Shown here piece after piece: positions 1 through 64,000 of a stretch of 64,000 bases of DNA. The position numbers were made by a program, and so were the translations under genes. Where the stretch lies: positions 3,257,002 through 3,321,001 of the forward strand of contig NZ_CP014619.1 of NCBI RefSeq assembly GCF_002074055.1, given 5' to 3'. Below the pieces are notes generated by a model that was given only the letters and a program-made list of their open reading frames with translations, was not told where the DNA came from and ran no database searches. Numbering within the stretch: position 1 is the stretch's first letter; the number at the start of each line of letters is the position of its first letter. This stretch comes from Frondihabitans sp. 762G35 (GTDB lineage: Bacteria > Actinomycetota > Actinomycetes > Actinomycetales > Microbacteriaceae).

Positions 1-44
1 CGCGCTTCTCACGGAACCGCCCGCTCAGCCGCCAAGGAGTCGCG

Positions 45-1553
45 ATGCCCCGGATCGACCTCATCACGGCGACCCCCCTCGCCTCCGCCATCAAGCGGAA
101 GAGCTGGATCGCCATCGTCTTCCTCGTCATCGAGTACCTCATCAAGGTCGCGGCGATCGGGATCGTCCCGGAGAACCGCAAGACGGGGTCGTCGTTCGCC
201 TGGCTGATGCTGATCCTGTTCGTCCCGGTGATCGGGCTCCCCCTCTTCCTCCTGCTCGGCAGCCCGTACGTGCGCGGTCGACGTCACAAGCTCCAGGGCG
301 AGATGAACGACCTGATCACGAGCCAGGCGAAGACGCATCCCCTGTCGGAGCAGTACACGCGCGACATCCCCGGCGTCGACTCGATCGTCGCCGCGAACCG
401 GCGCCTGGCGTCGCTGCCGCTCGTGACCGGTCGGAACGAGGGGCTGCACGGCACCTACGACGACGCGATCCGCGAGATGGCGCGCGCCGTCGACGAGGCC
501 CGGTCGACCGTCCACGTCGAGTTCTACATCATGGCGTGGGACGACACGACCGACGTCTTCTTCACCGCCCTGGCCGACGCTGTGAAGCGCGGGGTCACGG
601 TGCGGCTCCTGTTCGACCACATCGGCACTCGGGGGTATCCCGGCTACGGCGAGTTCAAGCGGCGGCTCACCGCGGCGGGTATCCAGTGGCACCCGATGAT
701 GCCGATCGACCTCCTCCACGGGCGGTGGCGGCGTCCCGATCTGCGCAACCACCGCAAGCTGCTGGTGATCGACGGGCGTCGCGGCTTCATGGGGTCGCAG
801 AACATGATCGACTCCGGCTACCTCAAGCCGAAGCACGCTCGGGTCGGGCGGCACTGGAAAGACCTGAACATCGAGGTGACGGGGCCGATCGTCGACTCGC
901 TCAGCGCCGTGTTCGCGATCGACTGGTACACCGAGACGAACGAGGCCGTGCCCTTCGAGGCGTACGACCCCGACGACGACGTCGCCTCGTCCGACCGGCA
1001 CGACGGGGCGTTCCAGCTGGTGCCGTCGGGCCCCGGCTTCCCGACGGAGCCCAACCTCCGGATGTTCGTCTCGCTCATGCACCGCGCTCAGCACAAGCTG
1101 ATCATCACGAGCCCGTACTTCATCCCCGAGGACTCCCTCCTCACGGCCATCACGACGGCCGCGTACCGGGGCGTGGAGGTCGAGCTCTTCGTCTCGGAGC
1201 AGGCGGACCAGTTCATGGTCCAGCACGCGCAGCGCTCCTACTACGCCACGCTGCTCGACGCCGGCGTGAAGATCTACCTGTACCCGAAGCCGACGGTCCT
1301 GCACGCCAAGCACTTCACGGTCGACGACGAGATCTCGGTCATCGGCTCGAGCAACATGGACATGCGCTCGTTCGCCCTCGACTACGAGATCATGCTGCTC
1401 GGCTTCGGCGCGTCGTTGGCGTCCGAGCTGCGGACGATCCAGGACGGCTACCGCTCGGCGTCGCGGCTCCTCACCCGCGAGGCGTGGAGCAAGGAGCCGT
1501 GGTACCGCCGCTACGTCGACAACGTGATGAGGCTGACCTCCGATCTGCAGTAG
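45..1553 (+). CDS. cls: Cardiolipin synthase (phospholipase D superfamily)
   Basis: Predicted membrane enzyme of 502 residues that joins two phosphatidylglycerol molecules (or PG and CDP-diacylglycerol) to make cardiolipin. Two hydrophobic segments lie near residues 20-40 and 52-72, as in bacterial Cls. Both HKD catalytic motifs are complete: H236, K238, D243 and H420, K422, D427. Length fits the family. The ATG at 45 follows AAGGAG (35-40) at normal spacing. The next gene starts 75 bases downstream on the same strand and may be cotranscribed. The family call is secure; the choice between the PG/PG and the CDP-DAG reaction is not decided by sequence. Confidence 0.93.
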   Translation: MPRIDLITATPLASAIKRKSWIAIVFLVIEYLIKVAAIGIVPENRKTGSSFAWLMLILFVPVIGLPLFLLLGSPYVRGRRHKLQGEMNDLITSQAKTHPLSEQYTRDIPGVDSIVAANRRLASLPLVTGRNEGLHGTYDDAIREMARAVDEARSTVHVEFYIMAWDDTTDVFFTALADAVKRGVTVRLLFDHIGTRGYPGYGEFKRRLTAAGIQWHPMMPIDLLHGRWRRPDLRNHRKLLVIDGRRGFMGSQNMIDSGYLKPKHARVGRHWKDLNIEVTGPIVDSLSAVFAIDWYTETNEAVPFEAYDPDDDVASSDRHDGAFQLVPSGPGFPTEPNLRMFVSLMHRAQHKLIITSPYFIPEDSLLTAITTAAYRGVEVELFVSEQADQFMVQHAQRSYYATLLDAGVKIYLYPKPTVLHAKHFTVDDEISVIGSSNMDMRSFALDYEIMLLGFGASLASELRTIQDGYRSASRLLTREAWSKEPWYRRYVDNVMRLTSDLQ

Positions 1554-1628
1554 CCGCGGCTCCTGCGGGCGACCCGCCCCACCCCGCGTGCCCCGACCCC
1601 GTCTCCCCCGACCCCTGAAACGAGACCC

Positions 1629-2207
1629 GTGAAGAACGTCCGCTCCCACCTGCAGTCCGCGTCGCTCGGCGTGCTCTTCGGGTACTTCGCCCTGACCTGG
1701 TTCGTCCTCACGTACGCGTTCGCGGTCCTCCTCGGCAGCGCCCGCGTCAGCCTCTCGGAGACGATCGGCCGCGCCGTCGGCGCCCTCGTCTTCGGTGGCG
1801 TCATGACCCTGGTCGCGGCCCGCCAGCGCCGCCGGAGCGGCGGCGTCGAGAACCTCGTGGCGATCAACGCGGCCGTCAGGACCGGTACCGTCCCGGAGGA
1901 CGCCGAACCGTCGATCTGGGTTCCCGCCCTCGACGAGCGCCGCCGTCAGAACGTCCGCTCGACCTGGCTCAGTCCGGTGATCTTCGGCGTCTTCACCGTG
2001 CTCGGAGTCGTCCTCGCCCTGAGCGAACCGCAGGATGCCGTCCTCTGGGGCCTCACCGCGTTCATGGCGTTCGCCGCGGTGTTCTGCGCGTTCGCCGCCG
2101 CGCGCCAGGTGAGGAAGATCGACGCGCTCCTCGCGCAGCTCCGCCCCGCCGGGACGACGGCAGCGGGGCGGGGACGGGAACCCGGAGCGGGAGTCAGACG
2201 TCCGTGA
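1629..2207 (+). CDS. Unknown four-helix membrane protein
   Basis: Protein of 192 residues that I do not assign to a named family. Hydrophobic segments lie near residues 13-35, 46-63, 115-131 and 138-157, with a soluble stretch between the second and third and a basic, Gly/Arg-rich C-terminus. The GTG at 1629 is chosen because coding bias begins there; no clear Shine-Dalgarno sequence precedes it. It lies 75 bases after the cardiolipin synthase gene, and its last codons overlap the 3' end of the convergent monooxygenase-like gene by 14 bases. An envelope location is the only functional statement the sequence supports. Confidence 0.7.
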   Translation: MKNVRSHLQSASLGVLFGYFALTWFVLTYAFAVLLGSARVSLSETIGRAVGALVFGGVMTLVAARQRRRSGGVENLVAINAAVRTGTVPEDAEPSIWVPALDERRRQNVRSTWLSPVIFGVFTVLGVVLALSEPQDAVLWGLTAFMAFAAVFCAFAAARQVRKIDALLAQLRPAGTTAAGRGREPGAGVRRP

Positions 2208-2514
2208 GGAACGTCAGGCTCGAGCCGCCGTCCGCCACGAGATCCCTCAGGACCGCGTTGAACGCCGCCGAAGCCGACGCCGACAGGTGCGCCTGGAACG
2301 CCTCCTCCGACTCGTACCGCTCGTAGACGAAGAAGCAGGCAGGATCCTCGCGCTTGCGATGCACGACGAAGGCCACCGTGCCCGCTGCCCGACGTACCTC
2401 GTCGCCGTAGTCGTCGATCAGCCGCGCGACCTCGTCCGCGCGACCCGGCAGCGCCGTGAACTCCGCGTAGAGGACGGTCGGATCCGCGACCGGCCGCTCC
2501 CGGGTCGTCGTCAC
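2194..2514 (-). CDS. ABM-fold putative quinol monooxygenase
   Basis: Small cytoplasmic protein of 106 residues resembling the antibiotic-biosynthesis-monooxygenase (ABM, dimeric ferredoxin-like) family. It has the VLYAEFTALPGR opening, the central FVVHR strand, and the YERYESEEAFQAHL motif typical of the family. The start is GTG 2514, which overlaps the stop of the upstream ATP-binding gene as GTGA (2511-2514), so translation is probably coupled. It is the last gene of a sugar ABC operon, where ABM proteins sometimes process the imported compound or a by-product. The substrate is unknown. The upstream transport genes are damaged in this sequence, so it may lack its usual context. Confidence 0.8.
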   Translation of the reverse strand: MTTTRERPVADPTVLYAEFTALPGRADEVARLIDDYGDEVRRAAGTVAFVVHRKREDPACFFVYERYESEEAFQAHLSASASAAFNAVLRDLVADGGSSLTFLTDV

Positions 2515-3359
2515 GACGACGACGCCGAGCTCGCCGCCGCTGAGGCCGCGATCGACGCATCCGGCCCGGGGATGAGCCCGGTGATCGTCCCGAGCAGGCT
2601 CTCGGCGTCGAAGCTCGCGGTCGGGGCGTCGCAGACGATCCGCCCGAGGCGGAGCACGACGACGCGGTCGGTGGCCTGGAGGACGTGCGGGAGCGTGTGC
2701 GAGATGAAGATGACGCCGAGCCCCTTCGCCTTCGCGGACTTGATGACGTCGAGGACCTCGTTGGCCTGCCGCGCACCGAGGTGGTTGGTCGGCTCGTCGA
2801 GGATGATCACGTCGCGCGCCCACGCCACCGCGCGGCCGATCGCGACCGCCTGGCGCTGACCGCCGGAGAGCTCGGCCACGGTGCGGTCCGAGGACGCCAC
2901 GCCGATGCCGACGCGGTCGAGGTCGGCGTGCGCCTCCGTGTCCATGCGCTTGTCGGCGAGGAACCCCAGGCGCCCCAGGATGCCCTTGGCCATGAGCTCC
3001 CGGCCGAGGAAGACGTTCGCCCCGACGCTGAGGTTCGGCGCGAGACCGGAGTCCTGGTAGAGCGTCTCGATGCCGGCCTGCATGGCGTCGTGCGGCGACT
3101 TCCACTGCCGCTCCTCGCCGCGCAGGAAGATCTGGCCCGCGTCGGGCCGGTGCGCCCCGGAGAGCACCTTCACGAGCGTCGACTTGCCGGCGCCGTTGTC
3201 GCCGACCAGGCCGACGACCTCGCCGGCCCGGAGCGACAGGCTCACGTCGTCGAGGGCGACGACGCTCCCGTAGTTCTTCGAGATGTGGGTGACCTCGAAG
3301 ATCGGGGCGTCCTGGGTCGGGGACGACGACGAGGACGATGAAGACGACGTGACGGTCAT
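2511..3359 (-). CDS. Sugar ABC transporter ATP-binding protein, single cassette
   Basis: ATPase subunit of 282 residues for a ribose/xylose-type (CUT2) importer. Walker A GDNGAGKST is at residues 53-61, the ABC signature LSGGQRQ at 164-170 and Walker B VIILDE at 184-189. It is the one-cassette form, about half the length of RbsA, and would work as a dimer at the inner membrane face. The N-terminus holds a nine-serine run (residues 5-13), an unusual low-complexity tail. ATG 3359 overlaps the permease stop as ATGA, showing a translationally coupled operon. The gene itself looks intact although its permease and binding-protein partners are not. Confidence 0.9.
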   Translation of the reverse strand: MTVTSSSSSSSSSPTQDAPIFEVTHISKNYGSVVALDDVSLSLRAGEVVGLVGDNGAGKSTLVKVLSGAHRPDAGQIFLRGEERQWKSPHDAMQAGIETLYQDSGLAPNLSVGANVFLGRELMAKGILGRLGFLADKRMDTEAHADLDRVGIGVASSDRTVAELSGGQRQAVAIGRAVAWARDVIILDEPTNHLGARQANEVLDVIKSAKAKGLGVIFISHTLPHVLQATDRVVVLRLGRIVCDAPTASFDAESLLGTITGLIPGPDASIAASAAASSASSS

Positions 3360-4287
3360 GACTTCCTCCGCTGGATCCCGCGCAGCACCTGGAGCGACAC
3401 GGCTGCGGCGATGAGCAGCGCGACGACGATCTGGTTCCAGTTGGGGTCGATGTTGATGATGATGAGGCCGCTGGTGACCGTGACGAGGATGAGGGCGCCG
3501 ATGATGGTGCCGCTCATGCGTCCGACGCCGCCCGTGAGGCTCGCGCCGCCGATGACGACGGCCGCGATGGCGCTCAGCTCGAAACCGGTGCCGGACGTCG
3601 GCGAGCCGGAGCCGAGCGTGAGGAACGTGACCATCCCGCCGAGTCCGGCCAGGAGAGGGGTCCGAGCCACGGGACGCTCAGTCCGATGGCGCTGGCGGGG
3701 CCGCCACCGACGGGGCCGCCGTGCGTGAGGACCAGCGCCAGACCCGATCCTGCGCCGAGCGTCGCGAGGGTCGCGATGAACGGCACGAGGCGGGCGACGT
3801 TGATGAGCGCGGCGTTGAGGAGGCCGACGGTCAGGCCGACACCGGCCGAGACGCCGACGCCGAGCAGGATCGACAGCGGGTCGGCGACGCCGTGCGCGGT
3901 GGCGGCGGCCATCGCGAAGGCCCCGATGACGCCCGAGACCGTCAGCGTCGAACCGACGGAGAGGTCGATCCCGCCGCCGATGACGACGAACGTCTCCCCG
4001 ATCGCCAGGAGGGCGACGGGCGCCCAGCTGACCAGGACGTTCCCGAAGACGGGGACGCTGAAGAACGTGGGGTTGAGGAGCGAGAACGCCGCCACCATCG
4101 CGACGAGCACGAGGACGAGGAGGACCTGCTGGTTGGCCAGGATGCGTCCCACGGGGACGGCCCGGAGGCGGGGCGCCGCGGCGTCGTCCGGGTGGACGGA
4201 CTCCGCGACGAGGGGGGAGGCGGTGCCGGTCTTCTCGAGACCGGCACCCTTCTCGTCCCGACGGTCGTGCACTGCGGGAATGGCCAC
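3356..4287 (-). pseudogene. Sugar ABC transporter permease, internal deletion and frameshift
   Basis: RbsC-type (CUT2) permease in two frames. The first frame runs from GTG 4287, carries a soluble N-terminal extension of about 50 residues, and shows the family motifs IGGGIDLSVGS and ATLATLGAGSG before losing homology after VPWLGPLSW near 3660. The second frame (readable to the stop at 3356) resumes with LLAGLGGMVTF and contains SPTSGTGFELSAIAAVVIGG, the conserved C-terminal signature. The stretch normally between these parts (the last central membrane segments, about 60-90 residues) is absent and the join is out of frame. Either the gene is truly broken or the assembly has lost bases here. 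The gene overlaps the ATPase gene by four bases and starts four bases after the binding-protein stop. Confidence 0.85.
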
Positions 4288-4291
4288 GGTC

Positions 4292-5284
4292 CTAGCCGGC
4301 GGTCTGCACGTAGGTGTACTTGGTGAGGTCGGCGGCCGAGGTCGACGAGTCCAGGACGATGTTCGGCAGGGTGACGGCCTTGTCGATGCCGGTCGTTCCG
4401 CTCTTGACCGCCTTGATCAGGGTCTGCACGGCGAGCTTGCCCTCCTGGGCGGGGTCCTGGGCGATGAGCGCCGTGAAGACGCCCTTCTTGATCAGGTCGA
4501 CGTTCGTCTTGTAGGCGTCGTAGCCGATGAGGGCGACCTTGCCGTCGAGGCCCTTGGCCTGGAGAGCCGAGGAGGCGCCCTGGGCGTTGGTGCCGTCGAT
4601 GGCGAAGATGCCGTTGAGCTTCGGGTACGCCGTCAGCCAGTTGGAGATGTTCGTGTTGGCCGTGGTCGGGTTCGACTGCGAGTAGCCGGTCGCGACGATC
4701 TTGATGCCGGGGTACTTGGCCGCGATCTGGTCCTGGAAGCCCTTCAGGCGGGCGACGTTGGTGCTCGCCGTGGCCGAGGTGAGCCCGACGACGACCTGGT
4801 AGCTGCCTCCGGCCTTGTAGCCGATGGCCTTGGCCATGGTGTCGGCCGCGACGGATCCGCCCTGGCTGTTGTCGCCCGTGATGAAGGAGACGGCGCCGCC
4901 GAGGTCGGAGACGCTGCTGTCGACGTTGAGGATGGGGACGTTGGCGGACTTGGCCTGGGTCATGGCGTTCTGCAGCGCCGTCGGGTCGGTCGGGGCGAGC
5001 GCGATGCCGGAGGGCTTCTGCGCGAGCACCTGGTTGAAGATGGGGATCTGGGTGGCCGGGGAGTACGTCGTCGCGTCGCCCTGGAAGATGAGCTTCGCGC
5101 CCTCGGCCGTGGCCTCGGCCTGCGCGCCGACCTTCATCGCCTGGAAGAACGGGTCGGACGAGGCGCCGACCACGAAGGCGATCGTGATCGTCTTGCTCGA
5201 ACCGCCGGCGGACGACCCACCTGCCGCGGGGGTCGAGGACGAGCTGCAACCGGTGAGGGCGAGACCGGCGACGGCGACCAGGCC
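4292..5284 (-). pseudogene. Sugar-binding lipoprotein of the CUT2 importer, 5' end missing
   Basis: Periplasmic-binding protein type 1 (RbsB-like) with 330 readable codons. The first readable residues are GLVAVAGLALTGC, the hydrophobic core and lipobox of a lipoprotein signal; the basic N-terminal residues and the start codon are gone. In this frame a TGA directly precedes the GGC codon (5282-5284), so no upstream start exists; the only later ATG (5173) lies past the signal. The mature part looks intact, with paired domain motifs such as ALAPTDPTAL, FAIDGTNAQGAS and ALIGYDAY. The break coincides exactly with the broken 5' end of the divergent lacI gene. The sugar is not predictable. Confidence 0.85.
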
Positions 5285-6249
5285 TCAAGTCGGTCTCCCG
5301 GGTCATCAACGACGAGCCCAACGTCTCCGACGCCCTCCGCGCCAAGGTCGAGGCCGCCATCGCGAGCCTCGATTACCAGCCCAACCTCCAGGCGGGCAGC
5401 CTGCGCCGCTCGGGCGGCGGATCCAAGTCGATCGGCCTCGTCGTCTCCAGCGTCGCCAACCCCTTCGCCAGCACCCTGCACCGCGGGGTCGAGGACGCCG
5501 CGGCTCTCAACGGCGTCGCCGTCTTCAGCGCGAGCGGCGACGACGACCCGGCCCGCGAGCAGGCCATCGTCTCGGCCCTCGTGCGCCGCCGCGTCGACGG
5601 GCTCGTCATCACGAGCACCGCCGCCGACCACGGCTACCTCGTCAAGGAGCAGGAGCGGGGTACACCGATCGTCTTCGTCGACCGCCGGCCGACCGGCCTC
5701 GACGTCGACGCCGTCGTCTGCGACAACGCGGAGGGGGCCGCGGCCGCCGTGCGCCACCTCTTCGAAGCCGGCCACCGCCGCATCGCCTACCTCGGCGACC
5801 GCAACGACATCCGCACCGCCCTGGAGCGGCGCGACGGCTTCCTCGAGGCGATGGGCCAGGGCGGTGTCCCCCTGAACGAGATCGTCGTCGTCGAGGACCT
5901 CCACGACGAGGAGGTCGCGCAGGCCGCGGTGGAGGCCGTCCTCCGGCTCCCCGAGCCGCCGACGGCGCTGTTCACGAGCCAGAACCTCGTCACCGTGGGG
6001 GCCATCCGGGCCCTCCGCCGCCTGGGGCTCCAGCACGAGATCGCCCTCGTCGGCTTCGACGACGTGCTCATGGCCGACCTCCTCGAACCGGCCGTCACGG
6101 TCATCTCGCAGGATCCCCACCGCATCGGCGAACTCGCCACCGAACGGCTGTTCGCGCGGCTCGCCGGCGACCGATCGGCGCCCCAGACGCTCGTCGTCCC
6201 GACACGCCTGATCGCGCGCGGATCCGGGGAGATCCCGCCCCGGGGGTGA
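5281..6249 (+). pseudogene. LacI-family regulator, 5' end missing
   Basis: LacI/GalR regulator of 322 readable codons that opens in the middle of the helix-turn-helix: GLKSVSRVINDEPNVS corresponds to the recognition-helix region, so roughly the first dozen residues (helix 1) and the start codon are missing. The hinge (PNLQAGSLRR) and the sugar-sensing core are complete up to the stop at 6249. The first in-frame GTG is at 5581, inside the core domain. In an intact locus this protein would repress the divergent sugar ABC operon on the minus strand. The DNA-binding domain cannot be made as sequenced. The deletion endpoint shares the bases GGCC with the truncated binding-protein gene. Confidence 0.85.
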
Positions 6250-6371
6250 CGCGGATCCTGCGAGCCGCCGGGGTACAAAGCCACGAGCCTCCGAGTCTCC
6301 TGCCCCTTTCGACCGCTCGGGTCGCCGCGGCCCTACCGTTCAGGCTCCAGCACCCATCGAAGGAGCACCCC

Positions 6372-6827
6372 ATGGCACAGGCCATCGAAACGATCGACGT
6401 CGACGTCCCCGTCTCCGTCGCGTACAACCAGTGGACCCAGTTCGAGGAGTTCCCGAAGTTCCTCGACGAGGTCGAATCCATCACGCAGACCACCCCCACC
6501 CTGACGGTGTGGAAGGTGAAGGTCGGCCCGGTCGAGAAGACGTTCGAGGCGGAGATCACCGAGCAGCACCCCGACGAGCGCGTCGCCTGGAACAGCACCG
6601 GCGGCGAGGTCGACCACGCCGGCGTCATCACGTTCCACAAGCTGAGCGACACCACGACGCGCCTCACGGTGCAGATCGACTGGGAGCCCACGGGCTTCCT
6701 GGAGAAGGTCGGCCAGACCCTCGGCGCCGACAACCACGCCATCAAGAAGGACCTCAAGAACTTCAAGGGGTACATCGAGAAGCAGGGCACGGCCGACGGC
6801 GCCTGGCGCGGCGACGTCGACGCCTGA
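6372..6827 (+). CDS. SRPBCC-family protein (polyketide cyclase/coenzyme Q-binding fold)
   Basis: Cytoplasmic protein of 151 residues with a START/Bet v1-like fold. The pattern is typical: an N-terminal strand with IDVDVPVSVAYNQWTQFEEFPKFL, then WNSTGGEVDHAGVITFHKL and a long C-terminal helix (residues 115-140). Members bind hydrophobic ligands in a central cavity; no ligand can be named here. The ATG at 6372 follows AAGGAG (6360-6365). The next gene begins three bases after the stop and a glycosyltransferase follows with an overlap, so the three form one operon. SRPBCC proteins of this type are common stress-associated proteins in Actinobacteria. Confidence 0.88.
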   Translation: MAQAIETIDVDVPVSVAYNQWTQFEEFPKFLDEVESITQTTPTLTVWKVKVGPVEKTFEAEITEQHPDERVAWNSTGGEVDHAGVITFHKLSDTTTRLTVQIDWEPTGFLEKVGQTLGADNHAIKKDLKNFKGYIEKQGTADGAWRGDVDA

Positions 6828-6830
6828 CCC

Positions 6831-7202
6831 ATGGAACTCATCCACTACGCCGACGGCTCGATCATGACCGGGTCGGCAATCGCGCAGGCGCTGCTCGACT
6901 ACGCCCAGGTGCTCGCGTCACGGGGCAGCGCCGCGACGGTTCAGGTGCCCACTCGGATGGATGACGGCACCCTCGGGTCGGCCACCTTCCTCCTCGGGCC
7001 CGCCAGCCAGATCGTGGCGGTCACGACGACCTCCCCGTTCGACGAGGTGGAGGACGCCGCACTCGTCGAGCGCCTCGAGACCGAGACGGCCCGCCAGCGG
7101 GGCGCCGCCGTGCGACCCGAGGAGCAGCAGGAGTTCGACGTGCAGGAGGGCGACCTGGAGACGGGCGACTTCGTGCCGACCGATCCGCCGCGGACCACGT
7201 GA
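6831..7202 (+). CDS. Unknown small acidic protein
   Basis: Protein of 123 residues with no signal peptide and no membrane segment. The first 75 residues look like a small alpha/beta domain that includes the segment TFLLGPASQIVAVTTTSP; the C-terminus is acidic and Glu/Asp-rich. I do not recognise the family. It starts three bases after the SRPBCC stop and its own stop overlaps the GTG of the glycosyltransferase gene as GTGA (7199-7202), so it is surely part of the same transcript. Coding bias is like that of its neighbours. Nothing beyond a cytoplasmic location can be inferred. Confidence 0.75.
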   Translation: MELIHYADGSIMTGSAIAQALLDYAQVLASRGSAATVQVPTRMDDGTLGSATFLLGPASQIVAVTTTSPFDEVEDAALVERLETETARQRGAAVRPEEQQEFDVQEGDLETGDFVPTDPPRTT

Positions 7203-8449
7203 GGCCGAGCCGGCGAGAGCGGGCCGCGGGTGCGCGTCCCCGCTGGCTCGTCGGCGTGACCGAGTACGCCGGAGTCACGGGCTACACCGGGGGGATCGGG
7301 CGTCACTACGCGTCCCTCCTCCCGGCACTGGTGCGGGCCGGCGTCGACGTCGATCTCGCGCTGTTCGACGGCGGCCGTCTGATCCGTCCGGATGCGCCGG
7401 GCGGCGTCACGCTGGTCGCTCACCGCCGCTTCGCGCGGGTACCGGCGGTGTTCCTGCCCGTCGTCCGCGCCGCGGCCTTCCGTCGCCTGGCCTCGAGAGG
7501 CCGCTACGACCGGATCCTGCTGCCGGAGTGGGGTGGTATCGGGGCGCTCCTGGCCTCCCGGGAGAACCTCGTGACGAACCTGGCGACGAGCATGCGGCTC
7601 TCCAACGACGTCTCGGGGGTCCGCGTCGCCGACCTCCCCCTCTCCCGTCGCGCGCTCGTGGCCGTGCAGAACACCTGCGAGGACCGCCAGATCCGGCGTT
7701 CGCGCGGCGTCATGCCCATCTCGCGGGCGATGGAGGCGCGCAACCGCGACCTCCTCGGACGACTCCCCACCGCCACGGTGGTGCGCAACTGCATCGACGT
7801 GGCCGAGGTCCAGGCCCGTGCGGCCGGGAGCGCGCCGCCCCGCGACTGGCCCGTCGGCCCGGGCCCGATCGTCCTCTTCCTCGGCCGTCTGGAGCGCCGG
7901 AAGGGCGTCGTCGACGCCGCGGACGCCTTCGCGACCGTGGCCGCGCGTCACCCCGACGCCCGGTTCGTCTTCGCCGGCTCGCCCGGCGACAGCCGCTTCG
8001 AACCGACTCGGCAGGAGCTGCTGCGCCGCACGGGATCTCTGCCCGAGGGCCGCGTGACGCTCCTCGGCCACGTCCCCGGCGACGAGCTCTACGCCGGGAT
8101 CGCCCGCGCGAGCGTCGTCGTCTGCCCGTCCCGGTGGGAGGGGTTTGGGCAGGTGGCGCTGGAGGTCAAGGCCATCGGCCGGCCGCTCGTGGTGACGTCG
8201 GGCAGCGGATACGACGACTTCTGTCGGGACGGCGTCGACGCGCGGATCGTCCGCCCCGGGGCTCCTGCGGAGCTGGCGGAGGCCGTCGCGAACCTGCTCG
8301 ACGATCGGGGCACCGCCGAGCACCTGGGCGAGACCGCCCGGCGCGGGATCGACCGCTTCACCGCCAACGCCGTGGCACCGGACGTCGTCGCCGCCGTCAC
8401 CGCCCTCGGGGAGCCGCCGCGCGGGTCCACGAGTCGCCGTCGCGCCTGA
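7199..8449 (+). CDS. Glycosyltransferase family 4
   Basis: GT-B retaining glycosyltransferase of 416 residues. The N-terminal acceptor domain contains a Gly-rich loop (GYTGGIGRHY). The C-terminal nucleotide-sugar domain begins with IVLFLGRLERRKG (about residues 223-235) and ends with the GT4 signature CPSRWEGFGQVALEVKAIGRP, which carries the E-x7-E-like motif that contacts the donor. There is no signal peptide, so it acts at the cytoplasmic membrane face. The GTG at 7199 overlaps the previous stop by four bases. Its last 53 bases overlap the 3' end of the convergent GT2 gene. It is the first of seven clustered glycosyltransferases. Confidence 0.88.
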   Translation: MRPSRRERAAGARPRWLVGVTEYAGVTGYTGGIGRHYASLLPALVRAGVDVDLALFDGGRLIRPDAPGGVTLVAHRRFARVPAVFLPVVRAAAFRRLASRGRYDRILLPEWGGIGALLASRENLVTNLATSMRLSNDVSGVRVADLPLSRRALVAVQNTCEDRQIRRSRGVMPISRAMEARNRDLLGRLPTATVVRNCIDVAEVQARAAGSAPPRDWPVGPGPIVLFLGRLERRKGVVDAADAFATVAARHPDARFVFAGSPGDSRFEPTRQELLRRTGSLPEGRVTLLGHVPGDELYAGIARASVVVCPSRWEGFGQVALEVKAIGRPLVVTSGSGYDDFCRDGVDARIVRPGAPAELAEAVANLLDDRGTAEHLGETARRGIDRFTANAVAPDVVAAVTALGEPPRGSTSRRRA

Positions 8450-9257
8450 CCAGACCCTCGCGCTCGAACGCCTCCAGCCAGCCGAGCATCGGCCACTCGT
8501 GCCAGCGCTCGGCGAAGAGCGCCCCGTTCCGCAGAATGTCGTCGAGGTGGGCGCGGGGCGGCGAGGACGTGGGGTGGTACTGGTGGTAGGCGTCCGCGCC
8601 GCCGACCCAGACCAGCGGCACTCCTCCCTCGCGGAGTCGGAACGCGTAGTCGGTGTCCTCTCCGCCGTAGCCCTCGTAGGCCTCGTCGAAGCGCGGGCCC
8701 TGCCGCCACCGGGTCGCCGTCACGGCGAACGAGAGCGACCAGAACAGCGGGTACTCGTCGGGAGAGGCGACGCGCAGGATGCCCGGGGCCGGGTCCGGCC
8801 GCGCCGCGTGCGGTGCCCGGTGCCTCCGCATCACCCCCGCGTCTCCCGCCTCGACGCCCTCGGGGAGGTACGTGACCGGGCCGCACAGCACGGCGTCGGG
8901 CCGCTCCCGGGCGGCGTCCGCGTACCGCGTCACGAGCTCCGTGTCCGGGACGCAGTCCGCGTCGAGGAAGACGACGAGGTCGGCACCGTCGGCGACGGCG
9001 CGGTCGGCTCCGGCGTTCCGAGCGGCGGCGAGGCGGAGCCCGCGGGGCCCCGGCGGCACGGCCAGGACGACGTCGGCGGGGAGGTCGGGCGCCGCCCCCT
9101 CGTCGAGCCACACGACGACGCGCCGGTGACCGAGGGCCGCGACCGCCGCGAGCTGCACGTCGAGGTGCGCGCGACGGGCGGCGGAGGCGGTGGTCACGAC
9201 CGTCGTCCCGACGACCGGTGCGCCGGAGGTCACGGTGGTGGACATCGCCGCGGTCAC
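8397..9257 (-). CDS. Glycosyltransferase family 2
   Basis: GT-A inverting glycosyltransferase of 286 residues. It shows the RLAAARNAGAD motif and the metal-binding DXD variant FLDADCVPD, followed by a YEGYGGEDTDYAFRLRE segment, the usual ED-type catalytic region of family 2. The GTG at 9257 is preferred because it overlaps the preceding gene's stop as GTGA, the pattern used throughout this cluster; ATG 9245 is the alternative. It is the last gene of a four-gene minus-strand operon and overlaps the end of the convergent GT4 gene. Donor and acceptor are unknown. Confidence 0.88.
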   Translation of the reverse strand: MTAAMSTTVTSGAPVVGTTVVTTASAARRAHLDVQLAAVAALGHRRVVVWLDEGAAPDLPADVVLAVPPGPRGLRLAAARNAGADRAVADGADLVVFLDADCVPDTELVTRYADAARERPDAVLCGPVTYLPEGVEAGDAGVMRRHRAPHAARPDPAPGILRVASPDEYPLFWSLSFAVTATRWRQGPRFDEAYEGYGGEDTDYAFRLREGGVPLVWVGGADAYHQYHPTSSPPRAHLDDILRNGALFAERWHEWPMLGWLEAFEREGLVRRDGDSWTRAAAPRGR

Positions 9258-10279
9258 CGAGCCCACCGCGCCGCCGTGTCGAGGATCGCGTCGGCCGCGC
9301 GCCGGGCCGCACCCTGCGTCTGCCAGGCCGACCAGTCCGGCTCCTGCCGCCGAGCGATCTCGACGAGGTCGGCCCAGCGCGACGCGGTCGGCCAGGTCGG
9401 CTGCACGACGGCGAGCCCGAGGCGCTCCAGCGCCTGACCCGTCTCGACCTGCTCGTCGAAGGGGCGCGGCTGCGGGATCACGACCGCGCGCGCGTCGGCC
9501 GCGGCGAGGTCGGCGACGGAGTTCTGCCCGGCCCAGGCGATCACGACGGCGGCGGCGGTCAGGTCGGGCCAGGGGTCGTCGCGCCAGGTGCCGCCGGGTT
9601 CCAGCACGGTCACGGTCTCGCCGGTCAGAGCCGTCCGGAGTCCGTCGACGTCGCCGGCGGTGACGCCGCCGCCGCCCGAGCCCAGGAGCACGAGGACACC
9701 GGAACGCTCCACCCGGGGAGCGACCGCCCGCCCGTCGAATCGGCTGATGCCGCCGGTGTGGACGACGTCCGCGCCGTCGAAGCGTGGTCGGTCGACCGCG
9801 CCCTCGGGATAGGGGGCCAGGATGCGGGTCGCCGCACGGTACGCGGTCAGGTGCGGCGTGTCCGAGCGGTCCCCCGGCTGAGCCATGACCACGACGGGCA
9901 CGCCGAGGAGCCGCACGAAGAGGGTCACCTCGACCGAGACGTCCACGACGAAGGCGTCCACCCCGTGCCGCTCGATCCCGTCCGCGATGCGGGCGAGTCG
10001 GGACCGGTGCCCGCGGTGACCGAGGGGCGCCCAGTGCAGGAGCCCCGCGGCGCTCGGGGACGCCTCCGCCGGCGCGTGCTCGACGCCGTGGGCGTCGACC
10101 TCCACCCCGTCGTCGGTCGCGAGACGCACCCACGTCGTCCCGGCGGGGAGCCCGCTCGGCTCGGGGAGCGAGCTGAAGCAGACCACGTCGGCGTCGAGGT
10201 GCGGTCGGATCGCGAGGAATCGCGTGACGTGGCCGTGGCCGTGGTGGTGGACGTACCAGCCGACCGTGGGCCGGGTCAC
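9254..10279 (-). CDS. GT-B glycosyltransferase, MurG/GT1-like
   Basis: Protein of 341 residues with the fold of MurG and related GT1/GT28 enzymes. The N-terminus reads WYVHHHGHGHVTRFLAI, the histidine/glycine-rich acceptor loop of that group. The C-terminal donor domain holds GSGGGG and IAWAGQNSVADLAAADA, then VVIPQPRPFDEQ, the equivalent of the MurG GGxxTxxE and donor-ribose-binding region. The GTG at 10279 overlaps the upstream stop by four bases, and the downstream GT2 gene overlaps its stop in the same way. It is probably a cytoplasmic, membrane-associated enzyme of a surface-glycan pathway. Confidence 0.85.
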   Translation of the reverse strand: MTRPTVGWYVHHHGHGHVTRFLAIRPHLDADVVCFSSLPEPSGLPAGTTWVRLATDDGVEVDAHGVEHAPAEASPSAAGLLHWAPLGHRGHRSRLARIADGIERHGVDAFVVDVSVEVTLFVRLLGVPVVVMAQPGDRSDTPHLTAYRAATRILAPYPEGAVDRPRFDGADVVHTGGISRFDGRAVAPRVERSGVLVLLGSGGGGVTAGDVDGLRTALTGETVTVLEPGGTWRDDPWPDLTAAAVVIAWAGQNSVADLAAADARAVVIPQPRPFDEQVETGQALERLGLAVVQPTWPTASRWADLVEIARRQEPDWSAWQTQGAARRAADAILDTAARWAR

Positions 10280-11382
10280 GCGGCCGGCTCCGCCTCGGCC
10301 GCGGTGCGCTCCAGGACCCTCTCGAGCTCCCGGATCCTGCCCGTCAGCCCGAAGCGGCCGACGGCAGCGTCGCGGACACCGCGGCGGAACCCGGGATCGG
10401 TGCGGCCGGCCTCGACGAGCGCCGAGACCGCTCCGGCGAGCGCCTCGACGTCACCGACCGGCACCAGGCGGAGACCTCCGGAGTCGTGGTGCAGCTCCGT
10501 CACGCCGCCGACGGCGAACCCGGCCACCGGGGTGCCGCAGAGCAGGGCCTCCGGGGTCACGAGGCCGAAGGGCTCGTCCCAGAGCGGGGTGACGAGGGCG
10601 CAGGAACTGCGGCCGACGAGGTCGACGAGGTCGGCGGTCCCGAGGGGGCCGACGTAGCGCCGGTCGTCGTCGAGGAGGGGCTGGATCTCGGCGTCGAAGT
10701 AGGCGCGGTCGCCGATCCTCCCGGCGATCGTCAGGGGGCGCCCGAGGAGGTGCGCGACGCGGAGGGCGAGGTGCGGGGCCTTCTCGGGGACGATCCGCCC
10801 CGACCAGACCAGCGAGTCGCCGCCCGGCCCCTCGACCCAGGTCTGCTCGTCGACCCCGTTGTGCAGGACGTCGGACGCGATGCCGACGCCCCGCCAGGTG
10901 CGTGCCGTATGCCCGCTGACGGAGAGGAACCTGCTCGATCGGCCGACGGCTCGCCCGTGCGAGGCGACGAGCTCGGGGACCACCGGCGTGTGGAGGGTCG
11001 AGATCATCGGCACGCCGAGGGACCCCGCCCGGGCGAGCGGCAGCCCGTGGAGGCAGTGGTTCACGACGACGTCCAGGGATCCGCTGCGGCGGCGGACCTC
11101 GTCGAGGGCGCGATCGAGCGCGGGGAGCGCTCGGTCGAGGTACCCCGGCGGGTAGGTGTCGTCGGCGGCGCTCGGATCGCCCCGCCAGTCGACGGCGGGC
11201 AGGGTGTACGACGCGGGACCGAGGTCGAGGAAGTCGGAACCCTCCGTCGCGATCAGCTCGACGTGGTGGCCGCGGGCACGGAGGTGCCTCACCTCGTTCC
11301 AGACGGCGGACTCGAGTCCCCCGGCGAACGGCAGCCGGATCGGGAAGCGGAGGGGCGCGATGAGCGCCAGGCGGAGGCTCAC
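10276..11382 (-). CDS. Glycosyltransferase family 4
   Basis: GT-B enzyme of 368 residues. The N-terminal domain opens with LALIAPLRFPIRLPFAGGLE, the Gly-rich loop of GT4 enzymes acting on lipid-linked or trehalose-type acceptors. The C-terminal domain contains LVWSGRIVPEKAPHLALRVA and the donor signature PLWDEPFGLVTPEALLCGTPV, with both glutamates present. The start is GTG 11382, overlapping the upstream gene's stop as GTGA (11379-11382); longer readings upstream run through that gene and are rejected. It is the second gene of the minus-strand glycosyltransferase operon. Confidence 0.88.
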   Translation of the reverse strand: MSLRLALIAPLRFPIRLPFAGGLESAVWNEVRHLRARGHHVELIATEGSDFLDLGPASYTLPAVDWRGDPSAADDTYPPGYLDRALPALDRALDEVRRRSGSLDVVVNHCLHGLPLARAGSLGVPMISTLHTPVVPELVASHGRAVGRSSRFLSVSGHTARTWRGVGIASDVLHNGVDEQTWVEGPGGDSLVWSGRIVPEKAPHLALRVAHLLGRPLTIAGRIGDRAYFDAEIQPLLDDDRRYVGPLGTADLVDLVGRSSCALVTPLWDEPFGLVTPEALLCGTPVAGFAVGGVTELHHDSGGLRLVPVGDVEALAGAVSALVEAGRTDPGFRRGVRDAAVGRFGLTGRIRELERVLERTAAEAEPAA

Positions 11383-12464
11383 GAGGCCTCCCTCCCGGCG
11401 AGGAGCCGGCGGTAGAGGTCGACGTGCGCCTCGACGGTGGCCGCGTCGGTGACCGCGCGGGCCCCCCGGCGATTCGCCACGAGGCGGCGTCGCTCCGGCG
11501 TGCCGGCGGGCGGTGCGGCGGCGAGAACCCGGGCGAGCGCGGCCGCGAGGGCGGACCCGCCGCCCTCCCACGCGAAGGACGCGACGGTCGGATCGTCGTG
11601 CTGCTCCCGGAAGAAGCCGACCTCCGGAGCCGCGACGGCCACGCCGAGGTCCCAGCAGAGCTCAAGCCAGCCGGAGTGCGTCCCCGACCGGTAGGGCAGG
11701 AGGCACGCGTCGAGGTGCGACAGGCTGTTGGCGAGGCTCGCGTCGTCGAAGCGCTCGTGCTCGAGGAGCACGACGTCCGCCCGGGCGGCGCAGAGCGCGC
11801 GGACGACGGCCCGCTGCTCCTCGTCGCGCACGTGCCGGTGGAGGTGCACCTCGCCCGTGGCGGCGAGTCCCCGGTCGCGGAGCCCGTCGAGGGCGCCGAG
11901 GAGCGTCGCCACGGCGAGGGGTCCGTCGACGTTCGGCCGGAGGTCCTTCAGGTGGACGCCCACGACGCGGTCCGGCCGGGGGAAACCGACCGCGGGAGGG
12001 GCGTCGTCGGCGAGGAGCCGGGGGTGCGGCAGGACGAGCGGGCGGCGGCCCCAGCGCGCTTCGACGGCGGCCGCGGCTCCTGCGGTCAGGGTGATGAGGG
12101 CGTCGACGACCGGCACGAGGGCGTCGAGGCGCTCGAGGTGCGGGGCCTGATCGGCGAGCTGCGGGTTGACGAGGTCGTGGACGGTCAGCACGACCGGCCA
12201 GCCGACCCGGTGCGCCGCGTCGACGACCTCCACGAGGTCGGCCGATGCGAACGACTCGAAGCCGAAGTGGAGGTGCAGGAGCCGGGCCTCGTCGGGGTGC
12301 TCCTCGATCCACCCCGGCGAGAGGACGACCGGCGGCCACCACTGGCCCTCGGGCGCCCCGTCGGGTCGCGGGTCGGGCAGGAGCCGGAGCTCGCCCGAAT
12401 CGAGGATCCGTTCGACGTAGGGGTGGCCCGCGGGAACGGAGCAGACGGTGACGGACTGCGCCAA
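11379..12464 (-). CDS. GT-B glycosyltransferase, first gene of minus-strand GT operon
   Basis: Protein of 361 residues with a GT4-like layout: VLTVHDLVNPQ in the N-terminal domain, VGVHLKDLRPN at the domain junction, and LLPYRSGTHSGWLELCWDLG in the donor-binding position, which is more divergent than in its neighbours. The start is taken as TTG 12464, because AGGAGG (12469-12474) precedes it by four bases; GTG 12485 is the alternative. The gene is divergent from the next glycosyltransferase, with about 128 bases between starts. It heads a four-gene operon whose members overlap by four bases each. Confidence 0.82.
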   Translation of the reverse strand: MAQSVTVCSVPAGHPYVERILDSGELRLLPDPRPDGAPEGQWWPPVVLSPGWIEEHPDEARLLHLHFGFESFASADLVEVVDAAHRVGWPVVLTVHDLVNPQLADQAPHLERLDALVPVVDALITLTAGAAAAVEARWGRRPLVLPHPRLLADDAPPAVGFPRPDRVVGVHLKDLRPNVDGPLAVATLLGALDGLRDRGLAATGEVHLHRHVRDEEQRAVVRALCAARADVVLLEHERFDDASLANSLSHLDACLLPYRSGTHSGWLELCWDLGVAVAAPEVGFFREQHDDPTVASFAWEGGGSALAAALARVLAAAPPAGTPERRRLVANRRGARAVTDAATVEAHVDLYRRLLAGREAS

Positions 12465-12556
12465 GGATCCTCCTGTCGTGGGCACGCGTGCCCCGAGCGA
12501 GCATCCGTTTCACCGTACGGACGTACCGCCCTCCCCGGCCCATCTCGTCGACCCCA

Positions 12557-12585
12557 TTGACTGCGAGCCCACCTCCGTGCAACGT
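12557..12585 (+). promoter_or_regulatory. Candidate leaderless promoter of the plus-strand GT pair
   Basis: TTGACT (12557-12562) is followed after 17 bases by CAACGT (12580-12585), a weak -10 that keeps the A at position two and T at position six. The ATG at 12593 lies where transcription should begin, so the mRNA may have no leader. No usable Shine-Dalgarno sequence is present for this start, which agrees. Confidence 0.5.
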
Positions 12586-12592
12586 TCGAAGG

Positions 12593-13660
12593 ATGCCCGA
12601 AACGCCCCCGACCCAGCTCGTGGTCGGCCGACCCTCGCACGGCGTCGCGGAGTACGCGGCGGATCTCGCCGCCGCCGTCCGCCGTCGCGTCCCCGAGACC
12701 GTCATCGAGGTCGTCGAGTCGCCCGAGGAGGCCGAGGGCGTCGCCGCCCGCCACGGCCGCGTGCATCTCCACGTCACCGACGGCCTGCTCGGGACCTCCC
12801 CGGAGGCGGCCGCCGAGCGGGTCCGTCGCCTCGCCGACGCCACGAGACTGAGCGTCACCCTCCACGACCTGCCGCAGGAGTCCGACGGCGAGCGCAACCT
12901 GCCGCGGCGCGCGGCGGCGTACGCGTCGATGGTCGCCGGGGTGTGCGGCGTGGCGGTGAGCAGCCGACACGAGGCGGCGCTCGTGCGCGAGCACCTGGAT
13001 CCTGCGCTCGACGCCGTGGTGGTGCCGCTCGGGACGCGGGTCGCCGAGGCCCCGTCGGGCCTGTCGGGCTCGTCGGGCCTGTCGGGCTCGTCGGGCCTGG
13101 CGGCGGTGCCTCACAGCGCCCCGGACGCACTCGTCGTGCTCGTCGCGGGCTACGTCTACCCGGGCAAGGGCCACGCGGAGGTCGTCGACGCCGTCGCCGG
13201 ACTCGAGCGGGCGCCCGGCGCGAGCGTCGAGGTCGTCGCGCTCGGCGGCGTCTCGGCGGGGCACGACGCCGAGGCCGCGGAGCTGGGTCGCCGCGCGACC
13301 GCGCACGGGGTGCGCTTTCGCGTGACGGGCTACCTCGACCCGGAGGAGTACCGGAGGCTGTGCCGCTCGCCGGGCGTCCCCGTGGTCGCGCACCGGCACT
13401 ACTCGGCGTCGCGCTCGCTCCTCGACTGGGCGGAGCAGGGCAGACGCCCGGTCGTCCTCGACACCCGGTACACCCGCGAGATGGCGGCCCTCCGGCCCGG
13501 CACGCTCCACCTCACAGCCCTGGACGACCTCGGTGCCGCGATCGAGGCGCGCCGGCAGGATCCCCGGTCCACCGTCCTTCCGCCCGGCCACCCGATCGGC
13601 CCGACCCTCGACGACGCCGCACGCTCCTCCCTCGCCTGGTGGGAGACGCTCCCGTGGTGA
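12593..13660 (+). CDS. Putative glycosyltransferase (GT-B-like)
   Basis: Protein of 355 residues; divergent GT4-like. An N-terminal segment (LVVGRPSHGVAEYAADL) and a central LVAGYVYPGKGHAEVVDAV strand-loop-helix match the two halves of a GT-B enzyme, and VAHRHYSASRSLLDWAEQGRRPV sits where the donor site is expected. The two domains are joined by a Ser-Gly-Leu repeat linker (near residues 155-170) encoded by an 18-bp tandem repeat. The ATG at 12593 has no Shine-Dalgarno but sits at a plausible leaderless start. The next GT2 gene overlaps its stop as GTGA. Family assignment is moderate, because the donor glutamates are not clear. Confidence 0.72.
   Translation: MPETPPTQLVVGRPSHGVAEYAADLAAAVRRRVPETVIEVVESPEEAEGVAARHGRVHLHVTDGLLGTSPEAAAERVRRLADATRLSVTLHDLPQESDGERNLPRRAAAYASMVAGVCGVAVSSRHEAALVREHLDPALDAVVVPLGTRVAEAPSGLSGSSGLSGSSGLAAVPHSAPDALVVLVAGYVYPGKGHAEVVDAVAGLERAPGASVEVVALGGVSAGHDAEAAELGRRATAHGVRFRVTGYLDPEEYRRLCRSPGVPVVAHRHYSASRSLLDWAEQGRRPVVLDTRYTREMAALRPGTLHLTALDDLGAAIEARRQDPRSTVLPPGHPIGPTLDDAARSSLAWWETLPW
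13055..13099 (+). repeat. 18-bp tandem repeat inside a glycosyltransferase gene
   Basis: Two full copies and a half copy of TCGGGCCTGTCGGGCTCG (13055-13072, 13073-13090, 13091-13099). Eighteen bases is a multiple of three, so copy changes would keep the frame and lengthen or shorten a Ser-Gly-Leu linker between the two domains. Confidence 0.85.
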
Positions 13661-14937
13661 CGCCCGGCTCCGTGCCCGCCGGGGCGACGTCGCCCCGCGG
13701 GATCCCGCTCCCCCGCAACGAGTGGGACCGCCTGGACGGCGTCGAACCCCTCGAGGCGCCGCGGGTGTCGGTCGTCGTGGCGCACTACGAGCAGCAGGCC
13801 CAGCTCGACCGCACGCTCCTCGCGCTGCGTCGCCAGGACCACCCCGCCTCGCGTCTCGAGATCATCGTCGTGGACGACGGCTCGGTACGACCTCCCCGCG
13901 TGCCCGGCGATGTCCGGCTGATCCGGCAGGAGGACCGCGGGTTCCGCCTCGCGGCCGCCCGGAACGCCGGGCTCGAGGCCGCATCGGGCGACGTCGTGTG
14001 CTTCCTCGACGCGGACACGGCTCCCGAGCGCTCCTACGTGCGCGAACTGACGCGGCTGCCGGCGCTGGCCTCTGACGTGGTGACGGTCGGGCGGCGACGG
14101 CACGCGGAGCTGGGGCGACTGGAGCCGTCCGCGGAACTCTCGTCCGAGGCTCCTGCGGTCGCCCTGCCGGACCCGGCCTGGCTGACCGACGCCTACGCGC
14201 GGAGTCGGGACCTCCGCGACGCCGACGACCGCTCGTACCGGTTCGTGATCGGGGCCGTCATCGCGGCCGACGCCGGGCTGCTGCGCGAAACCGGAGGGTT
14301 CGACGAGACGTTCTCCGCGTACGGCGGCGAGGACTGGGAGTGGGCCTACCGGGCCTGGCTCCGCGGCGCCCTCCTGGCACACGTGCCCGCAGCGACCGCC
14401 TGGCACGACGGCCCCGAGTGGGCCGGACGACCCGAGGCCGCACTGGCCCGCAAGAACGCGGAGGCGCAGCGCCTGGCCGACCTGATCCCGGTGCCGGGGT
14501 CGGCGGGTCGGGGGCGGCCGGGACGGTTCGCGGACGTGGTGGTCTCGGTTCCCGCGGGGGCGGGGCAGGAGGCGGCGCCCTGGTTCGTCACGCTCGACTC
14601 GGTGGCGGCGGAGCTCCCGCTCGCGGCCCTCCCGGGCGACGAGCGGTCGATCGAGCGCAGCAGGATCCGCGTGGAGGCTCGTCGCCCGTTCCGCACCTCG
14701 CCGGGGGCGCTGCGCGCCGCGGTCGAGCGGGTGTCGCGCGAGGGGCTGGGCGCGCTGGTCGTGGTGGACCCGGCCGACGGGTCGGTGCTGTGCGTGATCC
14801 ACTCCCGCCGCGCCGAGGCGCGGGCCGCCCGCTGGGGTCGGAGCGACCTCTTCGACAGCGTCGCCGAGGCCGTGCCGGGCGTCCGCGGGGTGGGCGGCGA
14901 CGTCGACGTGGAGGCCTACCTCGGCGGCTGGGGCTGA
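13657..14937 (+). CDS. Glycosyltransferase family 2
   Basis: GT-A enzyme of 426 residues. RVSVVVAHYEQQAQLDRTLLAL starts the nucleotide-binding half; EIIVVDDGS, FRLAAARNAG and the DXD motif FLDADTAPE follow, and FSAYGGEDWEWAYR carries the catalytic acidic pair. After about residue 290 there is a C-terminal extension of some 130 residues that is unlike common family 2 tails and that I cannot assign. The GTG at 13657 overlaps the preceding stop (GTGA, 13657-13660). It ends the plus-strand pair of the glycosyltransferase cluster. Acceptor unknown; chain extension of a surface polysaccharide is a reasonable guess. Confidence 0.88.
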   Translation: MTPGSVPAGATSPRGIPLPRNEWDRLDGVEPLEAPRVSVVVAHYEQQAQLDRTLLALRRQDHPASRLEIIVVDDGSVRPPRVPGDVRLIRQEDRGFRLAAARNAGLEAASGDVVCFLDADTAPERSYVRELTRLPALASDVVTVGRRRHAELGRLEPSAELSSEAPAVALPDPAWLTDAYARSRDLRDADDRSYRFVIGAVIAADAGLLRETGGFDETFSAYGGEDWEWAYRAWLRGALLAHVPAATAWHDGPEWAGRPEAALARKNAEAQRLADLIPVPGSAGRGRPGRFADVVVSVPAGAGQEAAPWFVTLDSVAAELPLAALPGDERSIERSRIRVEARRPFRTSPGALRAAVERVSREGLGALVVVDPADGSVLCVIHSRRAEARAARWGRSDLFDSVAEAVPGVRGVGGDVDVEAYLGGWG

Positions 14938-15025
14938 GCGGCGCAGCGCCCCGGCTCCGTTCGCGTCCGCGGCTGCGCCCGGCCGCGCCGAGCTCCCCTC
15001 ACGCCCCGGCCACGCCGCCGACGCA

Positions 15026-15039
15026 ATTCAGGCCTGAAT
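15026..15039. other. Perfect 14-bp palindrome in a convergent gap
   Basis: ATTCAGGCCTGAAT reads the same on both strands. It lies in the 223-base gap 14938-15160 between the ends of the GT2 gene (plus) and the fur gene (minus). No convincing gene is present there; a 22-codon reading frame from ATG 15068 is too short to support. The rest of the gap shows nothing I can name. Confidence 0.5.
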
Positions 15040-15160
15040 ACCGTTACTTAGGCGAAGACCGAGCCCGATGCCCGCAACGCAGGACGAACCCCGCCCCCGC
15101 GCACGTTTCTCAGGAGCGACACGCCCCACCTCCTGATCTACGTCGGGGGGGCACGGCGGC

Positions 15161-15589
15161 TCAGGCCGCGGCCTGGGCCGTCCGGCAGTCGTCGCAGAGA
15201 CCCCAGAAGGTGACCTCGGCGGTCTCCAGCGAGAAGCCGTCGGCCGACGACGGCTCGAGGCAGGGTGCGTGCCCGACGACGCAGTCGACGTCGGCGATCT
15301 TGCCGCAGTTCCGGCACACGATGTGGTGGTGGTTGTCGCCGAGGCGGCGCTCGTAGAGCGCCGCGGATCCGGCCGGCTCGATCCGGCGGACGAGCCCCTT
15401 GCCGGTGAGGTCGTTGAGCGCGTTGTAGATCGACTGCTTCGGAGTGCCCGGCAGGATGCCCGACACGATGACGTAGAGCGACTCCGCGTCGGTGTGCGGG
15501 GCGTCTTCGAGGGCCTTCAGGACGGCGAGGCGCCCGCCCGTGGCCCGGAGCCCGGCAGTACGGAGTTCGTCTTCGAACGTGGTCGACAT
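15161..15589 (-). CDS. Fur-family metalloregulator (FurA/PerR-like)
   Basis: DNA-binding regulator of 142 residues. The winged helix covers residues 1-85 (GLRATGGRLAVLKALEDAPH; KQSIYNALNDLTGKGLVRRIE). The dimerisation domain has the HHHIVCRNCGK metal segment and the two structural Cys pairs CRNC and CDDC that hold zinc. This arrangement is seen in peroxide- or iron-sensing Fur proteins of Actinobacteria; the choice between them is not certain, and no catalase gene is visible nearby. ATG 15589 is six bases after a TAGAGT -10 and has no leader. An operator-like sequence 7 bases upstream of that -10 implies autoregulation. Confidence 0.9.
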   Translation of the reverse strand: MSTTFEDELRTAGLRATGGRLAVLKALEDAPHTDAESLYVIVSGILPGTPKQSIYNALNDLTGKGLVRRIEPAGSAALYERRLGDNHHHIVCRNCGKIADVDCVVGHAPCLEPSSADGFSLETAEVTFWGLCDDCRTAQAAA

Positions 15590-15595
15590 GCGTCC

Positions 15596-15601
15596 ACTCT
15601 A
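15596..15601 (-). promoter_or_regulatory. -10 element of the fur gene, leaderless start
   Basis: TAGAGT on the minus strand, six bases before ATG 15589. This places the transcription start at or next to the start codon. Confidence 0.55.
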
Positions 15602-15607
15602 TTCTTT

Positions 15608-15621
15608 TTTGATCAAATCAA
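15608..15621 (-). promoter_or_regulatory. Fur-type operator upstream of fur
   Basis: TTGATTTGATCAAA on the minus strand, a dyad TTGAT-TTG-ATCAA containing the palindrome TTTGATCAAA. It lies between the expected -35 and -10 of the fur gene, a position suited to repression. The identical 14 bases recur at 15967-15980 upstream of the neighbouring small gene. Confidence 0.65.
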
Positions 15622-15638
15622 GATGGGTGGCCCGAGGG

Positions 15639-15908
15639 CTACGAGGCGATGACGGGGGTGCTGCTCGTCACGGTGCGGACCGTGCGCGGGGCGCGGCGAC
15701 GAGCGGTGGCGAGAGCCGAGCTCGTGTAGCGCCCGACGACGTCGGTGAGCGTGCGGCGCCCGACGTAGGTGCCCACCGTGGCCGAGACGGTCCCGGTGTA
15801 GCTGCCGCGACCGGCGCGCTCGGCGAGGGCCGACACGTAGTGGCCGGCGGGGACGAAGGCGGGGGTGGTGGCGGTCGTGGTGGCGGTCGTGCTCGTGGTG
15901 GTCTGCAT
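15639..15908 (-). CDS. Small Thr/Ala/Arg-rich protein next to fur
   Basis: Unrecognised protein of 89 residues. The N-terminus is a Thr/Ala run (residues 2-15), followed by a conserved-looking core FVPAGHYVSALAERAGRGSYTG and TVGTYVGRRTLTDVVGRYTSS, then a basic tail. Calculated by eye it is strongly basic. No signal peptide, membrane segment or metal-binding Cys. The ATG has GGGAG at 15918-15922 with good spacing. Its promoter carries the same operator-like 14-mer as the adjacent fur gene, so it is likely under Fur-family control. Function unknown; the shared operator is the only clue. Confidence 0.72.
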   Translation of the reverse strand: MQTTTSTTATTTATTPAFVPAGHYVSALAERAGRGSYTGTVSATVGTYVGRRTLTDVVGRYTSSALATARRRAPRTVRTVTSSTPVIAS

Positions 15909-15953
15909 GGGGTGCTCCCTGTGGTGAGAAGTGGCTCGTTCGGGCTGAGCACC

Positions 15954-15980
15954 ACAGTAACACGGATTTGATCAAATCAA
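15954..15980 (-). promoter_or_regulatory. Promoter and Fur-type operator of the small gene
   Basis: TACTGT (15954-15959, minus strand) is a likely -10; TTTTGA (15977-15982) stands 17 bases upstream as a -35. TTGATTTGATCAAA (15967-15980) overlaps the -35, exactly matching the element before fur. Confidence 0.6.
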
Positions 15981-15987
15981 AATAAGT

Positions 15988-16016
15988 GGCCGGTCGACGC
16001 AGAACGCCGACCGGCC
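15988..16016 (-). terminator. Intrinsic terminator of the arabinoside operon
   Basis: GGCCGGTCG (15988-15996) and CGACCGGCC (16008-16016) form a perfect 9-bp stem with an 11-base loop. It lies 12 bases beyond the stop of the secreted glycosidase, and on the minus strand it is followed by ACTTATTTTGATTTG, a T-rich tail. The tail merges with the operator of the next gene. Confidence 0.7.
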
Positions 16017-16028
16017 GCACGACCTAAC

Positions 16029-17738
16029 TCACTGGTGGGTGAGCGTGATCGAGTCGAGTTCCGCGTAGCCCGAGCCTCCCGCGAACCCGGGTGAGCCCTT
16101 CGCGAGACGGATCACGTTGCTACCCGCCTTGAGGCTCACCGTCGTCGACACCGAATTCGAGAACGCCCCCCAGGAGCCGGTGGTGGGGTACGAGAGGGTC
16201 GACCAGGCTCCCCCGTTGTAGGCGAGCCCCTGCGTGGCGGTCGCCGAACCTCCGTTGGCGTAGCGCACGGCCACCGTGTAGTTCCCCGCCGTCGGCGCGG
16301 TGACGAGGAAGTCCACGAAGCTGTCGGTGCGAGCATCGCCCGTGCCGTCGATCCGTCCGACGTAGCCGCCGTTCGAGGCGGTCGGAGCGGACAGGCGCTG
16401 CGCGTTGACGACGGTGGCGTTCTCGGCCTCGTACACCTGCTGCGTGGCGGTCGTCGGGCCGGATGCGGGCGTGACGACGATCTCGTACGCCGCGCGCGAA
16501 TCCTGGTTGGTGATGGGGACGCTGACCGTGCCGTTGACGATCGGGACCGTCGTCGTCAAGACCGGGGTCGGTTGGCCGGCATTCGTGGTGCGACCGCTGA
16601 TTCCGGACGCCGTCAGCGTCACCGTGGCCTGGCTGCCGAAGCCCCCGAGACCCTTGACCGTGACCGTGTTGGACCCGTAGACACCTCCTGCGACGACCGT
16701 CACGATCTTCCGGGACGAGTCGAGCGAGGCGATGCCGTCGAAGTCGCCCGACGCCGTGACCGGCACCATGTTGCCGGTCATGTCGCCGTACCACTTGTAC
16801 ATCCAGTAGCTCGCCGTGGGCTTGTCGTTGTAGAGAAGGCCGTTCACGGTGCCGGACTCGTACCAGTAGGCCCGTTCGGCGTCGCGGATGCCGTAGCGCT
16901 CGAACTGCGAGATGTAGTGGAGCGAGGCGCTCGGCACGTCCACCTGATCCGTCCAGGCGTACTCGTTGATCGACACGGGACGGGGTGAGATTCCGAGCGA
17001 GTTCTCGATGGCTCGGAGGTCTGCCATGTGATCGCCGATGCCCGCCCAGCCCTGCGAGAGCTCGTGCCAGCTGATGACGTCGGGGACCGCGTTCTTCGCC
17101 TTGGCGTTGGTGAGGAAGGCGAGCATGAGGTCGTGGTTGTACTGGCTGTAGCTCGGACCGACGATCGGCGTCACGGTGTCGAGCGACCGCACCTCGTTGT
17201 AGATCTTCACCCAACCGTCGTTGAACGGGCCGGCGTTCGTGGTGTCCCACGTGCCGTCCGGCTCGTTCCAGAGCTCCCAGCCGTTGATGTTGGTCGTCGA
17301 GGTAGCCGCGAGCCGCGCCTTGACCATGGTGTCGACCTTGGTCAGGTAGTCGTTCCAGCTCACCCACTTGTAGGGGAAGTCCGGGTAGATGTCGGGCATC
17401 CGGATGGTCTCCTGCGCACCCGAGGCGATGGCGACCGGAGCCACCTTCAAGGCGTCGCCCGTGGGAGTCGTCGCGCCGTTGCCCAGCTGCTGGACGCCGG
17501 GGGCCGGCTGCGTGAGCTGGTTCAGATGGAGCGGGGGGAGCTGCGTGGGATCGGGGGTCGTCGTGGTCGCCAGCGCGTACAGGCCCCCGGATGCGACATG
17601 GGTGACCGGTCGGAGGACGCTGCCGGCGTCGACCACGAGGGTCGTACCGTCGGCGGCGGCCGGAAGACCGGGGACGAGGAGGGCCGCGGAGACGACCGCG
17701 ACCGTTCCCAGCCCGAGAGTGATGTTCCTGCGTTTCAT
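16029..17738 (-). CDS. Secreted clan GH-A glycoside hydrolase with C-terminal CBM
   Basis: Exported protein of 569 residues. A Sec signal peptide spans about residues 1-29 (cleavage near PAAADG). The catalytic part is a TIM-barrel of the GH39/GH5 type: the acid/base is probably E159 in WELWNEPDG and the nucleophile E259 in SINEYAW, a spacing usual for clan GH-A. A linker strand region follows, and residues about 433-568 form a carbohydrate-binding module like CBM6/CBM35 (YEAENA start, ITLTHQ end). ATG 17738 follows AAAGGAG. It is the last gene of the arabinofuranoside operon, so its substrate is probably an arabinose-containing plant glycan or glycoprotein. The exact GH family is uncertain. 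Confidence 0.82.
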   Translation of the reverse strand: MKRRNITLGLGTVAVVSAALLVPGLPAAADGTTLVVDAGSVLRPVTHVASGGLYALATTTTPDPTQLPPLHLNQLTQPAPGVQQLGNGATTPTGDALKVAPVAIASGAQETIRMPDIYPDFPYKWVSWNDYLTKVDTMVKARLAATSTTNINGWELWNEPDGTWDTTNAGPFNDGWVKIYNEVRSLDTVTPIVGPSYSQYNHDLMLAFLTNAKAKNAVPDVISWHELSQGWAGIGDHMADLRAIENSLGISPRPVSINEYAWTDQVDVPSASLHYISQFERYGIRDAERAYWYESGTVNGLLYNDKPTASYWMYKWYGDMTGNMVPVTASGDFDGIASLDSSRKIVTVVAGGVYGSNTVTVKGLGGFGSQATVTLTASGISGRTTNAGQPTPVLTTTVPIVNGTVSVPITNQDSRAAYEIVVTPASGPTTATQQVYEAENATVVNAQRLSAPTASNGGYVGRIDGTGDARTDSFVDFLVTAPTAGNYTVAVRYANGGSATATQGLAYNGGAWSTLSYPTTGSWGAFSNSVSTTVSLKAGSNVIRLAKGSPGFAGGSGYAELDSITLTHQ

Positions 17739-17798
17739 GAGCGCTCCTTTGCGTTCGATCGGTCGGCCGCGGGGTGGTTCTCCCCGGGCCTCTAGTCC

Positions 17799-19763
17799 CT
17801 AGGGAGTCGGCTGCTCGCCGACGCTCCGGGGCGTAGGGGGTGCGGGGAGCCAGACCCGCATCGTGGACGGACCGTGGTTGGCCCACGTCGAGTAGGGGAC
17901 GAGCTGCAGGGTCCCGAGATCCTGCAGGGTGGCGGGTGTCTTGCCGTACGGCCAGGGGGCGGAGTCGACGGCGGCCCTGCGCCCGGTGACCGCGGCTCCT
18001 CGGTCCGTCGTCCAGAGCGTCGCCGAGGTGTCAACCACGACGTCGTTGACGGACGGTCCGTCGGCGGCTTGCTCGAGGCAGAGGACGAGCGGGCCGCGCT
18101 CGACGGCCACGGTGCCCCGGACGGCGTCGATCCGCGGATCCGGCGTGACCCAGCGGGCGTCCATCGGCAGGTCGAGGGTGATGACGTCGCCGGGGTGGAA
18201 GACCCGGGTGATCTCGACCGTCCGCCCCGTGACCCGGCTCACGCCCTCGGACCCCACCTGCACGTCGGCGTGACCCGCCCAGGCGGGGATGCGCAGGGTG
18301 AGCGTGACCGGTCGACGCGTCTCGGCGCGGGAGGTCACCACGACGGAGCCGCGATAGGGGTAGCCGCTCGTGACCGAGAAGACGACGGGCGCGCCCGAGT
18401 CGAGCGTCGTGTCGACGTCGAACTCGCCGTACTGGTGGATCTGCACGCCGTCGGCGGTCTTCGTCGCGAAGTAGAGCTCGACGCTGGCCAGCGTCCTGGC
18501 GACGTTCGTGGGGCAGCAGGACACCTCGAACCACGGCGCCCGGAGGCTGGAGAGGGCCCGGACGCTGAGGTCGTCCTCGGCGGGGACCGTACCGGGATTC
18601 CGCTGGTGGAGCGTGTTGGTGTAGAAGAACGCCGCACCGTCCTCCCTCGGGGAGGCCATGACGTTGTTCAGCAGGGTGCGTTCGAGGAGGTCGGCGTAGG
18701 CCGGGTCGCCGCTCTGCAGCAGGAGCCGCCACGACAGCATGTTCGACCCGATGCCCGCGCACGTCTCGGAGTAGGCGCGGTCCGGCGGGAGCTCGAAGTC
18801 GACGCCGTAGGCCTCGTCCTGGTGGTGCGAGCCCATCCCGCCCGTGAGGTAGGTGCGTGTCGCGACCGTGTGGCGCCACTGCTCCTCCACGGCGGCGGCG
18901 AGCGTCTCGTCACCCGTCTCCACGGCCACGTCGAGAGCGCCCGCGGCGAGGTACAGCGCGCGGACGGCGTGACCCCGCAGGGTCGCCGCCTCCCGCACCG
19001 GGAGGTCGTCCTGGAAGTACTCCTGGCCGTACTCGATCGGCCTCAGGAGCCCGTGCCCGCGTCGCTCGACGAAGAGCCGAGCCAACTCGATGTAGCGTCG
19101 GTCCCCCGTCGCGCGCCCGAGCTCGGCGAGCGCCGGTTCGATCTCCGGATGACCGCACACGGCTTCGCGGCCGTCGGGACCGAACGTCTCGTACACGTGG
19201 TCGGCGAGCCGGACGGCCACATCGACCAGGAGCCCTGATCCGGCCGTGCGGATCCGGGCGACGGCCGCCTGAATCAGGTGACCGAAGCAGTAGAGCTCGT
19301 GGCCCCACTCGAGGTCGGAGTACCGGGCGCGCTGCCAGGGTCGCCCGAAGCTCGTGTGCAGGTAGCCGTCGGGCTCCTGCGCGGCGGCGACCCGGGCGAC
19401 CAGTCGCTCGTAGCGGTCCGCGAGCTCCGCGTCGTCGGAACGCCCCAGCTCCCAGGCCATGCCCTCGAGGAGCTTGTAGACCTCGGAGTCGACGAATTCG
19501 ATGCCCGCGTGTTCCCAGCCGGGCTCCGAGGAGGCCGCCCGGTCGAAGTTGCCGATCCAGCCGATGCGCTCCATCCACGACTCGCAGTGACCCAGGACGA
19601 CCTCGGCGTTCGTGCGCTGCCAGCGCCTCCAGTAGCCCCCGGTGAGACGGATCTCGGCAGAGGTCAGGGGGTGGAGGAGCGACGAGGTCGGCATGACGGG
19701 ACCGCCGCGGAGACGGGTCGCAGGAGTTTCGGCCAGGGTCGGGTCGGCGAGGGTGTCGGTCAT
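17799..19763 (-). CDS. GH127 beta-L-arabinofuranosidase
   Basis: Cytoplasmic enzyme of 654 residues related to Bifidobacterium HypBA1, which releases beta-L-arabinofuranose from arabino-oligosaccharides using a zinc-bound cysteine nucleophile. The site is preserved: E333 and C335 in YSETCAGIGSN and C416, C417 in VSCCPTN match the Cys3-Glu zinc site, and E317 in HHQDEAYG matches the acid/base. No signal peptide, so the substrate must be imported, consistent with the ABC transporter genes directly upstream. ATG 19763 has AAGGA seven bases before it; the permease stop is three bases upstream. Length fits the family. Confidence 0.92.
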   Translation of the reverse strand: MTDTLADPTLAETPATRLRGGPVMPTSSLLHPLTSAEIRLTGGYWRRWQRTNAEVVLGHCESWMERIGWIGNFDRAASSEPGWEHAGIEFVDSEVYKLLEGMAWELGRSDDAELADRYERLVARVAAAQEPDGYLHTSFGRPWQRARYSDLEWGHELYCFGHLIQAAVARIRTAGSGLLVDVAVRLADHVYETFGPDGREAVCGHPEIEPALAELGRATGDRRYIELARLFVERRGHGLLRPIEYGQEYFQDDLPVREAATLRGHAVRALYLAAGALDVAVETGDETLAAAVEEQWRHTVATRTYLTGGMGSHHQDEAYGVDFELPPDRAYSETCAGIGSNMLSWRLLLQSGDPAYADLLERTLLNNVMASPREDGAAFFYTNTLHQRNPGTVPAEDDLSVRALSSLRAPWFEVSCCPTNVARTLASVELYFATKTADGVQIHQYGEFDVDTTLDSGAPVVFSVTSGYPYRGSVVVTSRAETRRPVTLTLRIPAWAGHADVQVGSEGVSRVTGRTVEITRVFHPGDVITLDLPMDARWVTPDPRIDAVRGTVAVERGPLVLCLEQAADGPSVNDVVVDTSATLWTTDRGAAVTGRRAAVDSAPWPYGKTPATLQDLGTLQLVPYSTWANHGPSTMRVWLPAPPTPRSVGEQPTP

Positions 19764-19766
19764 GGG

Positions 19767-20657
19767 TCAGTCCTTCACGGCGCCGGCCGTGACACCGGCG
19801 GCGACGTAGCGCTGGGCGACGACCAGGAGGATCGTCGCAGGGATGGAGGCGACGACAGCGGTCGCCATGATGGAGTTCCAGTCCTGGTTGTTGTTGCCGA
19901 TGTAGCGGTAGATGCCGAGCGTGATCGTCTGGGCGGTGCCGCCGGAGTTGAGGGTCGACGAGAAGACGAAGTCCGACCAGGCCCAGAGGAAGGCGAAGAG
20001 GCTCACGGTCACGATCGAGTTGCGGCTGACGGGGAGGACGACCGACACGAAGGTCCGCCAGGTCCCGGCGCCGTCGAGCTTCGCGGCCGACATGAGCTCC
20101 TCCGGGATGCCGCTCATGAAGGCGGTGAAGATCAGGACCCCGAACGGGACGGCGAGCGTCGAGTCGGCGATGACGAGACCGAAGGGCTGGTTCAGGATGC
20201 CCAGGTTGAGGTAGATCGCGTAGAAGCCCATGGCCACGATCACCTGCGGGATCATCTGCGCCACGAGGAGCACGAACGACAGGGCGCTGCCTCCCCGCGG
20301 GCGGAGCTTGGCGAGCGAGTAGGCCGCGGGGGCCGCGACCGCCACGGTCAGGACGACGGTGCCGAGCCCGATCACGAGGCTCGTCCCCAGGTAGGGCAGC
20401 TGCTGCTGGACGACGGCGACGTAACCGTCGAACGTCGGCGCGAAGGGGAACCACGACGGCGGATCGCTCCGCATCTGCGACGGCGGCGTCAGCGAGACGT
20501 TGATCATCCAGTAGATCGGGAAGAGCATGATCGCGGTGAAGAGGACGCCGAGCGCCGTCTTGTGCCACGTGGGTCGGCCGCGTCGACGGCTGCCGGCGGG
20601 ACGGGCGGCCGCCGGGCGGGCGCCGGCCGGGTGGAGACGAGTGGTCGCGGTGGACAT
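19767..20657 (-). CDS. Carbohydrate ABC transporter permease, MalG type
   Basis: Inner-membrane permease of 296 residues, CUT1 family. Six hydrophobic segments are visible, and the EAA loop that docks the ATPase reads EELMSAAKLDGAGTWRTF, followed by VVLPVSRN. The N-terminus is a basic Ala/Pro/Arg tail of about 30 residues. ATG 20657 overlaps the upstream permease stop (TGATG); GTG 20660 is equally possible. No ATPase gene is in the operon, as is common for CUT1 systems that share one MsiK-type ATPase encoded elsewhere. It pairs with the MalF-type gene and the binding lipoprotein to import arabinose oligosaccharides. Confidence 0.93.
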   Translation of the reverse strand: MSTATTRLHPAGARPAAARPAGSRRRGRPTWHKTALGVLFTAIMLFPIYWMINVSLTPPSQMRSDPPSWFPFAPTFDGYVAVVQQQLPYLGTSLVIGLGTVVLTVAVAAPAAYSLAKLRPRGGSALSFVLLVAQMIPQVIVAMGFYAIYLNLGILNQPFGLVIADSTLAVPFGVLIFTAFMSGIPEELMSAAKLDGAGTWRTFVSVVLPVSRNSIVTVSLFAFLWAWSDFVFSSTLNSGGTAQTITLGIYRYIGNNNQDWNSIMATAVVASIPATILLVVAQRYVAAGVTAGAVKD

Positions 20658-21634
20658 CACTGTTCCTGCTTTCTCTGCACGCGCAGGTAGACGAAGCCGA
20701 AGACGAGGGCGAGCACGATGAGGAGGTTGCCGACGGCCGCGGCCGGACTGAAGCTGGGGAGCGTCGACCCGAATCCGAGCTGGTACGACCAGATAGCGAA
20801 GGTGGTGGACGCGTCGCCCGGACCGCCCTTGGTCATGATCCAGATGATGTCGAAAACCTTCAGCGTGTAGACGAGGCCGAGGAGGATCGTGATCGCCGAC
20901 ACGGGGCGCAGGAGCGGGAACGTGATCCGCCAGAACTTCTGCCAGGCGTTCGCTCCGTCGAGGGAGGCCGCCTCGTAGATGTCGCTCGAGATGTTCTGCA
21001 GCCCGCTATAGAGGATGACGAGGTTGAACGGGATCCCGATCCAGATGTTGGCGATGATGACCGCCGTCAGGGCCCACTGGGGCGACGTGAGCCAGTTGAT
21101 CTGCGATCCGCCGAAGCTCTTCACGACGGAGTTGATGATCCCGGAGTCGCTGTTCATCATCCACGACCAGGTCGAAGCACTGACGATGAGCGGCAGGAGC
21201 CACGGCACGAGGAACAGTGCGCGGAGCGTGGACGACAGCCGGAAGTTCTGGAAGAAGAACACCGCCAGCGCCATGCCGATGGAGAACTGGAACAGGATCG
21301 AGACACCCGTGAAGAGCAGGGTGTTGGTCAGTGCCGGACCGAAGGTCGGGCTCTGGAAGATCGCGACGAAGTTCTCGAACCCCACGAACGGCGCCGTGCC
21401 GTCGATGAACGAGCGCACCGTGTAGTCGCGGACCGAGAGGTCGACGTTCCGGTAGAGCGGGTAGGCGTAGAAGATCGCCAGGTAGAGGACGACGGGGGCG
21501 ATGAAGGCCCAGGCCGTCCACTGATCGGCCCGGAATCTCTTCTTCAGAGTGGGGCGGGGCGGTCGGTCGGCGGAGGGGGCCGGCCTCCCGTCCGGCGCGG
21601 CGGCCTCGGAGCGTTCGATGATGGTGCTGCTCAT
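20657..21634 (-). CDS. Carbohydrate ABC transporter permease, MalF type
   Basis: CUT1 inner-membrane permease of 325 residues. Membrane segments begin near residue 40 (WTAWAFIAPVVLYLAIFYAYP), and the EAA motif reads DIYEAASLDGANAWQKFWRI followed by TFPLLRPV. The N-terminal 35 residues are a soluble Ala/Pro/Arg tail. The stop overlaps the start of the MalG-type gene by one to four bases. The gene is the second of the operon headed by the binding lipoprotein. The imported sugar is inferred from the GH127 enzyme, not from the permease itself. Confidence 0.93.
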   Translation of the reverse strand: MSSTIIERSEAAAPDGRPAPSADRPPRPTLKKRFRADQWTAWAFIAPVVLYLAIFYAYPLYRNVDLSVRDYTVRSFIDGTAPFVGFENFVAIFQSPTFGPALTNTLLFTGVSILFQFSIGMALAVFFFQNFRLSSTLRALFLVPWLLPLIVSASTWSWMMNSDSGIINSVVKSFGGSQINWLTSPQWALTAVIIANIWIGIPFNLVILYSGLQNISSDIYEAASLDGANAWQKFWRITFPLLRPVSAITILLGLVYTLKVFDIIWIMTKGGPGDASTTFAIWSYQLGFGSTLPSFSPAAAVGNLLIVLALVFGFVYLRVQRKQEQ

Positions 21635-21677
21635 GTCTCGTCTTCCTCTTCGGCCGCCGTGCCGGCGGTCATCGGTG

Positions 21678-22934
21678 CTACTTGGTGGCGGCGGCCGCGG
21701 CCGTCTGCGCCTGCTTGAGGGCGTCCTCCGGCGATGCGGAACCGCTCAGGCTGTTCTGGACGGCCTTCCAGAGCTGCTCCGAGATCTTCGGGTACTTGGT
21801 GCCGAGGTTGTCACTCGTGCGACCCTTGGCGTCGGAGACGGCAGTCACCCACGGCTTGAGGTCGGCGTTCTGCGCGACCTGCTCCGTCTGGGCGGCCACG
21901 GTCGGAGCGACGTAGGAGAGGGTGTTGTCGGTCGACACGAAGTTCTTCGTGCTCGTGAGGCACGACTGGATCTTCTCGGAGATCTGGTAGCGGGCCGAGT
22001 CCTTCTGGACGGGGATCGTCAGGAACTCACCGCCGGTGGGAGCGGGAGCCGCGCCACCGTCCTTCGCCGGGATCGAGATGATGCCGTAGTCGATGCCGGA
22101 CGCCTTGACTCCTGCGAGCTGCCACGTGCCGTTCTCGCTGAAGGCGAAGTTGCCGGTCAGGAACTCCTGCCACGACGTGGTCTGGGTGTTGTTGATGACC
22201 GAGTTGGGCGCGTAGCCCTTCTTGACCCAGTCGGTCCAGAGCGAGAGGGCCGAGACCGCGTCCGACGAGTCGAGCTTGGTCAGGTTCGCGCCGGAGCCCC
22301 AGTAGAAGGGCAGGAACTGGAAGCTTCCCTCCTCCGTCCCGATGCCGGAGAAGGTGATGCCCTTCTTGCCGGTCGCGGTGACCTTGGAGAGAGCGTCGGT
22401 GAGCGAGGACCAGTCGGTGATCTTCGTCGCGTCCACGCCGGCCGCCGTCAGGATCTTCTTGTTGTAGTAGAGGGCGAGGGTGTTGGCGCCGATGGGGACC
22501 CCGTACGTCTTCCCGTCGATCTGGCCGGCCGCGAGGATGTTCTTCTCGATGTCGGTCGTGCTGGTCTTCGTCTCCGACGTGTCGGTCAGGATCCCGGCGT
22601 CGGCGAGGGTGGAGACGACGGGGTTGTCGACGAGCAGCAGATCCGGGGAGTTGCTCTGCTGGCCGGCGAGGAGCGCCTTGCTCGTGAGGTCGGAGGTGTC
22701 GTAGCCCGTGCGCTTGACGGTCACGCCCGCTTCGGTGCCGCACTTCTCGACGAGCTTCGTCCACGGCGAGGAGCCGTCGAACTGGGGGTACGGGTCCCAG
22801 AAGGTGTACGTGCCCTTGGGCGCGGCACCGTTCGAGGAGGGGGACGACGAGGCACAGCCGGTGAGGGCTGCGGAGGCGGCGACGAGGCCGAGGAGCGCCA
22901 CCAGGGAGCGCTTGCGGCGGAAGGACGAGATCAC
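21678..22934 (-). CDS. Extracellular solute-binding lipoprotein, CUT1 type
   Basis: Lipoprotein of 418 residues that captures an oligosaccharide at the cell surface for the adjacent permeases. The signal has basic RRKR, a hydrophobic core and the lipobox ALTGC with C27 as lipid anchor. The mature part has the family 1 binding-protein pattern (YTFWDPYPQ; VPIGANTLALYYNKKIL; FLTGNFAFSENGTWQLAG). GTG 22934 is chosen because GAGAGGAA stands at proper distance before it; longer readings would place about 55 odd residues before the signal. It is the first gene of a five-gene minus-strand operon controlled by the divergent LacI protein. Confidence 0.92.
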   Translation of the reverse strand: MISSFRRKRSLVALLGLVAASAALTGCASSSPSSNGAAPKGTYTFWDPYPQFDGSSPWTKLVEKCGTEAGVTVKRTGYDTSDLTSKALLAGQQSNSPDLLLVDNPVVSTLADAGILTDTSETKTSTTDIEKNILAAGQIDGKTYGVPIGANTLALYYNKKILTAAGVDATKITDWSSLTDALSKVTATGKKGITFSGIGTEEGSFQFLPFYWGSGANLTKLDSSDAVSALSLWTDWVKKGYAPNSVINNTQTTSWQEFLTGNFAFSENGTWQLAGVKASGIDYGIISIPAKDGGAAPAPTGGEFLTIPVQKDSARYQISEKIQSCLTSTKNFVSTDNTLSYVAPTVAAQTEQVAQNADLKPWVTAVSDAKGRTSDNLGTKYPKISEQLWKAVQNSLSGSASPEDALKQAQTAAAAATK

Positions 22935-23021
22935 AGTGAATTCCTCTCTGAATGCAGCGTGTCTGCACGATGCAGGTGGGAGAGGCCCGCTGTGTGGGTG
23001 ATCTCTCCGCTGAAATCGAAA

Positions 23022-23037
23022 CCGAAACTGGTTTCGG
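23022..23037. promoter_or_regulatory. LacI-type operator of the arabinoside operon
   Basis: CCGAAACTGGTTTCGG is a near-perfect 16-bp palindrome (7-bp arms, TG centre). It begins five bases after the operon's -10, on the expected transcription start, the classical position for a LacI repressor. A related half-site, CTAATTTCGG, lies at 23083-23092 in front of lacI and may give autoregulation. Confidence 0.75.
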
Positions 23038-23041
23038 AGAG

Positions 23042-23071
23042 AACTTAGATTCGCTGGCGATTGCTTGTCAA
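23042..23071 (-). promoter_or_regulatory. Promoter of the arabinoside operon
   Basis: A consensus -35 TTGACA (23066-23071, minus strand) is followed after 18 bases by TAAGTT (23042-23047), a TANNNT -10. The start would fall near 23035, inside the operator, leaving a leader of about 100 bases before GTG 22934. Confidence 0.7.
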
Positions 23072-23089
23072 GCGCAACTGAACTAATTT
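23061..23089 (+). promoter_or_regulatory. Leaderless promoter of lacI
   Basis: TTGCTT (23061-23066), a 17-base spacer and TAATTT (23084-23089) stand six bases before ATG 23096. The -35 elements of this and the divergent operon promoter overlap, so both transcription units are likely controlled together. Confidence 0.6.
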
Positions 23090-23095
23090 CGGAAT

Positions 23096-24118
23096 ATGGC
23101 ACCAGACAGGATCGGCCGCATCGAGGAGGGCCGCGCGACGCTCTCCGACGTCGCCCGGGCGGCGGGAGTGTCGGTCGCCACCGCCTCCAAGGCCCTGAAC
23201 AAGCGGATTCACGTCAAAGAAGAGACCCGGAAGCGCGTCGAAGCGGCCGCTCTGTCGCTCGATTTCACCCCGAACTTCTTCGCGAAGGCCCTGAACTCGG
23301 CGCGGACCAATACCATCGGGATGGTCACGAGCGACCTCGACAACCGATTCGTCCTCCCGATCCTGCTCGGCGCCGAAGACGCTTTCGGAGCGGGATCGCT
23401 CTCCGTCCTCCTGGCCGACGCTCGCGACGACGCGATGCGCGAGCGCCTCCACATCGAGACGCTGCTCACCCGGAAGATCGACGGTCTGCTCGTGGTCGGC
23501 CGGACGACCAACCCGCGACCTCCCGTCTCCATCGCCGCCGACGTGCCCGTCGTCTACGTCTACGCCCCCTCTACCGACACGGCCGACGCCTCCTTCACGC
23601 CCGACAACGTGCTGGCCGGGCGCCTGGCCGCCCGCCGGCTCCTCGAGGCGGGGCGGCGCTCCATCGCCCTGGTCAACGGCGAGTCCTCCTACGCCGCAGC
23701 CCAGGACCGCGCGCGCGGCGTGACGCAGGAGCTCCGTGAGTGGGGCATCGCGCTCACGGGCGGCGAGAGTCTCTTCGGGCAGTGGGGCGAGCGGTGGGGA
23801 CGCGACTGCGCCCGGCTCGTCGCCTCCGCGCATCCGGATCTCGACGCCATCGTGGCCGGCAGCGACCACATCGCCCGCGGTGTGCTCGACAGCCTCGAGC
23901 GGCTGGGTCGCCGCGTGCCCGACGACATCGCCGTCGTCGGCTTCGACAACTGGGACATCCTCGCGGCCGAGTCGGAGCCGCCCCTCACCAGCATCGACAT
24001 GAACCTCGAGCACCTCGGACGCGCGGCCGCGCAGGCGCTCGTCGAGGCGATCGACGGGCGCCCGCGCACCGGGCTGCACCAGGAGGTCGTGCGCCTCGTC
24101 GTGCGGGAATCCGCCTAG
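23096..24118 (+). CDS. LacI-family repressor of the arabinoside operon
   Basis: Regulator of 340 residues. The helix-turn-helix covers about residues 14-37 (ATLSDVARAAGVSVATASKALN), the hinge helix is near residues 55-66 (PNFFAKALNSAR), and the rest is a type 1 sugar-sensing core ending with VVGFDNWDILAAESEPPLTSIDMN. A short N-terminal extension of 13 residues precedes the helix-turn-helix. It is divergent from the binding-protein gene and probably binds the palindrome at 23022-23037, releasing it when an arabinose-containing inducer is present. ATG 23096 fits a leaderless promoter. Its TAG stop shares the bases CTAG with the convergent giant gene. Confidence 0.92.
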   Translation: MAPDRIGRIEEGRATLSDVARAAGVSVATASKALNKRIHVKEETRKRVEAAALSLDFTPNFFAKALNSARTNTIGMVTSDLDNRFVLPILLGAEDAFGAGSLSVLLADARDDAMRERLHIETLLTRKIDGLLVVGRTTNPRPPVSIAADVPVVYVYAPSTDTADASFTPDNVLAGRLAARRLLEAGRRSIALVNGESSYAAAQDRARGVTQELREWGIALTGGESLFGQWGERWGRDCARLVASAHPDLDAIVAGSDHIARGVLDSLERLGRRVPDDIAVVGFDNWDILAAESEPPLTSIDMNLEHLGRAAAQALVEAIDGRPRTGLHQEVVRLVVRESA

Positions 24119-27100
24119 GCGCGCACCCGCACCCTCCGCCGCCGCAGCACCAGCAGCAGCCCCGCCATCATGGCGAGGAGCGCCGCGCCGAGACCGGTCC
24201 AGACCCCGTTCGCGCCGGTGAAGGCGAGCCCGGGAGCGGGAGTCGGGGCAGGAGCCACGGGGGCCGTGTTCGACGACACCAGGTTCGGGTCCGTGCCCGT
24301 GGTGGGCGTCCCCGGGCCGGGCGGCACCTGGGCGGTGGCGCTCGTGACCGTGGCGGTGTTGACGATCGAGTCCGGCGCGTCGCCGGCCACGAGCGTCGTC
24401 AGACGGATCGTGCGCGTCTGCCCGACCGCGATCGCGCCGTCGAACGAGCAGCTGACGGTCGCGCCGGTGACGGCGCAGCGGACTCCCGCGCCGCTCGACG
24501 ACACGTACGACAGGCCGCGGGGCAGCCGGTCGACGACGGTCACGGCACCCGGGTCGGGCGTCGGACCGCGGTTGGTGACGGCGAGCAGGTAGTCGAGCGT
24601 CTTGCCGCGCACCGCGTCCCCGACGTGCGTCTTCCGCAGCACGAGCTGGCTGAGCGCCGGGACGCTCACCCGGTCGCTCGCCGCGTTGTTCGCCGGGTCG
24701 GAGTCGACCGTCGTGGACGACACGTCGGCGGTGTTGACGACCGCCGGGTAGGCACCGGCCGTGACGGTGGCGTTGACCACGAGGGTCGGAGCGACGGCGT
24801 TCGCGGGCAGCGTCCGGCCGAGCACGCAGGTGACCGGCGTGCCCGTCGAGCCCGCGGCTCCTGCGGTGCAGTCCCAGGCGGGGTCGCTGCCGGCGGCGTC
24901 GACCCAGGTCAGGCCGGTCGGCAGGACGTCGACGACCTTCACGCCCTCGGCGTCGGACGGACCGCCGTTGGCGACGCCCAGGCGGAACGGCACGGTCGTG
25001 CCGATCGTCGTCGGCCCGCTGTGCGTCTTCGTGATCGAGAGGTCGGCGACCGCCCCGATCACGATCGTCGAGGTCCCGGTCCCGTTCGTGCCGATGTCGG
25101 TGGTCCGCGACGACACGGCGGCCGTGTTCGTCTCCGACGAGTTCGTCAGGCCCGGGTCGATGTGCGCCGTGAGCAGGAGCCGCGGCGCGGTCGCCCCGGC
25201 CGCCAGACCCGATCCGTCGGCCGTCTCGCAGGTGACGGTCTGCGCGTCGAGGGCATCGACGACGCAGGTCCAGTCGGCGTTCGACGCGACGAAGGAGAGG
25301 CCGGCGGGCAGCGTGTCGACGACCCTCAGCGGACCGACGGCGTCGGACGGCCCGTCGTTCGTCACGGCGATCGCATAGCGCTGGTCGGTGCCCGCGTCCG
25401 CGGTCGTGACCGGGTCGCCGTTCGCGTCGACGGCGGTCTTGGTGAGCGCGAGGGACGCGTTCGCCCGCACGGTCACGTCGGCGGTGCTCGTGTCGGTGTA
25501 GCTGCCCTGCGTGTCCGTCCAGGCGACGCGCGCCGAGTTCGTCAGGACCTCCGGCTCGGCGTCCGTGCCCTGCAGGACGGACGCCGCGACGTGCGCGGTG
25601 AGAGTCAGCGTGCTGGTCCCCGGCGGGAGGAGAGCGCGCGAGCAGGTGCCCGTGGCGTCGTCGCAGGTCCACCCGGCGCCCGTGACGGAGACGATGGTCA
25701 TGCCGGCCGGCACGAGATCGGTCAGGAGCACCGACCGCGCGGCCGAGGGGCCGTCGTTGGTGACCGCCAGCGCGTAGGTGGCGTCCTGCCCGGCGACCAC
25801 CGTGGCTCCGGACGTCACCGTCTTCACGAGGTGCAGGGTGGCGCTCGACGTGATGACCGTGGGGTCGGATGCCGTTCCCGGCGTGCCGATCGACCCGGCC
25901 GGCGGGGTCGCCGTGGCCGTGTTCGTCACCGTCTGCGGGTCGAGCGAGGCGTCCGTGGTCGCGGTCACCGTGATGGGCGCGAAGTCGACGTCCACGCCGG
26001 CGGTCGCCGCCGTGTCGCAGGTGACGACCTGGCCGGCGTCGGAGCAGGTCCAGCCCGTCCCGGTCGCCGACGCGAACGTCAGGCCGTCGGGGAGGGTGTC
26101 GACGACGTGAGCGCCGTTCGCGGCGACCGAGGGGCCGGCGTTCGTGGCGACGAGCGTGTACGAGACGCTCTCACCGGCGCGGATCGCCCCGGAGGGGTGC
26201 GTCTTCGTCAGCTCGAGGTTCGTCGTGGGCGTGGAGCCGTTCGTCCAGCTCCCCGTCGTCGACGGGGCGTTGTCGGCGGATCCGGTGGCCGTGTTCGTGA
26301 CGGTGCCGGTGAGGTCGGCGGGCACGCGCGCGGTGATCGAGACGGTCGCCGTGCTGCCGCCGTCCGCCGCGGAGAGCGTCCCGGCGAGGTCGCAGCCGAC
26401 GGTCGAGGGCGGGCTCGACGTCTCCGAGCACGTCCAGGTCCCGACCGAGCTGGACGACGACAGGTAGGTGAGGCCGTTCGGGAGCGGGTCGCTGATCGAC
26501 ACGTTCCGCGCATCCGCGTCGCCGGTGTTCGTGACGCTCACCGTGAACGTCGCGGTGGAGCCGGGCACGATGTCCGGCGAGGCGAGGGTCTTCACGACCC
26601 GGAGGGTGGTGTCCGTCGCGGTGGCGGTGCTGGCCGTCGCCGTGTCGTTGCCGGGGTTCGGATCGGTCGTCGTCCCGGTCACGGTCGCCGTGTTCGAGAG
26701 GGTTCCGGTGAAGGAGCTCGCGAGCGTCCCGGTGAGGGTGATCGGCGTCGCGGGCGTGTTCGCCGCGAGATCGCTCGGGAGCGTGCACGTGACGACCCCC
26801 GCCGCGACGTCGCAGGTCCAGTCGGAGCCGCCGGTCGCGGTGACGCCGGTCACGCCGGCGGGCACCGTGTCCTTCACGACGATGTCGGCGCGCGACGTCG
26901 ACGGGCCGAGGTTCCGCACCGCCAGCTGCCACGTGACGGTCCGCCCGGCGTGGACGGCGCCCACCGACTTGGCGATCGCGAGGTCGGCTCGCTGCGCCGT
27001 CGTCACCGTGCTCGTCGCGCTGTCGTTCGAGGGGTCCGGGTCGAAGGTCGCGCCCCGGACGGTCGCGGTGTTCGTGAGGGACTCGACGGCCGCGTCGGAG

Positions 27101-30100
27101 GCGACCGCGACGCTCACCGAGATCGCCGGGAACGAGCGGCCCGAGGCGAGGGTGTCGGAGGACGCGGTCCGCGAGCACGTGAACGAGCCGTCCGACGCGG
27201 GAGTGCCGCAGCTCCAGCCGGATCCGGTCGCCCCCGTGATCGTCACGCCGGCGGGCAGCGTCGCCGGGGTGTCGGTGACCGTGAAGGGGCCGACCGCGGT
27301 GTCGGGGCCGCGGTTGGTGACGGTGATCGACCAGCCGGACACCGTGGATCCTGCGATCAGCGCCTCATCGGGCGCCTTGGCGACGGCGAGGTCGGCCGAG
27401 GCGATCGTCGTCGACGCGGTCGCCGCGGGGCCGCCGTAGGAGCCGTCGGCGTTGCCGCTCGCCCCCGTGCGATCGGTCGCGGCGGGCGTCACCCTGTTGA
27501 CCTGCGGCGTGTCCACGCCCGGGTTCGTGGTCGCGCCCGCGCCGGGTGTCGCCTGGTAGCGCAGCGTCCCGAAGGCGTTCGTGGCGAGCGGTCCGAGGTC
27601 CGACCAGACGAGCGTCTGAACGGCGCCCGAGACGGTGACCGCAGGATCCGGGACCGCGGCGAGCGCGGCGCCGTTCGTCGAGTACCGGGCCGATCCCGCG
27701 ACGTAGGTCCAGTTCGCCGGCAGCACGTCCGTGGCCGACACCGTCGCGGCCGGGGCGCCGCCGTTCGTCAGCGTGACCCCCCAGGCGAAGGGCTGGTCGA
27801 CGTAGGCGAGAGCGCCGCCCACGGCCTGCTTCGCGGCGGTGACGCGCGGGAAGGCGGGCGTGACCACGGCGGTCGCGGGCTGCGAGGGCCCGTAGGCGAC
27901 TCCTGCGCCCTCGACCGACCTGTAGGACTGCACGGTCGCCGTGTTCGTCAGCCCGGCGGTGTGGAGATTCGCCGACCCGGTCAGGGTTGCGCGGTAGGTG
28001 TAGGTCTTCGAGGCTCCCTTGGCGATGGTGACGCCAGACCACGTGATCGTGCCGCCGCCGTTCGCACCGGCGCCGCTGAGCGTTGCGTTCGACGCGAGGG
28101 AGGCGGTGTCGACGACGACCCCGTCGGGGACCTGGTCGGTCACGACGGTGTCGAAGGCGCCGCTGGTGTTCGCGGTGTTGTCGTTCGTCGCGGTCACCGT
28201 GTACGTGAAGGTGTCTCCGGGCTGCGGGGTGCCGGTGCTGACGCCCTTGACGATCGTGACCGCGGGCGTCGTCACCGTGCTCGTGACCGTCGCCGACGTG
28301 GCGTTCTGGTCGGAGGGCGAGGTGACGGACGTCGGGTCGCCCTTGTCGGTCGCGTTCCAGGTCAGCGTCGAGCCGTTCGTGACCTGCGTGCCGCGGGCGA
28401 TCCCCACGGTGGTGGACAGCTTCGCGGTGAACGACACCGCGAGGGTGTGACCGCCCGGGGCCGCGGCGACCGTGCCGAACGACCAGCCGACGGTGGTGCG
28501 TCCGCCCGCGGTCGCCGGCGTGAGCGCCACGCAGGTCACGGGCGAACCGTCGACCGTGCACGTCGGCGTCCCGGTGACGGTGAGACCGGCCGGGAGCCTG
28601 TCGGTGAGCGCGACGTTGTAGAGGTTGACGTTCGCAGGCACGGTGGCGGTCAGACCGTAGACGAGCGAGTCGCCGGCGGCCACGGTCGGTGCGCTGACAG
28701 ACTTCGCGATCGTGGGCGCGGTCACGCTGACGGTCGCCGTGGCGAGGGCCCCGACGACGCTCTCGTTCGCCGTGCTGATGCCGCCGTCGGCGAGGGTCGA
28801 GGTCACGACGTTCGCGGTGTTCGTGTACGACTGCTTGCCGGCCGCGTTCGGGTCGACGGTCGCGGTGATCGTGAGCGCCGAGGACGCCCCGGCCGGGAGG
28901 TCGCCGATCGAGAAACCGGTCAGGGTGGTTCCCGTCGGGCAGCCCTGGCTCGTCGCCGTCTGCGTCGTGCCGGTTCCCGCGGTGGGCGTGATGGACGTGA
29001 CACCCGGGGGCAGGGTGCCGTACGCCGTGAAGGTCAGGCCGGCGGGCAGGCAGTCGACGAGCTGGGTGTCGTGTCCCGTGGGGCTGCCGGCGGCGTTGCC
29101 CGGACGGAGGGTGAAGACGACGTCCTGCCCGGCTCCGACGTTGGTGGCCGGGTTCGCGGTCTTCACGAGCGTCGGCGCAGGAGCCACGACCGTGACGCTC
29201 TTCGTCGCCGTCCTCGGCGGCACGGCCGCCGCTCCGGTGTCCCCCGACACCGTGCTGGTGAACGTGGCGGTGTTGACCTTCGCGCCGAGGGCCGCGCCGG
29301 GGGCGACGCGGAGACCCGTGACCGTGACGAAGAAGACCTTCGCGCTCCCGGCTCCCGCCGTGAAGTTGTCGTAGCTCGCGGGGAAGGTGAGGGTGCCGGT
29401 GGCGCTCAGGGTGAACGAGGCGCCGCCGAAGGAGAACGTGCCGGGACCCTGCGTCGTGCCGTCGGGCAGGGTGGCGACGTAGGCGGTCGCGGCCGTCGTC
29501 TCGATGCCGGTCGGCAGCGCATCCGCGAGCACGCCCCGGTAGACGGAGCTCTGCGCCGGGACCGTGACGCCGTAGGTGTAGGAGACGTTCTCCCCGCCGA
29601 CGGCCTGGTTCGCGGCGTCGTTGCCCGTCTCGGCGATCGAGGTGACTCCGGTCTTCGTGACGGCCGCGTCGGGCACGGTGAGCGTCGCGGAGTCGTTCGC
29701 TTGCGGTGCGTTGGCGTCGGCGCTGTGCGTCCGGTCGAGCGAGGAGGCGGTGTAGAACTGCGTCGTCCCGCCGTTCGGCGTCCCGTCGCTGTTCTGAGCG
29801 GTGAACGACGTCACCGAGGCGTCGTTGGTGAGGGCCGTCGACACGCTCACGCCCTGCGGGACCGTGACCGAGTACGTGACAGCGCTCGAGCCGGTCGCTC
29901 GGACGGTGGGGATCGTCCACACGATCACGGACGCGCTGCCGTGGGCCGGGTCGATCCCGGCGGGGGGCGTGTCGGAGCAGACGCCCGAGTCGGACACGGC
30001 GGAGACGTCCGAGCAGGTGATACCGGGCGGGAGCGCGTCCCAGACGGTGACGGCGTTCACGTCGCGGGCGTTCCCCGCGGCCGCGGTCCCGAGGTTCGAG

Positions 30101-32457
30101 ACGCTCAGCGAGAATCCGACGACGGAGCCCTCGCGGGCGGTCGCGGCTTTCACCGGCTGGGCGACGGGGTCGGTGCTGTCCGAGACGATGGTCTTGGCCA
30201 GACCGACCTGCGGGGCGGGGGCGACGCGGAAGCCGGCGCTGTCCCGGAGCGCCAGCGCGGCTCCCGCCGTGTTCGCCTGACGGTACTTCATCAGGTTGTC
30301 GACGAGATCAGGAGCCGCGGCCTGGGTCTTGGCGGTGGTCACGGTCGCGCTCAGGTAGAGGACGGCGACGGCGCCCTTGGCGACGAAGAGACCCCGCTGC
30401 CCCGGCTGCGTCGTCCCGAGGTCCCAGACGGGCGCGCCGGCCGTCGACCGGACGGTGTCGACGGCGACCTGGTCGGCGGGGAGCGTGTTCGCCCCGCCGA
30501 GGGCGTAGTCCTGGCCCGCGACGGGCGTCGTCGGAAGCGACAGGTTCGCCGGGAGGAGGTCGGTGATGCGGGCGTTCCGCGTGATGGTGTCGGCGGAGAA
30601 GTTCACCGTCAGCTCGAAGCAGACGCGGTCGCCCAGCTGGAAGATCGGGCCGGTCGCCGTCGTCGACGCCGTGTACGAGCCCGCTTGCGCTGCGCAGTCC
30701 GTGGCCGTCGCGACGTTCTGGCGGGCGAGGATCTTCTTGCTGATCGAGGGGGCCACGGTCGACTTCGACGCGCGGGAGTCGTCCGTCACGTCGACCGTGG
30801 CCGGCGTCTGGCCGGTCGCGGGCACCGCGGTCGAGCGGCCGGCGATGGAGACTCTGTTCGTGAAGGAGTCCCCGACCGCCGTGGGCTGCCCGGCGCGCGG
30901 CGTCCCCGAGTAGGCCGTGCGCATCAGCACGTTGTAGCCGATGTGCACGGCGGTGTCCGGCGCGTGCGGCTGGTCCGTCGGCACCAGCGTCAGCGTGAAC
31001 TCGCCGGTGGACGCGTCGTAGGCGAGGTTCGTCGCCGCAGCGTTCGTGATCGTCGCCTGCGAGCCCGTCCAGACGGACGGGGCGCAGTCGGCCGGGATCG
31101 GATCGCCCGACGTCGGAGTCCCCGCGGGGACGGCCGGGCAGAGTCCGTCGTCGAGGACGTCGGTGATCGTCATCCCGTCGTCGGAGACGTACTCGCTCGA
31201 CCGCACGAGGAGGTCGTACGGACTGAGCTGACCGGCCGAGAACGTCGGATCGGTCGACTTCACGATCGACAGGTCGGAGGCCTTGACGGTGACGGAGTCG
31301 GTCGCGGAGACGGCCGTCGAGGCTCCGGACGCCACGGCTCCGGTGTACGTGCCGGTGGCGACGACGGCGTTGGTGAAGGCCTGGGCGTCGCCCGTCTGGC
31401 GTGTGAGCGGTCCGGAGTTGTTGTCGAGGTTCGCCGTCTGGTCGCCGGAGGTGGCGGTCGGGCGGGGGCCGGTCCAGGTGTCGGTGTTGGCCCGGAGCGG
31501 GACCGCCGCGTAGTAGGAGACGGTGACGGGCGCCGCCGCCGTCAGCTGGCCGATCGACCAGGTGACCTTCGTGTAGACCCCGGCCGGGCGACCGACGGGG
31601 TTCGTGACCGTGTCGACCGACACGGGAGCGGGGCAGTCGGACGACGCCAGCGCGGTCGGAACGGTCTGGTCGAGGCGGTTCGCGCCGGGGTACTCGACGA
31701 CGCCTGTGGTCGTGTGGTCGACGGCGCCGCAGCCGAGGAACTCCAGGCCCGCCGGCAGATAGTCGACCACCGTGACGGCGTTCGTCGGGTTCGACGCCGT
31801 GTTCCGCACGGTGAACGAGTACTTCGTCGGCTGGTCGTGCACGCCGCGCATCAGTTCGTGCTCGGGGCTCGGCTCCGTCTTCGTCACGGCGAGCGCCGAC
31901 ACCGTCGTGGTGCTGCTCGAGGCGGTCGCACTATCGGTGAACGACCCGGGCACGACCGTGTTCGAGGCGTCGAACTTCGGCAGCATCCGGGCGTCGGAGT
32001 TCGCGTACGCGGCGGCCTGGCCCGTCACGGTCGAGCCGACGGGGAACACGGCCGGATCCGGCTGCACCGAGAACGAGATCGATTCGGTGTCGTCGGAGGA
32101 GAGGTCGGAGACGTTCGACCAGACGAGCACCTGGTGCGTGACCGCCGGGGGGCCCGCCTGGTCGGTGATCGTGACGATGGTCGGCTCGCCCGTTGAGGCG
32201 CCCGCGGAGCCGGCGACGTAGGCCACGCCGGTGGGGAGTTCGTAGCGGTACGAGAGGTTGTACTCGTCGGTGGTCGACGGGTTGGACGCCGACAGGGTGA
32301 CCGACACCGGGGCTCCGGCCAGGATGCTCGGGGACGCCGTCGCCGTGAGCGTCATCGTCGTCGCGGCGGACGCGGCCGTGAGCGGCACGGCGACGAGCCC
32401 CGCGGCGAGGAGGAGGATGGACAGACCTCCGGCGAGGAACCGGGTGATGCCCTTCAC
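24115..32457 (-). CDS. Giant DUF11-repeat surface protein with LAFTG sorting signal
   Basis: Wall-anchored protein of about 2780 residues. A signal peptide follows GTG 32457 (KGITRFLAGG, hydrophobic core, AASA near residue 31). The body is a chain of about 17 modules, each opening with a K-T/S/K motif such as LAVTKTEP, LSIVKSTD, LELTKTHP or LHLVKTVT and usually closing with TNTA; this is the DUF11/isopeptide-like beta-sandwich pattern of adhesins. The end is a Pro-rich spacer, LAFTG (2744-2748), a hydrophobic helix and RRRRVRVRA: a class E sortase substrate. An ATG at 32658 in the same frame would add 67 atypical residues and is rejected. Likely role: cell-surface stalk or adhesin. Confidence 0.9.
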   Translation of the reverse strand: MKGITRFLAGGLSILLLAAGLVAVPLTAASAATTMTLTATASPSILAGAPVSVTLSASNPSTTDEYNLSYRYELPTGVAYVAGSAGASTGEPTIVTITDQAGPPAVTHQVLVWSNVSDLSSDDTESISFSVQPDPAVFPVGSTVTGQAAAYANSDARMLPKFDASNTVVPGSFTDSATASSSTTTVSALAVTKTEPSPEHELMRGVHDQPTKYSFTVRNTASNPTNAVTVVDYLPAGLEFLGCGAVDHTTTGVVEYPGANRLDQTVPTALASSDCPAPVSVDTVTNPVGRPAGVYTKVTWSIGQLTAAAPVTVSYYAAVPLRANTDTWTGPRPTATSGDQTANLDNNSGPLTRQTGDAQAFTNAVVATGTYTGAVASGASTAVSATDSVTVKASDLSIVKSTDPTFSAGQLSPYDLLVRSSEYVSDDGMTITDVLDDGLCPAVPAGTPTSGDPIPADCAPSVWTGSQATITNAAATNLAYDASTGEFTLTLVPTDQPHAPDTAVHIGYNVLMRTAYSGTPRAGQPTAVGDSFTNRVSIAGRSTAVPATGQTPATVDVTDDSRASKSTVAPSISKKILARQNVATATDCAAQAGSYTASTTATGPIFQLGDRVCFELTVNFSADTITRNARITDLLPANLSLPTTPVAGQDYALGGANTLPADQVAVDTVRSTAGAPVWDLGTTQPGQRGLFVAKGAVAVLYLSATVTTAKTQAAAPDLVDNLMKYRQANTAGAALALRDSAGFRVAPAPQVGLAKTIVSDSTDPVAQPVKAATAREGSVVGFSLSVSNLGTAAAGNARDVNAVTVWDALPPGITCSDVSAVSDSGVCSDTPPAGIDPAHGSASVIVWTIPTVRATGSSAVTYSVTVPQGVSVSTALTNDASVTSFTAQNSDGTPNGGTTQFYTASSLDRTHSADANAPQANDSATLTVPDAAVTKTGVTSIAETGNDAANQAVGGENVSYTYGVTVPAQSSVYRGVLADALPTGIETTAATAYVATLPDGTTQGPGTFSFGGASFTLSATGTLTFPASYDNFTAGAGSAKVFFVTVTGLRVAPGAALGAKVNTATFTSTVSGDTGAAAVPPRTATKSVTVVAPAPTLVKTANPATNVGAGQDVVFTLRPGNAAGSPTGHDTQLVDCLPAGLTFTAYGTLPPGVTSITPTAGTGTTQTATSQGCPTGTTLTGFSIGDLPAGASSALTITATVDPNAAGKQSYTNTANVVTSTLADGGISTANESVVGALATATVSVTAPTIAKSVSAPTVAAGDSLVYGLTATVPANVNLYNVALTDRLPAGLTVTGTPTCTVDGSPVTCVALTPATAGGRTTVGWSFGTVAAAPGGHTLAVSFTAKLSTTVGIARGTQVTNGSTLTWNATDKGDPTSVTSPSDQNATSATVTSTVTTPAVTIVKGVSTGTPQPGDTFTYTVTATNDNTANTSGAFDTVVTDQVPDGVVVDTASLASNATLSGAGANGGGTITWSGVTIAKGASKTYTYRATLTGSANLHTAGLTNTATVQSYRSVEGAGVAYGPSQPATAVVTPAFPRVTAAKQAVGGALAYVDQPFAWGVTLTNGGAPAATVSATDVLPANWTYVAGSARYSTNGAALAAVPDPAVTVSGAVQTLVWSDLGPLATNAFGTLRYQATPGAGATTNPGVDTPQVNRVTPAATDRTGASGNADGSYGGPAATASTTIASADLAVAKAPDEALIAGSTVSGWSITVTNRGPDTAVGPFTVTDTPATLPAGVTITGATGSGWSCGTPASDGSFTCSRTASSDTLASGRSFPAISVSVAVASDAAVESLTNTATVRGATFDPDPSNDSATSTVTTAQRADLAIAKSVGAVHAGRTVTWQLAVRNLGPSTSRADIVVKDTVPAGVTGVTATGGSDWTCDVAAGVVTCTLPSDLAANTPATPITLTGTLASSFTGTLSNTATVTGTTTDPNPGNDTATASTATATDTTLRVVKTLASPDIVPGSTATFTVSVTNTGDADARNVSISDPLPNGLTYLSSSSSVGTWTCSETSSPPSTVGCDLAGTLSAADGGSTATVSITARVPADLTGTVTNTATGSADNAPSTTGSWTNGSTPTTNLELTKTHPSGAIRAGESVSYTLVATNAGPSVAANGAHVVDTLPDGLTFASATGTGWTCSDAGQVVTCDTAATAGVDVDFAPITVTATTDASLDPQTVTNTATATPPAGSIGTPGTASDPTVITSSATLHLVKTVTSGATVVAGQDATYALAVTNDGPSAARSVLLTDLVPAGMTIVSVTGAGWTCDDATGTCSRALLPPGTSTLTLTAHVAASVLQGTDAEPEVLTNSARVAWTDTQGSYTDTSTADVTVRANASLALTKTAVDANGDPVTTADAGTDQRYAIAVTNDGPSDAVGPLRVVDTLPAGLSFVASNADWTCVVDALDAQTVTCETADGSGLAAGATAPRLLLTAHIDPGLTNSSETNTAAVSSRTTDIGTNGTGTSTIVIGAVADLSITKTHSGPTTIGTTVPFRLGVANGGPSDAEGVKVVDVLPTGLTWVDAAGSDPAWDCTAGAAGSTGTPVTCVLGRTLPANAVAPTLVVNATVTAGAYPAVVNTADVSSTTVDSDPANNAASDRVSVPALSQLVLRKTHVGDAVRGKTLDYLLAVTNRGPTPDPGAVTVVDRLPRGLSYVSSSGAGVRCAVTGATVSCSFDGAIAVGQTRTIRLTTLVAGDAPDSIVNTATVTSATAQVPPGPGTPTTGTDPNLVSSNTAPVAPAPTPAPGLAFTGANGVWTGLGAALLAMMAGLLLVLRRRRVRVRA

Positions 32458-32707
32458 AGGAGACCGCTGACAGCGCGGCGTGCGGAGGTCGCAGCGGAGG
32501 ACGCGGCGCGCACCCCGGCATAGGGTGCTGGCTGGAAGGTCATGATCGGTCCCTCGACGTCGCGGCGGTGCGGGCAGGATCCGCGGTGGTCTCGGGAACG
32601 AGGTCGTCCGCGGCTCCTGCTGGTCATTCTGTGGGTGAATGTCTTGCCTGTCGAGCATTTCGCATTATCGAATTACTGTCTCCACCCCCGTTCGGGGCAC
32701 CCGCGAC
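32458..32707 (-). other. Upstream region of the giant surface gene
   Basis: A 250-base gap that is locally AT-richer than its surroundings (32620-32690). On the minus strand it contains GATAAT (32664-32669), a good -10 without a recognisable -35, which would give a leader of about 200 bases before GTG 32457. No small gene is supported. No Shine-Dalgarno stands before GTG 32457. Confidence 0.4.
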
Positions 32708-33916
32708 CTAGCTGACGAGCCAGGCGCGGGCCGTGCCGACGAGGGCGGCGACGCCGTTGGCCAGGGTGGGCCGCTCGACCGGGTGGTAGCTCGGCGAGTG
32801 GTTCGACGGGAGCGAACCCACGACGGACGCGATGCCTGCCATGCCCTGCGCCCCGGCGAACAGGGCCGGGTCCGCTCCGCCGAGGAGCCAGAAGACGATC
32901 GGCGCACCGGCCGCCGTCGCGAGCACCTGCACGTCCTCGCTGCTCGGCAGGGGGCCGGGATCCATCACGCGGCCCTCCCCCACGACGGCCTCGAGGGCCG
33001 GCCGCGCCCGCTCGCAGGCGTCGACGTCGGTGACGAGGGTGGGCGACGACTCCTCGAGGATCAGCTCGGGGAGCCTCGGGGCTCCTGCCGCCTCCGCCTC
33101 GGCGTTCACGATGCGCGTGATCGAGGCGAGGACGCGATCGCGGACGGCCGGGTCGTAGGTGCGGGCGTTCACGAGCAGGGTGGCCGTCTCGGGGATGATG
33201 TTGTGCTTCGTACCCGCGTTCACGGCTCCGACCGTGACCACTGCGACCTGGGAGGCGGACGTCTCGCGCGCCACGATCGTCTGCAACCGCAGGATCGTCG
33301 CGGCCGCGATCACCACGGGGTCGACCGTCGTCTCGGGGCGCGATCCGTGCCCGCCGCGGCCGAAGATCGTCACCCGCATCGAGTCGGTGGCCGCCCACAT
33401 CGGGCCGGGAGTGAGGCCCATGGTCCCGGCCGGGAGCGGCGCGACGTGCTGGCCGAGGACGACGTCCGGTCGGGGCAGCCTCGCCACGATCCCGTCGTCG
33501 ATCATCGCCCGAGCGCCCTTCGCGAGCTCCTCGGCCGGCTGGAACACGGCGACGACGGTTCCCCGCCAGTCGTCCGCCTCGGCGAGCTCCTCGGCCGCAC
33601 CGATCAGGCACGCCACGTGGACGTCGTGTCCGCACGCGTGCGACACGCCCGCGACGGTGCTCGAGTACGGCAGGCCGGTCTCCTCCTGCACCGGCAGGGC
33701 GTCCATGTCGGCGCGCAGCCAGACGGTGGGGCCGGAGCCGCAGGTCAGGACCCCGACCACGCCCGTCCCCGCGATCCCCTCCTCGACCGTGAAGCCGAGG
33801 TCGCGGAGCGCTCGGGCGGCGATCCCCGCCGTCCGCGTCTCGGCGAACGAGACCTCCGGGTGGCGGTGCAGATCCTCGTAGATCTCGACGACTCTCGACT
33901 CGCGCGCTGCGTCCAT
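32708..33916 (-). CDS. M20-family amidohydrolase
   Basis: Metal-dependent amidohydrolase of 402 residues related to hippurate hydrolase and N-acyl-amino-acid or IAA-conjugate amidases. Metal and catalytic motifs are present: LRADMDALPVQE, HACGHDVH, VFQPAEE, the dimerisation-domain GGHGSRPE, and the final SPSYHP histidine segment. No signal peptide, so it is cytoplasmic. ATG 33916 is seven bases after TACCGT (33924-33929), a leaderless arrangement. It stands alone, with other minus-strand genes on both sides. The substrate is not predictable within the family. Confidence 0.9.
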   Translation of the reverse strand: MDAARESRVVEIYEDLHRHPEVSFAETRTAGIAARALRDLGFTVEEGIAGTGVVGVLTCGSGPTVWLRADMDALPVQEETGLPYSSTVAGVSHACGHDVHVACLIGAAEELAEADDWRGTVVAVFQPAEELAKGARAMIDDGIVARLPRPDVVLGQHVAPLPAGTMGLTPGPMWAATDSMRVTIFGRGGHGSRPETTVDPVVIAAATILRLQTIVARETSASQVAVVTVGAVNAGTKHNIIPETATLLVNARTYDPAVRDRVLASITRIVNAEAEAAGAPRLPELILEESSPTLVTDVDACERARPALEAVVGEGRVMDPGPLPSSEDVQVLATAAGAPIVFWLLGGADPALFAGAQGMAGIASVVGSLPSNHSPSYHPVERPTLANGVAALVGTARAWLVS

Positions 33917-33923
33917 GGGCGCC

Positions 33924-33929
33924 ACGGTA
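33924..33929 (-). promoter_or_regulatory. -10 element of the M20 gene, leaderless start
   Basis: TACCGT on the minus strand, seven bases before ATG 33916. No clear -35 is visible. Confidence 0.4.
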
Positions 33930-33977
33930 GTCCTCTCCGGCGTCCGACCCGAAGGCGTTCCGCGCCGCACGGGGCGC

Positions 33978-34583
33978 CTAGGTCGCCGGGAGGACCGCCG
34001 ACACGGTGATGAGCTTCACGGTGTCGCTCGAGCAGCCCGTGAGGCCCGGGAGAGCGACGTAGAGCGGTTTCGAGGAGCCGGGCGGGGTGATGCTGATTCC
34101 CGTCGCGGCGCGTGGGACGCAGGTCGACGACGGGTAGTTGAGAGCCTGCGTGATCCTGATCGGGATGATGGCCGTTCCCCGGGGCGGCAGGGTGACGGTC
34201 GGATGCGCGACCTCCTCGTTCCGCTGCGACGGAGAACCGATCGCCGGTCCGCCCGCCGCGGCGACGAGGGCGACGGACGGCCACCCCGTGAGCACGCACG
34301 ACGTCGCCGAGGTGTTCGTCACGACGACGTCGGGGAGGATCGACCCGGCGGCTCCCCCGTCGCCGCTCGAGACGGCTCCGGACAGCTCGTCACCGGCGCA
34401 GGCGGAGGAGCGGAAGCTCGGGACCGTGGAGGACGCCCTCGGCGTCGTCCCGTCGGTCGCGGTGGGCACGCCGGCGGAAGAGCATCCCGCCAGGGTCATC
34501 GCGACCGCGAACGCGACTCCGGCAGCCGTGAGACGTGCCCGAGGGAGCGTGAGGCGTGCACGCGGGAGGAGGGGCCTGGTCAT
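33978..34583 (-). CDS. DUF4232 lipoprotein, downstream of the kinase
   Basis: Exported lipoprotein of 201 residues. The signal ends in the lipobox MTLAGC with C34. Residues about 65-200 form a DUF4232 domain: LPDVVVTNTSATSCVLTGWPSVALV at its start, PTVTLPPRGTAIIPIRI in the middle and two late Cys (in SSTCVP and LTGCSS) that could pair. ATG 34583 overlaps the histidine kinase stop as ATGA, so its production is coupled to the sensor. AAAGGA also precedes it. A second DUF4232 lipoprotein lies on the other side of the two-component genes. Function unknown; a cell-surface partner or target of the sensor is a fair inference. Confidence 0.85.
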   Translation of the reverse strand: MTRPLLPRARLTLPRARLTAAGVAFAVAMTLAGCSSAGVPTATDGTTPRASSTVPSFRSSACAGDELSGAVSSGDGGAAGSILPDVVVTNTSATSCVLTGWPSVALVAAAGGPAIGSPSQRNEEVAHPTVTLPPRGTAIIPIRITQALNYPSSTCVPRAATGISITPPGSSKPLYVALPGLTGCSSDTVKLITVSAVLPAT

Positions 34584-35836
34584 GGTGTCCTTTCGTCGGT
34601 CGCACCGAGGGTGAGGGTGGCGGTGAGACCTCCGCCGGGGGTGTCGGTGAGGTGCAGGGTTCCGTGGTGGACCTCGGCGATCCACTCGACGATCGCGAGG
34701 CCGCGCCCCGTTCCCGACCCCGCTCCGACCCCGGCGTTCCGGACCTCCGCGCGGAGTCCTTCCGCGATACCGGGCCCGTGATCCGCGACGGCGAACGACC
34801 GGGGGCCCACCGTCACGTCGACCACGCCGCCGCCGCCGTAGCGGAGAGCGTTCTCGAGGAGGTTCCTGACCGCCTGGGCGAGCAGTTCGGGGTTCCCTGT
34901 CACGACGGACGGGGCCGCGTCGGCGCTGCTGCGGAAACGCTCCGGCGCGTATTCGCGCACCTGCGCCTCGACGAGCTGGTCGAGGCGGAGCGGCCGGAAC
35001 TCGAGGTCGGCCCGACCATCCTGCGCCCGCGCCCTCGCGAGCAGACCCGTCACGAGATCGCCGAGGCCTCGCACCTGTGCTGCCGCTCGGTCGATCGTGT
35101 CCCGATCGGTGAGCGCAGGATCCCGCCCCTCGACGTCGAGGATCAGGCTCAGCCGGGCGAGCGGTGTGCGGAGCTCATGGGAGGCCTCGACGAGGAACTG
35201 CTCCTGCCGCTCGAGGCTCCGCAGGGCGGGCCTCATCGCGAGCCCGGAGACGGCGTGGCCGACCAGGGCCGCCAGGACCGTCAGTAGGGCCACGGTGCCC
35301 GTGAGGAACGAGACGAGGGACCGGTGCTCGTCGGCGCCGGGTGTCGGCCCGCCGACGATCACGACGGCACCGACGCGGCCCAGGTCGAGCACGGGCACGG
35401 CTGCCCAGCGATAGACCTCGCCGGTGCTCGTCGGGAGGACAAACCTCGCCACCGTGGTCGTCGTCGTCATCGACCGGACGATGGTGGCGAGTCCCGCGTC
35501 CGTCGGCAGGACCTCCTGCGAGGGCGACGCGAGGACGATCTTGCCCCCGGACACGACGCCGTAGACCTCGTCGTCGGGAAGCGCCGTGCGCTGGTCGAGA
35601 GCACCGAGCTCGAGGCCGTGCGTCCCGAACTGGACCTGGTCGGCGACGAGCGACACCTGCTGCGCGCTCTCCGTCGCGATCCGGCTCTCCCGCTCCGACG
35701 TGTCGACCCGGATCGCGATCACAGCGAGCACCACGAGACAGAGCACCGTGGTTCCGGCGAAGACGACGGTCATCGTCCAGCGGATCCGGCGCAGTCGACG
35801 AGCACCGGGAGACCGGCCGGGGCGGACGATGGTCAC
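34580..35836 (-). CDS. Sensor histidine kinase (two-component system)
   Basis: Membrane kinase of 418 residues. Transmembrane helices are near residues 22-42 and 173-195, enclosing an extracytoplasmic sensor domain of about 130 residues without a recognised fold. The DHp motif is EASHELRTPLARL with phospho-accepting H220; the ATPase domain has the N-box NLLENALRYGGGG, G1 VADHGPGIA and G2 GSGTGRGLAI. GTG 35836 overlaps the response-regulator stop as GTGA and its own stop overlaps the DUF4232 gene. The signal is unknown, but the coupled lipoprotein is a candidate sensor component. Confidence 0.92.
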   Translation of the reverse strand: MTIVRPGRSPGARRLRRIRWTMTVVFAGTTVLCLVVLAVIAIRVDTSERESRIATESAQQVSLVADQVQFGTHGLELGALDQRTALPDDEVYGVVSGGKIVLASPSQEVLPTDAGLATIVRSMTTTTTVARFVLPTSTGEVYRWAAVPVLDLGRVGAVVIVGGPTPGADEHRSLVSFLTGTVALLTVLAALVGHAVSGLAMRPALRSLERQEQFLVEASHELRTPLARLSLILDVEGRDPALTDRDTIDRAAAQVRGLGDLVTGLLARARAQDGRADLEFRPLRLDQLVEAQVREYAPERFRSSADAAPSVVTGNPELLAQAVRNLLENALRYGGGGVVDVTVGPRSFAVADHGPGIAEGLRAEVRNAGVGAGSGTGRGLAIVEWIAEVHHGTLHLTDTPGGGLTATLTLGATDERTP

Positions 35837-36501
35837 GGCAGGGCGCTCACGACGCGGTACCCGACGCCGCGCACCGTCTCGACGGGGTCCGGCGCCCCGA
35901 GTGTCCGGCGAAGTTGCCAGACGACGACGTCGACCACGTTCGACGCGGGATCGTGGACCTCGTCCCAGCACCTGTCGATGAGCCGCGATCGGGAGACGAC
36001 GGCACCCGGCTCCTCCATCAGGACCTCGAGGACGGCGAACTCCTTCGGCGTCATCGACAACAGGACACCGGCACGGGTCACCTGGTGGCGCAGCGGATCG
36101 AGACGGAGGTCGCCGGCGGTGAGCTCCGTCGTCGGAGGTCGGGCGGCGCGGCTCGAGAGGGCACGCACCCGCGCGACGAGCTCGGCGAAGGCGAACGGCT
36201 TCACGAGATAGTCGTCGCCGCCGTGCTCGAACCCGTCGACCCTCTCGGCGATCGAGTCCCGGGCCGTGAGGAACAGCACCGGCGCGGCGACGCCGGTCGC
36301 TCGGAGCGACGAGACGAGATCGACCGCGTCTCCGTCGGGGACCGTCCGGTCGAGCACGAGGCAGTCATAGGCGGTGACGTCGATCTGGAAGCGGGCGTCC
36401 GAGAGGGTCGTGACCTCGTCCACACCGAATCCTGCGCGCCGGAGCCGCCCGGCGACCTCGTCGCGCAGGACCTCGTCGTCTTCCAGGAGCAGCAGTCTCA
36501 C
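35833..36501 (-). CDS. OmpR-family response regulator
   Basis: DNA-binding response regulator of 222 residues. The receiver domain has acidic E7/D8/D9, the phosphorylation site D51 (in LVLDRTVPDG) and K102 (in LVKPF). A winged helix of OmpR type covers about residues 125-220 (FAVLEVLMEEPGAVVSRSRLI; VVDVVVWQLRRTLG). GTG 36501 lies six bases after TAGTCT, a possible leaderless -10 that begins with the TAG stop codon of the upstream DUF4232 gene. The partner kinase overlaps its stop by four bases. Confidence 0.93.
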   Translation of the reverse strand: MRLLLLEDDEVLRDEVAGRLRRAGFGVDEVTTLSDARFQIDVTAYDCLVLDRTVPDGDAVDLVSSLRATGVAAPVLFLTARDSIAERVDGFEHGGDDYLVKPFAFAELVARVRALSSRAARPPTTELTAGDLRLDPLRHQVTRAGVLLSMTPKEFAVLEVLMEEPGAVVSRSRLIDRCWDEVHDPASNVVDVVVWQLRRTLGAPDPVETVRGVGYRVVSALP

Positions 36502-36507
36502 GGTTCG

Positions 36508-36513
36508 AGACTA
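36508..36513 (-). promoter_or_regulatory. Possible internal leaderless -10 before the response regulator
   Basis: TAGTCT on the minus strand; its first three bases are the stop codon of the upstream DUF4232 gene. It stands six bases before GTG 36501, so the two-component genes may have their own promoter as well as read-through. Confidence 0.35.
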
Positions 36514-37209
36514 CGAGCCCGGAAGGACGGCGGACGCCGTCAGCAGCGGGGACTTCGCGTCGGCGCAGGCCGTGAAGCCCGTCGCCTTCACGAAGAGGGC
36601 GGTCTTCGATCCGGGCGGGTACACGCGGAAACCGTCCGCGGCGACGGGGCTGCACGACGACGACGGGAAGTTCGCCGCCTGCACGATCCGCAGAGGGACG
36701 ATCGCTCGAGCACCGGGCCGGAGCGTCACCGTGGGATGCGACGCGGTCCGATTCTGGACCGCTGCCGCCCCGATCTGACGGCCGTCGCCGTGGCCCACGA
36801 ACGAGACGCCCGGCCAGCCCTGGAGGGTGCAGGTCGACGAACCGCGGTTGGTCAGGACGAGGTCGGGTTCGACGGATCCGGCCGCCCCGCCGTCTCCCGC
36901 TGCCAGGGAGCCCACGAGGGAGCCGGCGGAGCACGTCGTCGAGGAGACGTGCGTCGCGGACCCTTGCGAAGGCGAGGCGCTGCCCGTGGACGGGTGAGCG
37001 GCGTCGGTCGTTGGAGTCGACGGGGCGGTCGTCGACGGGGCCGCGGCTTCTCCCGCGGGGCTCGTCGCCGAGGCGGGCGACGTCGGAACCGGGACGGTCG
37101 TCCCGTTCGTCGTCCGCGCCGAGCAGCCGGTCAGGGCTGCACCGAGCGCGAGCGCCGAAGCGGAGAGGGCGAGGACTGTGGAGAGGCGTTTTCTCGAGGT
37201 GATGTTCAT
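36511..37209 (-). CDS. DUF4232 lipoprotein, upstream of the response regulator
   Basis: Exported lipoprotein of 232 residues, paralogous to the one at 33978-34583. Signal peptide with basic SRKR and lipobox ALTGC (C29), then a Ser/Thr/Pro/Ala-rich spacer to about residue 85, then the DUF4232 domain (VEPDLVLTNRGSSTCTLQGWPGVSF; PTVTLRPGARAIVPLRI; Cys in SSSCSP and TACAD). The domain shares line-by-line motifs with its paralogue. ATG 37209 gives a standard signal; GTG 37224 lies seven bases after TAATGT and is the start if the mRNA is leaderless. It heads the DUF4232-regulator-kinase-DUF4232 unit. Confidence 0.85.
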   Translation of the reverse strand: MNITSRKRLSTVLALSASALALGAALTGCSARTTNGTTVPVPTSPASATSPAGEAAAPSTTAPSTPTTDAAHPSTGSASPSQGSATHVSSTTCSAGSLVGSLAAGDGGAAGSVEPDLVLTNRGSSTCTLQGWPGVSFVGHGDGRQIGAAAVQNRTASHPTVTLRPGARAIVPLRIVQAANFPSSSCSPVAADGFRVYPPGSKTALFVKATGFTACADAKSPLLTASAVLPGS

Positions 37210-37231
37210 GAAGACAACGATCACAAGGAGC

Positions 37232-37237
37232 ACATTA
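37232..37237 (-). promoter_or_regulatory. -10 element of the DUF4232/two-component unit
   Basis: TAATGT on the minus strand, seven bases before GTG 37224. The region is divergent from the leaderless promoter of the membrane protein gene 50 bases away. Confidence 0.4.
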
Positions 37238-37281
37238 AGCGAGCGTGAGGTCGCCGGAGGGCGGAGTCGCCCGGGTGACCC

Positions 37282-37287
37282 TATGAT
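37282..37287 (+). promoter_or_regulatory. -10 element, leaderless start of membrane protein gene
   Basis: TATGAT, close to consensus, six bases before GTG 37294. No clear -35 is seen. Confidence 0.55.
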
Positions 37288-37293
37288 CGGCCC

Positions 37294-37791
37294 GTGCGAA
37301 TCGTCCGGACGCGGTACAAGGTCCTCTACCTGCTCGGCTTCGGCGCGATCGGCTTCGCGCTGAGCGCGCTTCTCAATGCAGTCGACGGGAGCGGCCTCGC
37401 GGCCGCCGTCGCGTCGATCCTGCTGAACGGCCTCCTGGTGGTCGCCGTGCGCTGCTTCCGGGTCCCCGAGGAGGACATCGCGGCACCCCGTCCGTGGTGG
37501 CGGATGACGGGCCGCCCGACGGCAGGGTTCCTGCTCGGCACCGTCTACGGCCTCTCCGGCCTGGGTTACGCCGTCTTCGCCGTCCTCGGCCGGCTCCCCG
37601 CGGCGACGACACCGGAGGAGGCGGTGCAGGGCACGCCGTTCTTCGTCGTCGTGGACACGCTGATCGCCCTCGCCTGGGCCGTCCTCTACCTCCGGTCGTC
37701 GCGCCGGCTGGCCCGCGTGGGCGGCCCCGCCGTCGACTTCCCGGCCGATCGGGTCGGCTTCGGTGGTTCCGTCGTCGACGAGGGGCGCTGA
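37294..37791 (+). CDS. Unknown four-helix membrane protein
   Basis: Protein of 165 residues with hydrophobic segments near residues 9-26, 33-51, 76-98 and 114-130, ending in a short soluble tail. I do not recognise the family. GTG 37294 fits a leaderless promoter and no Shine-Dalgarno is present. It is divergent from the DUF4232/two-component unit and is followed after five bases by the Rid-family gene, so those two are probably cotranscribed. Only its membrane location can be inferred. Confidence 0.75.
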   Translation: MRIVRTRYKVLYLLGFGAIGFALSALLNAVDGSGLAAAVASILLNGLLVVAVRCFRVPEEDIAAPRPWWRMTGRPTAGFLLGTVYGLSGLGYAVFAVLGRLPAATTPEEAVQGTPFFVVVDTLIALAWAVLYLRSSRRLARVGGPAVDFPADRVGFGGSVVDEGR

Positions 37792-37796
37792 GCGCG

Positions 37797-38204
37797 GTGC
37801 CGAAGGCCGTCTCCCTGATCCGCTCCCCGTCCCTGTACGGAGGCGTCGAGTACGCCTACGCCGCCACGGCTCCGGCGAGCGCGCGGCTCGTGTTCCTGGC
37901 CGGCTCCTGCCCCCTCGACCGGAACGGGGCGACGGTGGCTCGCGGCGACGTCGCGGGCCAGGCCGCGGCCTGCCTCGCGAACCTGGTCACGGCCCTGCAG
38001 GATGCGGGCGCCTCGCTCGAGGACGTCATCAGCACGCGCATCCTGGTCGCCTCCACGGACCGCAGCGACCTCGGGGCTGCCTGGGCCGTCGTCCGCGAGG
38101 CGTTCGGCGAGCACGACGTGCCGAGCACGCTGCTGGGGGTGACGGTCCTCGGCTACGAGGGGCAGCTTGTCGAGATCGAGGCGGTGGCGGCGGTCTCCGA
38201 CTGA
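37797..38204 (+). CDS. Rid-family (YjgF/YER057c) protein
   Basis: Cytoplasmic protein of 135 residues with the chorismate-mutase-like fold of the Rid superfamily, which forms trimers. Family motifs are LVFLAGSCPLDRNG, VTALQDAGASLEDVISTRILVAS and LVEIEAVA. RidA proper deaminates reactive enamines with an arginine in the PARS segment before the final strands; here that place reads VPSTLLGV, so the arginine is missing and the protein is better placed in another Rid subgroup of unknown activity. GTG 37797 is the only sensible start; it is five bases after the previous stop. Confidence 0.88.
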   Translation: MPKAVSLIRSPSLYGGVEYAYAATAPASARLVFLAGSCPLDRNGATVARGDVAGQAAACLANLVTALQDAGASLEDVISTRILVASTDRSDLGAAWAVVREAFGEHDVPSTLLGVTVLGYEGQLVEIEAVAAVSD

Positions 38205-38331
38205 TGCGCGGTGGGCGAGCGTCGGAAAGAGCGGTCTTCTCCGCCGCAGAGCGGCCCCTGCGGCCGGTTTCGACCGGAAAGACCACGATTTCCGCCGCGC
38301 ACCCGAGCGTGCCCAGCGCGTCCCCCGTTCT

Positions 38332-38351
38332 GGGGACGCACGAGCGTCCCC
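38332..38351. terminator. Strong hairpin after the Rid gene
   Basis: A perfect 8-bp stem (GGGGACGC / GCGTCCCC) with a four-base loop ACGA. There is no T-tract, so it is a possible Rho-independent terminator of the tail-less kind sometimes proposed in high-GC actinobacteria. Confidence 0.4.
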
Positions 38352-38460
38352 CCGGGGGCCCCGCGCTGCTACCGTGATCGAACCGCGCGCGATCACCGCG
38401 CGGAATCCTCGCTCGGGGTGGGTCGGAGCGGTCGGAGACGTGCTCGACTCACGCCGAAAG

Positions 38461-38466
38461 TAGTGT
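38461..38466 (+). promoter_or_regulatory. -10 element, leaderless start of surface protein gene
   Basis: TAGTGT, seven bases before GTG 38474, with no Shine-Dalgarno for that start. Confidence 0.45.
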
Positions 38467-38473
38467 CCTGCCC

Positions 38474-40282
38474 GTGAAGAGCTCCGCTTTTTCCCGCCGT
38501 CTCGCCGTCCCCGCCGTCCTCGTCCTGAGCGTCGGCGGAGCCGCCTTCGTCGCCGCGCCCGCGGTGGCGGCGCCCACGACGCAGGAGGCACCGGTCACGG
38601 CGAGCCCCGCCGCGACGCCGACCGCGACCGCGACCCCGTCGACCGCACCCGCGCCGACGTCGGCACCGGCCCCGACGCCGACCGCAGCCGCGCGCCCCGG
38701 CGCCACCGCGACTCCTGCGGCCCGCGTCGCCGCACCGACGGACCTCGCGCTGACATCCCCCACGCTCGACGCCGATGGCTCCGTCCGCGTGACCGGCGAC
38801 CGCGTCGTCACGCTGGAGGGCCAGGCCCCCGTCGGCTCGAAGCTCCAGGTCACGAACGGGAACGGCGACGTCATCGCCCGCCTCACGACGACCGCGACGA
38901 CGTTCTCGATCCCCCTCACCTTCACCACCGACGACGGCTACCAGCAGTACCTCAGCCTCTTCGGCACCAGCGGAGCGAAGCAGCTCACCGAGGTCGACTT
39001 CGTGGTGGTGTTCGACGCCCCGACGAGCGCCGTTCCCGCGATCTCGACTCCGTCGGGCGAGACATACCAGACCGTCCCCGCACCGTTCTCCGACGGCACG
39101 CCCAACGATCGCGTGGTCCTCGAGGGCACGGGAACCCCCGGCGAGAGCATCTTCCTGTACGTCGAGAGCGACGACCCGTTCTCCGACTACAGCGGCGGTC
39201 AGTGGGACGACATCACCGTCGACGACAACGGGAACTGGTCGGGCGACCTCTTCGTCGACTTCGGCACCGTGTCCGTGACCGCCACCCAGGCGAAGATGAA
39301 CGAGAACTACGAGGAGACGACCGTCGAGTCGGACCTCTCCCCGGCCATCACCTTCACCGTCGATCGCACACCCGGCGCGATCCTCCCGCCGGTGATCTCG
39401 ACCCCGAACTACGGCGACCTCCCCTTCTCGGCCGACTTCAACCCCGGTAACGGCAGCTACTCCTTCACGACTTGGTCCCCCGCGAGCGCCACACGCGTGT
39501 CGGCTCCGGCTCGCACGCAGCACCCGCTCTCGCAGGCCGCCAAGCTGACGGCGGAGCGCAGGATGCAGACCCGCGCGCAGCACCCGGACACCGCCGTCAC
39601 CCCGACCCAGTCCGCGGTCCGCACCCTCTCCGCGCTGGCCCGCGTGTCGGCCCCGCGCGACATCGATTTCCCCGACACCCTCGACGAGCTCGTCGAGAAG
39701 TACGGCATCCCGGTGAAGGGCGTGCCGAGTGCCACCGCCGTCGGCAAGGTCGACATGACCGTCTCGGGGACCGGGACGCCGGGCAGCGACGTCGTCCTCT
39801 ACGAGGAGAAGGCCCAGCCGGCCCTCGACTACCTGCAGGGCCTCTACCCGACCCTCTTCGCCGACGCCGGCCAGGGCGCGCCGCTCGAGCCGGTGGGCAG
39901 GAAGCTCCTCGCCCCCGCGGCCGTCGGCACCGGGGATCCTGCCGCGACGTCCGACCTCCCCACCGACGACGGCACGATCCGCGTCGGCGCAGACGGCACC
40001 TGGACGGCGACCCTGTCGCGGGTGCCGGGCAACTACCTGCTCACCTCGTTCACCACCCGTAACGGCGGTGCGGCGACCGCCGACTACTCCGTCGCCGGGA
40101 AGGTCAGCCTGGTCCACCTGACGGGGACGCCGCGCGCGGTGGCGGTCGCTCCGGCGGCTGTCACGCAGCTCGCCTTCACCGGGTCGAACCCGGGCTCGGC
40201 GATGGCGTGGGCCCTCGGGGCTCTCACCGCGGGTGGGGCGCTTCTCGCAGCGGCCCGTCGTCGGCGCCACCGCGACTCCTGA
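38474..40282 (+). CDS. Surface protein with LAFTG sorting signal
   Basis: Exported wall-anchored protein of 602 residues. A signal peptide ends near residue 33 (AVAAP), followed by a Pro/Ala/Thr-rich spacer to about residue 80 and several Ig-like or bacterial-adhesin domains: two share the motif VxLEGTGTPGES / MTVSGTGTPGSDV, as in Ig-like repeat proteins. LAFTG is at residues 566-570, followed by a hydrophobic helix and RRRRHRDS, a class E sortase signal identical in core to that of the giant protein at 24115-32457. GTG 38474 fits a leaderless promoter. Role in adhesion or wall structure is inferred. Confidence 0.88.
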   Translation: MKSSAFSRRLAVPAVLVLSVGGAAFVAAPAVAAPTTQEAPVTASPAATPTATATPSTAPAPTSAPAPTPTAAARPGATATPAARVAAPTDLALTSPTLDADGSVRVTGDRVVTLEGQAPVGSKLQVTNGNGDVIARLTTTATTFSIPLTFTTDDGYQQYLSLFGTSGAKQLTEVDFVVVFDAPTSAVPAISTPSGETYQTVPAPFSDGTPNDRVVLEGTGTPGESIFLYVESDDPFSDYSGGQWDDITVDDNGNWSGDLFVDFGTVSVTATQAKMNENYEETTVESDLSPAITFTVDRTPGAILPPVISTPNYGDLPFSADFNPGNGSYSFTTWSPASATRVSAPARTQHPLSQAAKLTAERRMQTRAQHPDTAVTPTQSAVRTLSALARVSAPRDIDFPDTLDELVEKYGIPVKGVPSATAVGKVDMTVSGTGTPGSDVVLYEEKAQPALDYLQGLYPTLFADAGQGAPLEPVGRKLLAPAAVGTGDPAATSDLPTDDGTIRVGADGTWTATLSRVPGNYLLTSFTTRNGGAATADYSVAGKVSLVHLTGTPRAVAVAPAAVTQLAFTGSNPGSAMAWALGALTAGGALLAAARRRRHRDS

Positions 40283-41195
40283 GCACCACCTCGGCGGCGT
40301 CGATCCCGACGTCGCCGGGCGCCGCGAGGTCGCGGTCGAACACGCGTCGGACGGAGTTGCCGGCGAGGTCCTCGAGGCGCACGTCGACGTGCAGGGCATG
40401 CGGCGCGGCTCCGGAGGCGGGGACGAAGGTCCAGACGCGGGCCTCGGGATCGAGCGACGCCGCCCCGGGGGTCGCCAGCCCGTGCTCATCGGTCGCCCAG
40501 AGGCAGCGGAGCGCCAGCACGGGGTCGAGGGGGCGGTCGAAGACGACGTTCAGGGCATCCTGCGGGCCTTCGGGCCAGGTGACCTGCCAGCGGGCGGGAT
40601 CGAGGCGGGTCCGGATCGGCGGGGCGACGCGGTAGGTCCGTCGCACCTCGCTCACCAGGCTGGCCCCCGTCGCGTCGCGGATCGTCGCGTCGACGACGAG
40701 CGTCACGCTGCCGCCCTCGCGGAGCGGCGGCCCGGCCTGCACGTTCGGCTGGAGGCCGCGCTTGATCCGCCCCGGCTCGAGCAGCACGGTGAGCCGGCGG
40801 CGGTCGCGGTCCCAGAGTTCCGGCGGCATGTCGAGGAGCGTCCCGGCCAGCTCTCCCCCGGCCTCGTCGAGCAGCCGGAGCCGCCCGGACGCCGACCCCT
40901 CCTCCATCGGTGCGGAGAAGGTCACGGCGAACCGCAGGATGTTCTCGGGCACCTCCCCGACGGAGGGCTCGATCCGCTCGACGACGGTGGTCGGCGCGGC
41001 CACGGTGTCCGGGACGACGACGCGCCCCAGCTCCCGCCAGGCCGAGCCGGGCCCGGCCTGCCGCGCGACGACGGCGAACCGGGTTCCCGGAACCGTGGCG
41101 AACCGGGGGGTGAACCTCGCCTCGTCGCCGTCGCTCACCCAGGAGCCGGCGGTAACCACCAGCTCCTGCCCCAGGTCGAGCGCCCCGACCGGCAC
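40224..41195 (-). CDS. Unknown protein with Ig-like segments
   Basis: Protein of at least 323 residues without a signal peptide or membrane segment. Short stretches such as LRFAVTFSAPMEEGSASGRLRLL and LNVVFDRPLDPVLALRCL look like the Big_5/SbsA Ig-like pattern, in which extreme-value terms follow a beta strand. The frame stays open upstream of GTG 41195 to the preceding gene's stop, and the upstream residues (WSDGTVVVRGAHLPDG) look coding, so the true start may be earlier, at a non-standard codon. It forms a unit with the beta-propeller-like gene upstream. Function unknown. Its 3' end overlaps the convergent surface protein gene by 59 bases. Confidence 0.7.
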   Translation of the reverse strand: MPVGALDLGQELVVTAGSWVSDGDEARFTPRFATVPGTRFAVVARQAGPGSAWRELGRVVVPDTVAAPTTVVERIEPSVGEVPENILRFAVTFSAPMEEGSASGRLRLLDEAGGELAGTLLDMPPELWDRDRRRLTVLLEPGRIKRGLQPNVQAGPPLREGGSVTLVVDATIRDATGASLVSEVRRTYRVAPPIRTRLDPARWQVTWPEGPQDALNVVFDRPLDPVLALRCLWATDEHGLATPGAASLDPEARVWTFVPASGAAPHALHVDVRLEDLAGNSVRRVFDRDLAAPGDVGIDAAEVVLRSRGGADDGPLREAPHPR

Positions 41196-41269
41196 GACCG
41201 CGATGCCGTCAGGGAGGTGGGCGCCGCGGACGACGACGGTGCCGTCGCTCCAGGACGCGTCGATCCCGC

Positions 41270-42427
41270 TCAGAGGTCGGCCGCGCGGAAGGTGTGCAAA
41301 CGGGTGTCGTCGCCGGTCGCCTGGACCACGACGACGCTTCCGCGGTCGAGGTTCGCCATCCAGGTGACTCCCGGGTGGTCGAGGCTCTCGCGGGGGATGC
41401 CGAGCGAGTGCTCGGGGTCGGAGAGGGGGAGGTCGAGATGCTCCTGCCCGTCGATGGACGCCGCCGGGATCTTCAGGAGCGGGTGCCGCGTGTTCGAGAC
41501 GAGCAGGAACTCCTCGCCGTCGCGCTCGTAGGAGACGATGCTGAACGGCTGGTTCATCGGGCCGAGCTCCGCGACCGTGCGACCGCGGACGAGTCCGCCG
41601 CCCCGCAGCGCATCGACCGGGAAGGAGACGACCGGCGTGCAGGTGTAGGTGGCCAGGATGCTCGAGCCGCCGTCGAAGGTCGTGAGCGCGCGGATCGGCG
41701 ACTGCGTCTCGTACTTGCCGTGGTCGACGTGGAAGATCTCGACCGACGTCTCCGTCACCGCCCCGTCGAAGGGATAGGCGACCTGGCGGAGTCGGGAGGT
41801 GAACTCCTCGTTGCTCAGGCCCGCGACGACGAGGGTGCCGTCGAGCCAGGCGAGGTCGGTGATGCTGGACCGCTGGAGCGGCACCTGCGCGATGTCGAGG
41901 GTGACGCCGTGGATCTCACGCGGCGCCGAGGCCGGATCGGTGCCGTCCAGCCAGACGTCGGTGCGCTCGTCGTCGGCGGCGGGGGCGTCGTCGAGGGCGA
42001 AGGAGGTCGCGGGGAGGTCGTCGAGCTCGACGACGGTCAGGTCGCCGTCGCCGGTGGCGCGGACGATGGCCGTACCCGCTTGCGCGCCGCGTCCGCGCGC
42101 GACCGAGAGGTACACGTCGCGGGTCGCAGGATGCACGGCGAGACCGCGCACGACCGCATCCTGCCGCTCGACCCCCAGGAGCGCGGCGAGCTTCGTGCCG
42201 AGCCGTTCGACGGCGACCTCCGCCGCGTCGCCCGCGCCGTCCGCTCCCGCGTCGCCCGCGCCGCCTGCGTCAACCGGCAGCTCGAACGCCACGATCGTCG
42301 CGCGCGCGACGTCGGCGGCGAAGAGGACGGCCGTTCCGTCGGGCGAGACGTCGGGGCGGAAGAGCAGCGGCCCGGCGGAGGTGAGGGTGCCGGTGGTGGT
42401 CGCGGTGTCGATGTCGGTCAGGGTCAA
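41270..42427 (-). CDS. Putative beta-propeller protein, TTG start
   Basis: Cytoplasmic protein of 385 residues rich in repeated strand pairs (RGLAVHPATRDVYLSVAR, ITDLAWLDGTLVVAGLSN, MNQPFSIVSYERDGEEFLLVSN), suggesting a WD40-like or lactonase-like beta-propeller. No catalytic motif is recognised. The start is TTG 42427: GGGAGG (42434-42439) stands six bases before it and no ATG or GTG suits. The Shine-Dalgarno can pair with CCTCCC 25 bases upstream, so translation may be controlled by RNA folding. The next gene follows after 74 bases and is probably in the same operon. Function unknown. Confidence 0.72.
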   Translation of the reverse strand: MTLTDIDTATTTGTLTSAGPLLFRPDVSPDGTAVLFAADVARATIVAFELPVDAGGAGDAGADGAGDAAEVAVERLGTKLAALLGVERQDAVVRGLAVHPATRDVYLSVARGRGAQAGTAIVRATGDGDLTVVELDDLPATSFALDDAPAADDERTDVWLDGTDPASAPREIHGVTLDIAQVPLQRSSITDLAWLDGTLVVAGLSNEEFTSRLRQVAYPFDGAVTETSVEIFHVDHGKYETQSPIRALTTFDGGSSILATYTCTPVVSFPVDALRGGGLVRGRTVAELGPMNQPFSIVSYERDGEEFLLVSNTRHPLLKIPAASIDGQEHLDLPLSDPEHSLGIPRESLDHPGVTWMANLDRGSVVVVQATGDDTRLHTFRAADL

Positions 42428-42433
42428 GGGGGG

Positions 42434-42470
42434 CCTCCCGCCTCGCGGCGGGTCGTGCTCCCGCGGGAGG
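42434..42470 (-). promoter_or_regulatory. Hairpin able to hide the Shine-Dalgarno of the TTG gene
   Basis: On the minus strand CCTCCCG (42464-42470) can pair with CGGGAGG (42434-42440), which contains the ribosome-binding site of TTG 42427. Inner GC pairs (CCCGCC / GGCGGG) offer competing folds. Confidence 0.35.
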
Positions 42471-42555
42471 GATCCGCCTGTTCCGGGCGGGGGCCGGGCG
42501 GCCCTCGCCGATCGCGTGAAGGCTACGCCCCGGTCCTGTCGCGGCGCTCGGCGTC

Positions 42556-43605
42556 CTAGCGGGCGAGCGTCTCGCGGGGCAGCTCGCCGAACCGGTCGAC
42601 GTACGACGCCGAGAACCGGCCGAGATTGCCGAAGCACCACCGACGGGCGACCTCCGACACCCGCGTCTCGCCGGGTCGGCCGGAGAGGAGGTCCTGGCGG
42701 ACGCGATCGAGGCGCACGGTGCGCAGGTAGCCGGTCGGGGACGCACCGAGGTGCTCGCTCATCTGGGCCTGCAGCGAGCGCGGGTGGAGTCCGGAGGCGA
42801 CGGCGATGTCCGCCGACGTGATCGGCTCGTCCGCGTGCGCGTGGACGTACTCGGCGGCCAGGCGCAGACGTCGGGTGCGCTCGGTGCGGATCGCGACGGG
42901 CACGTCGACCGCGCGCCAGGGGAACAGGTCGAGGAGGGCGAGCACCAGCAGGGTCTGCGCGGCGAGCCGAGCGGCTCCGGACGACCCCTCGGCGACGATG
43001 ATCGGCGTCACGTCGCCGAGGACCTTCCGCCAGGCGGCGAGATCCTCGTCGGAGGGGACGGCGTCGTAGTCGAAGACGATCCGCTGGGACGGCCCGCCGT
43101 GCCGCTCGGCGGCGATGTCCTCGAGGAACGTCGCGTCGATCTGCACGATGCCGTGCCGGTGCGGCGTCATCGCGAACGAGAACGACGTCTCCGTCGGCGT
43201 GAGGAACGGGCGCGCACCGACGCTGGTCAGCTGGCCCCGGGGGTAGTCGATCGTCACGGAACCGGCCTGGAACCACGACACGACGTAGTCGCGCGACCAC
43301 GGGATGACGCCCTGCAGGTGTCCGCGGAAGGTGCCGGTCTGCACGCTCAGCCGCGCGTCTCCTGCCGTCGCGAACCGGTAGGCGAAGTCCCCGGACGCCG
43401 GCCGCGCCCGGAACTGACGCCCGTCCAGGGACTCCTCGAGCTGGCGACGGGCGCCGTCGATGTCGTCCCCGGACCAGGAGCCGCGCAGAAATTCGGTCGC
43501 AGGAGTCACGGGGTGATCGGCGAACGCAGCCGGGACGCCGGGGTCGGCCGGTGTCGCGGGCCTGTCCTCGGGGATCTGCTCGGGGGTCGTGTACGTGTCG
43601 GTCAT
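42556..43605 (-). CDS. AraC-family transcriptional regulator
   Basis: Regulator of 349 residues. The C-terminal 100 residues hold two helix-turn-helix motifs of AraC type (ITSADIAVASGLHPRSLQAQMSEHLG; SEVARRWCFGNLGRFSASYVDRFGELP). The N-terminal 240 residues resemble the AraC_binding_2 / AraC-ligand domain (FRGHLQGVIPWSRDYVVSWFQAG; HGIVQIDATFLEDIA). ATG 43605 has CAGGAG eight to nine bases before it. It may control the two unknown genes downstream or the divergent region, but no operator is visible. No ligand is suggested by the context. Confidence 0.9.
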   Translation of the reverse strand: MTDTYTTPEQIPEDRPATPADPGVPAAFADHPVTPATEFLRGSWSGDDIDGARRQLEESLDGRQFRARPASGDFAYRFATAGDARLSVQTGTFRGHLQGVIPWSRDYVVSWFQAGSVTIDYPRGQLTSVGARPFLTPTETSFSFAMTPHRHGIVQIDATFLEDIAAERHGGPSQRIVFDYDAVPSDEDLAAWRKVLGDVTPIIVAEGSSGAARLAAQTLLVLALLDLFPWRAVDVPVAIRTERTRRLRLAAEYVHAHADEPITSADIAVASGLHPRSLQAQMSEHLGASPTGYLRTVRLDRVRQDLLSGRPGETRVSEVARRWCFGNLGRFSASYVDRFGELPRETLAR

Positions 43606-43719
43606 GCTCGTCGCTCCTGATCGCGCCCACCCGGCGTCGCACGGTGGTGAATCGTGGCCGAGATGAAGTCGCTGACCAGGATGCCGCAGCTGGCCGGCAT
43701 TGTCTCCCCCCAGTCCGCG

Positions 43720-44286
43720 TTACGCGGGACCGACGATGTACCCCGAGCCGGAAGGCCGTGGCGCCTCGGCCAAGGACTCCGCCATCGCCGAGAGTCCGTG
43801 CTCGAGCCCGGCCACCTGGGTCGCGTCGAGCCCGGCGGCCGCCCCGGCGATCGCCGCTTGGAAGGCGGTGTAGGTGGTCTCCATGATGCGGTGCCCCTCG
43901 GGCGTCAGCTCGAGGAGGAGGCTCCGCCGGTCGCTGGGGTTCTCCGACCGCGTCAGCAGGCCGCGACCCACGAGGGCGGTCGTCACGGAGGTCACGGCCG
44001 GGGTCGACATCTCGAGGAACTCGGCGAGAGCCTTGGGAGTGACGCTCCGTCCCTCCGCGACCCGAGAAAGGGCCCGGAGCTCCGTGCCGGACACGCCCGC
44101 ATCGGCGGCCAGCGTCTTCCGGACCGAGTCGAGAGCGCGGAGGAACTCCTGAGCCGCACCCGGCAGCCCGCCCAGGGTGTGCGTGTCTCCGATGAGGCGA
44201 TAGACGGGGGGCTCCTCGCTCGGGCCGTCCGTTTCGGGTCGGGACGGCGGTCCGTCACTTATACCGCTCGGAAATTCTTCGAGCAA
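43720..44286 (-). CDS. MarR-family transcriptional regulator
   Basis: Winged-helix regulator of 188 residues. The DNA-binding part is at about residues 70-130: LRALSRVAEGRSVTPKALAEFLEMSTPAVTSVTTALVGRGLLTR followed by the wing SENPSDRRSLLLELTPEG, the MarR signature. An N-terminal extension of about 30 residues is rich in Pro and Glu. The start codon is at 44286; TACTC (44294-44298) and GAGTA (44306-44310) form an inverted repeat directly upstream that could be its own operator. Targets unknown; the DHA2 exporter gene nearby is one possibility. Confidence 0.88.
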   Translation of the reverse strand: MLEEFPSGISDGPPSRPETDGPSEEPPVYRLIGDTHTLGGLPGAAQEFLRALDSVRKTLAADAGVSGTELRALSRVAEGRSVTPKALAEFLEMSTPAVTSVTTALVGRGLLTRSENPSDRRSLLLELTPEGHRIMETTYTAFQAAIAGAAAGLDATQVAGLEHGLSAMAESLAEAPRPSGSGYIVGPA

Positions 44287-44657
44287 GGCCCTTTACTCCA
44301 GATCCGAGTAGTTCGACAATGTAGTTGTTCCATGTTGGAGGTAACCCGACGAGGGCCACCTCACAGTCCTCGTTCCGATCTGTTCACGGCTGGAGGACGA
44401 TCCGAAGAATCGTCACCGCACCCGGAAAGATCCGGGTGTTCCGATCATGTCGCGAACGAGCGTGCCGTTCGCCTCGGTGTCCGCACCTGATCCTGAAGCG
44501 GTTGCCGAGATGCGCTTTCTCGTCGCCACTCGTCCCGATGACCCCTACATCGGCTCGGCCCATGGCACGGCGCATCACCCCGACGGCACCGAGGTGCCGC
44601 GGCCGCCCGAGGTCGCGGCACCTCCCCTCACCGGTTCGGGACGCGAGGAGGCTCCCC
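44287..44657. other. 371-base gap without a supported gene
   Basis: The left part (44290-44345) is AT-richer and holds the inverted repeat TACTC-N7-GAGTA and two direct GTAGTT copies (44309-44314, 44331-44336), likely promoter and operator sequence of the marR gene. The remaining 300 bases read in several frames, but none has typical coding bias with a proper stop; the plus frame from ATG 44447 runs on through the next gene and is not credible. Confidence 0.5.
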
Positions 44658-44969
44658 GTGGGACGAATGACCTACTCCGCGATCCCCGTCGAGATCGACG
44701 ACCGTCCCCTCCGGCACCTGGAGATCGTGATCGGCTCCAAGCTCCGCCGGCGGGAGGCGTTTCTGTTCTCCTGGCGGGAACGGCCGGAGTTCGGCAGCGG
44801 AAGGGGCGCCCTGTGGGTGGCGCCCGGTGTCCCGCTGCGATTCAGCTATTCGACGCACTCCGCCGGGGAGATCAACGAGCGGTGGCTCCGAGACCTCGAG
44901 ATCGCGGCGAACGGCCCGCGCGGTCTCGGCCTGACCGCCGAGCCGGCGTACCCTCCGTCGCGCCGCTGA
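44658..44969 (+). CDS. DUF7882-type small protein
   Basis: Protein of 103 residues of a kind common in Microbacteriaceae. Typical features are a start like MGRMTY, then VEIDDRPLRHLEIVIGSKLRRREAFLFSW, a central LWVAPGVPLRFSY and INERWLRDLEIAANGPRGL. The start is GTG 44658, since GAGGAG (44645-44650) lies seven bases upstream. In databases such proteins often carry the label ATP-dependent DNA ligase because of location or fusion; nothing here supports ligase activity, as the protein is far too short. Function unknown; cytoplasmic. Confidence 0.8.
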   Translation: MGRMTYSAIPVEIDDRPLRHLEIVIGSKLRRREAFLFSWRERPEFGSGRGALWVAPGVPLRFSYSTHSAGEINERWLRDLEIAANGPRGLGLTAEPAYPPSRR

Positions 44970-44982
44970 CACCCGGCCCGGC

Positions 44983-46362
44983 TCAGCGGACGGGGTGCGG
45001 ATCCGGGACGCGCTCCCGCGAGCGCAGACCGATCCCCGACACAGCCGCGCTCACGACGAGGAGCACCACCACGACGACGATCACCCGGTGGAAGCCCGGC
45101 ACGGTCAGGACGCCGCCGGTGATGACGCCGACGAAGGCGATGGCGACCAACCCCGCCACGCGGGCGATCGCGTTGTTGACGGCGGAGGCGATCCCGGCCT
45201 CGTCCGCCCGGACGTCGCCGAGGACCATCGACGTGAGCGGAGTGACGGTGACGGTCATCCCGAGGCCGAACAGCAGGACACCGGGCAGGATCTGCCACCA
45301 CACGTCGAGCGGTTCGCCCACGCGGAGCATCCACGCGAATCCCCCGGCCGTGATGAGCGGGCCGACGGTCATGAAGACGCGCGGTCCGAACCGACCGGAC
45401 CAGACCCCGATCCTGCTGGAGAGGGCCAGCGACAGCAGCGTGATCGGCAGCGTCACGAGGCCGGAGACCGTGGCCGGGAGATGGCCGATCTCCTGCACGA
45501 CCAGGGGGATCATCAGCGTCGCGAGACTCACGGACGCGTAGATGCCGGCGGTCGCGAGGTTGCCGACCGCGAATGCCCGGACGCGGAAGAGCCGCAGCGG
45601 CATCATCGGGTGGGCCGCGCGTCGCTCCCAGAGGACGAAGGCGACGAGGCAGAGCACGCCGACGACCAGCGCGGTGACGACCAGCGGGTCGCCGAATCCG
45701 ATCCGCGTTCCCTCGATCAGGGCGAACACGGGGCCGGCGAGACCCAGGGCCCCCAGCACGGCGCCCGGCACGTCGATGTGCGTCGACCCGTCGACGCCGC
45801 GGTGGGCGTCCTTCGGGAGCCTCGCGACGAGCAGCAGCGTGAGGGCGGCGGGCAGCACGACGATGCCGAAGACCCACCGCCAACCCAGCGAGTCGACGAG
45901 GGCGCCGCCCACCAGCGGCCCGACGAGGAAGGCGACGCCGGTCCACGCGGTCCAGGTTCCGATCGCCTTCGACATGGCGACCCCGGTGAAGGTCGCCGTG
46001 ATCAGCGCGAGGCTCGACGGGACCAGGAGGGCTCCGGCCACCCCCTGGAGGGCGCGGGCGGCGATCAGGAGCTCGGCGTTCGGGGCGAAGGCCGCCAGGA
46101 GCGACGTGGCGGCGAATCCGATCAGTCCGGCCGTCAGGATGCGCAGCCGCCCGAAGAGGTCGGAGAGCGATCCCGCCACGAGCATGAGCGACCCGAGGGT
46201 CAGGAGGTAGGCGTCGACGACCCACTGCTGGAGGGTCACCCCTCCCCCGAGGTCGCGCGCCAGGGCGGGCAGCGCCACCGTCACGATCGACCCGTCGAGG
46301 AAAGCCACGAAGGACGCGAGGATCGCCACGACGAGCACCGTGCGTCGAGCGTCTCCGGTCAT
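44983..46362 (-). CDS. MFS exporter, DHA2 (14-TMS) type
   Basis: Membrane transporter of 459 residues. Motif A (GSLSDLFGRLRIL), motif C-like GWRWVFGIVVLPAA and the motif D region FLDGSIVTVALPALARDL identify drug:proton antiporters of the DHA2/EmrB group; about 14 hydrophobic segments are visible. ATG 46362 follows GGAGGGAG at good spacing. It is convergent with the DUF7882 gene and divergent from the next unknown gene. Drug or metabolite export by proton motive force is expected; the substrate is unknown. Confidence 0.92.
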   Translation of the reverse strand: MTGDARRTVLVVAILASFVAFLDGSIVTVALPALARDLGGGVTLQQWVVDAYLLTLGSLMLVAGSLSDLFGRLRILTAGLIGFAATSLLAAFAPNAELLIAARALQGVAGALLVPSSLALITATFTGVAMSKAIGTWTAWTGVAFLVGPLVGGALVDSLGWRWVFGIVVLPAALTLLLVARLPKDAHRGVDGSTHIDVPGAVLGALGLAGPVFALIEGTRIGFGDPLVVTALVVGVLCLVAFVLWERRAAHPMMPLRLFRVRAFAVGNLATAGIYASVSLATLMIPLVVQEIGHLPATVSGLVTLPITLLSLALSSRIGVWSGRFGPRVFMTVGPLITAGGFAWMLRVGEPLDVWWQILPGVLLFGLGMTVTVTPLTSMVLGDVRADEAGIASAVNNAIARVAGLVAIAFVGVITGGVLTVPGFHRVIVVVVVLLVVSAAVSGIGLRSRERVPDPHPVR

Positions 46363-46486
46363 CCGCTGTCTCCCTCCGCCCGTCGGGGCACGTGCTCTCG
46401 GGGCCGTCTCGATCCGGTCGTCCCGGACCAGTATGAGCCGCGGCACCGTCCTTCCGGCGGGAACGTCCGTGCCTCACACTGGCAGC

Positions 46487-47215
46487 GTGAAGTGGATCGA
46501 CGACATCGGCCGCGGCGACTGGCTCCGGGAGCGCATCACCGACGACGGCCGCGGCGTCCCGACCGTGGCCGGGAGCGGGTGGGAGGCGTCCGCGCGCATC
46601 CCGCACCCGGCGGAGGCGTCCGGCGACGGCACCGCGGCGGGCGCGGCACCGGAGGGGTGGCTGGAGCCGCGGCTCCTGCGCTCCCTCGCCTCGCTTCTCG
46701 AGGCGGCGACCTCGACGCCCGACGACGTCACCGTCGGCGTCTGGAACGGCTTCGCTCGCACACGGGAGGGGTCGTCGACCGGTCGCGGCATCGTCATGGT
46801 CGAGGGGGACGCGCCGGATGCTCAGCCCGCGCCGACCGCGGCCGAGCGGGATGCCCTCATGGAGCGGCTCCTCGCCGAGGCGAACGCTCGACTGCGGGCG
46901 GGCATCCTGCCTCTCGGGCCCGCGGGCACGTTCCTGGAGCTGCCGGGCCGCGAGTACCTCCTCGGGCCGGCCACCGTGCGCGATCTCGCTGACCTCGCCG
47001 AGCACGACATCGACCTCTCGGACGGCCTCCAGCTGATCTGGCCCGCCGACCACGCGTGGCTCGTCGCCAGCGACATCGACCTCGACGTGACCATCGTGGG
47101 TGGTTCGGCGGCCCTGATCCGGCGGATCGTCGCGCACCCCGACCTTCCGGCGATCGAGGTGCCCGAGGAGGACGGCTCCGACCGCGCTAGGGTGACCGGA
47201 TGTGGAAGCCGCTGA
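46487..47215 (+). CDS. Unknown conserved-looking protein
   Basis: Cytoplasmic protein of 242 residues without recognised motifs. Features: an opening KWIDDIGRGDWLRERI, a Trp/Phe-rich VGVWNGFAR, a TFLELPGREYLLGPATV segment, and LIWPADHAWLVASDIDLDVTIVGGS near the end. It resembles hypothetical proteins found singly in actinobacteria. GTG 46487 is preceded at six bases by CACACT, a weak leaderless -10. The last 16 bases overlap the NTF2-like gene. No function assigned. Confidence 0.78.
   Translation: MKWIDDIGRGDWLRERITDDGRGVPTVAGSGWEASARIPHPAEASGDGTAAGAAPEGWLEPRLLRSLASLLEAATSTPDDVTVGVWNGFARTREGSSTGRGIVMVEGDAPDAQPAPTAAERDALMERLLAEANARLRAGILPLGPAGTFLELPGREYLLGPATVRDLADLAEHDIDLSDGLQLIWPADHAWLVASDIDLDVTIVGGSAALIRRIVAHPDLPAIEVPEEDGSDRARVTGCGSR
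47188..47193 (+). promoter_or_regulatory. -10 element of NTF2-like gene, leaderless start
   Basis: TAGGGT, six bases before ATG 47200, lying inside the end of the upstream gene. Confidence 0.45.
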
Positions 47216-47559
47216 CCGCCGAGCACGAGCCGATCCGCGACGCCGAACTGGCACTGCTCTCCTCGAGCGTGCGACACGACCGGGAACGCCTAGCCGACCT
47301 CCTCGCCCCCGACTTCGCGGAGATCGGTCGCTCGGGACGACGCTGGAACCGGGACGAGATCGTCGCGTCCCTCCGTGACGAGGCGCCTCGCGACGTGCCC
47401 GACACCTCCGACTGGTCGTTCAACCGGGTCGGCCCCGACCTCGTCCTCGTGACCTACGTCATCCGTCGCGGTGACGAGACGAGCCGCCACAGCTCCCTGT
47501 GGCAGACGCCCGGCCCCGTCCTCCGGTTCCACCAGGGCACTCCCGTTCCCGGGCACTAG
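47200..47559 (+). CDS. NTF2-like / DUF4440 family protein
   Basis: Cytoplasmic protein of 119 residues with a cone-shaped NTF2-like fold. The pattern LLAPDFAEIGRSGRRWNRDEIVASL followed by VLVTYVIRRGDE and HSSLWQ is typical of DUF4440/SnoaL-like proteins, which bind small molecules or act as association domains. No catalytic residues are identifiable. ATG 47200 lies in the end of the upstream gene (16-base overlap) and has a TAGGGT -10 six bases before it. It is convergent with the HAD gene. Confidence 0.85.
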   Translation: MWKPLTAEHEPIRDAELALLSSSVRHDRERLADLLAPDFAEIGRSGRRWNRDEIVASLRDEAPRDVPDTSDWSFNRVGPDLVLVTYVIRRGDETSRHSSLWQTPGPVLRFHQGTPVPGH

Positions 47560-47619
47560 ACGTCGCCACGGCTGCGAGATCGATCTCGGGGCGTGCCGCT
47601 CCGGAGCGTCGTGTCGCGG

Positions 47620-48348
47620 TCACTCCGGGCTGGCGAGCGCGAACGCCCTCCACATCTGGTCGGGTCGTGAGATCAGGCACTGCATGCCCAGAGCAGCACC
47701 GCCGACGTCGTCGTGTGCCGAGTCGCCGATCATCAGACACTCGCTCGGGTCCGTGCCGAGCAGATCTGCTGCACGTTGGAAGATGCGCGGGTCGGGTTTC
47801 ACATACCCGACCTCATAGGAGAGGACCACCGCGTCCAGTGCGGAGGCGATGCCCCAGCCCGAAAGTGCGGGGCGTATGTCCAGAGCGATGTTCGAAACGA
47901 TGGCCAAGCGGATCCCCGCCTCAGACGCTCGGCGAACGAAGTCCGCCGCGCCGTCGTTCAGCACCCACTGGTTCGGCATCGTCTCGTAGAGAGCGCGGGC
48001 CAGGTCGACGGGGACCGCTCCGTCGTGGCTCAGCGTCGACACGAAAGCCTGCCGGTGCACTTCGGGGTCGAGATCCCAGTCCGCGGCGGGGAACGACTTC
48101 TTCGCATCGCTCCAGACGTTGCGCAGTCGTTCGACGAGCACCGGCCGTGAGGAAGGACGGCTCGACGTCAGCGATCCTGCATCGTCGACCCATGTCTCGA
48201 ACGATCGCACGACCGCCGTCGTGTTGTGGAAGTCGAGGAGGACGGCGCGAGGCCGAGCTCTCGCTGACGCGGACGGTCGCGCTTCGCTGGACGACGTCCC
48301 GCGTCGTGATCGATCGACGTGCGCGTGGTTGTCTCCGGTTCCACCCAT
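47620..48348 (-). CDS. HAD-superfamily hydrolase
   Basis: Cytoplasmic phosphatase-like enzyme of 242 residues. Motif I is LLDFHNTTA (nucleophile Asp), in which the usual second Asp of DxD is replaced by His; motif II is IVSN, motif III K in VKPDPRIF, and motif IV GDSAHDD. The His at motif I means the leaving group may be protonated differently, or activity is altered. The N-terminal 30 residues are Ser/Arg-rich and may not be translated; a later start would give about 210 residues. Substrate unknown. Confidence 0.85.
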   Translation of the reverse strand: MGGTGDNHAHVDRSRRGTSSSEARPSASARARPRAVLLDFHNTTAVVRSFETWVDDAGSLTSSRPSSRPVLVERLRNVWSDAKKSFPAADWDLDPEVHRQAFVSTLSHDGAVPVDLARALYETMPNQWVLNDGAADFVRRASEAGIRLAIVSNIALDIRPALSGWGIASALDAVVLSYEVGYVKPDPRIFQRAADLLGTDPSECLMIGDSAHDDVGGAALGMQCLISRPDQMWRAFALASPE

Positions 48349-48438
48349 CCGGTCACACTAGGCCAGCCGCGGTGGATGTCCCGCGCGCCATCGACGAGAA
48401 TGAGCCACACCCCATCCACGCCGCCGCCCGAGGGAGAT

Positions 48439-49020
48439 GCCATGGCCGGATTCACCGGTTTCGCGAGCCGCCGCAACGCCGATCCCGCGCTGCCGCCGGG
48501 TCAGTACCTCGAGAAGGGGTTCCCGGTGCTCTCGACCGGCCCCGACCCCACCATCACGGTGTGGGAACTCCAGCTCGCCACCGACGTGGGCAGCCGCTCC
48601 TGGTCGTGGGAGGAGTTCCTCGCCCTCCCGCAGGAGGACGTCGCCACCGACATCCACTGCGTCACGAGCTGGTCGAAGCTCGGCACGCACTGGCGCGGCG
48701 TCTCCGTCGACACGCTCTTCGAGGGCCTCGCCACCGAGCACCGGTTCGCGATGGCCCACTGCTACGGCGGCTACACGACGAACCTGCCGCTCGCCGACCT
48801 GCTCGGCGGCAAAGCGTGGGTCGTTCACGAGTTCGAAGGCGCACCCCTCCGGTCCGAGCACGGCGGGCCGGCGAGGCTCTTCGTGCCGCACCTGTACTTC
48901 TGGAAGAGCGCCAAGTGGCTCCAGGGTCTCCAGACCATGGCGACCGACCGGCCCGGGTTCTGGGAGAACTACGGCTACCACAACCACGGCGACCCGTGGA
49001 AGGAAGAGCGCTACGCGTGA
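48439..49020 (+). CDS. Molybdopterin-dependent oxidoreductase (sulfite oxidase-like)
   Basis: Protein of 193 residues with the sulfite-oxidase/YedY molybdopterin domain. The Cys that ligates molybdenum is in DIHCVTSWSKLG; RGVSVDTLFEG, HCYGGYTTNLPL and PARLFVPHLYFWKSAKWL follow as in this family. There is no twin-arginine signal, so unlike MsrP it stays in the cytoplasm. ATG 48439 is in the right frame; it lies eight bases after GAGGGAG (48427-48433). The flavin reductase gene overlaps its stop as GTGA, so the two very likely form one electron-transfer pair. Confidence 0.88.
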   Translation, partial: AMAGFTGFASRRNADPALPPGQYLEKGFPVLSTGPDPTITVWELQLATDVGSRSWSWEEFLALPQEDVATDIHCVTSWSKLGTHWRGVSVDTLFEGLATEHRFAMAHCYGGYTTNLPLADLLGGKAWVVHEFEGAPLRSEHGGPARLFVPHLYFWKSAKWLQGLQTMATDRPGFWENYGYHNHGDPWKEERYA

Positions 49021-49763
49021 CCGGCTCCTGGCGCCCCGCCGTCTGCGTCGCCGCCCGCACGGAGACTCCGACGGCGCGCAGCATCCGGCTCCGGGTCGAC
49101 GGCCTCGGCCCCGTCGTCGCCGGACAGCACATCGACATCCGGCTCACGGCCGACGACGGCTACCAGGCGGTCCGGTCGTACTCCCTTTCGGCGACTCCCG
49201 TCGGGGGCCCCCTCGGCGTCCCGCTGGCCGACGACGAGGTCGAGATCACGGTCGAGGAACTCCCCGAGGGCGAGGTGTCGCCCTACCTCGTCCAGGGTCT
49301 GGAACCGCAGGATGCGCTCGAGGTCCGCGGCCCCATCGGCGGCTGGTTCGTGTGGCGTGACACCGACCCCGACCCGGTGCAGCTCATCGGCGGCGGGTCC
49401 GGCGTCGCTCCCCTGGTCGCGATGCTCCGCGCGCGGGTGGCCGGCAGGAGCCCCGTGCCGATGCGCCTCCTCACCTCCGTCCGCACCCCCGAATCCCTCT
49501 ACTTCGGCGACGAGTTGCGCCGCCTCGCCGAAGTCCCGGGCATCGGGGTCGACGTCGCCTACTCGCGCGAGGCGCCCGCCGGGGAGGTTCGACCGGCGGG
49601 GCGCCTCACGGCCGGCGACATCGCGGCCTTCGTCCAGGAGCCCGGCGCCGGGACGGTCTTCGTCTGCGGCCGCACCTCGTTCGTGGCCGCGGTCACCGAC
49701 CTGCTGATCGCGCGCGGTCACGACCCGGCGAGCATCCGGACGGAACGGTTCGGCGGAGCCTGA
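49017..49763 (+). CDS. FAD-binding oxidoreductase (ferredoxin-reductase type)
   Basis: Flavoprotein reductase of 248 residues. The FAD-binding motif RSYSL (residues 58-62), the NAD(P)-binding GGGSGVAPL and the final CGRTSFV (CGxxxF variant) are present in order. No [2Fe-2S] domain is attached at the C-terminus. GTG 49017 overlaps the molybdoenzyme stop (GTGA, 49017-49020). It likely passes electrons between NAD(P)H and the molybdopterin enzyme, a combination known in bacterial genomes but with no established substrate. Confidence 0.88.
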   Translation: MTGSWRPAVCVAARTETPTARSIRLRVDGLGPVVAGQHIDIRLTADDGYQAVRSYSLSATPVGGPLGVPLADDEVEITVEELPEGEVSPYLVQGLEPQDALEVRGPIGGWFVWRDTDPDPVQLIGGGSGVAPLVAMLRARVAGRSPVPMRLLTSVRTPESLYFGDELRRLAEVPGIGVDVAYSREAPAGEVRPAGRLTAGDIAAFVQEPGAGTVFVCGRTSFVAAVTDLLIARGHDPASIRTERFGGA

Positions 49764-49804
49764 CCCCGGCAGATCCGGGCGGGGCATCTCCTGGGACGGT
49801 CCCG

Positions 49805-50518
49805 TCAGGCGCTCCAGCTGCGGCGCTTCGTCAACGGCGTGGCGAACGAGTCGATCTTGCTCGTGGAGAGCCCCTGGCGGATCAGGGTCTCGACGAGGGC
49901 GGCAGCGGCCGCGACGCCGTCGACGACCGGTACGGGGAGGCGTCCGCGCACGTGCTTTTCCAGCCCGGCCATACCGGCACAGCCCAGGCAGATTACCTCG
50001 GCGCCCTTCGTGATTGCTCGCCGTCCGGCCTCGACGAACGCTTCCGCCGTCGCGAACGGGTCTTCGTCGAGTTCCAGGACGCCGAGCCCGGTGTCCTCGA
50101 TCGCGGCACAGCGGTCGATGAGACCTGCCGTCGTCAGGCTGTCCTCGATCTGTCCGACAGCGCGCCTCACGGTGGTGACCACCCCGTAGCGGCGTCCGAG
50201 GGTCATGGCGAGGTGCGCGGCGGCCTCGGTGATGTCGACCACCGGGATGGAGAGGAGTTCGCGAGCACCCTCTCGTCCGTGCTCTCCAAAGCCCGCCAGG
50301 ACGACACCGTCGATGTCGTCGGACAGACGCTCGAGCGTCTGGAGGACGGCGGCGGCGCTGATGAAACTGTCGTACCACCCTTCGGCGGAGGCCACTCCCC
50401 AGGCGGGCGTGATGCCGACGACCTCCACGTCCGGTCCGACGGCGAGCCGAGCGCGTGATGCGGCGGTCTCCGTCATCGACACGGTCGTGTTGCAGTTGAC
50501 GACGGCGATGCGGATCAC
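49805..50518 (-). CDS. Asp/Glu racemase-superfamily protein, AMDase-like active site
   Basis: Cytoplasmic protein of 237 residues with the Asp/Glu/hydantoin racemase fold. In racemases two Cys flank the substrate; here the first position is Gly (G76 in VVLAGFGEHG) and only the second is Cys (C180 in CLGCAGM). That is the pattern of arylmalonate decarboxylase, which has Gly and Cys at these places. NCNTT (residues 8-12) and TTAGL match the anion-holding loops. GTG 50518 overlaps the upstream stop as GTGA. Last gene of the catabolic-looking operon. It may decarboxylate or isomerise rather than racemise; activity is not proved by sequence. Confidence 0.8.
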   Translation of the reverse strand: MIRIAVVNCNTTVSMTETAASRARLAVGPDVEVVGITPAWGVASAEGWYDSFISAAAVLQTLERLSDDIDGVVLAGFGEHGREGARELLSIPVVDITEAAAHLAMTLGRRYGVVTTVRRAVGQIEDSLTTAGLIDRCAAIEDTGLGVLELDEDPFATAEAFVEAGRRAITKGAEVICLGCAGMAGLEKHVRGRLPVPVVDGVAAAAALVETLIRQGLSTSKIDSFATPLTKRRSWSA

Positions 50519-51543
50519 GACGCGGCTCCGGCGAACCGGGTGAGCGGGGCCGAGGATCCGGGCGCGACGGCGACAGGGGTTCCGATTCCGCGTTCCCGGG
50601 CCAGGTCGATGACGCGTGCGGCGACGGCCAGATCCTGCGCTCCGACACCGACGGAGTCGAACACGGTGATCTCGTCGGCGCTGGTCCTGCCGACGGCCGC
50701 GCCCGCGATGACTTCGCCCAGTTCGGCGTAGTGCCCTCCGACCGGCAGGAGCCCCTCGGCCACGGCCACGAGGAGGTCCCCCGACTTGGCCATCGCGGTC
50801 GCGCGACTGTCGACGAACACGGTCGCCCGCGCCATAGCCTCCCCGTCGAGCTCTCGGTGGGTCGGCCGCGGCCGAGCACCGACGGCATTGACGTGCTGCC
50901 CGGAGTGCAGCCAGGCCCCGAGGACCACCGGTTCGACGGACGGCGTCAGGGTGCAGACCACGTCGGATCGCTCCACGACGTCCTGCGGTCCCGAGGCGAC
51001 GGAACAGCGCCCCGCGAGGTCGGCGTCGAGCTCGCCGAGGAAGCGCTCGACCGTGGTGGGTGACCGCGACCAGACGACGATGCGTTCGAAGGGTCGCGCG
51101 GCGGCGAAGGCCCGTGCGTGCTCGGTCGCGAGATTGCCCGCCCCGACGAGCCCGAGGATCCTGCTGTCCGAGCGAGCCAACCGCCGAGTGGCCACGACCG
51201 AGGCGGCCGCCGTCCGTCGGCGCGTGATGGCCATGCCGTCCAGGATGGCGACGCACTCGCCCGTGACCGTCGAGGAGACGAGGATCGTGGACCGCTGCGT
51301 GGGCAGACCCCTCGCGACGTTCTCCGGGATGTCGGCCATGAGCTTGACTGCGACGAGGCCGAGGCGGTCGGATCGGACGGCCATGGGCAGGAAGACGGCG
51401 TCGTCCGAGCCGGTCAGAGCCACCGGCGCCGGCTGCGTCATGGCGCCGGAACCCAGATCGGCGTGGATGGCCTCGACAGCCCCGACGACGTCGACATCGC
51501 CGATGACGGTTCCGATCTCCGCGGCGCCGAGGACGAACGTCAT
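50515..51543 (-). CDS. Ornithine cyclodeaminase/mu-crystallin family protein
   Basis: Cytoplasmic enzyme of 342 residues. The family lysine is K67 (VAVKLMAD); the Rossmann motif is GLVGAGNLATEHARAF near residues 131-146; later motifs include VNAVGARPRPTHREL and VFVDSRATA. Members include ornithine cyclodeaminase, alanine dehydrogenase and ketimine reductases, so the reaction is open: reduction of a C=N bond or deamination with NAD(P). ATG 51543 overlaps the upstream stop as ATGA; its own stop overlaps the racemase-fold gene. Coupling of three genes suggests one pathway. Confidence 0.88.
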   Translation of the reverse strand: MTFVLGAAEIGTVIGDVDVVGAVEAIHADLGSGAMTQPAPVALTGSDDAVFLPMAVRSDRLGLVAVKLMADIPENVARGLPTQRSTILVSSTVTGECVAILDGMAITRRRTAAASVVATRRLARSDSRILGLVGAGNLATEHARAFAAARPFERIVVWSRSPTTVERFLGELDADLAGRCSVASGPQDVVERSDVVCTLTPSVEPVVLGAWLHSGQHVNAVGARPRPTHRELDGEAMARATVFVDSRATAMAKSGDLLVAVAEGLLPVGGHYAELGEVIAGAAVGRTSADEITVFDSVGVGAQDLAVAARVIDLARERGIGTPVAVAPGSSAPLTRFAGAAS

Positions 51544-52442
51544 CGGGCGTTCACGGCGGCGGGCGCACCGAGAAGCTCCTCGAGCGAAGGCCTGTGCGTG
51601 GTGAGGCCGCCGTCGAAGAGGATGCTCATCCAGCGGTCGGAGGCGTCGCGGTCCACCACGGCGGAGTCCCAGACACCGCCCGCCGCCATGTCGTCGGCTG
51701 CGCGGCGCAGGAGCGTGGAGTCCTTGTCCGGCCAGCGAGCAGCCAGAACGGCCTCGATCTCGCTGTCGGCGGCGTGCAGGTTGATCCGGGTCATGGCCGC
51801 GGCGATACCGTCCATGAAGCGGTCGATGCGGTCCGTCAGCTCCTCGACTCGCTCGGTGAGGCAGTAGTAGACGCTGTTCGGCATCACTCCGCCCGACTGG
51901 AGATGACGGAAGACGATGGTGCCACCGCCCGCTGCCACGAGTTCCTCGGCGGAGACGAGATCGAGGATGATGGCGTCGCCGAGGCCGCCTCGGTAGAGCT
52001 CGATCAGCATCGACGTCGAGAGATCGCGGACGAACCTGGTCTTCGAGACGTCGAGACCCGCTTCGCGGATCAGGCCGGCAGTGAACTCGTAGGGGGCGCT
52101 ACCGCCGGCTCCCGGGGCGAGGACGACCTTCCCCGCGAGCTGATCGAGCGTGATGGGCTCGGTCTCGGTTCGCGACACGATCGTCATGGGGAACCTGTGG
52201 TTGAGCTGCCCCACGACACTGAGTCGGCGAGTCGTCCCGGCGTACATCGCGGGGACCCAGAGTCCACCGAGAGCAAGATCGGCGGCACCCGACTCGATGT
52301 CGTCGAGCACGCCCGTCCACGGGTCGCGCGCTGTGGCGGCGACCCGGAGGCCGCGCTCGGCGAAGAGGCCGCCCTGGACGGCGACGTACTCCGGCAGGTA
52401 GTTGAGGCCGTTGGCGGTGGCGGAGATTTTCAGGGTGTCCAT
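51540..52442 (-). CDS. NMT1/SsuA-like binding-protein fold without signal peptide
   Basis: Protein of 300 residues with the type 2 periplasmic-binding fold (THI5/NMT1/SsuA group): LKISATANGLNYLPEYVAVQGGLFAERGL at the start, then DLALGGLWVPAMYAG. No signal peptide or lipobox: the protein starts directly at the first strand (ATG 52442 with GGAGG five bases before). No permease or ATPase gene is linked. So it is probably cytoplasmic and may be an enzyme, like MqnA/MqnD or THI5 that use this fold; the CCCFC iron motif of THI5 is absent. Its stop overlaps the cyclodeaminase-like gene (ATGA). Confidence 0.78.
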   Translation of the reverse strand: MDTLKISATANGLNYLPEYVAVQGGLFAERGLRVAATARDPWTGVLDDIESGAADLALGGLWVPAMYAGTTRRLSVVGQLNHRFPMTIVSRTETEPITLDQLAGKVVLAPGAGGSAPYEFTAGLIREAGLDVSKTRFVRDLSTSMLIELYRGGLGDAIILDLVSAEELVAAGGGTIVFRHLQSGGVMPNSVYYCLTERVEELTDRIDRFMDGIAAAMTRINLHAADSEIEAVLAARWPDKDSTLLRRAADDMAAGGVWDSAVVDRDASDRWMSILFDGGLTTHRPSLEELLGAPAAVNAR

Positions 52443-52506
52443 TGTTCCTCCAGGGGAATCGTGGGGTGGGAGGGTGGGCCGGAGGCTCCGGCCCACCCGT
52501 TCGGTG

Positions 52507-53964
52507 TCAGGTCCGGTCGGTCGCCAGGGCGTTCTCGTTGACGTCTTCGAGGGAGATGCCGCGGGCTTCGGGGGCGAAGCGCGAGGCGACGACGAGGATG
52601 GCGTACATCACGGCCGCGAGTCCGAAGACGCCGACGAACGCGAAGGAACCGTAGAGGGCGATCGCCAGAAACGGCATGACGGCTCCTGCGATGTTGCCGA
52701 TGCCGTTCACGATCGAGGCACCGGATGCGCGGATAGCGGTTGGGTAGACCTCGGCCGTCCAGGCCGCGAGGGTCGTGTTTGTCAGCATCGTGAAGAACTG
52801 GAACAGCGCGCCGAGCACCAGGATCGCGGCCGTGTCGTTCCCGAAGGCGGCGAAGGCCAGGGCCGTGAGGCAGCCCAGGATCCCGGCCGTCGTGACCATG
52901 GCGCGGCGTCCCACCCGGTTCGCGAGCAACGCCGCCGCCGTGCAGCCGAGGAGCGAACCGATGTTCATGATCATCGTGTAGAGCAGGCTCTGCGAGACGG
53001 TGTATCCGCGCTCGACCAGCAGGGTCGGCATCAGGAAGTTGAGGGTGACCTGCGATCCGAAGGCCATCCACGAGGCGACCCCGATGGCGATGGTGCGCTT
53101 GAGGACGAGACGGTGGAACACGGCAGCGGGCGACGAGTGGAAAGCGACAGGCGGCAGATCGGCGGGCGTCAGAGTCACCGGCGACTTCGCGTCGGCCGCG
53201 GGCCGGAGGCTGTTCGACGCGAGGATCGCCAGCGAGCGATTCGCCTCGTCGATGCGTCCCTTCGAGAGCAGCCACCGGGGCGTCTCGGGGAGCCGACGCC
53301 GGTAGAGCACGACGAGCAGGGCCGGAAGAGCGAGGATCACGAAGGTCCAGCGCCAGACCTGGCCGTCACCGCCCAGAGGCACGGCGAGCGGTCCGAGCAG
53401 GAGCAGGAACAGGCCGTAGGAGATGAAGTTGCCGATTCCGCCCGCCCCGACGTTGATCGTCGCGATGAGACCGCCGCGGTACCGGGTGGCGACCATCTCG
53501 GACAGCATCGCGATACCGATCATGAACTCGCCGCCGACGCCGATCCCGACGATGAACCGGCTGACGAGCAGCATGTCGTAGTTGAACGACAGGGCACTGA
53601 GGAGGCCACCGAGCGTGTAGATCAGGAGATTCAGCCCGAGCGAGAAGCGACGACCGTACTTGTCGGCGAGCCAGCCGGCCAGGAAGCGTCCGACGAGGCC
53701 GCCGAGGACGGTGGCGGTGTTGATCGTCGTGAGCTGGATATCGCCGATCTGGAGCGACGCCTTGATGTTGGTGGCCATCGCACCGACGGAGTTCTGCTCG
53801 AGGGTGTCGAAGAACTCCCCCGCCAGGATCAGCATCAGCACCGCGAACTGAGCGCGGGTGAATCCGATCGAGTCGAGGGCGGAGGCGACGCCCCGGGAGG
53901 CGTCGGGGGTGGTGACGGGCGGTGTGGTGCCGGTGGGAGCTGTGGTGCGCGTTACAGCAGTCAT
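52507..53964 (-). CDS. MFS transporter, metabolite:proton symporter/sugar-porter type
   Basis: Inner-membrane importer of 485 residues with 12 predicted segments. GRFLAGWLADKYGRRF (motif A), VGIGVGGEFMIG, LPETPRWLL and AAWTAEVYPTAIRASG are signatures of the MHS/sugar-porter group that takes up aromatic acids or other metabolites. ATG 53964 has GGAG six bases before it. The gene is first in the operon with the binding-protein-fold, cyclodeaminase and racemase-fold genes, and lies behind a GntR-type operator, so it probably imports the pathway substrate. Confidence 0.9.
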   Translation of the reverse strand: MTAVTRTTAPTGTTPPVTTPDASRGVASALDSIGFTRAQFAVLMLILAGEFFDTLEQNSVGAMATNIKASLQIGDIQLTTINTATVLGGLVGRFLAGWLADKYGRRFSLGLNLLIYTLGGLLSALSFNYDMLLVSRFIVGIGVGGEFMIGIAMLSEMVATRYRGGLIATINVGAGGIGNFISYGLFLLLLGPLAVPLGGDGQVWRWTFVILALPALLVVLYRRRLPETPRWLLSKGRIDEANRSLAILASNSLRPAADAKSPVTLTPADLPPVAFHSSPAAVFHRLVLKRTIAIGVASWMAFGSQVTLNFLMPTLLVERGYTVSQSLLYTMIMNIGSLLGCTAAALLANRVGRRAMVTTAGILGCLTALAFAAFGNDTAAILVLGALFQFFTMLTNTTLAAWTAEVYPTAIRASGASIVNGIGNIAGAVMPFLAIALYGSFAFVGVFGLAAVMYAILVVASRFAPEARGISLEDVNENALATDRT

Positions 53965-54025
53965 GGGTGACTCCAGCGGAAAGAGGTGGCGATGCCAGAA
54001 TTCATTCTGCACCGTACGGACACTC

Positions 54026-54040
54026 TTTTGTATACGAAAA
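54026..54040. promoter_or_regulatory. GntR (FadR-type) operator upstream of the MFS gene
   Basis: TTTTGTATACGAAAA, a near-palindrome around GTATAC, matching the FadR-subfamily half-site form TNGT-ACNA. It lies 62 bases before ATG 53964 and contains TATACA on the minus strand, a possible -10, which suits repression. Confidence 0.65.
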
Positions 54041-54041
54041 G

Positions 54042-54072
54042 GTGTTTCCAGCTGGTTTCGGAGAGGAAACAC
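54042..54072. repeat. Inverted repeat between the operator and gntR
   Basis: GTGTTTCC (54042-54049) and GGAAACAC (54065-54072), perfect 8-bp arms with a 15-base centre. It adjoins the GTATAC operator and may be another protein-binding site. Confidence 0.5.
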
Positions 54073-54138
54073 TTTGTTTCAAGATCTGAAGGGCCTCTGG
54101 ATTGGGCGAATCGCACCCGTCATTCGGAGGTCGAGAAC

Positions 54139-54768
54139 CTATTTCGTATACGTTCTGTGGCCGAGGGTGTCGAGGATCGCTTCATCTCTTCCGAGGTGCT
54201 CGTCCATGAGGAGGCCCGCCTGGACGGGGGATCCGCGCAGGATCGCCTGGGCGACAGCCGCGTGGTCACCCCCGCTTTCGGCCACCTCCTCGCGGGTGAC
54301 GCGCTCGAAGGCCCAGGCCGTCTGGTGCAGGAGACGCTCGATCATCGTCTCCAGGTGTGCGTTGCCCGAGGCGTGGGCGACGAGCCGGTGAAAGGCGAAG
54401 CGGGGCGACTGGGCCTCCACCTCCTGGTCCGAGCGCTGCTCGTCGATGACCGCGCGCAGGAGCTCGGCACTGTCCCCTCCCCGACGTCCCGCGGCCAGCT
54501 CCGCCGCCAGGACCTCGAGGCCCCGACGGATCTGCATCAGCTCGATGACCGCCTCAGCCGACGAGTCGGCGACGCTGACACCCTTGAACTTCTCGGCGAC
54601 GACGAATCCCTCGGTCTCGAGCTGTCGCAGCGCCTCTCGGACCGGCACGCGGGAGACCCCGAAGCGGTCCGCGAGGGCGTCCTCTTTGAGGCGCGTGCCT
54701 CGGGCGAGGCTGCCGGCGATGATCTCGGCGCGAAGAGCCTTGAGGACGGATGCGGGTTTGGACTCCAC
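54139..54768 (-). CDS. GntR-family regulator, FadR subfamily
   Basis: Regulator of 209 residues. The winged helix occupies residues 1-70 (LARGTRLKEDALADRFGVSRVPVREALRQLETEGFV) and an all-helical FCD ligand domain follows (residues 80-205), with AFHRLVAHASGN and metal-type His positions. Start: GTG 54768, six bases after TAGGAT on the minus strand, a leaderless form. It sits upstream of the MFS operon in the same direction. The last codons (RTYTK) contain a copy of the regulator's own likely binding site. Confidence 0.9.
   Translation of the reverse strand: MESKPASVLKALRAEIIAGSLARGTRLKEDALADRFGVSRVPVREALRQLETEGFVVAEKFKGVSVADSSAEAVIELMQIRRGLEVLAAELAAGRRGGDSAELLRAVIDEQRSDQEVEAQSPRFAFHRLVAHASGNAHLETMIERLLHQTAWAFERVTREEVAESGGDHAAVAQAILRGSPVQAGLLMDEHLGRDEAILDTLGHRTYTK
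54142..54154. promoter_or_regulatory. Second GTATAC operator, inside the end of gntR
   Basis: TTTCGTATACGTT, near-palindromic, sharing CGTATAC with the first operator read on the opposite strand. It lies within the final codons of gntR, so the coding sequence and operator overlap. Confidence 0.55.
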
Positions 54769-54774
54769 GGGTCG

Positions 54775-54780
54775 ATCCTA
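54775..54780 (-). promoter_or_regulatory. -10 element of gntR, leaderless start
   Basis: TAGGAT on the minus strand, six bases before GTG 54768. Confidence 0.45.
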
Positions 54781-54954
54781 TTCGCGGCGACCCGAAGGGC
54801 TGTCTCGTCACTGCCCGCACAGCGACCCGCACGCGCTAGGGTGTGGCCCAGATCATCTGTGTCGCCCGGGACCCCGTCGGCATGCCCGCGGTCGACCGCC
54901 GCGGGTCCGTCCCGCGGGAGCCGTCGCTCGGCCCCCGCCGACCCCGGGTGCCGC

Positions 54955-56238
54955 ATGCCATCGCCTCTTCTCCGCCTCGTCGTCCGTCCGCTGATCGCGC
55001 TGTGGGTGTCGACGGGTCCGTCCTCGTGGCGGTCCCGGGTGACTCCCCCGGAGTCGCCCGTGATCTCCTGCGCGGGCCCGGATCCCGACAAGATCCTGCT
55101 GACCGGAGACGGCGCCGCCACCGGGCGCGGGGTCGTCACGCACGAGCTCGGTCTCGCCGGGTTCCTCGCGCGCGGCCTGTCCGCCCGCTCGGAGCGCGGC
55201 GCGGACGTCACGGTCCTGGTCCGGGGCGACATGACGGTTCGCACCTGTGCCGACGCGATCGACACGGTGGACCTCGCCTGCTTCGACATCGTCGTCGTCT
55301 CCGTCGGCGCGACCGAGGCGCTGACGCTGGCCCGCGTGCAGACGTGGCGACGGCACCTCGACGTCCTGCTGAACCGACTGGAGGCGAGCACCTCCGCGGC
55401 GACTCCGATCTTCCTGCTCCCCATCCCCTTCTTCGGCAACAACCCCGGCGTCCCGGCCCTTCTCGCCCGCGTCGTCGATCGTCACGTGCAGCTCCTCAAC
55501 GCGGCGGCGGAGGAGTCCGTGGCAGCGCACGACCGGGTGACGACCGTCACCGTCACGCAGCTCGCGGCTTTCGAACCCGAGGGGTCCCACCTCTACCGGC
55601 GGTGGGCGGACGCCATCGCCCTCCGGATCACAGCGGCCGAGGCTCCTGCGCGCCTGCCCCCGCTCAGCACGGATCGCGCCGACGAGGACCGCCGGCAGAG
55701 ATCCCTCCGCGACATGGACATCCGCGCGGGCGACGACCCGGCCCTGAACCGCGTGGCGGAGGGCGCTCGGACGTTCTTCGACACGAAGATCGCGGCGGTG
55801 ACCCTCATCCAGAGCGACGTCCAGATCATGAAGGCGGCGGTCGGGATCAACCCGGTGTCGCTCCCCCGGGCCCGCTCGTTCTGCGACGTCACCATCCGCG
55901 ATTCGAAGATCTTCGTGATCGAGGACGCCCGGTCGGATGCGCGCTACGCGGACTACTCGATCGTCGCGAGCGAGCCGAGGATCCGCTTCTACGCCGGGTA
56001 CCCGCTCCACTCCCCCGACGGTCAGCGGGTGGGCGCTCTGTGCGTGATGGACTCCGCGCCGAGGCGCTTCACCGCCGAGGACGCCGAGGACCTCCGGGGG
56101 TTCGCCGAGGAGGCGCAGGCCCGCCTGTGGGAGCTGGTGGGCGTCTCCGACTCAAGGGGTCTCGGTCGCCGCGGCGTCGATGGCGGCCGCGGCGCGGTGG
56201 AGGATGTCGATCATCGCGGGGTCGACGACGCCGGGTGA
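54955..56238 (+). CDS. Degenerate SGNH-hydrolase domain fused to a GAF domain
   Basis: Protein of about 427 residues. Residues about 45-230 follow the SGNH/GDSL layout: block I reads GDGAATG (51-57), where the nucleophile Ser is Gly; block III reads SVGATE instead of GxND; the C-terminal His (H212 in EGSHLYRRW) remains. Thus hydrolase activity is unlikely. Residues about 265-395 form a GAF domain (RSFCDVTIRD; RFYAGYPL; GALCVMD). The start is uncertain: ATG 54955 lacks a Shine-Dalgarno and GTG 54841 is also in frame. The last 87 bases overlap the convergent marR gene, giving an odd C-terminus. A signalling role is inferred. Confidence 0.75.
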   Translation: MPSPLLRLVVRPLIALWVSTGPSSWRSRVTPPESPVISCAGPDPDKILLTGDGAATGRGVVTHELGLAGFLARGLSARSERGADVTVLVRGDMTVRTCADAIDTVDLACFDIVVVSVGATEALTLARVQTWRRHLDVLLNRLEASTSAATPIFLLPIPFFGNNPGVPALLARVVDRHVQLLNAAAEESVAAHDRVTTVTVTQLAAFEPEGSHLYRRWADAIALRITAAEAPARLPPLSTDRADEDRRQRSLRDMDIRAGDDPALNRVAEGARTFFDTKIAAVTLIQSDVQIMKAAVGINPVSLPRARSFCDVTIRDSKIFVIEDARSDARYADYSIVASEPRIRFYAGYPLHSPDGQRVGALCVMDSAPRRFTAEDAEDLRGFAEEAQARLWELVGVSDSRGLGRRGVDGGRGAVEDVDHRGVDDAG

Positions 56239-56664
56239 GTTCGTGACGACGTCTTCGATCGCCGAGTTGTAGAGGCCGAGCATCGAGGCCATCGCTTCCT
56301 CGCCGCGGAAGGTCAGCGTGAGGATCTGGCTGCGCCGGTCGGTGGGGTGGGCGATCCGTTCGACCTGCCCCGCCCTCTCCAGGCGATCGACCATGGCGGT
56401 GATGGCACCGGTGGAGAGGTCCAGCTCGGCGCTCAGCTGTTTGGGCGTGCACTCCTCGGTGTTCCCGATGACGAAGACGGCCGTGAGTTCGACGGTGGAG
56501 AAGCCGAGGTCGTGGGCGAGGCGGTGGCGGATGCGTCGGTGAGCGGCGTCGATCTCGACCAGAGCGTTCGAGAGCGCGGACACAGCGGAGTCGAAGGCGG
56601 CGGACCCCGGAGGGGTGATCGTCATGAGCGCCTCCTTCGGTGTCGAGGTGGTGGCAGAAATCAT
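56152..56664 (-). CDS. MarR-family transcriptional regulator
   Basis: Winged-helix regulator of 170 residues. STVELTAVFVIGNTEECTPKQLSAELDLSTGAITAMVDRLERAGQVERI carries the DNA-recognition helix, and AHPTDRRSQILTLTFRGEE is the wing. Both ATG 56664 (AAGGAGAA before it) and ATG 56625 (AAGGAGG before it) have good ribosome sites, so two forms may be made, the shorter of 157 residues. Divergent from the TasA-like/SipW operon; the gap of 237 bases contains a palindrome and a 16-bp tandem repeat. It may control that operon. Confidence 0.9.
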   Translation of the reverse strand: MISATTSTPKEALMTITPPGSAAFDSAVSALSNALVEIDAAHRRIRHRLAHDLGFSTVELTAVFVIGNTEECTPKQLSAELDLSTGAITAMVDRLERAGQVERIAHPTDRRSQILTLTFRGEEAMASMLGLYNSAIEDVVTNSPGVVDPAMIDILHRAAAAIDAAATETP

Positions 56665-56737
56665 CCGTGTTCTCCTTCGTGTGCGCCGTCCGTGGCTGCG
56701 CTCCCAGGCTAGGAGTGCATCCCGCGAGTCGGAAGTC

Positions 56738-56750
56738 CCCCTTAAAGGGG
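56738..56750. promoter_or_regulatory. Perfect palindrome upstream of marR
   Basis: CCCCTTAAAGGGG, arms CCCCTT/AAGGGG around one A, 74 bases upstream of ATG 56664. A plausible MarR operator. Confidence 0.5.
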
Positions 56751-56770
56751 CGTTTACTCACTCATCGAAC

Positions 56771-56802
56771 TATTGCACAGTTGAGCTATCGCACCGCTGA
56801 GC
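56771..56802 (+). repeat. Tandem 16-bp repeat upstream of the TasA-like gene
   Basis: TATTGCACAGTTGAGC (56771-56786) is followed directly by TATCGCACCGCTGAGC (56787-56802); 13 of 16 bases agree. It lies between marR and the TasA-like gene, about 100 bases before GTG 56902, and looks like a double protein-binding site. Confidence 0.6.
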
Positions 56803-56901
56803 AACCTCACCACCGACTTACCCGATGGCCGACCCGAATGGTCGTCGTGTAACTGAAACGTCGGAACTACCCTCATCCCCATCTATTTCTGGAGTCATCC
56901 C

Positions 56902-57552
56902 GTGTCGAACACCACCTCCCCCGTCAAGGGCAAGCGGATCCGTTTCGCCCCGATCGCCATCGCGACGGGTGTCCTCGCCGCGGTCCTCCTCTCCGCGACC
57001 ATGACGGGCACGCTGTCCGGCTTCGCGGCCCAGATCACCAACTCCACCAACACCGCCGCGACCGGCGCCCTGACGATGCAGGAGACGAACGCCGGCGCGA
57101 CCGTCACCTGCTCCTCCACGGACGGCGGCTCGGCGTCGGTCAACACGGCGACCTGCGCCACGATCAACAAGTTCGGCGGATCCACGACGATGATCCCCGG
57201 CCAGACGGTCACCACCGCCATGAGCATCAAGAACACCGGCTCCGTCACGGCGAACACCTTCACCCTCACCCCCGGCGCCACCTGCGCGCAGTCGAACTCC
57301 GGCGCCATCAACGGGTCCGCCACGGACGTCTGCGCCAAGCTGTCCGTCGTCATCACCAACACGACCGCGAACACGGTGGTCTACTCGGGGACCCTCGCGG
57401 CCCTCGCAGGATCCTCCGCCTTCACCCTCCCGACCGTCGCCGCCGGCGGCACCACCGGGTTCACCTTCGCCGTCACCCTCGCCTCGACCGCGGGCAACAG
57501 CTACCAGGGCCTGCAGGCGTCGCTCCCCCTCGTCTGGAACTACGCCAGCTAA
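56902..57552 (+). CDS. TasA/camelysin-like secreted protein
   Basis: Secreted protein of 216 residues. A long basic-hydrophobic signal runs to about residue 43 and ends in the motif GFAA-QITNSTN (40-50), like SipW-processed TasA and camelysin precursors. The mature part is Thr/Ser/Asn-rich with beta-strand repeats (TMSIKNTGSVTANTFTL; TVVYSGTLAALAG) and two Cys pairs. GTG 56902 follows GGAG at eight bases. The SipW-type peptidase gene is next and a LamG protein with a similar signal follows, so this is likely a fibre- or matrix-forming surface protein matured by that peptidase. Fibre formation is inferred from the family. Confidence 0.75.
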   Translation: MSNTTSPVKGKRIRFAPIAIATGVLAAVLLSATMTGTLSGFAAQITNSTNTAATGALTMQETNAGATVTCSSTDGGSASVNTATCATINKFGGSTTMIPGQTVTTAMSIKNTGSVTANTFTLTPGATCAQSNSGAINGSATDVCAKLSVVITNTTANTVVYSGTLAALAGSSAFTLPTVAAGGTTGFTFAVTLASTAGNSYQGLQASLPLVWNYAS

Positions 57553-57567
57553 GCGGTAACCCGGCCG

Positions 57568-57601
57568 GCCGGGAACGTGCCTCCCCCGACACGTTCCCGG
57601 C
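57568..57601 (+). terminator. Hairpin between the TasA-like and sipW genes
   Basis: GCCGGGAACGTG (57568-57579) and CACGTTCCCGGC (57590-57601) form a perfect 12-bp stem with a 10-base loop, followed by TTCTTCG. It begins 16 bases after the stop. A partial terminator here would make the matrix protein far more abundant than its peptidase. Confidence 0.75.
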
Positions 57602-57638
57602 TTCTTCGCGACAGACACCAGAAAGGACGGCGAGCGAC

Positions 57639-58562
57639 ATGAGCACGCAGCAGGACACCGCAGCACCCCTCGTGGGTGGCCTCGTCGCCGATCCCGCCGT
57701 CCAGCCCATCGATCTCACCGAGATCACCCGCGCGCCGCGACGCCACCCGCTCGTCACCGTCCTGGCCGTCCTCGGTGTCGCCGTGGCCACGGTCGTCCTC
57801 GTCGGGGCGCTCGTGTTCCACCTGCAGGGCGGCGCCTGGTTCATCGTCAAGACCCCGTCGATGGGCACCGCCGCCCCCGTCGGGACCCTCGTGCTGACCA
57901 CGCCGACCACCGGCTCCGACGTCCGGGTCGGCGACGTCATCGCCTTCCACCCGCCGACGACGCCCTCCGAGACCTACACGCACCGCGTCGTGAAGATCGG
58001 CCCGACCGGGCTCCTGTCCACCCGCGGCGACATCAACGGCGCCACCGACCCGTGGCAGCTCTCCTCCCGCGACCTCGTGGGCAAGGCCGTCGTCCTCCTG
58101 CCGGCGCTCGGCTGGCTCATCCGCGGACTGCCGATCGCCCTCCTCGGGATCGTCATCGTCTTCCTCGCGACCGCGCGGATGAGGAACGCGACGCACCGTG
58201 CCTCCTACCGGATCGCCGGCTCCTCGCTCGCCCTCTCGATCGCCGCCTTCGTCCTCCGCCCCTTCACCGGCATGGTCGTCGAGGCCACCGGTGTCGTGAA
58301 CGGCGCTCCGACGGCCACGGTGGTCTCCACGGGGCTCCTGCCGATCCGGATCGCCGCGGCGCACGGTACGCACGTCGACCTCGTGACCGGCCAGGTCGGT
58401 CAGGTCAGCGTGCCCGCGTCCGCCCACCACGGCTTCTACTCGCTGAGCAGCGCCCTGAATCTCAGCGTCTGGGAGTGGGTCGCCCTGCTCGCCGTGTGCT
58501 GCCTCCCCCTGCTCTGGACGACCATCGTCGGACTTCCCGCGAAAGAGCAGGAGCAGGCGTGA
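57639..58562 (+). CDS. sipW: Signal peptidase I, SipW (ER) type
   Basis: Membrane peptidase of 307 residues. A first membrane helix (about 38-62) is followed by the nucleophile S74 in KTPSMG. The general base position is His, H115 in YTHRVV, not Lys: this Ser-His form marks the SipW/ER group, which handles special precursors. GDVIAF and TRGDIN motifs complete the catalytic domain; more membrane segments lie near residues 140-160, 173-190 and 278-298. It sits between two likely substrates with similar signal ends (GFAA-QI and GFTA-KV). The LamG gene overlaps its stop as GTGA. Confidence 0.9.
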   Translation: MSTQQDTAAPLVGGLVADPAVQPIDLTEITRAPRRHPLVTVLAVLGVAVATVVLVGALVFHLQGGAWFIVKTPSMGTAAPVGTLVLTTPTTGSDVRVGDVIAFHPPTTPSETYTHRVVKIGPTGLLSTRGDINGATDPWQLSSRDLVGKAVVLLPALGWLIRGLPIALLGIVIVFLATARMRNATHRASYRIAGSSLALSIAAFVLRPFTGMVVEATGVVNGAPTATVVSTGLLPIRIAAAHGTHVDLVTGQVGQVSVPASAHHGFYSLSSALNLSVWEWVALLAVCCLPLLWTTIVGLPAKEQEQA

Positions 58563-59485
58563 GCCCCGCCCGACGCCACCGGGCCGCGACGACGCGCCTC
58601 CTGCCGGTCCGCGGCGTCGGTGGCATCCGCGCCGTGCAAGTCGTGCGCGCAGGAGCCCTGGCCACGGTCGTCGCGGTCCTCGCCGTCGCCGCCCTCGCCG
58701 CCGTGGCGGGGACGACGCCGCTCGCGATGGCGGGCTTCACCGCCAAAGTGAGCAACGGCACCAACACGGTCGCCACGGCCCAGTACTTCAAATGCGTCGA
58801 CGCGGCGGCAGCCGACAAGGGCACCGCACTGTTCCAGTACGCGCTCGGCGAGCCCTCCGCCTCGACGACGGCGGCGGACACCTCCGGAAACGCGGCGAAC
58901 GGCTCGTACCAGGGAGCCATGACCACGGCGACCACGGTGCCCCTCGCCTGCTCGCGGGACGCCGGCGGCGCGTACGTTCTCAACGGCACGACCAGCTATC
59001 TCTCCACGCCGACGAAGTACGTCAACCCGACGACCTTCAGCGAGGAGGTCTGGTTCAAGACGACCACGGCCGCCGGCAAGCTCATCGGTTTCGGAACCTC
59101 GCAGACGGGTTCGTCGTCGCAGTACGACCGCCACGTCTACGTCTCGACCACCGGGCAGCTCGTCTTCGGGACGTACAACGGCGGTATCCAGATCCTCACG
59201 ACTCCGAAGTCGTACACCGACGGTGTCTGGCACCAGATGACAGCCACCATGTCGGCGTCCACCGGGATGCGCCTCTACGTCGACGGTGCCCTGGTCGCCT
59301 CCAACGCCGCGTACACGGCCCCGGAGAACTACTCCGGCTACTGGCGGATCGGCTACGACAACACGAACGCGTGGTCGAACAACGGCACCAACTACTTCTT
59401 CAACGGCTCGCTCCGCTACGCGGCGGTCTACTCCAGCGTCCTCACCGCGCAGCAGGTCCAGAACCACTACGCCGCCGGGCGGTAG
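58559..59485 (+). CDS. Secreted LamG-domain protein, likely SipW substrate
   Basis: Exported protein of 308 residues. A basic N-terminus and hydrophobic core (residues 28-57) end in GFTA-KVSNGTN (59-69), close to the signal end of the TasA-like protein. Residues about 110-305 form a LamG/concanavalin-like jelly roll: YVLNGTTSYLSTP, FSEEVWFKTTT, VWHQMTATM, LYVDGALVA and YAAVYSSVLTAQQV are its usual strands. Such domains bind sugars or proteins. GTG 58559 overlaps the sipW stop by four bases. It is the third gene of the matrix-like operon. Confidence 0.85.
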   Translation: MSPARRHRAATTRLLPVRGVGGIRAVQVVRAGALATVVAVLAVAALAAVAGTTPLAMAGFTAKVSNGTNTVATAQYFKCVDAAAADKGTALFQYALGEPSASTTAADTSGNAANGSYQGAMTTATTVPLACSRDAGGAYVLNGTTSYLSTPTKYVNPTTFSEEVWFKTTTAAGKLIGFGTSQTGSSSQYDRHVYVSTTGQLVFGTYNGGIQILTTPKSYTDGVWHQMTATMSASTGMRLYVDGALVASNAAYTAPENYSGYWRIGYDNTNAWSNNGTNYFFNGSLRYAAVYSSVLTAQQVQNHYAAGR

Positions 59486-59524
59486 CCGGTCGCGCCGAGG
59501 CCGTCGGAAGCCGTCTCGGGGCCG

Positions 59525-60160
59525 TCAGTCCAGGAATCCTGCGGCGCGGAAAGCTCGCCGATAGATGTCGTGGACGACCGCCTCCTTGCGGGCGTTGTAG
59601 TCCATGACGCGCTGGGCCGGCCCGTCCGCCGCCGAGCGCTTCGCCGCCGCGTAGAGCTCCCTGTCTCCCGCATCCGCTCGCAGCCAGTTGCGGAACACGA
59701 CGTGCTTCACCAGCTCGGGGCTGTCGGGGCCGAACACGTGCAGATTGACGGCCTGGTCACCGCTCGCAGGAGCCACGACCTCACTTCCCCGCCGACCGCC
59801 GCGCAGCATCCGATGCCCGTGCCACCACGGCTCGCGGACCGTCAGAACGAAGCCCTCCTCCTGCAACGGCGGGAGCCAGCCTCCCTCGTCGGCCGGGTCG
59901 GCGACCGTGAGGTCGAGGTCGATGACCGGTTTCGCGGCGAGCCCGGCCACGGCCGTGGACCCGACGTGCTCGATCCGCAGGGCTCGCGGGCCGAGCGCCG
60001 CACCGACCCGCTCGATGATCGACTGCGCCAGGAGCGGCCACCGTGGGTCGTACTCGGCGAGCAGGACGGCGGACTGCACCGGTTCGACCACCCAGGGGCT
60101 CTCCCCCGGCGGCGCCGCGGTCGGCTCGTCGAGGTTCAGGATCTCGCTGCGGCTCGGCAC
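59525..60160 (-). CDS. GrpB-family nucleotidyltransferase-like protein
   Basis: Cytoplasmic protein of 211 residues. The DUF/GrpB (UPF0157) motif EHVGSTAVAGLAAKPVIDLDLTV at about residues 60-83 is the nucleotidyltransferase-like Gly-Ser and Asp-x-Asp pattern; ELVKHVVFRNWLRAD follows. The N-terminal 25 residues are variable. GTG 60160 overlaps the photolyase stop by one base (TAGTG). The family's role in bacteria is unclear; in some species members are fused to dephospho-CoA kinase. Cotranscription with the photolyase-like gene is almost certain. Confidence 0.85.
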   Translation of the reverse strand: MPSRSEILNLDEPTAAPPGESPWVVEPVQSAVLLAEYDPRWPLLAQSIIERVGAALGPRALRIEHVGSTAVAGLAAKPVIDLDLTVADPADEGGWLPPLQEEGFVLTVREPWWHGHRMLRGGRRGSEVVAPASGDQAVNLHVFGPDSPELVKHVVFRNWLRADAGDRELYAAAKRSAADGPAQRVMDYNARKEAVVHDIYRRAFRAAGFLD

Positions 60161-61386
60161 TAGAACAGCCGCTCCGCGTCGACCGAGTCGTCCAGCCGGC
60201 GGACGAGCGCCGGGATCTTCTCCTTGAACGGGAAGAAGCCGCGGGAGGCGAAGGGCCACGCCGTGCTGTCCCAGCGTCGGCGCACGGTGACCAGCGCGAT
60301 CCCCTCCGCAGCGAGGGCGGAGCGCAGGATGCCCAGCCGCTCCTGCACGGGCCCGACCGGAGCGTACGGCACGACCACCGTGTCGAGCCCCTCGGCCCGT
60401 GCCCACCGCACGACCGTCTCGGCCGTCGCGTCGGCCAGCACCTGAGCGGGACGTCCGCTCGCGTCCGGTGTCCGGGCCGCGACGTCGTCGAGGGCGGCGG
60501 ACGTGAAGGCGTTCACGGCTTCAGAGGCGTCGAACGGCGAACGGTCGCTCGGATCGGCGAAGACAGCGGTCGCCACCAGGTCGTCGGCCAGGCCGAGGTG
60601 CTCCGCGAGGAGGCTCCTCGCGTCGAGATCCTCCTCGTGCAGGAGGAGACCGGCGCGCGTACCGACCGCTCCCCCGACGTCGTCGGGGTCGATCGGTGTG
60701 CGGGGCGGCAGCGCCTCCTCCGCGAGCGCCCGGGCCGAGGTGGCCAGACCGTCCGGGGAGAACCGGCCGTCCGTGTAGCGCGAGATGTTCGAGGCCGTCG
60801 CCAGGTACGTCTTGCCGGACGTCTGCAGGCCGGCCACCCACCGCCACGACAGCGTGTTGGACGCGGCATCCCCGTCGAGGAGGTGCCGGTAGAAGAAGTC
60901 CGCGCCGAGCTGCCAGGGCAGGCCGAGCGTGAAGATCCAGATGCTCGCGAACCACATGCGGGTGTGGTTGTGCAGGTAGCCGGTCTCGACGAGCTCCCTG
61001 ACCCAGGCGTCCATCGCGTCGATCCCGGTCCGCCCCGCGACGGCGTCGGCGTATCCGGATGGAAGCTCGGCGGCCGCGAACCCGGTCACCTCGCGGCGGT
61101 AGCGGCGCCAGACCTCGGGGTTCTGCTCCAGCCAGCCCTTCCAGTAGGTGCGCCAGAACACCTCCTGCACGAACTTCTCGGCGGCGCGGAGGCTGTGCCG
61201 CTCGAGCACGGCCGCCACGACCTCGTGCTCGGTGACGAGCCCGTGGCGCAGATAGGGAGACAGTCCGGAGACGTTGCTCCGGGACGCCCCGAGGTCGTGA
61301 TTGCGGTCGCGAGCGTAGAAGCCGCCTGCGCGGGGCACGAACTCGTCGAGCGCCTCGAGGCCGGCCGCTCGGGTCGGGATGAACAT
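60160..61386 (-). CDS. Photolyase/cryptochrome-like flavoprotein, reversed domain order
   Basis: Protein of 408 residues. The FAD-binding helical domain of photolyases is at the N-terminus (about residues 1-215): NVSGLSPYLRHGLVT, FVQEVFWRTYWKGWLE, the FAD/active-site motif DGDAASNTLSWRWVAGLQT (171-189), and NISRYTDGRFSP. In ordinary photolyases this domain comes last. Residues 240-395 look like an alpha/beta domain (GLLLHEEDL; DTVVVPYAPVGPV; ALVTVRRRW) and could be the antenna-like domain moved to the end. ATG 61386 is the first start consistent with the motifs. It may repair UV lesions or sense light; sequence alone does not decide. Confidence 0.82.
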   Translation of the reverse strand: MFIPTRAAGLEALDEFVPRAGGFYARDRNHDLGASRSNVSGLSPYLRHGLVTEHEVVAAVLERHSLRAAEKFVQEVFWRTYWKGWLEQNPEVWRRYRREVTGFAAAELPSGYADAVAGRTGIDAMDAWVRELVETGYLHNHTRMWFASIWIFTLGLPWQLGADFFYRHLLDGDAASNTLSWRWVAGLQTSGKTYLATASNISRYTDGRFSPDGLATSARALAEEALPPRTPIDPDDVGGAVGTRAGLLLHEEDLDARSLLAEHLGLADDLVATAVFADPSDRSPFDASEAVNAFTSAALDDVAARTPDASGRPAQVLADATAETVVRWARAEGLDTVVVPYAPVGPVQERLGILRSALAAEGIALVTVRRRWDSTAWPFASRGFFPFKEKIPALVRRLDDSVDAERLF

Positions 61387-61558
61387 GTCTCCATCATGCG
61401 ACGCGCTGCGGTGTGCGGGCCGTCGGCGGTGCCGCGGCCGCATACGGAGTGGCGGCGTCTTCTGCTCGGTCCACGGACATCGGAGGATAGTGAGGTGGCG
61501 AGTTCTCCCTCGTCAGCTCGCCCCTCCCCCACCGACCTTCGATCCGAGGAGCACCATC

Positions 61559-62398
61559 GTGATCCTGCCCGCCGTCGTCCAGCCCGAGTGGTACCGCGAC
61601 CACGCCGACGAGGTCGTGCTGGTCGACGTGCGCTGGTACAGCGACGGCCGTGACGGCGAAGCCGCCTACCGACAGGGCCATCTGCCCGGCGCCGTCTGGG
61701 TGAGCATCGACGGCGACCTGTCGTCTCCCGCGGATCCCGGTGGGGCGCGCCACCCCCTGCCGACCCCGGAGCACTTCGCCGCGTCGTTGGGAAACCGCGG
61801 CATCGGGCAGGATGCCACCGTCATCGCCTACGACGACACCTCGGGATCCACGGCCGGACGCCTCGTGTGGCTCCTGCGGGCACTCGGTCAGCCGGCCGCC
61901 CTCCTCGACGGCGGGATGTCCGCCTGGCACGGTGATCTGGAGCGCGGCGACGTCACCCGCGCTCCGGTGACGCGCGATCCTCGGCCGTGGCCCGCTGACC
62001 GCTTCGTCGACCAGGGCGCGGTCGCGGATAAGAGCGCATTCGACGTCCTCGTCGACGCCCGCGCCCGTGAGAGGTACACCGGCGAGGCGGAGGTCCCGCT
62101 CGACCCGCGGCACGGCCACGTGCCCGGCGCGGTCAACGTTCCCTGGGCATCGAATCTGGACGAGAACGGTTTCTTCCGGCATCCTGCCCTCCTTCGCGAG
62201 CTCTACGCGGAGCAGGGAATCGACGTCGACAGCCGGGTCGCCGTCTACTGCGGCAGCGGGGTGACGGCGTGCACCGATCTGCTCGCCCTGGAGTACGCCG
62301 GGATCCAGGGCGCGCGCCTGTATCCGGGATCGTGGTCCGAGTGGGGAGCGGACGCCGGGTCGCCGATGGAGACCGGAGATGCGACGGCGACGGCATGA
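61559..62398 (+). CDS. Thiosulfate/3-mercaptopyruvate sulfurtransferase
   Basis: Cytoplasmic enzyme of 279 residues with two rhodanese domains. The catalytic Cys is C231 in the loop CGSGVTAC, the form found in 3-mercaptopyruvate sulfurtransferases (thiosulfate enzymes usually have CRKGVT). Domain 1 (residues 5-130) is the inactive half, with VDVRWYSDGRDGEAAYRQGHLPGA. GTG 61559 has GAGGAG (61546-61551) seven bases before it. The following MFS gene overlaps its stop (ATGA), so sulfur transfer and that transporter may be linked. Donor preference is inferred from the loop only. Confidence 0.92.
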   Translation: MILPAVVQPEWYRDHADEVVLVDVRWYSDGRDGEAAYRQGHLPGAVWVSIDGDLSSPADPGGARHPLPTPEHFAASLGNRGIGQDATVIAYDDTSGSTAGRLVWLLRALGQPAALLDGGMSAWHGDLERGDVTRAPVTRDPRPWPADRFVDQGAVADKSAFDVLVDARARERYTGEAEVPLDPRHGHVPGAVNVPWASNLDENGFFRHPALLRELYAEQGIDVDSRVAVYCGSGVTACTDLLALEYAGIQGARLYPGSWSEWGADAGSPMETGDATATA

Positions 62399-63615
62399 GC
62401 GCCGAACCTGTCGTCGTCGGCACCGCCAGGTCTCGGACGGTCCGCCACCACCGTCCCCCGCGATGGCGACGCGTTGCCGCCGCCATGGTGGTTCTCGGCT
62501 GGGGCGGGAATCAGTTCCTGCCCCTCATGCCGCTCTACCGCGACGTGATCGGCTACACGCAGGTCGACGTCGATCTCTTCCTTGCGTTCTACGTGCTGGG
62601 TCTCGTGCCTGGCTTCGTCCTGTCGGGCTCGTTGTCCGACCGCTTCGGCCGGAAGCCGATCATCCTGGCGGCTCTCGTGATCGCCGCGGCGGGCAGTGCT
62701 CTGATCGCGTCCGGCGGAGCAGTCATGATCGTGATGTGCCTCGGGCGCATGCTGAGCGGACTCGGTGTCGCTGCGGCCATGGTCGCCGGGAGCAGCTGGC
62801 TCAAGCAACTCGCCGTGGCCGAGGGATGCGGTGCGCCGGGAGCGAGACGCGCCTCGCTGGCGCTGTCGATCGGGTTCGGTGGCGGCGCCGGAATCGCGGG
62901 CGTGCTGGCGCAGTTCGTCGCGCTGCCCACCGTCGTCCCCTATGCGGTGCACGTCGTCGCCTGCCTCGTGGCTTTCGCTGCCGTGGTCGGCGTCGACAAC
63001 ACGGAGCGTGTCGGAGTCTCCCGGGGGCTCGGACTGCGCGAGATGTGCATCCCGCAGCACGCGCACGCCACGTTCTGGACGCGGGTCGCCCCGACCGCGC
63101 CCTGGATCTTCGGTGCGGCGGCGTTGTCGTTCGCGTTCGGCCCGTCCCTCGTCAAAGATCAGGTCGGCTCGTCGCAGGTCATCTTCGCGACCCTGGTCAC
63201 CCTCCTCACCCTCGGGAGCGGCACCGCGACCCAGCTCGCCTCGGCGCCGATCGATCGAGTGCTTCGTGGCCGGAGCGGGCCCGTGGGCGCGATCTGCGTC
63301 GCGCTCGGTGCCTGCATCCTCGCGCTCGCTTCCGTCACCGGCCAGCCTCTGATCGTCGTGCTGGCCGCGCCGGTGTTCGGCTGCGGCTACGGCCTGTGCA
63401 TGGTCGCGGGACTGGCTCTCACGCAGTCGCTCGCCCGACCCGAGGAACTCGCCGGACTCACCGCGACCTTCTACGCCCTGAGCTACCTCGGGTTCTTCCT
63501 CCCCCTGGCCTTCGCCGCCCTGGCACCGATCGCCACCGGGTCGACGATGCTGCTCCTGACCGCCGCGGTGATCGTCGTCTGCGCTGCTGTCGCCGGTCGG
63601 CCGGGTCGTCCGTGA
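62395..63615 (+). CDS. MFS transporter
   Basis: Membrane transporter of 406 residues with 12 hydrophobic segments. GSLSDRFGRKPIIL is motif A and GRMLSGLGVAAAMVAGSSWLKQL is the conserved segment 4-5 region. The N-terminal 30 residues are basic and cytoplasmic. ATG 62395 overlaps the sulfurtransferase stop as ATGA (62395-62398). I cannot separate export from import. A sulfur-containing compound is possible, judged only from the neighbour. Confidence 0.88.
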   Translation: MSAEPVVVGTARSRTVRHHRPPRWRRVAAAMVVLGWGGNQFLPLMPLYRDVIGYTQVDVDLFLAFYVLGLVPGFVLSGSLSDRFGRKPIILAALVIAAAGSALIASGGAVMIVMCLGRMLSGLGVAAAMVAGSSWLKQLAVAEGCGAPGARRASLALSIGFGGGAGIAGVLAQFVALPTVVPYAVHVVACLVAFAAVVGVDNTERVGVSRGLGLREMCIPQHAHATFWTRVAPTAPWIFGAAALSFAFGPSLVKDQVGSSQVIFATLVTLLTLGSGTATQLASAPIDRVLRGRSGPVGAICVALGACILALASVTGQPLIVVLAAPVFGCGYGLCMVAGLALTQSLARPEELAGLTATFYALSYLGFFLPLAFAALAPIATGSTMLLLTAAVIVVCAAVAGRPGRP

Positions 63616-63715
63616 CATCGGCGGGAGATGGAGCGGACCGTGCGCGGACCGGATCCGGCCGATCCCCTTCTTAGAGAGGTCTGGGGGGCTTCTTCGCGGG
63701 GTCTGAGGCGAGTGC

Positions 63716-63731
63716 TGGTCGACTTCGACCA
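63716..63731. promoter_or_regulatory. Inverted repeat before the DUF347 gene
   Basis: TGGTCGA-CT-TCGACCA, perfect 7-bp arms with a two-base centre, 28 bases upstream of ATG 63760. A candidate operator. Confidence 0.45.
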
Positions 63732-63759
63732 CCTCACCCATGACCCAGGAGCTGACCAC

Positions 63760-64000
63760 ATGGCCAACACCGCCTCATCCGCTGACCTCACCCGTCGCAC
63801 CATGCTGAACAAGGTCCCGGAAGTGACCGCCGCGTTCTGGATCATCAAGGTCCTCGCGACGACCGTCGGCGAGACGTTCGCCGACTACCTCAACGTCACC
63901 CTCGGCTTCGGCCTCACCGTCACATCGGTCGTGATGGCGGTCCTGCTCGTGGCCGCCCTGATCGTGCAGTTCCGCCTTCGCCGCTACGTCCCCGCCGTCT
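63760..64000 (+). CDS. DUF347/COG4705-type membrane protein, truncated by window end
   Basis: First 80 residues of a membrane protein that runs off the window. NKVPEVTAAFWIIKVLATTVGETFADYL is the opening of the COG4705 (DUF347) repeat, an uncharacterised membrane-anchored family. ATG 63760 follows CAGGAG (63747-63752) at seven bases. A TGGTCGA inverted repeat lies just upstream. The rest of the gene is not in view. Confidence 0.85.
   Translation, partial: MANTASSADLTRRTMLNKVPEVTAAFWIIKVLATTVGETFADYLNVTLGFGLTVTSVVMAVLLVAALIVQFRLRRYVPAV

Follow-up and report, generated by a model that had tools for sequence, protein, structure and literature searches.

The operon described here is a conserved, probably GntR-controlled module in which a racemase and a reductase of known classes are combined with a protein of the substrate-binding-protein (SBP) fold. 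A literature search for this gene combination found no published description, in keeping with the first-pass annotation, which had suggested a possibly undescribed pathway. The operon is encoded on the minus strand of the window, i.e., the whole 64-kb stretch of Frondihabitans sp. 762G35 DNA that was analysed. Reading from the promoter, a GntR/FCD regulator is followed by an MFS transporter, the SBP-fold protein, an OCD-family protein, and a racemase-fold protein. The features are listed below; the Pfam assignments of all four operon proteins are above the gathering score.

54139..54768, minus strand: GntR/FCD-family regulator (Pfam GntR and FCD)
54142..54154, no strand assigned: another operator-like palindrome, AACGTATACGAAA, within the 3′-terminal part of the GntR gene
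54026..54039, minus-strand reading: operator-like palindrome, TTTCGTATACAAAA, ~70 bp before the MFS start
52507..53964, minus strand: MFS transporter, sugar/aromatic-acid/SLC22-like (Pfam Sugar_tr and MFS_1)
51540..52442, minus strand: SBP-fold (NMT1/THI5-like) protein without signal peptide, taken to be cytoplasmic (Pfam NMT1)
50515..51543, minus strand: OCD/mu-crystallin-family NAD(P)-dependent reductase, probably an imine/ketimine reductase (Pfam OCD_Mu_crystall)
49805..50518, minus strand: allantoin-racemase-type protein of the Asp/Glu/hydantoin racemase superfamily (Pfam Asp_Glu_race)

The GntR/FCD gene has the same orientation as the MFS gene and lies 174 bp upstream of it. A gap of 64 bp separates the MFS and SBP-fold genes, the SBP-fold and OCD genes share a start/stop overlap of ATGA (4 bp), and the OCD and racemase genes overlap in GTGA. 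The four genes, initially read as one operon, were all recovered on the minus strand in that place; of the three overlaps reported with them (ATGA/ATGA/GTGA), only the two given here were found. No hydantoinase or carbamoylase gene is present within the operon.

Distribution of the module and its operator-like palindromes

With the SBP-fold protein as query, 27 loci were found in GTDB contigs, and the other operon proteins were placed in them by tblastn. The order MFS-SBP-OCD is present in approximately 25 of these loci, all from actinobacteria, the hosts being Frondihabitans, Curtobacterium, Agreia, Frigoribacterium, Arthrobacter, Streptomyces, Pseudonocardia, Amycolatopsis, Saccharopolyspora, Mycolicibacterium, and Gordonia. 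The recurrence of the gene set in other genomes, which the first-pass annotation had put forward as a check, is thereby established, and because the order is the same in so many loci the arrangement is not due to chance. The racemase gene directly follows MFS-SBP-OCD in 10 loci and is situated nearby in three more. The core is often found without it (Curtobacterium, Gordonia, Mycolicibacterium, and others), and racemisation is therefore not essential. A GntR orthologue is encoded upstream of the operon in Frondihabitans, Curtobacterium, Amycolatopsis, Saccharopolyspora, and Mycolicibacterium.

The module is rare and patchy, given that the SBP-fold gene was detected in 13 of 300 Microbacteriaceae genomes and in only two others among 395 genomes drawn from the class. 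Distant SBP-fold relatives (36–39% identity) occur in rhizobia. There, a sugar-type ABC importer that comes with an exported binding protein is encoded in one operon with an M24 hydrolase, the SBP-fold protein, and a two-Cys hydantoin-type racemase.

Upstream of the MFS gene is a GntR-type palindrome, TTCGTATACAAAA, and we predict TTTTCGTATACAAAA as the candidate GntR operator sequence. The 64-kb window has just two occurrences of GTATAC, at 54030 and 54146, both upstream of the operon. Moreover, in 20 of 24 loci the region before the MFS gene contains a GTATAC palindrome, where ~0.04 occurrences of GTATAC would be expected; most of these palindromes have the form given above for positions 54026..54039, and the Streptomyces variant is TTGGTATACCAA. 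In six whole genomes, the exact sequence TTYGTATACRAAA was found at a single locus per genome, and this locus is always the present operon. No wider regulon emerged when these six genomes were searched with the operator pattern, which gave this locus only. With two mismatches allowed in the own genome, three sites were found elsewhere compared with seven for the control, i.e., chance level. With the full-match palindrome confined to a single locus in every one of the six genomes, the regulon appears to comprise this operon alone. Most likely, the palindrome acts as the operator of the adjacent GntR, which would bind there and have the operon as its only strong target.

The racemase and its allantoin-racemase relatives

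On sequence grounds, the last protein of the operon is an allantoin-racemase-type enzyme. Residues 3–232 match the Pseudomonas fluorescens allantoin racemase (PDB 5lfd) with an E value of 3e-73 and 55% identity over the whole length. In 5lfd, Gly replaces the first of the two racemase Cys residues and a Glu is located three residues on. In 2016, Cendron et al. reportedly concluded that this Glu of the Pseudomonas enzyme stands in for the missing Cys. The window racemase carries G76, E79, and C180, which are present in all operon racemases, together with C9 and W48. Gly and Cys at the two-Cys positions had been noted before and are confirmed as G76 and C180. These two residues were the basis for assigning the protein to an AMDase-like family, an assignment that is not upheld by the best solved match (5lfd), the Gly+Glu signature, or Pfam, where no Amdase model was matched. 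An AMDase-like enzyme in a malonate-type acid pathway would indeed have Gly and Cys at these positions, but allantoin racemases have the same Gly with a Glu three residues on, and this Glu (E79 in the window protein) is conserved in all of them. We consider such a pathway extremely improbable, and the malonate-like acid once suggested as substrate falls with it, the racemase being of the allantoin-racemase type. Arylmalonate decarboxylase itself was tried as a candidate and rejected: PF01177 is the only Pfam family matched, and no AMDase structure was found at E 0.001.

The residues that bind the substrate ring in KpAllR (Asn12, Met17, Thr118, and Thr119; PMC12661438) are kept in the window racemase as N10, M15, T115, and T116. 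In the tree, a separate clade (0.93) holds the operon racemases; it is placed beside the AllR clade (0.97), outside the allantoinase-linked N48-type AllRs. The closest relatives of these racemases from outside the operon adjoin allantoinase, allantoicase, or NCS1 permease genes. C9 and W48 are fixed in the operon clade, whereas 10 of 10 allantoin racemases of the AllR clade have V9 and N48, a difference that is consistent with a changed side-chain pocket. The P. fluorescens AllR (5lfd, 5lg5) and the operon racemase have the Gly, the Glu at +3, the second Cys, and the ring-binding residues in common, but differ in having Val9/Asn48 and Cys9/Trp48, respectively. In addition, the operon racemase is encoded with the MFS, SBP-fold, and OCD proteins and not with allantoinase or an NCS1 permease. 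Since the operon clade lies beside the AllRs and departs from them at C9 and W48, the substrate of the operon racemase is probably a 5-substituted hydantoin related to allantoin.

A third group of racemases, from genus g17, belongs to the same wider clade as the operon racemases, carries C9 and Y48, and is encoded near an allantoinase cluster. The g17 racemase gene adjoins genes for an Opp-type ABC importer and a cytosine-deaminase/N-isopropylammelide-hydrolase-like amidohydrolase, with an OCD protein and a GntR nearby. At locus L103, a set consisting of Opp-type importer, amidohydrolase, OCD, and GntR is situated directly upstream of the MFS-SBP-OCD-racemase operon. Together, the two sets point to a tie between racemases of this clade, OCD proteins, and N-heterocycle metabolism that is seen twice, with different transporters. 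The g17 racemases also keep allantoin itself possible as the operon substrate, given that racemases near an allantoinase cluster likewise combine C9 with an aromatic side chain at position 48.

The reductase and the SBP-fold protein

The best NCBIfam model for the OCD-family protein is PRK06141 (pyrroline/piperideine-2-carboxylate reductase), at 222.7 bits against a cut-off of 322, which is not reached; no OCD equivalog cut-off in NCBIfam is reached either. Its best solved relatives are an archaeal-type Delta1-pyrroline-2-carboxylate reductase (PDB 6t3e) and mu-crystallin (CRYM, 4bv8). The catalytic Asp of ornithine cyclodeaminase is Asp228 of the Pseudomonas enzyme, within the motif VG-x-D-x-PGK-x-EL. 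The corresponding motif in the window protein is NAVGARPRPTHREL, and Arg or Pro occupies the Asp228 position across the operon set. The cyclodeaminase fold proposed in the first-pass annotation thus holds as a superfamily name only, and ornithine cyclodeaminase was rejected as a candidate with the catalytic Asp absent. Because reductase models and structures are the nearest and the Asp position carries Arg or Pro, the protein is probably an imine or ketimine reductase. It belongs to the same family as the ketimine/Delta1-pyrroline-2-carboxylate reductase branch and keeps the features of that branch (Lys67, the RTAA motif, and no catalytic OCD Asp); unlike the named reductases, it stays below every equivalog cut-off.

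Ectoine degradation was also considered and rejected: the EutC model (TIGR02992) scores 155 bits against a cut-off of 472, neither EutA (TIGR02990) nor EutB has a match, and DoeA is far below its cut-off. Ectoine/hydroxyectoine utilisation (EutABC, EutD/DoeA) and the operon share racemase-superfamily and OCD-family proteins, and an M24 hydrolase is present in loci related to the operon. Unlike ectoine utilisation, the operon has no ectoine hydrolase or deacetylase gene.

The N terminus of the SBP-fold protein, MDTLKISATANGLNYLPEY, coincides with the first strand of the fold. The same is true of 32 aligned relatives, save for a handful of additional residues in those whose start was called farther upstream, and none of the 33 sequences has a signal peptide. 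From this N terminus, the protein is taken to be cytoplasmic. No ABC permease is encoded in the window operon or in its actinobacterial counterparts, and the window protein therefore has neither the signal peptide or lipobox nor the linked permease of an ABC-transporter SBP, as the first-pass annotation had observed.

The AlphaFold2 model (mean pLDDT 91.6) shows a type II SBP. Its fold matches include the transport proteins SsuA, CmpA, ThiY, and PqqT as well as the enzymes Thi5 (Z 23.5), MqnD (20.5), DszB (16.7), and dihydroxyphthalate decarboxylase (16.0). The cytosolic NrtC/CmpC regulatory domain is among the best matches (Z 23.6–24.1). MqnA entries rank low in the list of fold matches. Like the SBP-fold protein, Thi5, MqnA/MqnD, DszB, and 4,5-dihydroxyphthalate decarboxylase have a type II SBP fold without export signal; identity to them is 11–17%. 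THI5-type pyrimidine synthesis was rejected, the PLP-binding Lys62 and the catalytic His66 of Thi5 being aligned to Gly59 and Val63 and the CCCFC motif being absent. Residues invariant in the family alignment include N14, Y15, W42, W62, R91, D140, S142, D161, N189, S190, Y192, and Y193, and no Cys, His, or Lys is invariant. Known SBP-fold enzymes rely on Cys, His, or Lys residues, so a pure binding or sensing role stays possible. The fold likeness alone does not show the function, and by analogy the protein may be either an enzyme, in the manner of Thi5, MqnD, and DszB, or a substrate sensor in the cytosol, in the manner of the NrtC/CmpC domain.

Models of substrate uptake and processing

We tentatively propose that the operon allows a chiral cyclic ureide to be taken up and processed. 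The most likely candidate is a 5-substituted hydantoin that is akin to allantoin without being allantoin itself. Its import would fall to the MFS protein, whose nearest solved structures are SLC22 OCT1, SV2A, and URAT1 and which matches TIGR00895 and TIGR00898 below cut-off. The nitrogen-containing substrate suggested in the first reading is retained: uptake of a nitrogen-containing acid or ureide by the MFS protein is probable. The racemase would racemise the substrate at C5 by the same one-Cys/one-Glu mechanism as allantoin racemase, which would give access to both enantiomers. In the cytoplasm, the SBP-fold protein would bind the substrate in its cleft, and its most likely single role would be a chemical conversion. 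The OCD-family protein could then reduce, with NAD(P)H, an imine or ketimine formed on the way, and the ligand-bound GntR would leave the operator ahead of the MFS gene. We infer the hydantoin class of the substrate from the type of racemase, the contexts of the AllR neighbours, the g17 and L103 sets, and the rhizobial pairing with a hydantoin-type racemase. A more specific version, which we regard as quite unlikely, casts the SBP-fold protein as a novel cytoplasmic enzyme that either cleaves the side chain from a 5-substituted hydantoin or opens the compound (e.g., by urea elimination from an allantoin-like molecule), giving a cyclic ketimine that the OCD-family protein reduces.

Rather than converting the substrate, the SBP-fold protein might act as a cytosolic sensor or trap for the neighbouring transporter, similar to the C-terminal SBP-like domain of NrtC/CmpC. 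This would fit the position of its gene, which directly follows an MFS or ABC transporter gene in nearly all loci, and the absence of invariant Cys, His, and Lys agrees with it, as does the fold match to the NrtC/CmpC domain (Z ~24), which is likewise cytosolic, SBP-like, and transporter-linked. That domain is, however, fused to an ABC ATPase, whereas the operon protein is free and its gene lies beside an MFS gene; we know of no MFS transporter with such a cytosolic SBP-like partner. In addition, the SBP-fold gene is translationally coupled, through its 4-bp overlap, to the reductase gene and not to the transporter gene, and the fold matches to Thi5 and MqnD are nearly as good. On balance, a sensor role is possible but on the doubtful side. 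On an unlikely reading, the racemase would be an ordinary allantoin racemase and the operon an alternative route for allantoin uptake: racemic allantoin would enter through the MFS protein, the R form would be converted by the racemase, and the S form would be degraded by a separate allantoinase cluster. A full xanthine-to-allantoin cluster is indeed present ~90 kb away (xdh, allantoinase, M20-type amidohydrolase, PucG-type aminotransferase, AtzH-amidase, and formamidase-like genes, the names xdh, M20, and PucG being read from the sequences). It contains no racemase gene, and apart from the operon racemase the genome has no allantoin-racemase-like gene; its remaining PF01177 matches are a glutamate racemase and a distant protein. 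Among the 300 Microbacteriaceae genomes, allantoinase is found in 13 of 13 SBP carriers versus 83 of 287 non-carriers, but this association is confounded by clade and is weak evidence because the carriers fall in five genera. Uptake of allantoin leaves the SBP-fold and OCD proteins unexplained, though they belong to the core that is conserved without the racemase, and no N48-type allantoin racemase has the C9/W48 pair that is fixed in the operon clade. Some relatives (G004 and G087) hold both the operon-type racemase and a second hydantoin-type racemase. With the queries used, no allantoin or NCS1 genes were found within 8 kb of the operon in relatives, except an amidase piece in L041.

A cyclic imino acid, or some other acid derived from an amine, might also be the substrate of the operon, the OCD-family protein being the main enzyme and the racemase an accessory for a D/L mixture, with no link to hydantoins. 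The nearest relatives of the OCD-family protein, the pyrroline/piperideine-2-carboxylate reductases, would suit this role, and so would two gene contexts: the Curtobacterium locus lacks the racemase and continues with an amine-oxidase-like FAD protein and a glycerate kinase, and the Shinella relatives carry ProC and an M24 hydrolase. The racemase, however, is of the allantoin/hydantoin branch, not of the proline or amino-acid racemases, and its ring-binding residues are kept, which makes an imino-acid pathway very doubtful.

To our knowledge, binding-protein folds turned into enzymes are few, and each has defined an unexpected reaction. If the conversion to a cyclic ketimine outlined above is true, the operon would represent a reductive ureide pathway not described before, in which the racemase makes both enantiomers usable. 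In such operons, the annotations "ABC transporter substrate-binding protein," "ornithine cyclodeaminase," and "aspartate/glutamate racemase" mislead. By joining an SBP-fold protein to an allantoin-racemase-type enzyme and a ketimine-type reductase, the operon provides a small, testable set that could reveal a new branch of ureide metabolism.

Putative operator sites before the operon

The motif GTATAC occurs at only two sites in the 64-kb window, both of which precede the operon:

54026-54039, GTATAC site
54142-54154, GTATAC site

The two sites form an operator-like pair. In a search of six whole genomes, exact TTYGTATACRAAA was found at a single locus per genome.

Flanking genes and variation among relatives

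Convergent with the operon, reading frames alone indicate, on the other strand:

48319-49763, molybdopterin sulfite-oxidase-like and ferredoxin-reductase-like genes

The Curtobacterium loci (L025-L027 and L040) carry the operon without the racemase, and a gene for an amine-oxidase-like FAD protein follows it; glycerate kinase also follows in three of the four, and L026 additionally has a class A beta-lactamase gene. In relatives L032, L036, L040, and L042, the OCD, racemase, or SBP genes are split or truncated, reflecting either operon decay or assembly errors. Paralogous units encoding an MFS protein, an M24 hydrolase, and an SBP-fold protein (~42%) adjoin the main SBP-fold gene in L039 (789-7739) and L050 (638-6168).

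A gene set with an Opp-type importer

Upstream of the operon, L103 (3448-11991) carries genes for an Opp-type ABC importer, an amidohydrolase (PRK05985), an OCD-family protein, and a GntR regulator. This gene set is also present in L095 and L096. In the genus designated g17, it adjoins the allantoin cluster, and its last gene encodes a racemase from the wider clade to which the operon racemases belong. The set appears to represent another form of the operon's pathway.
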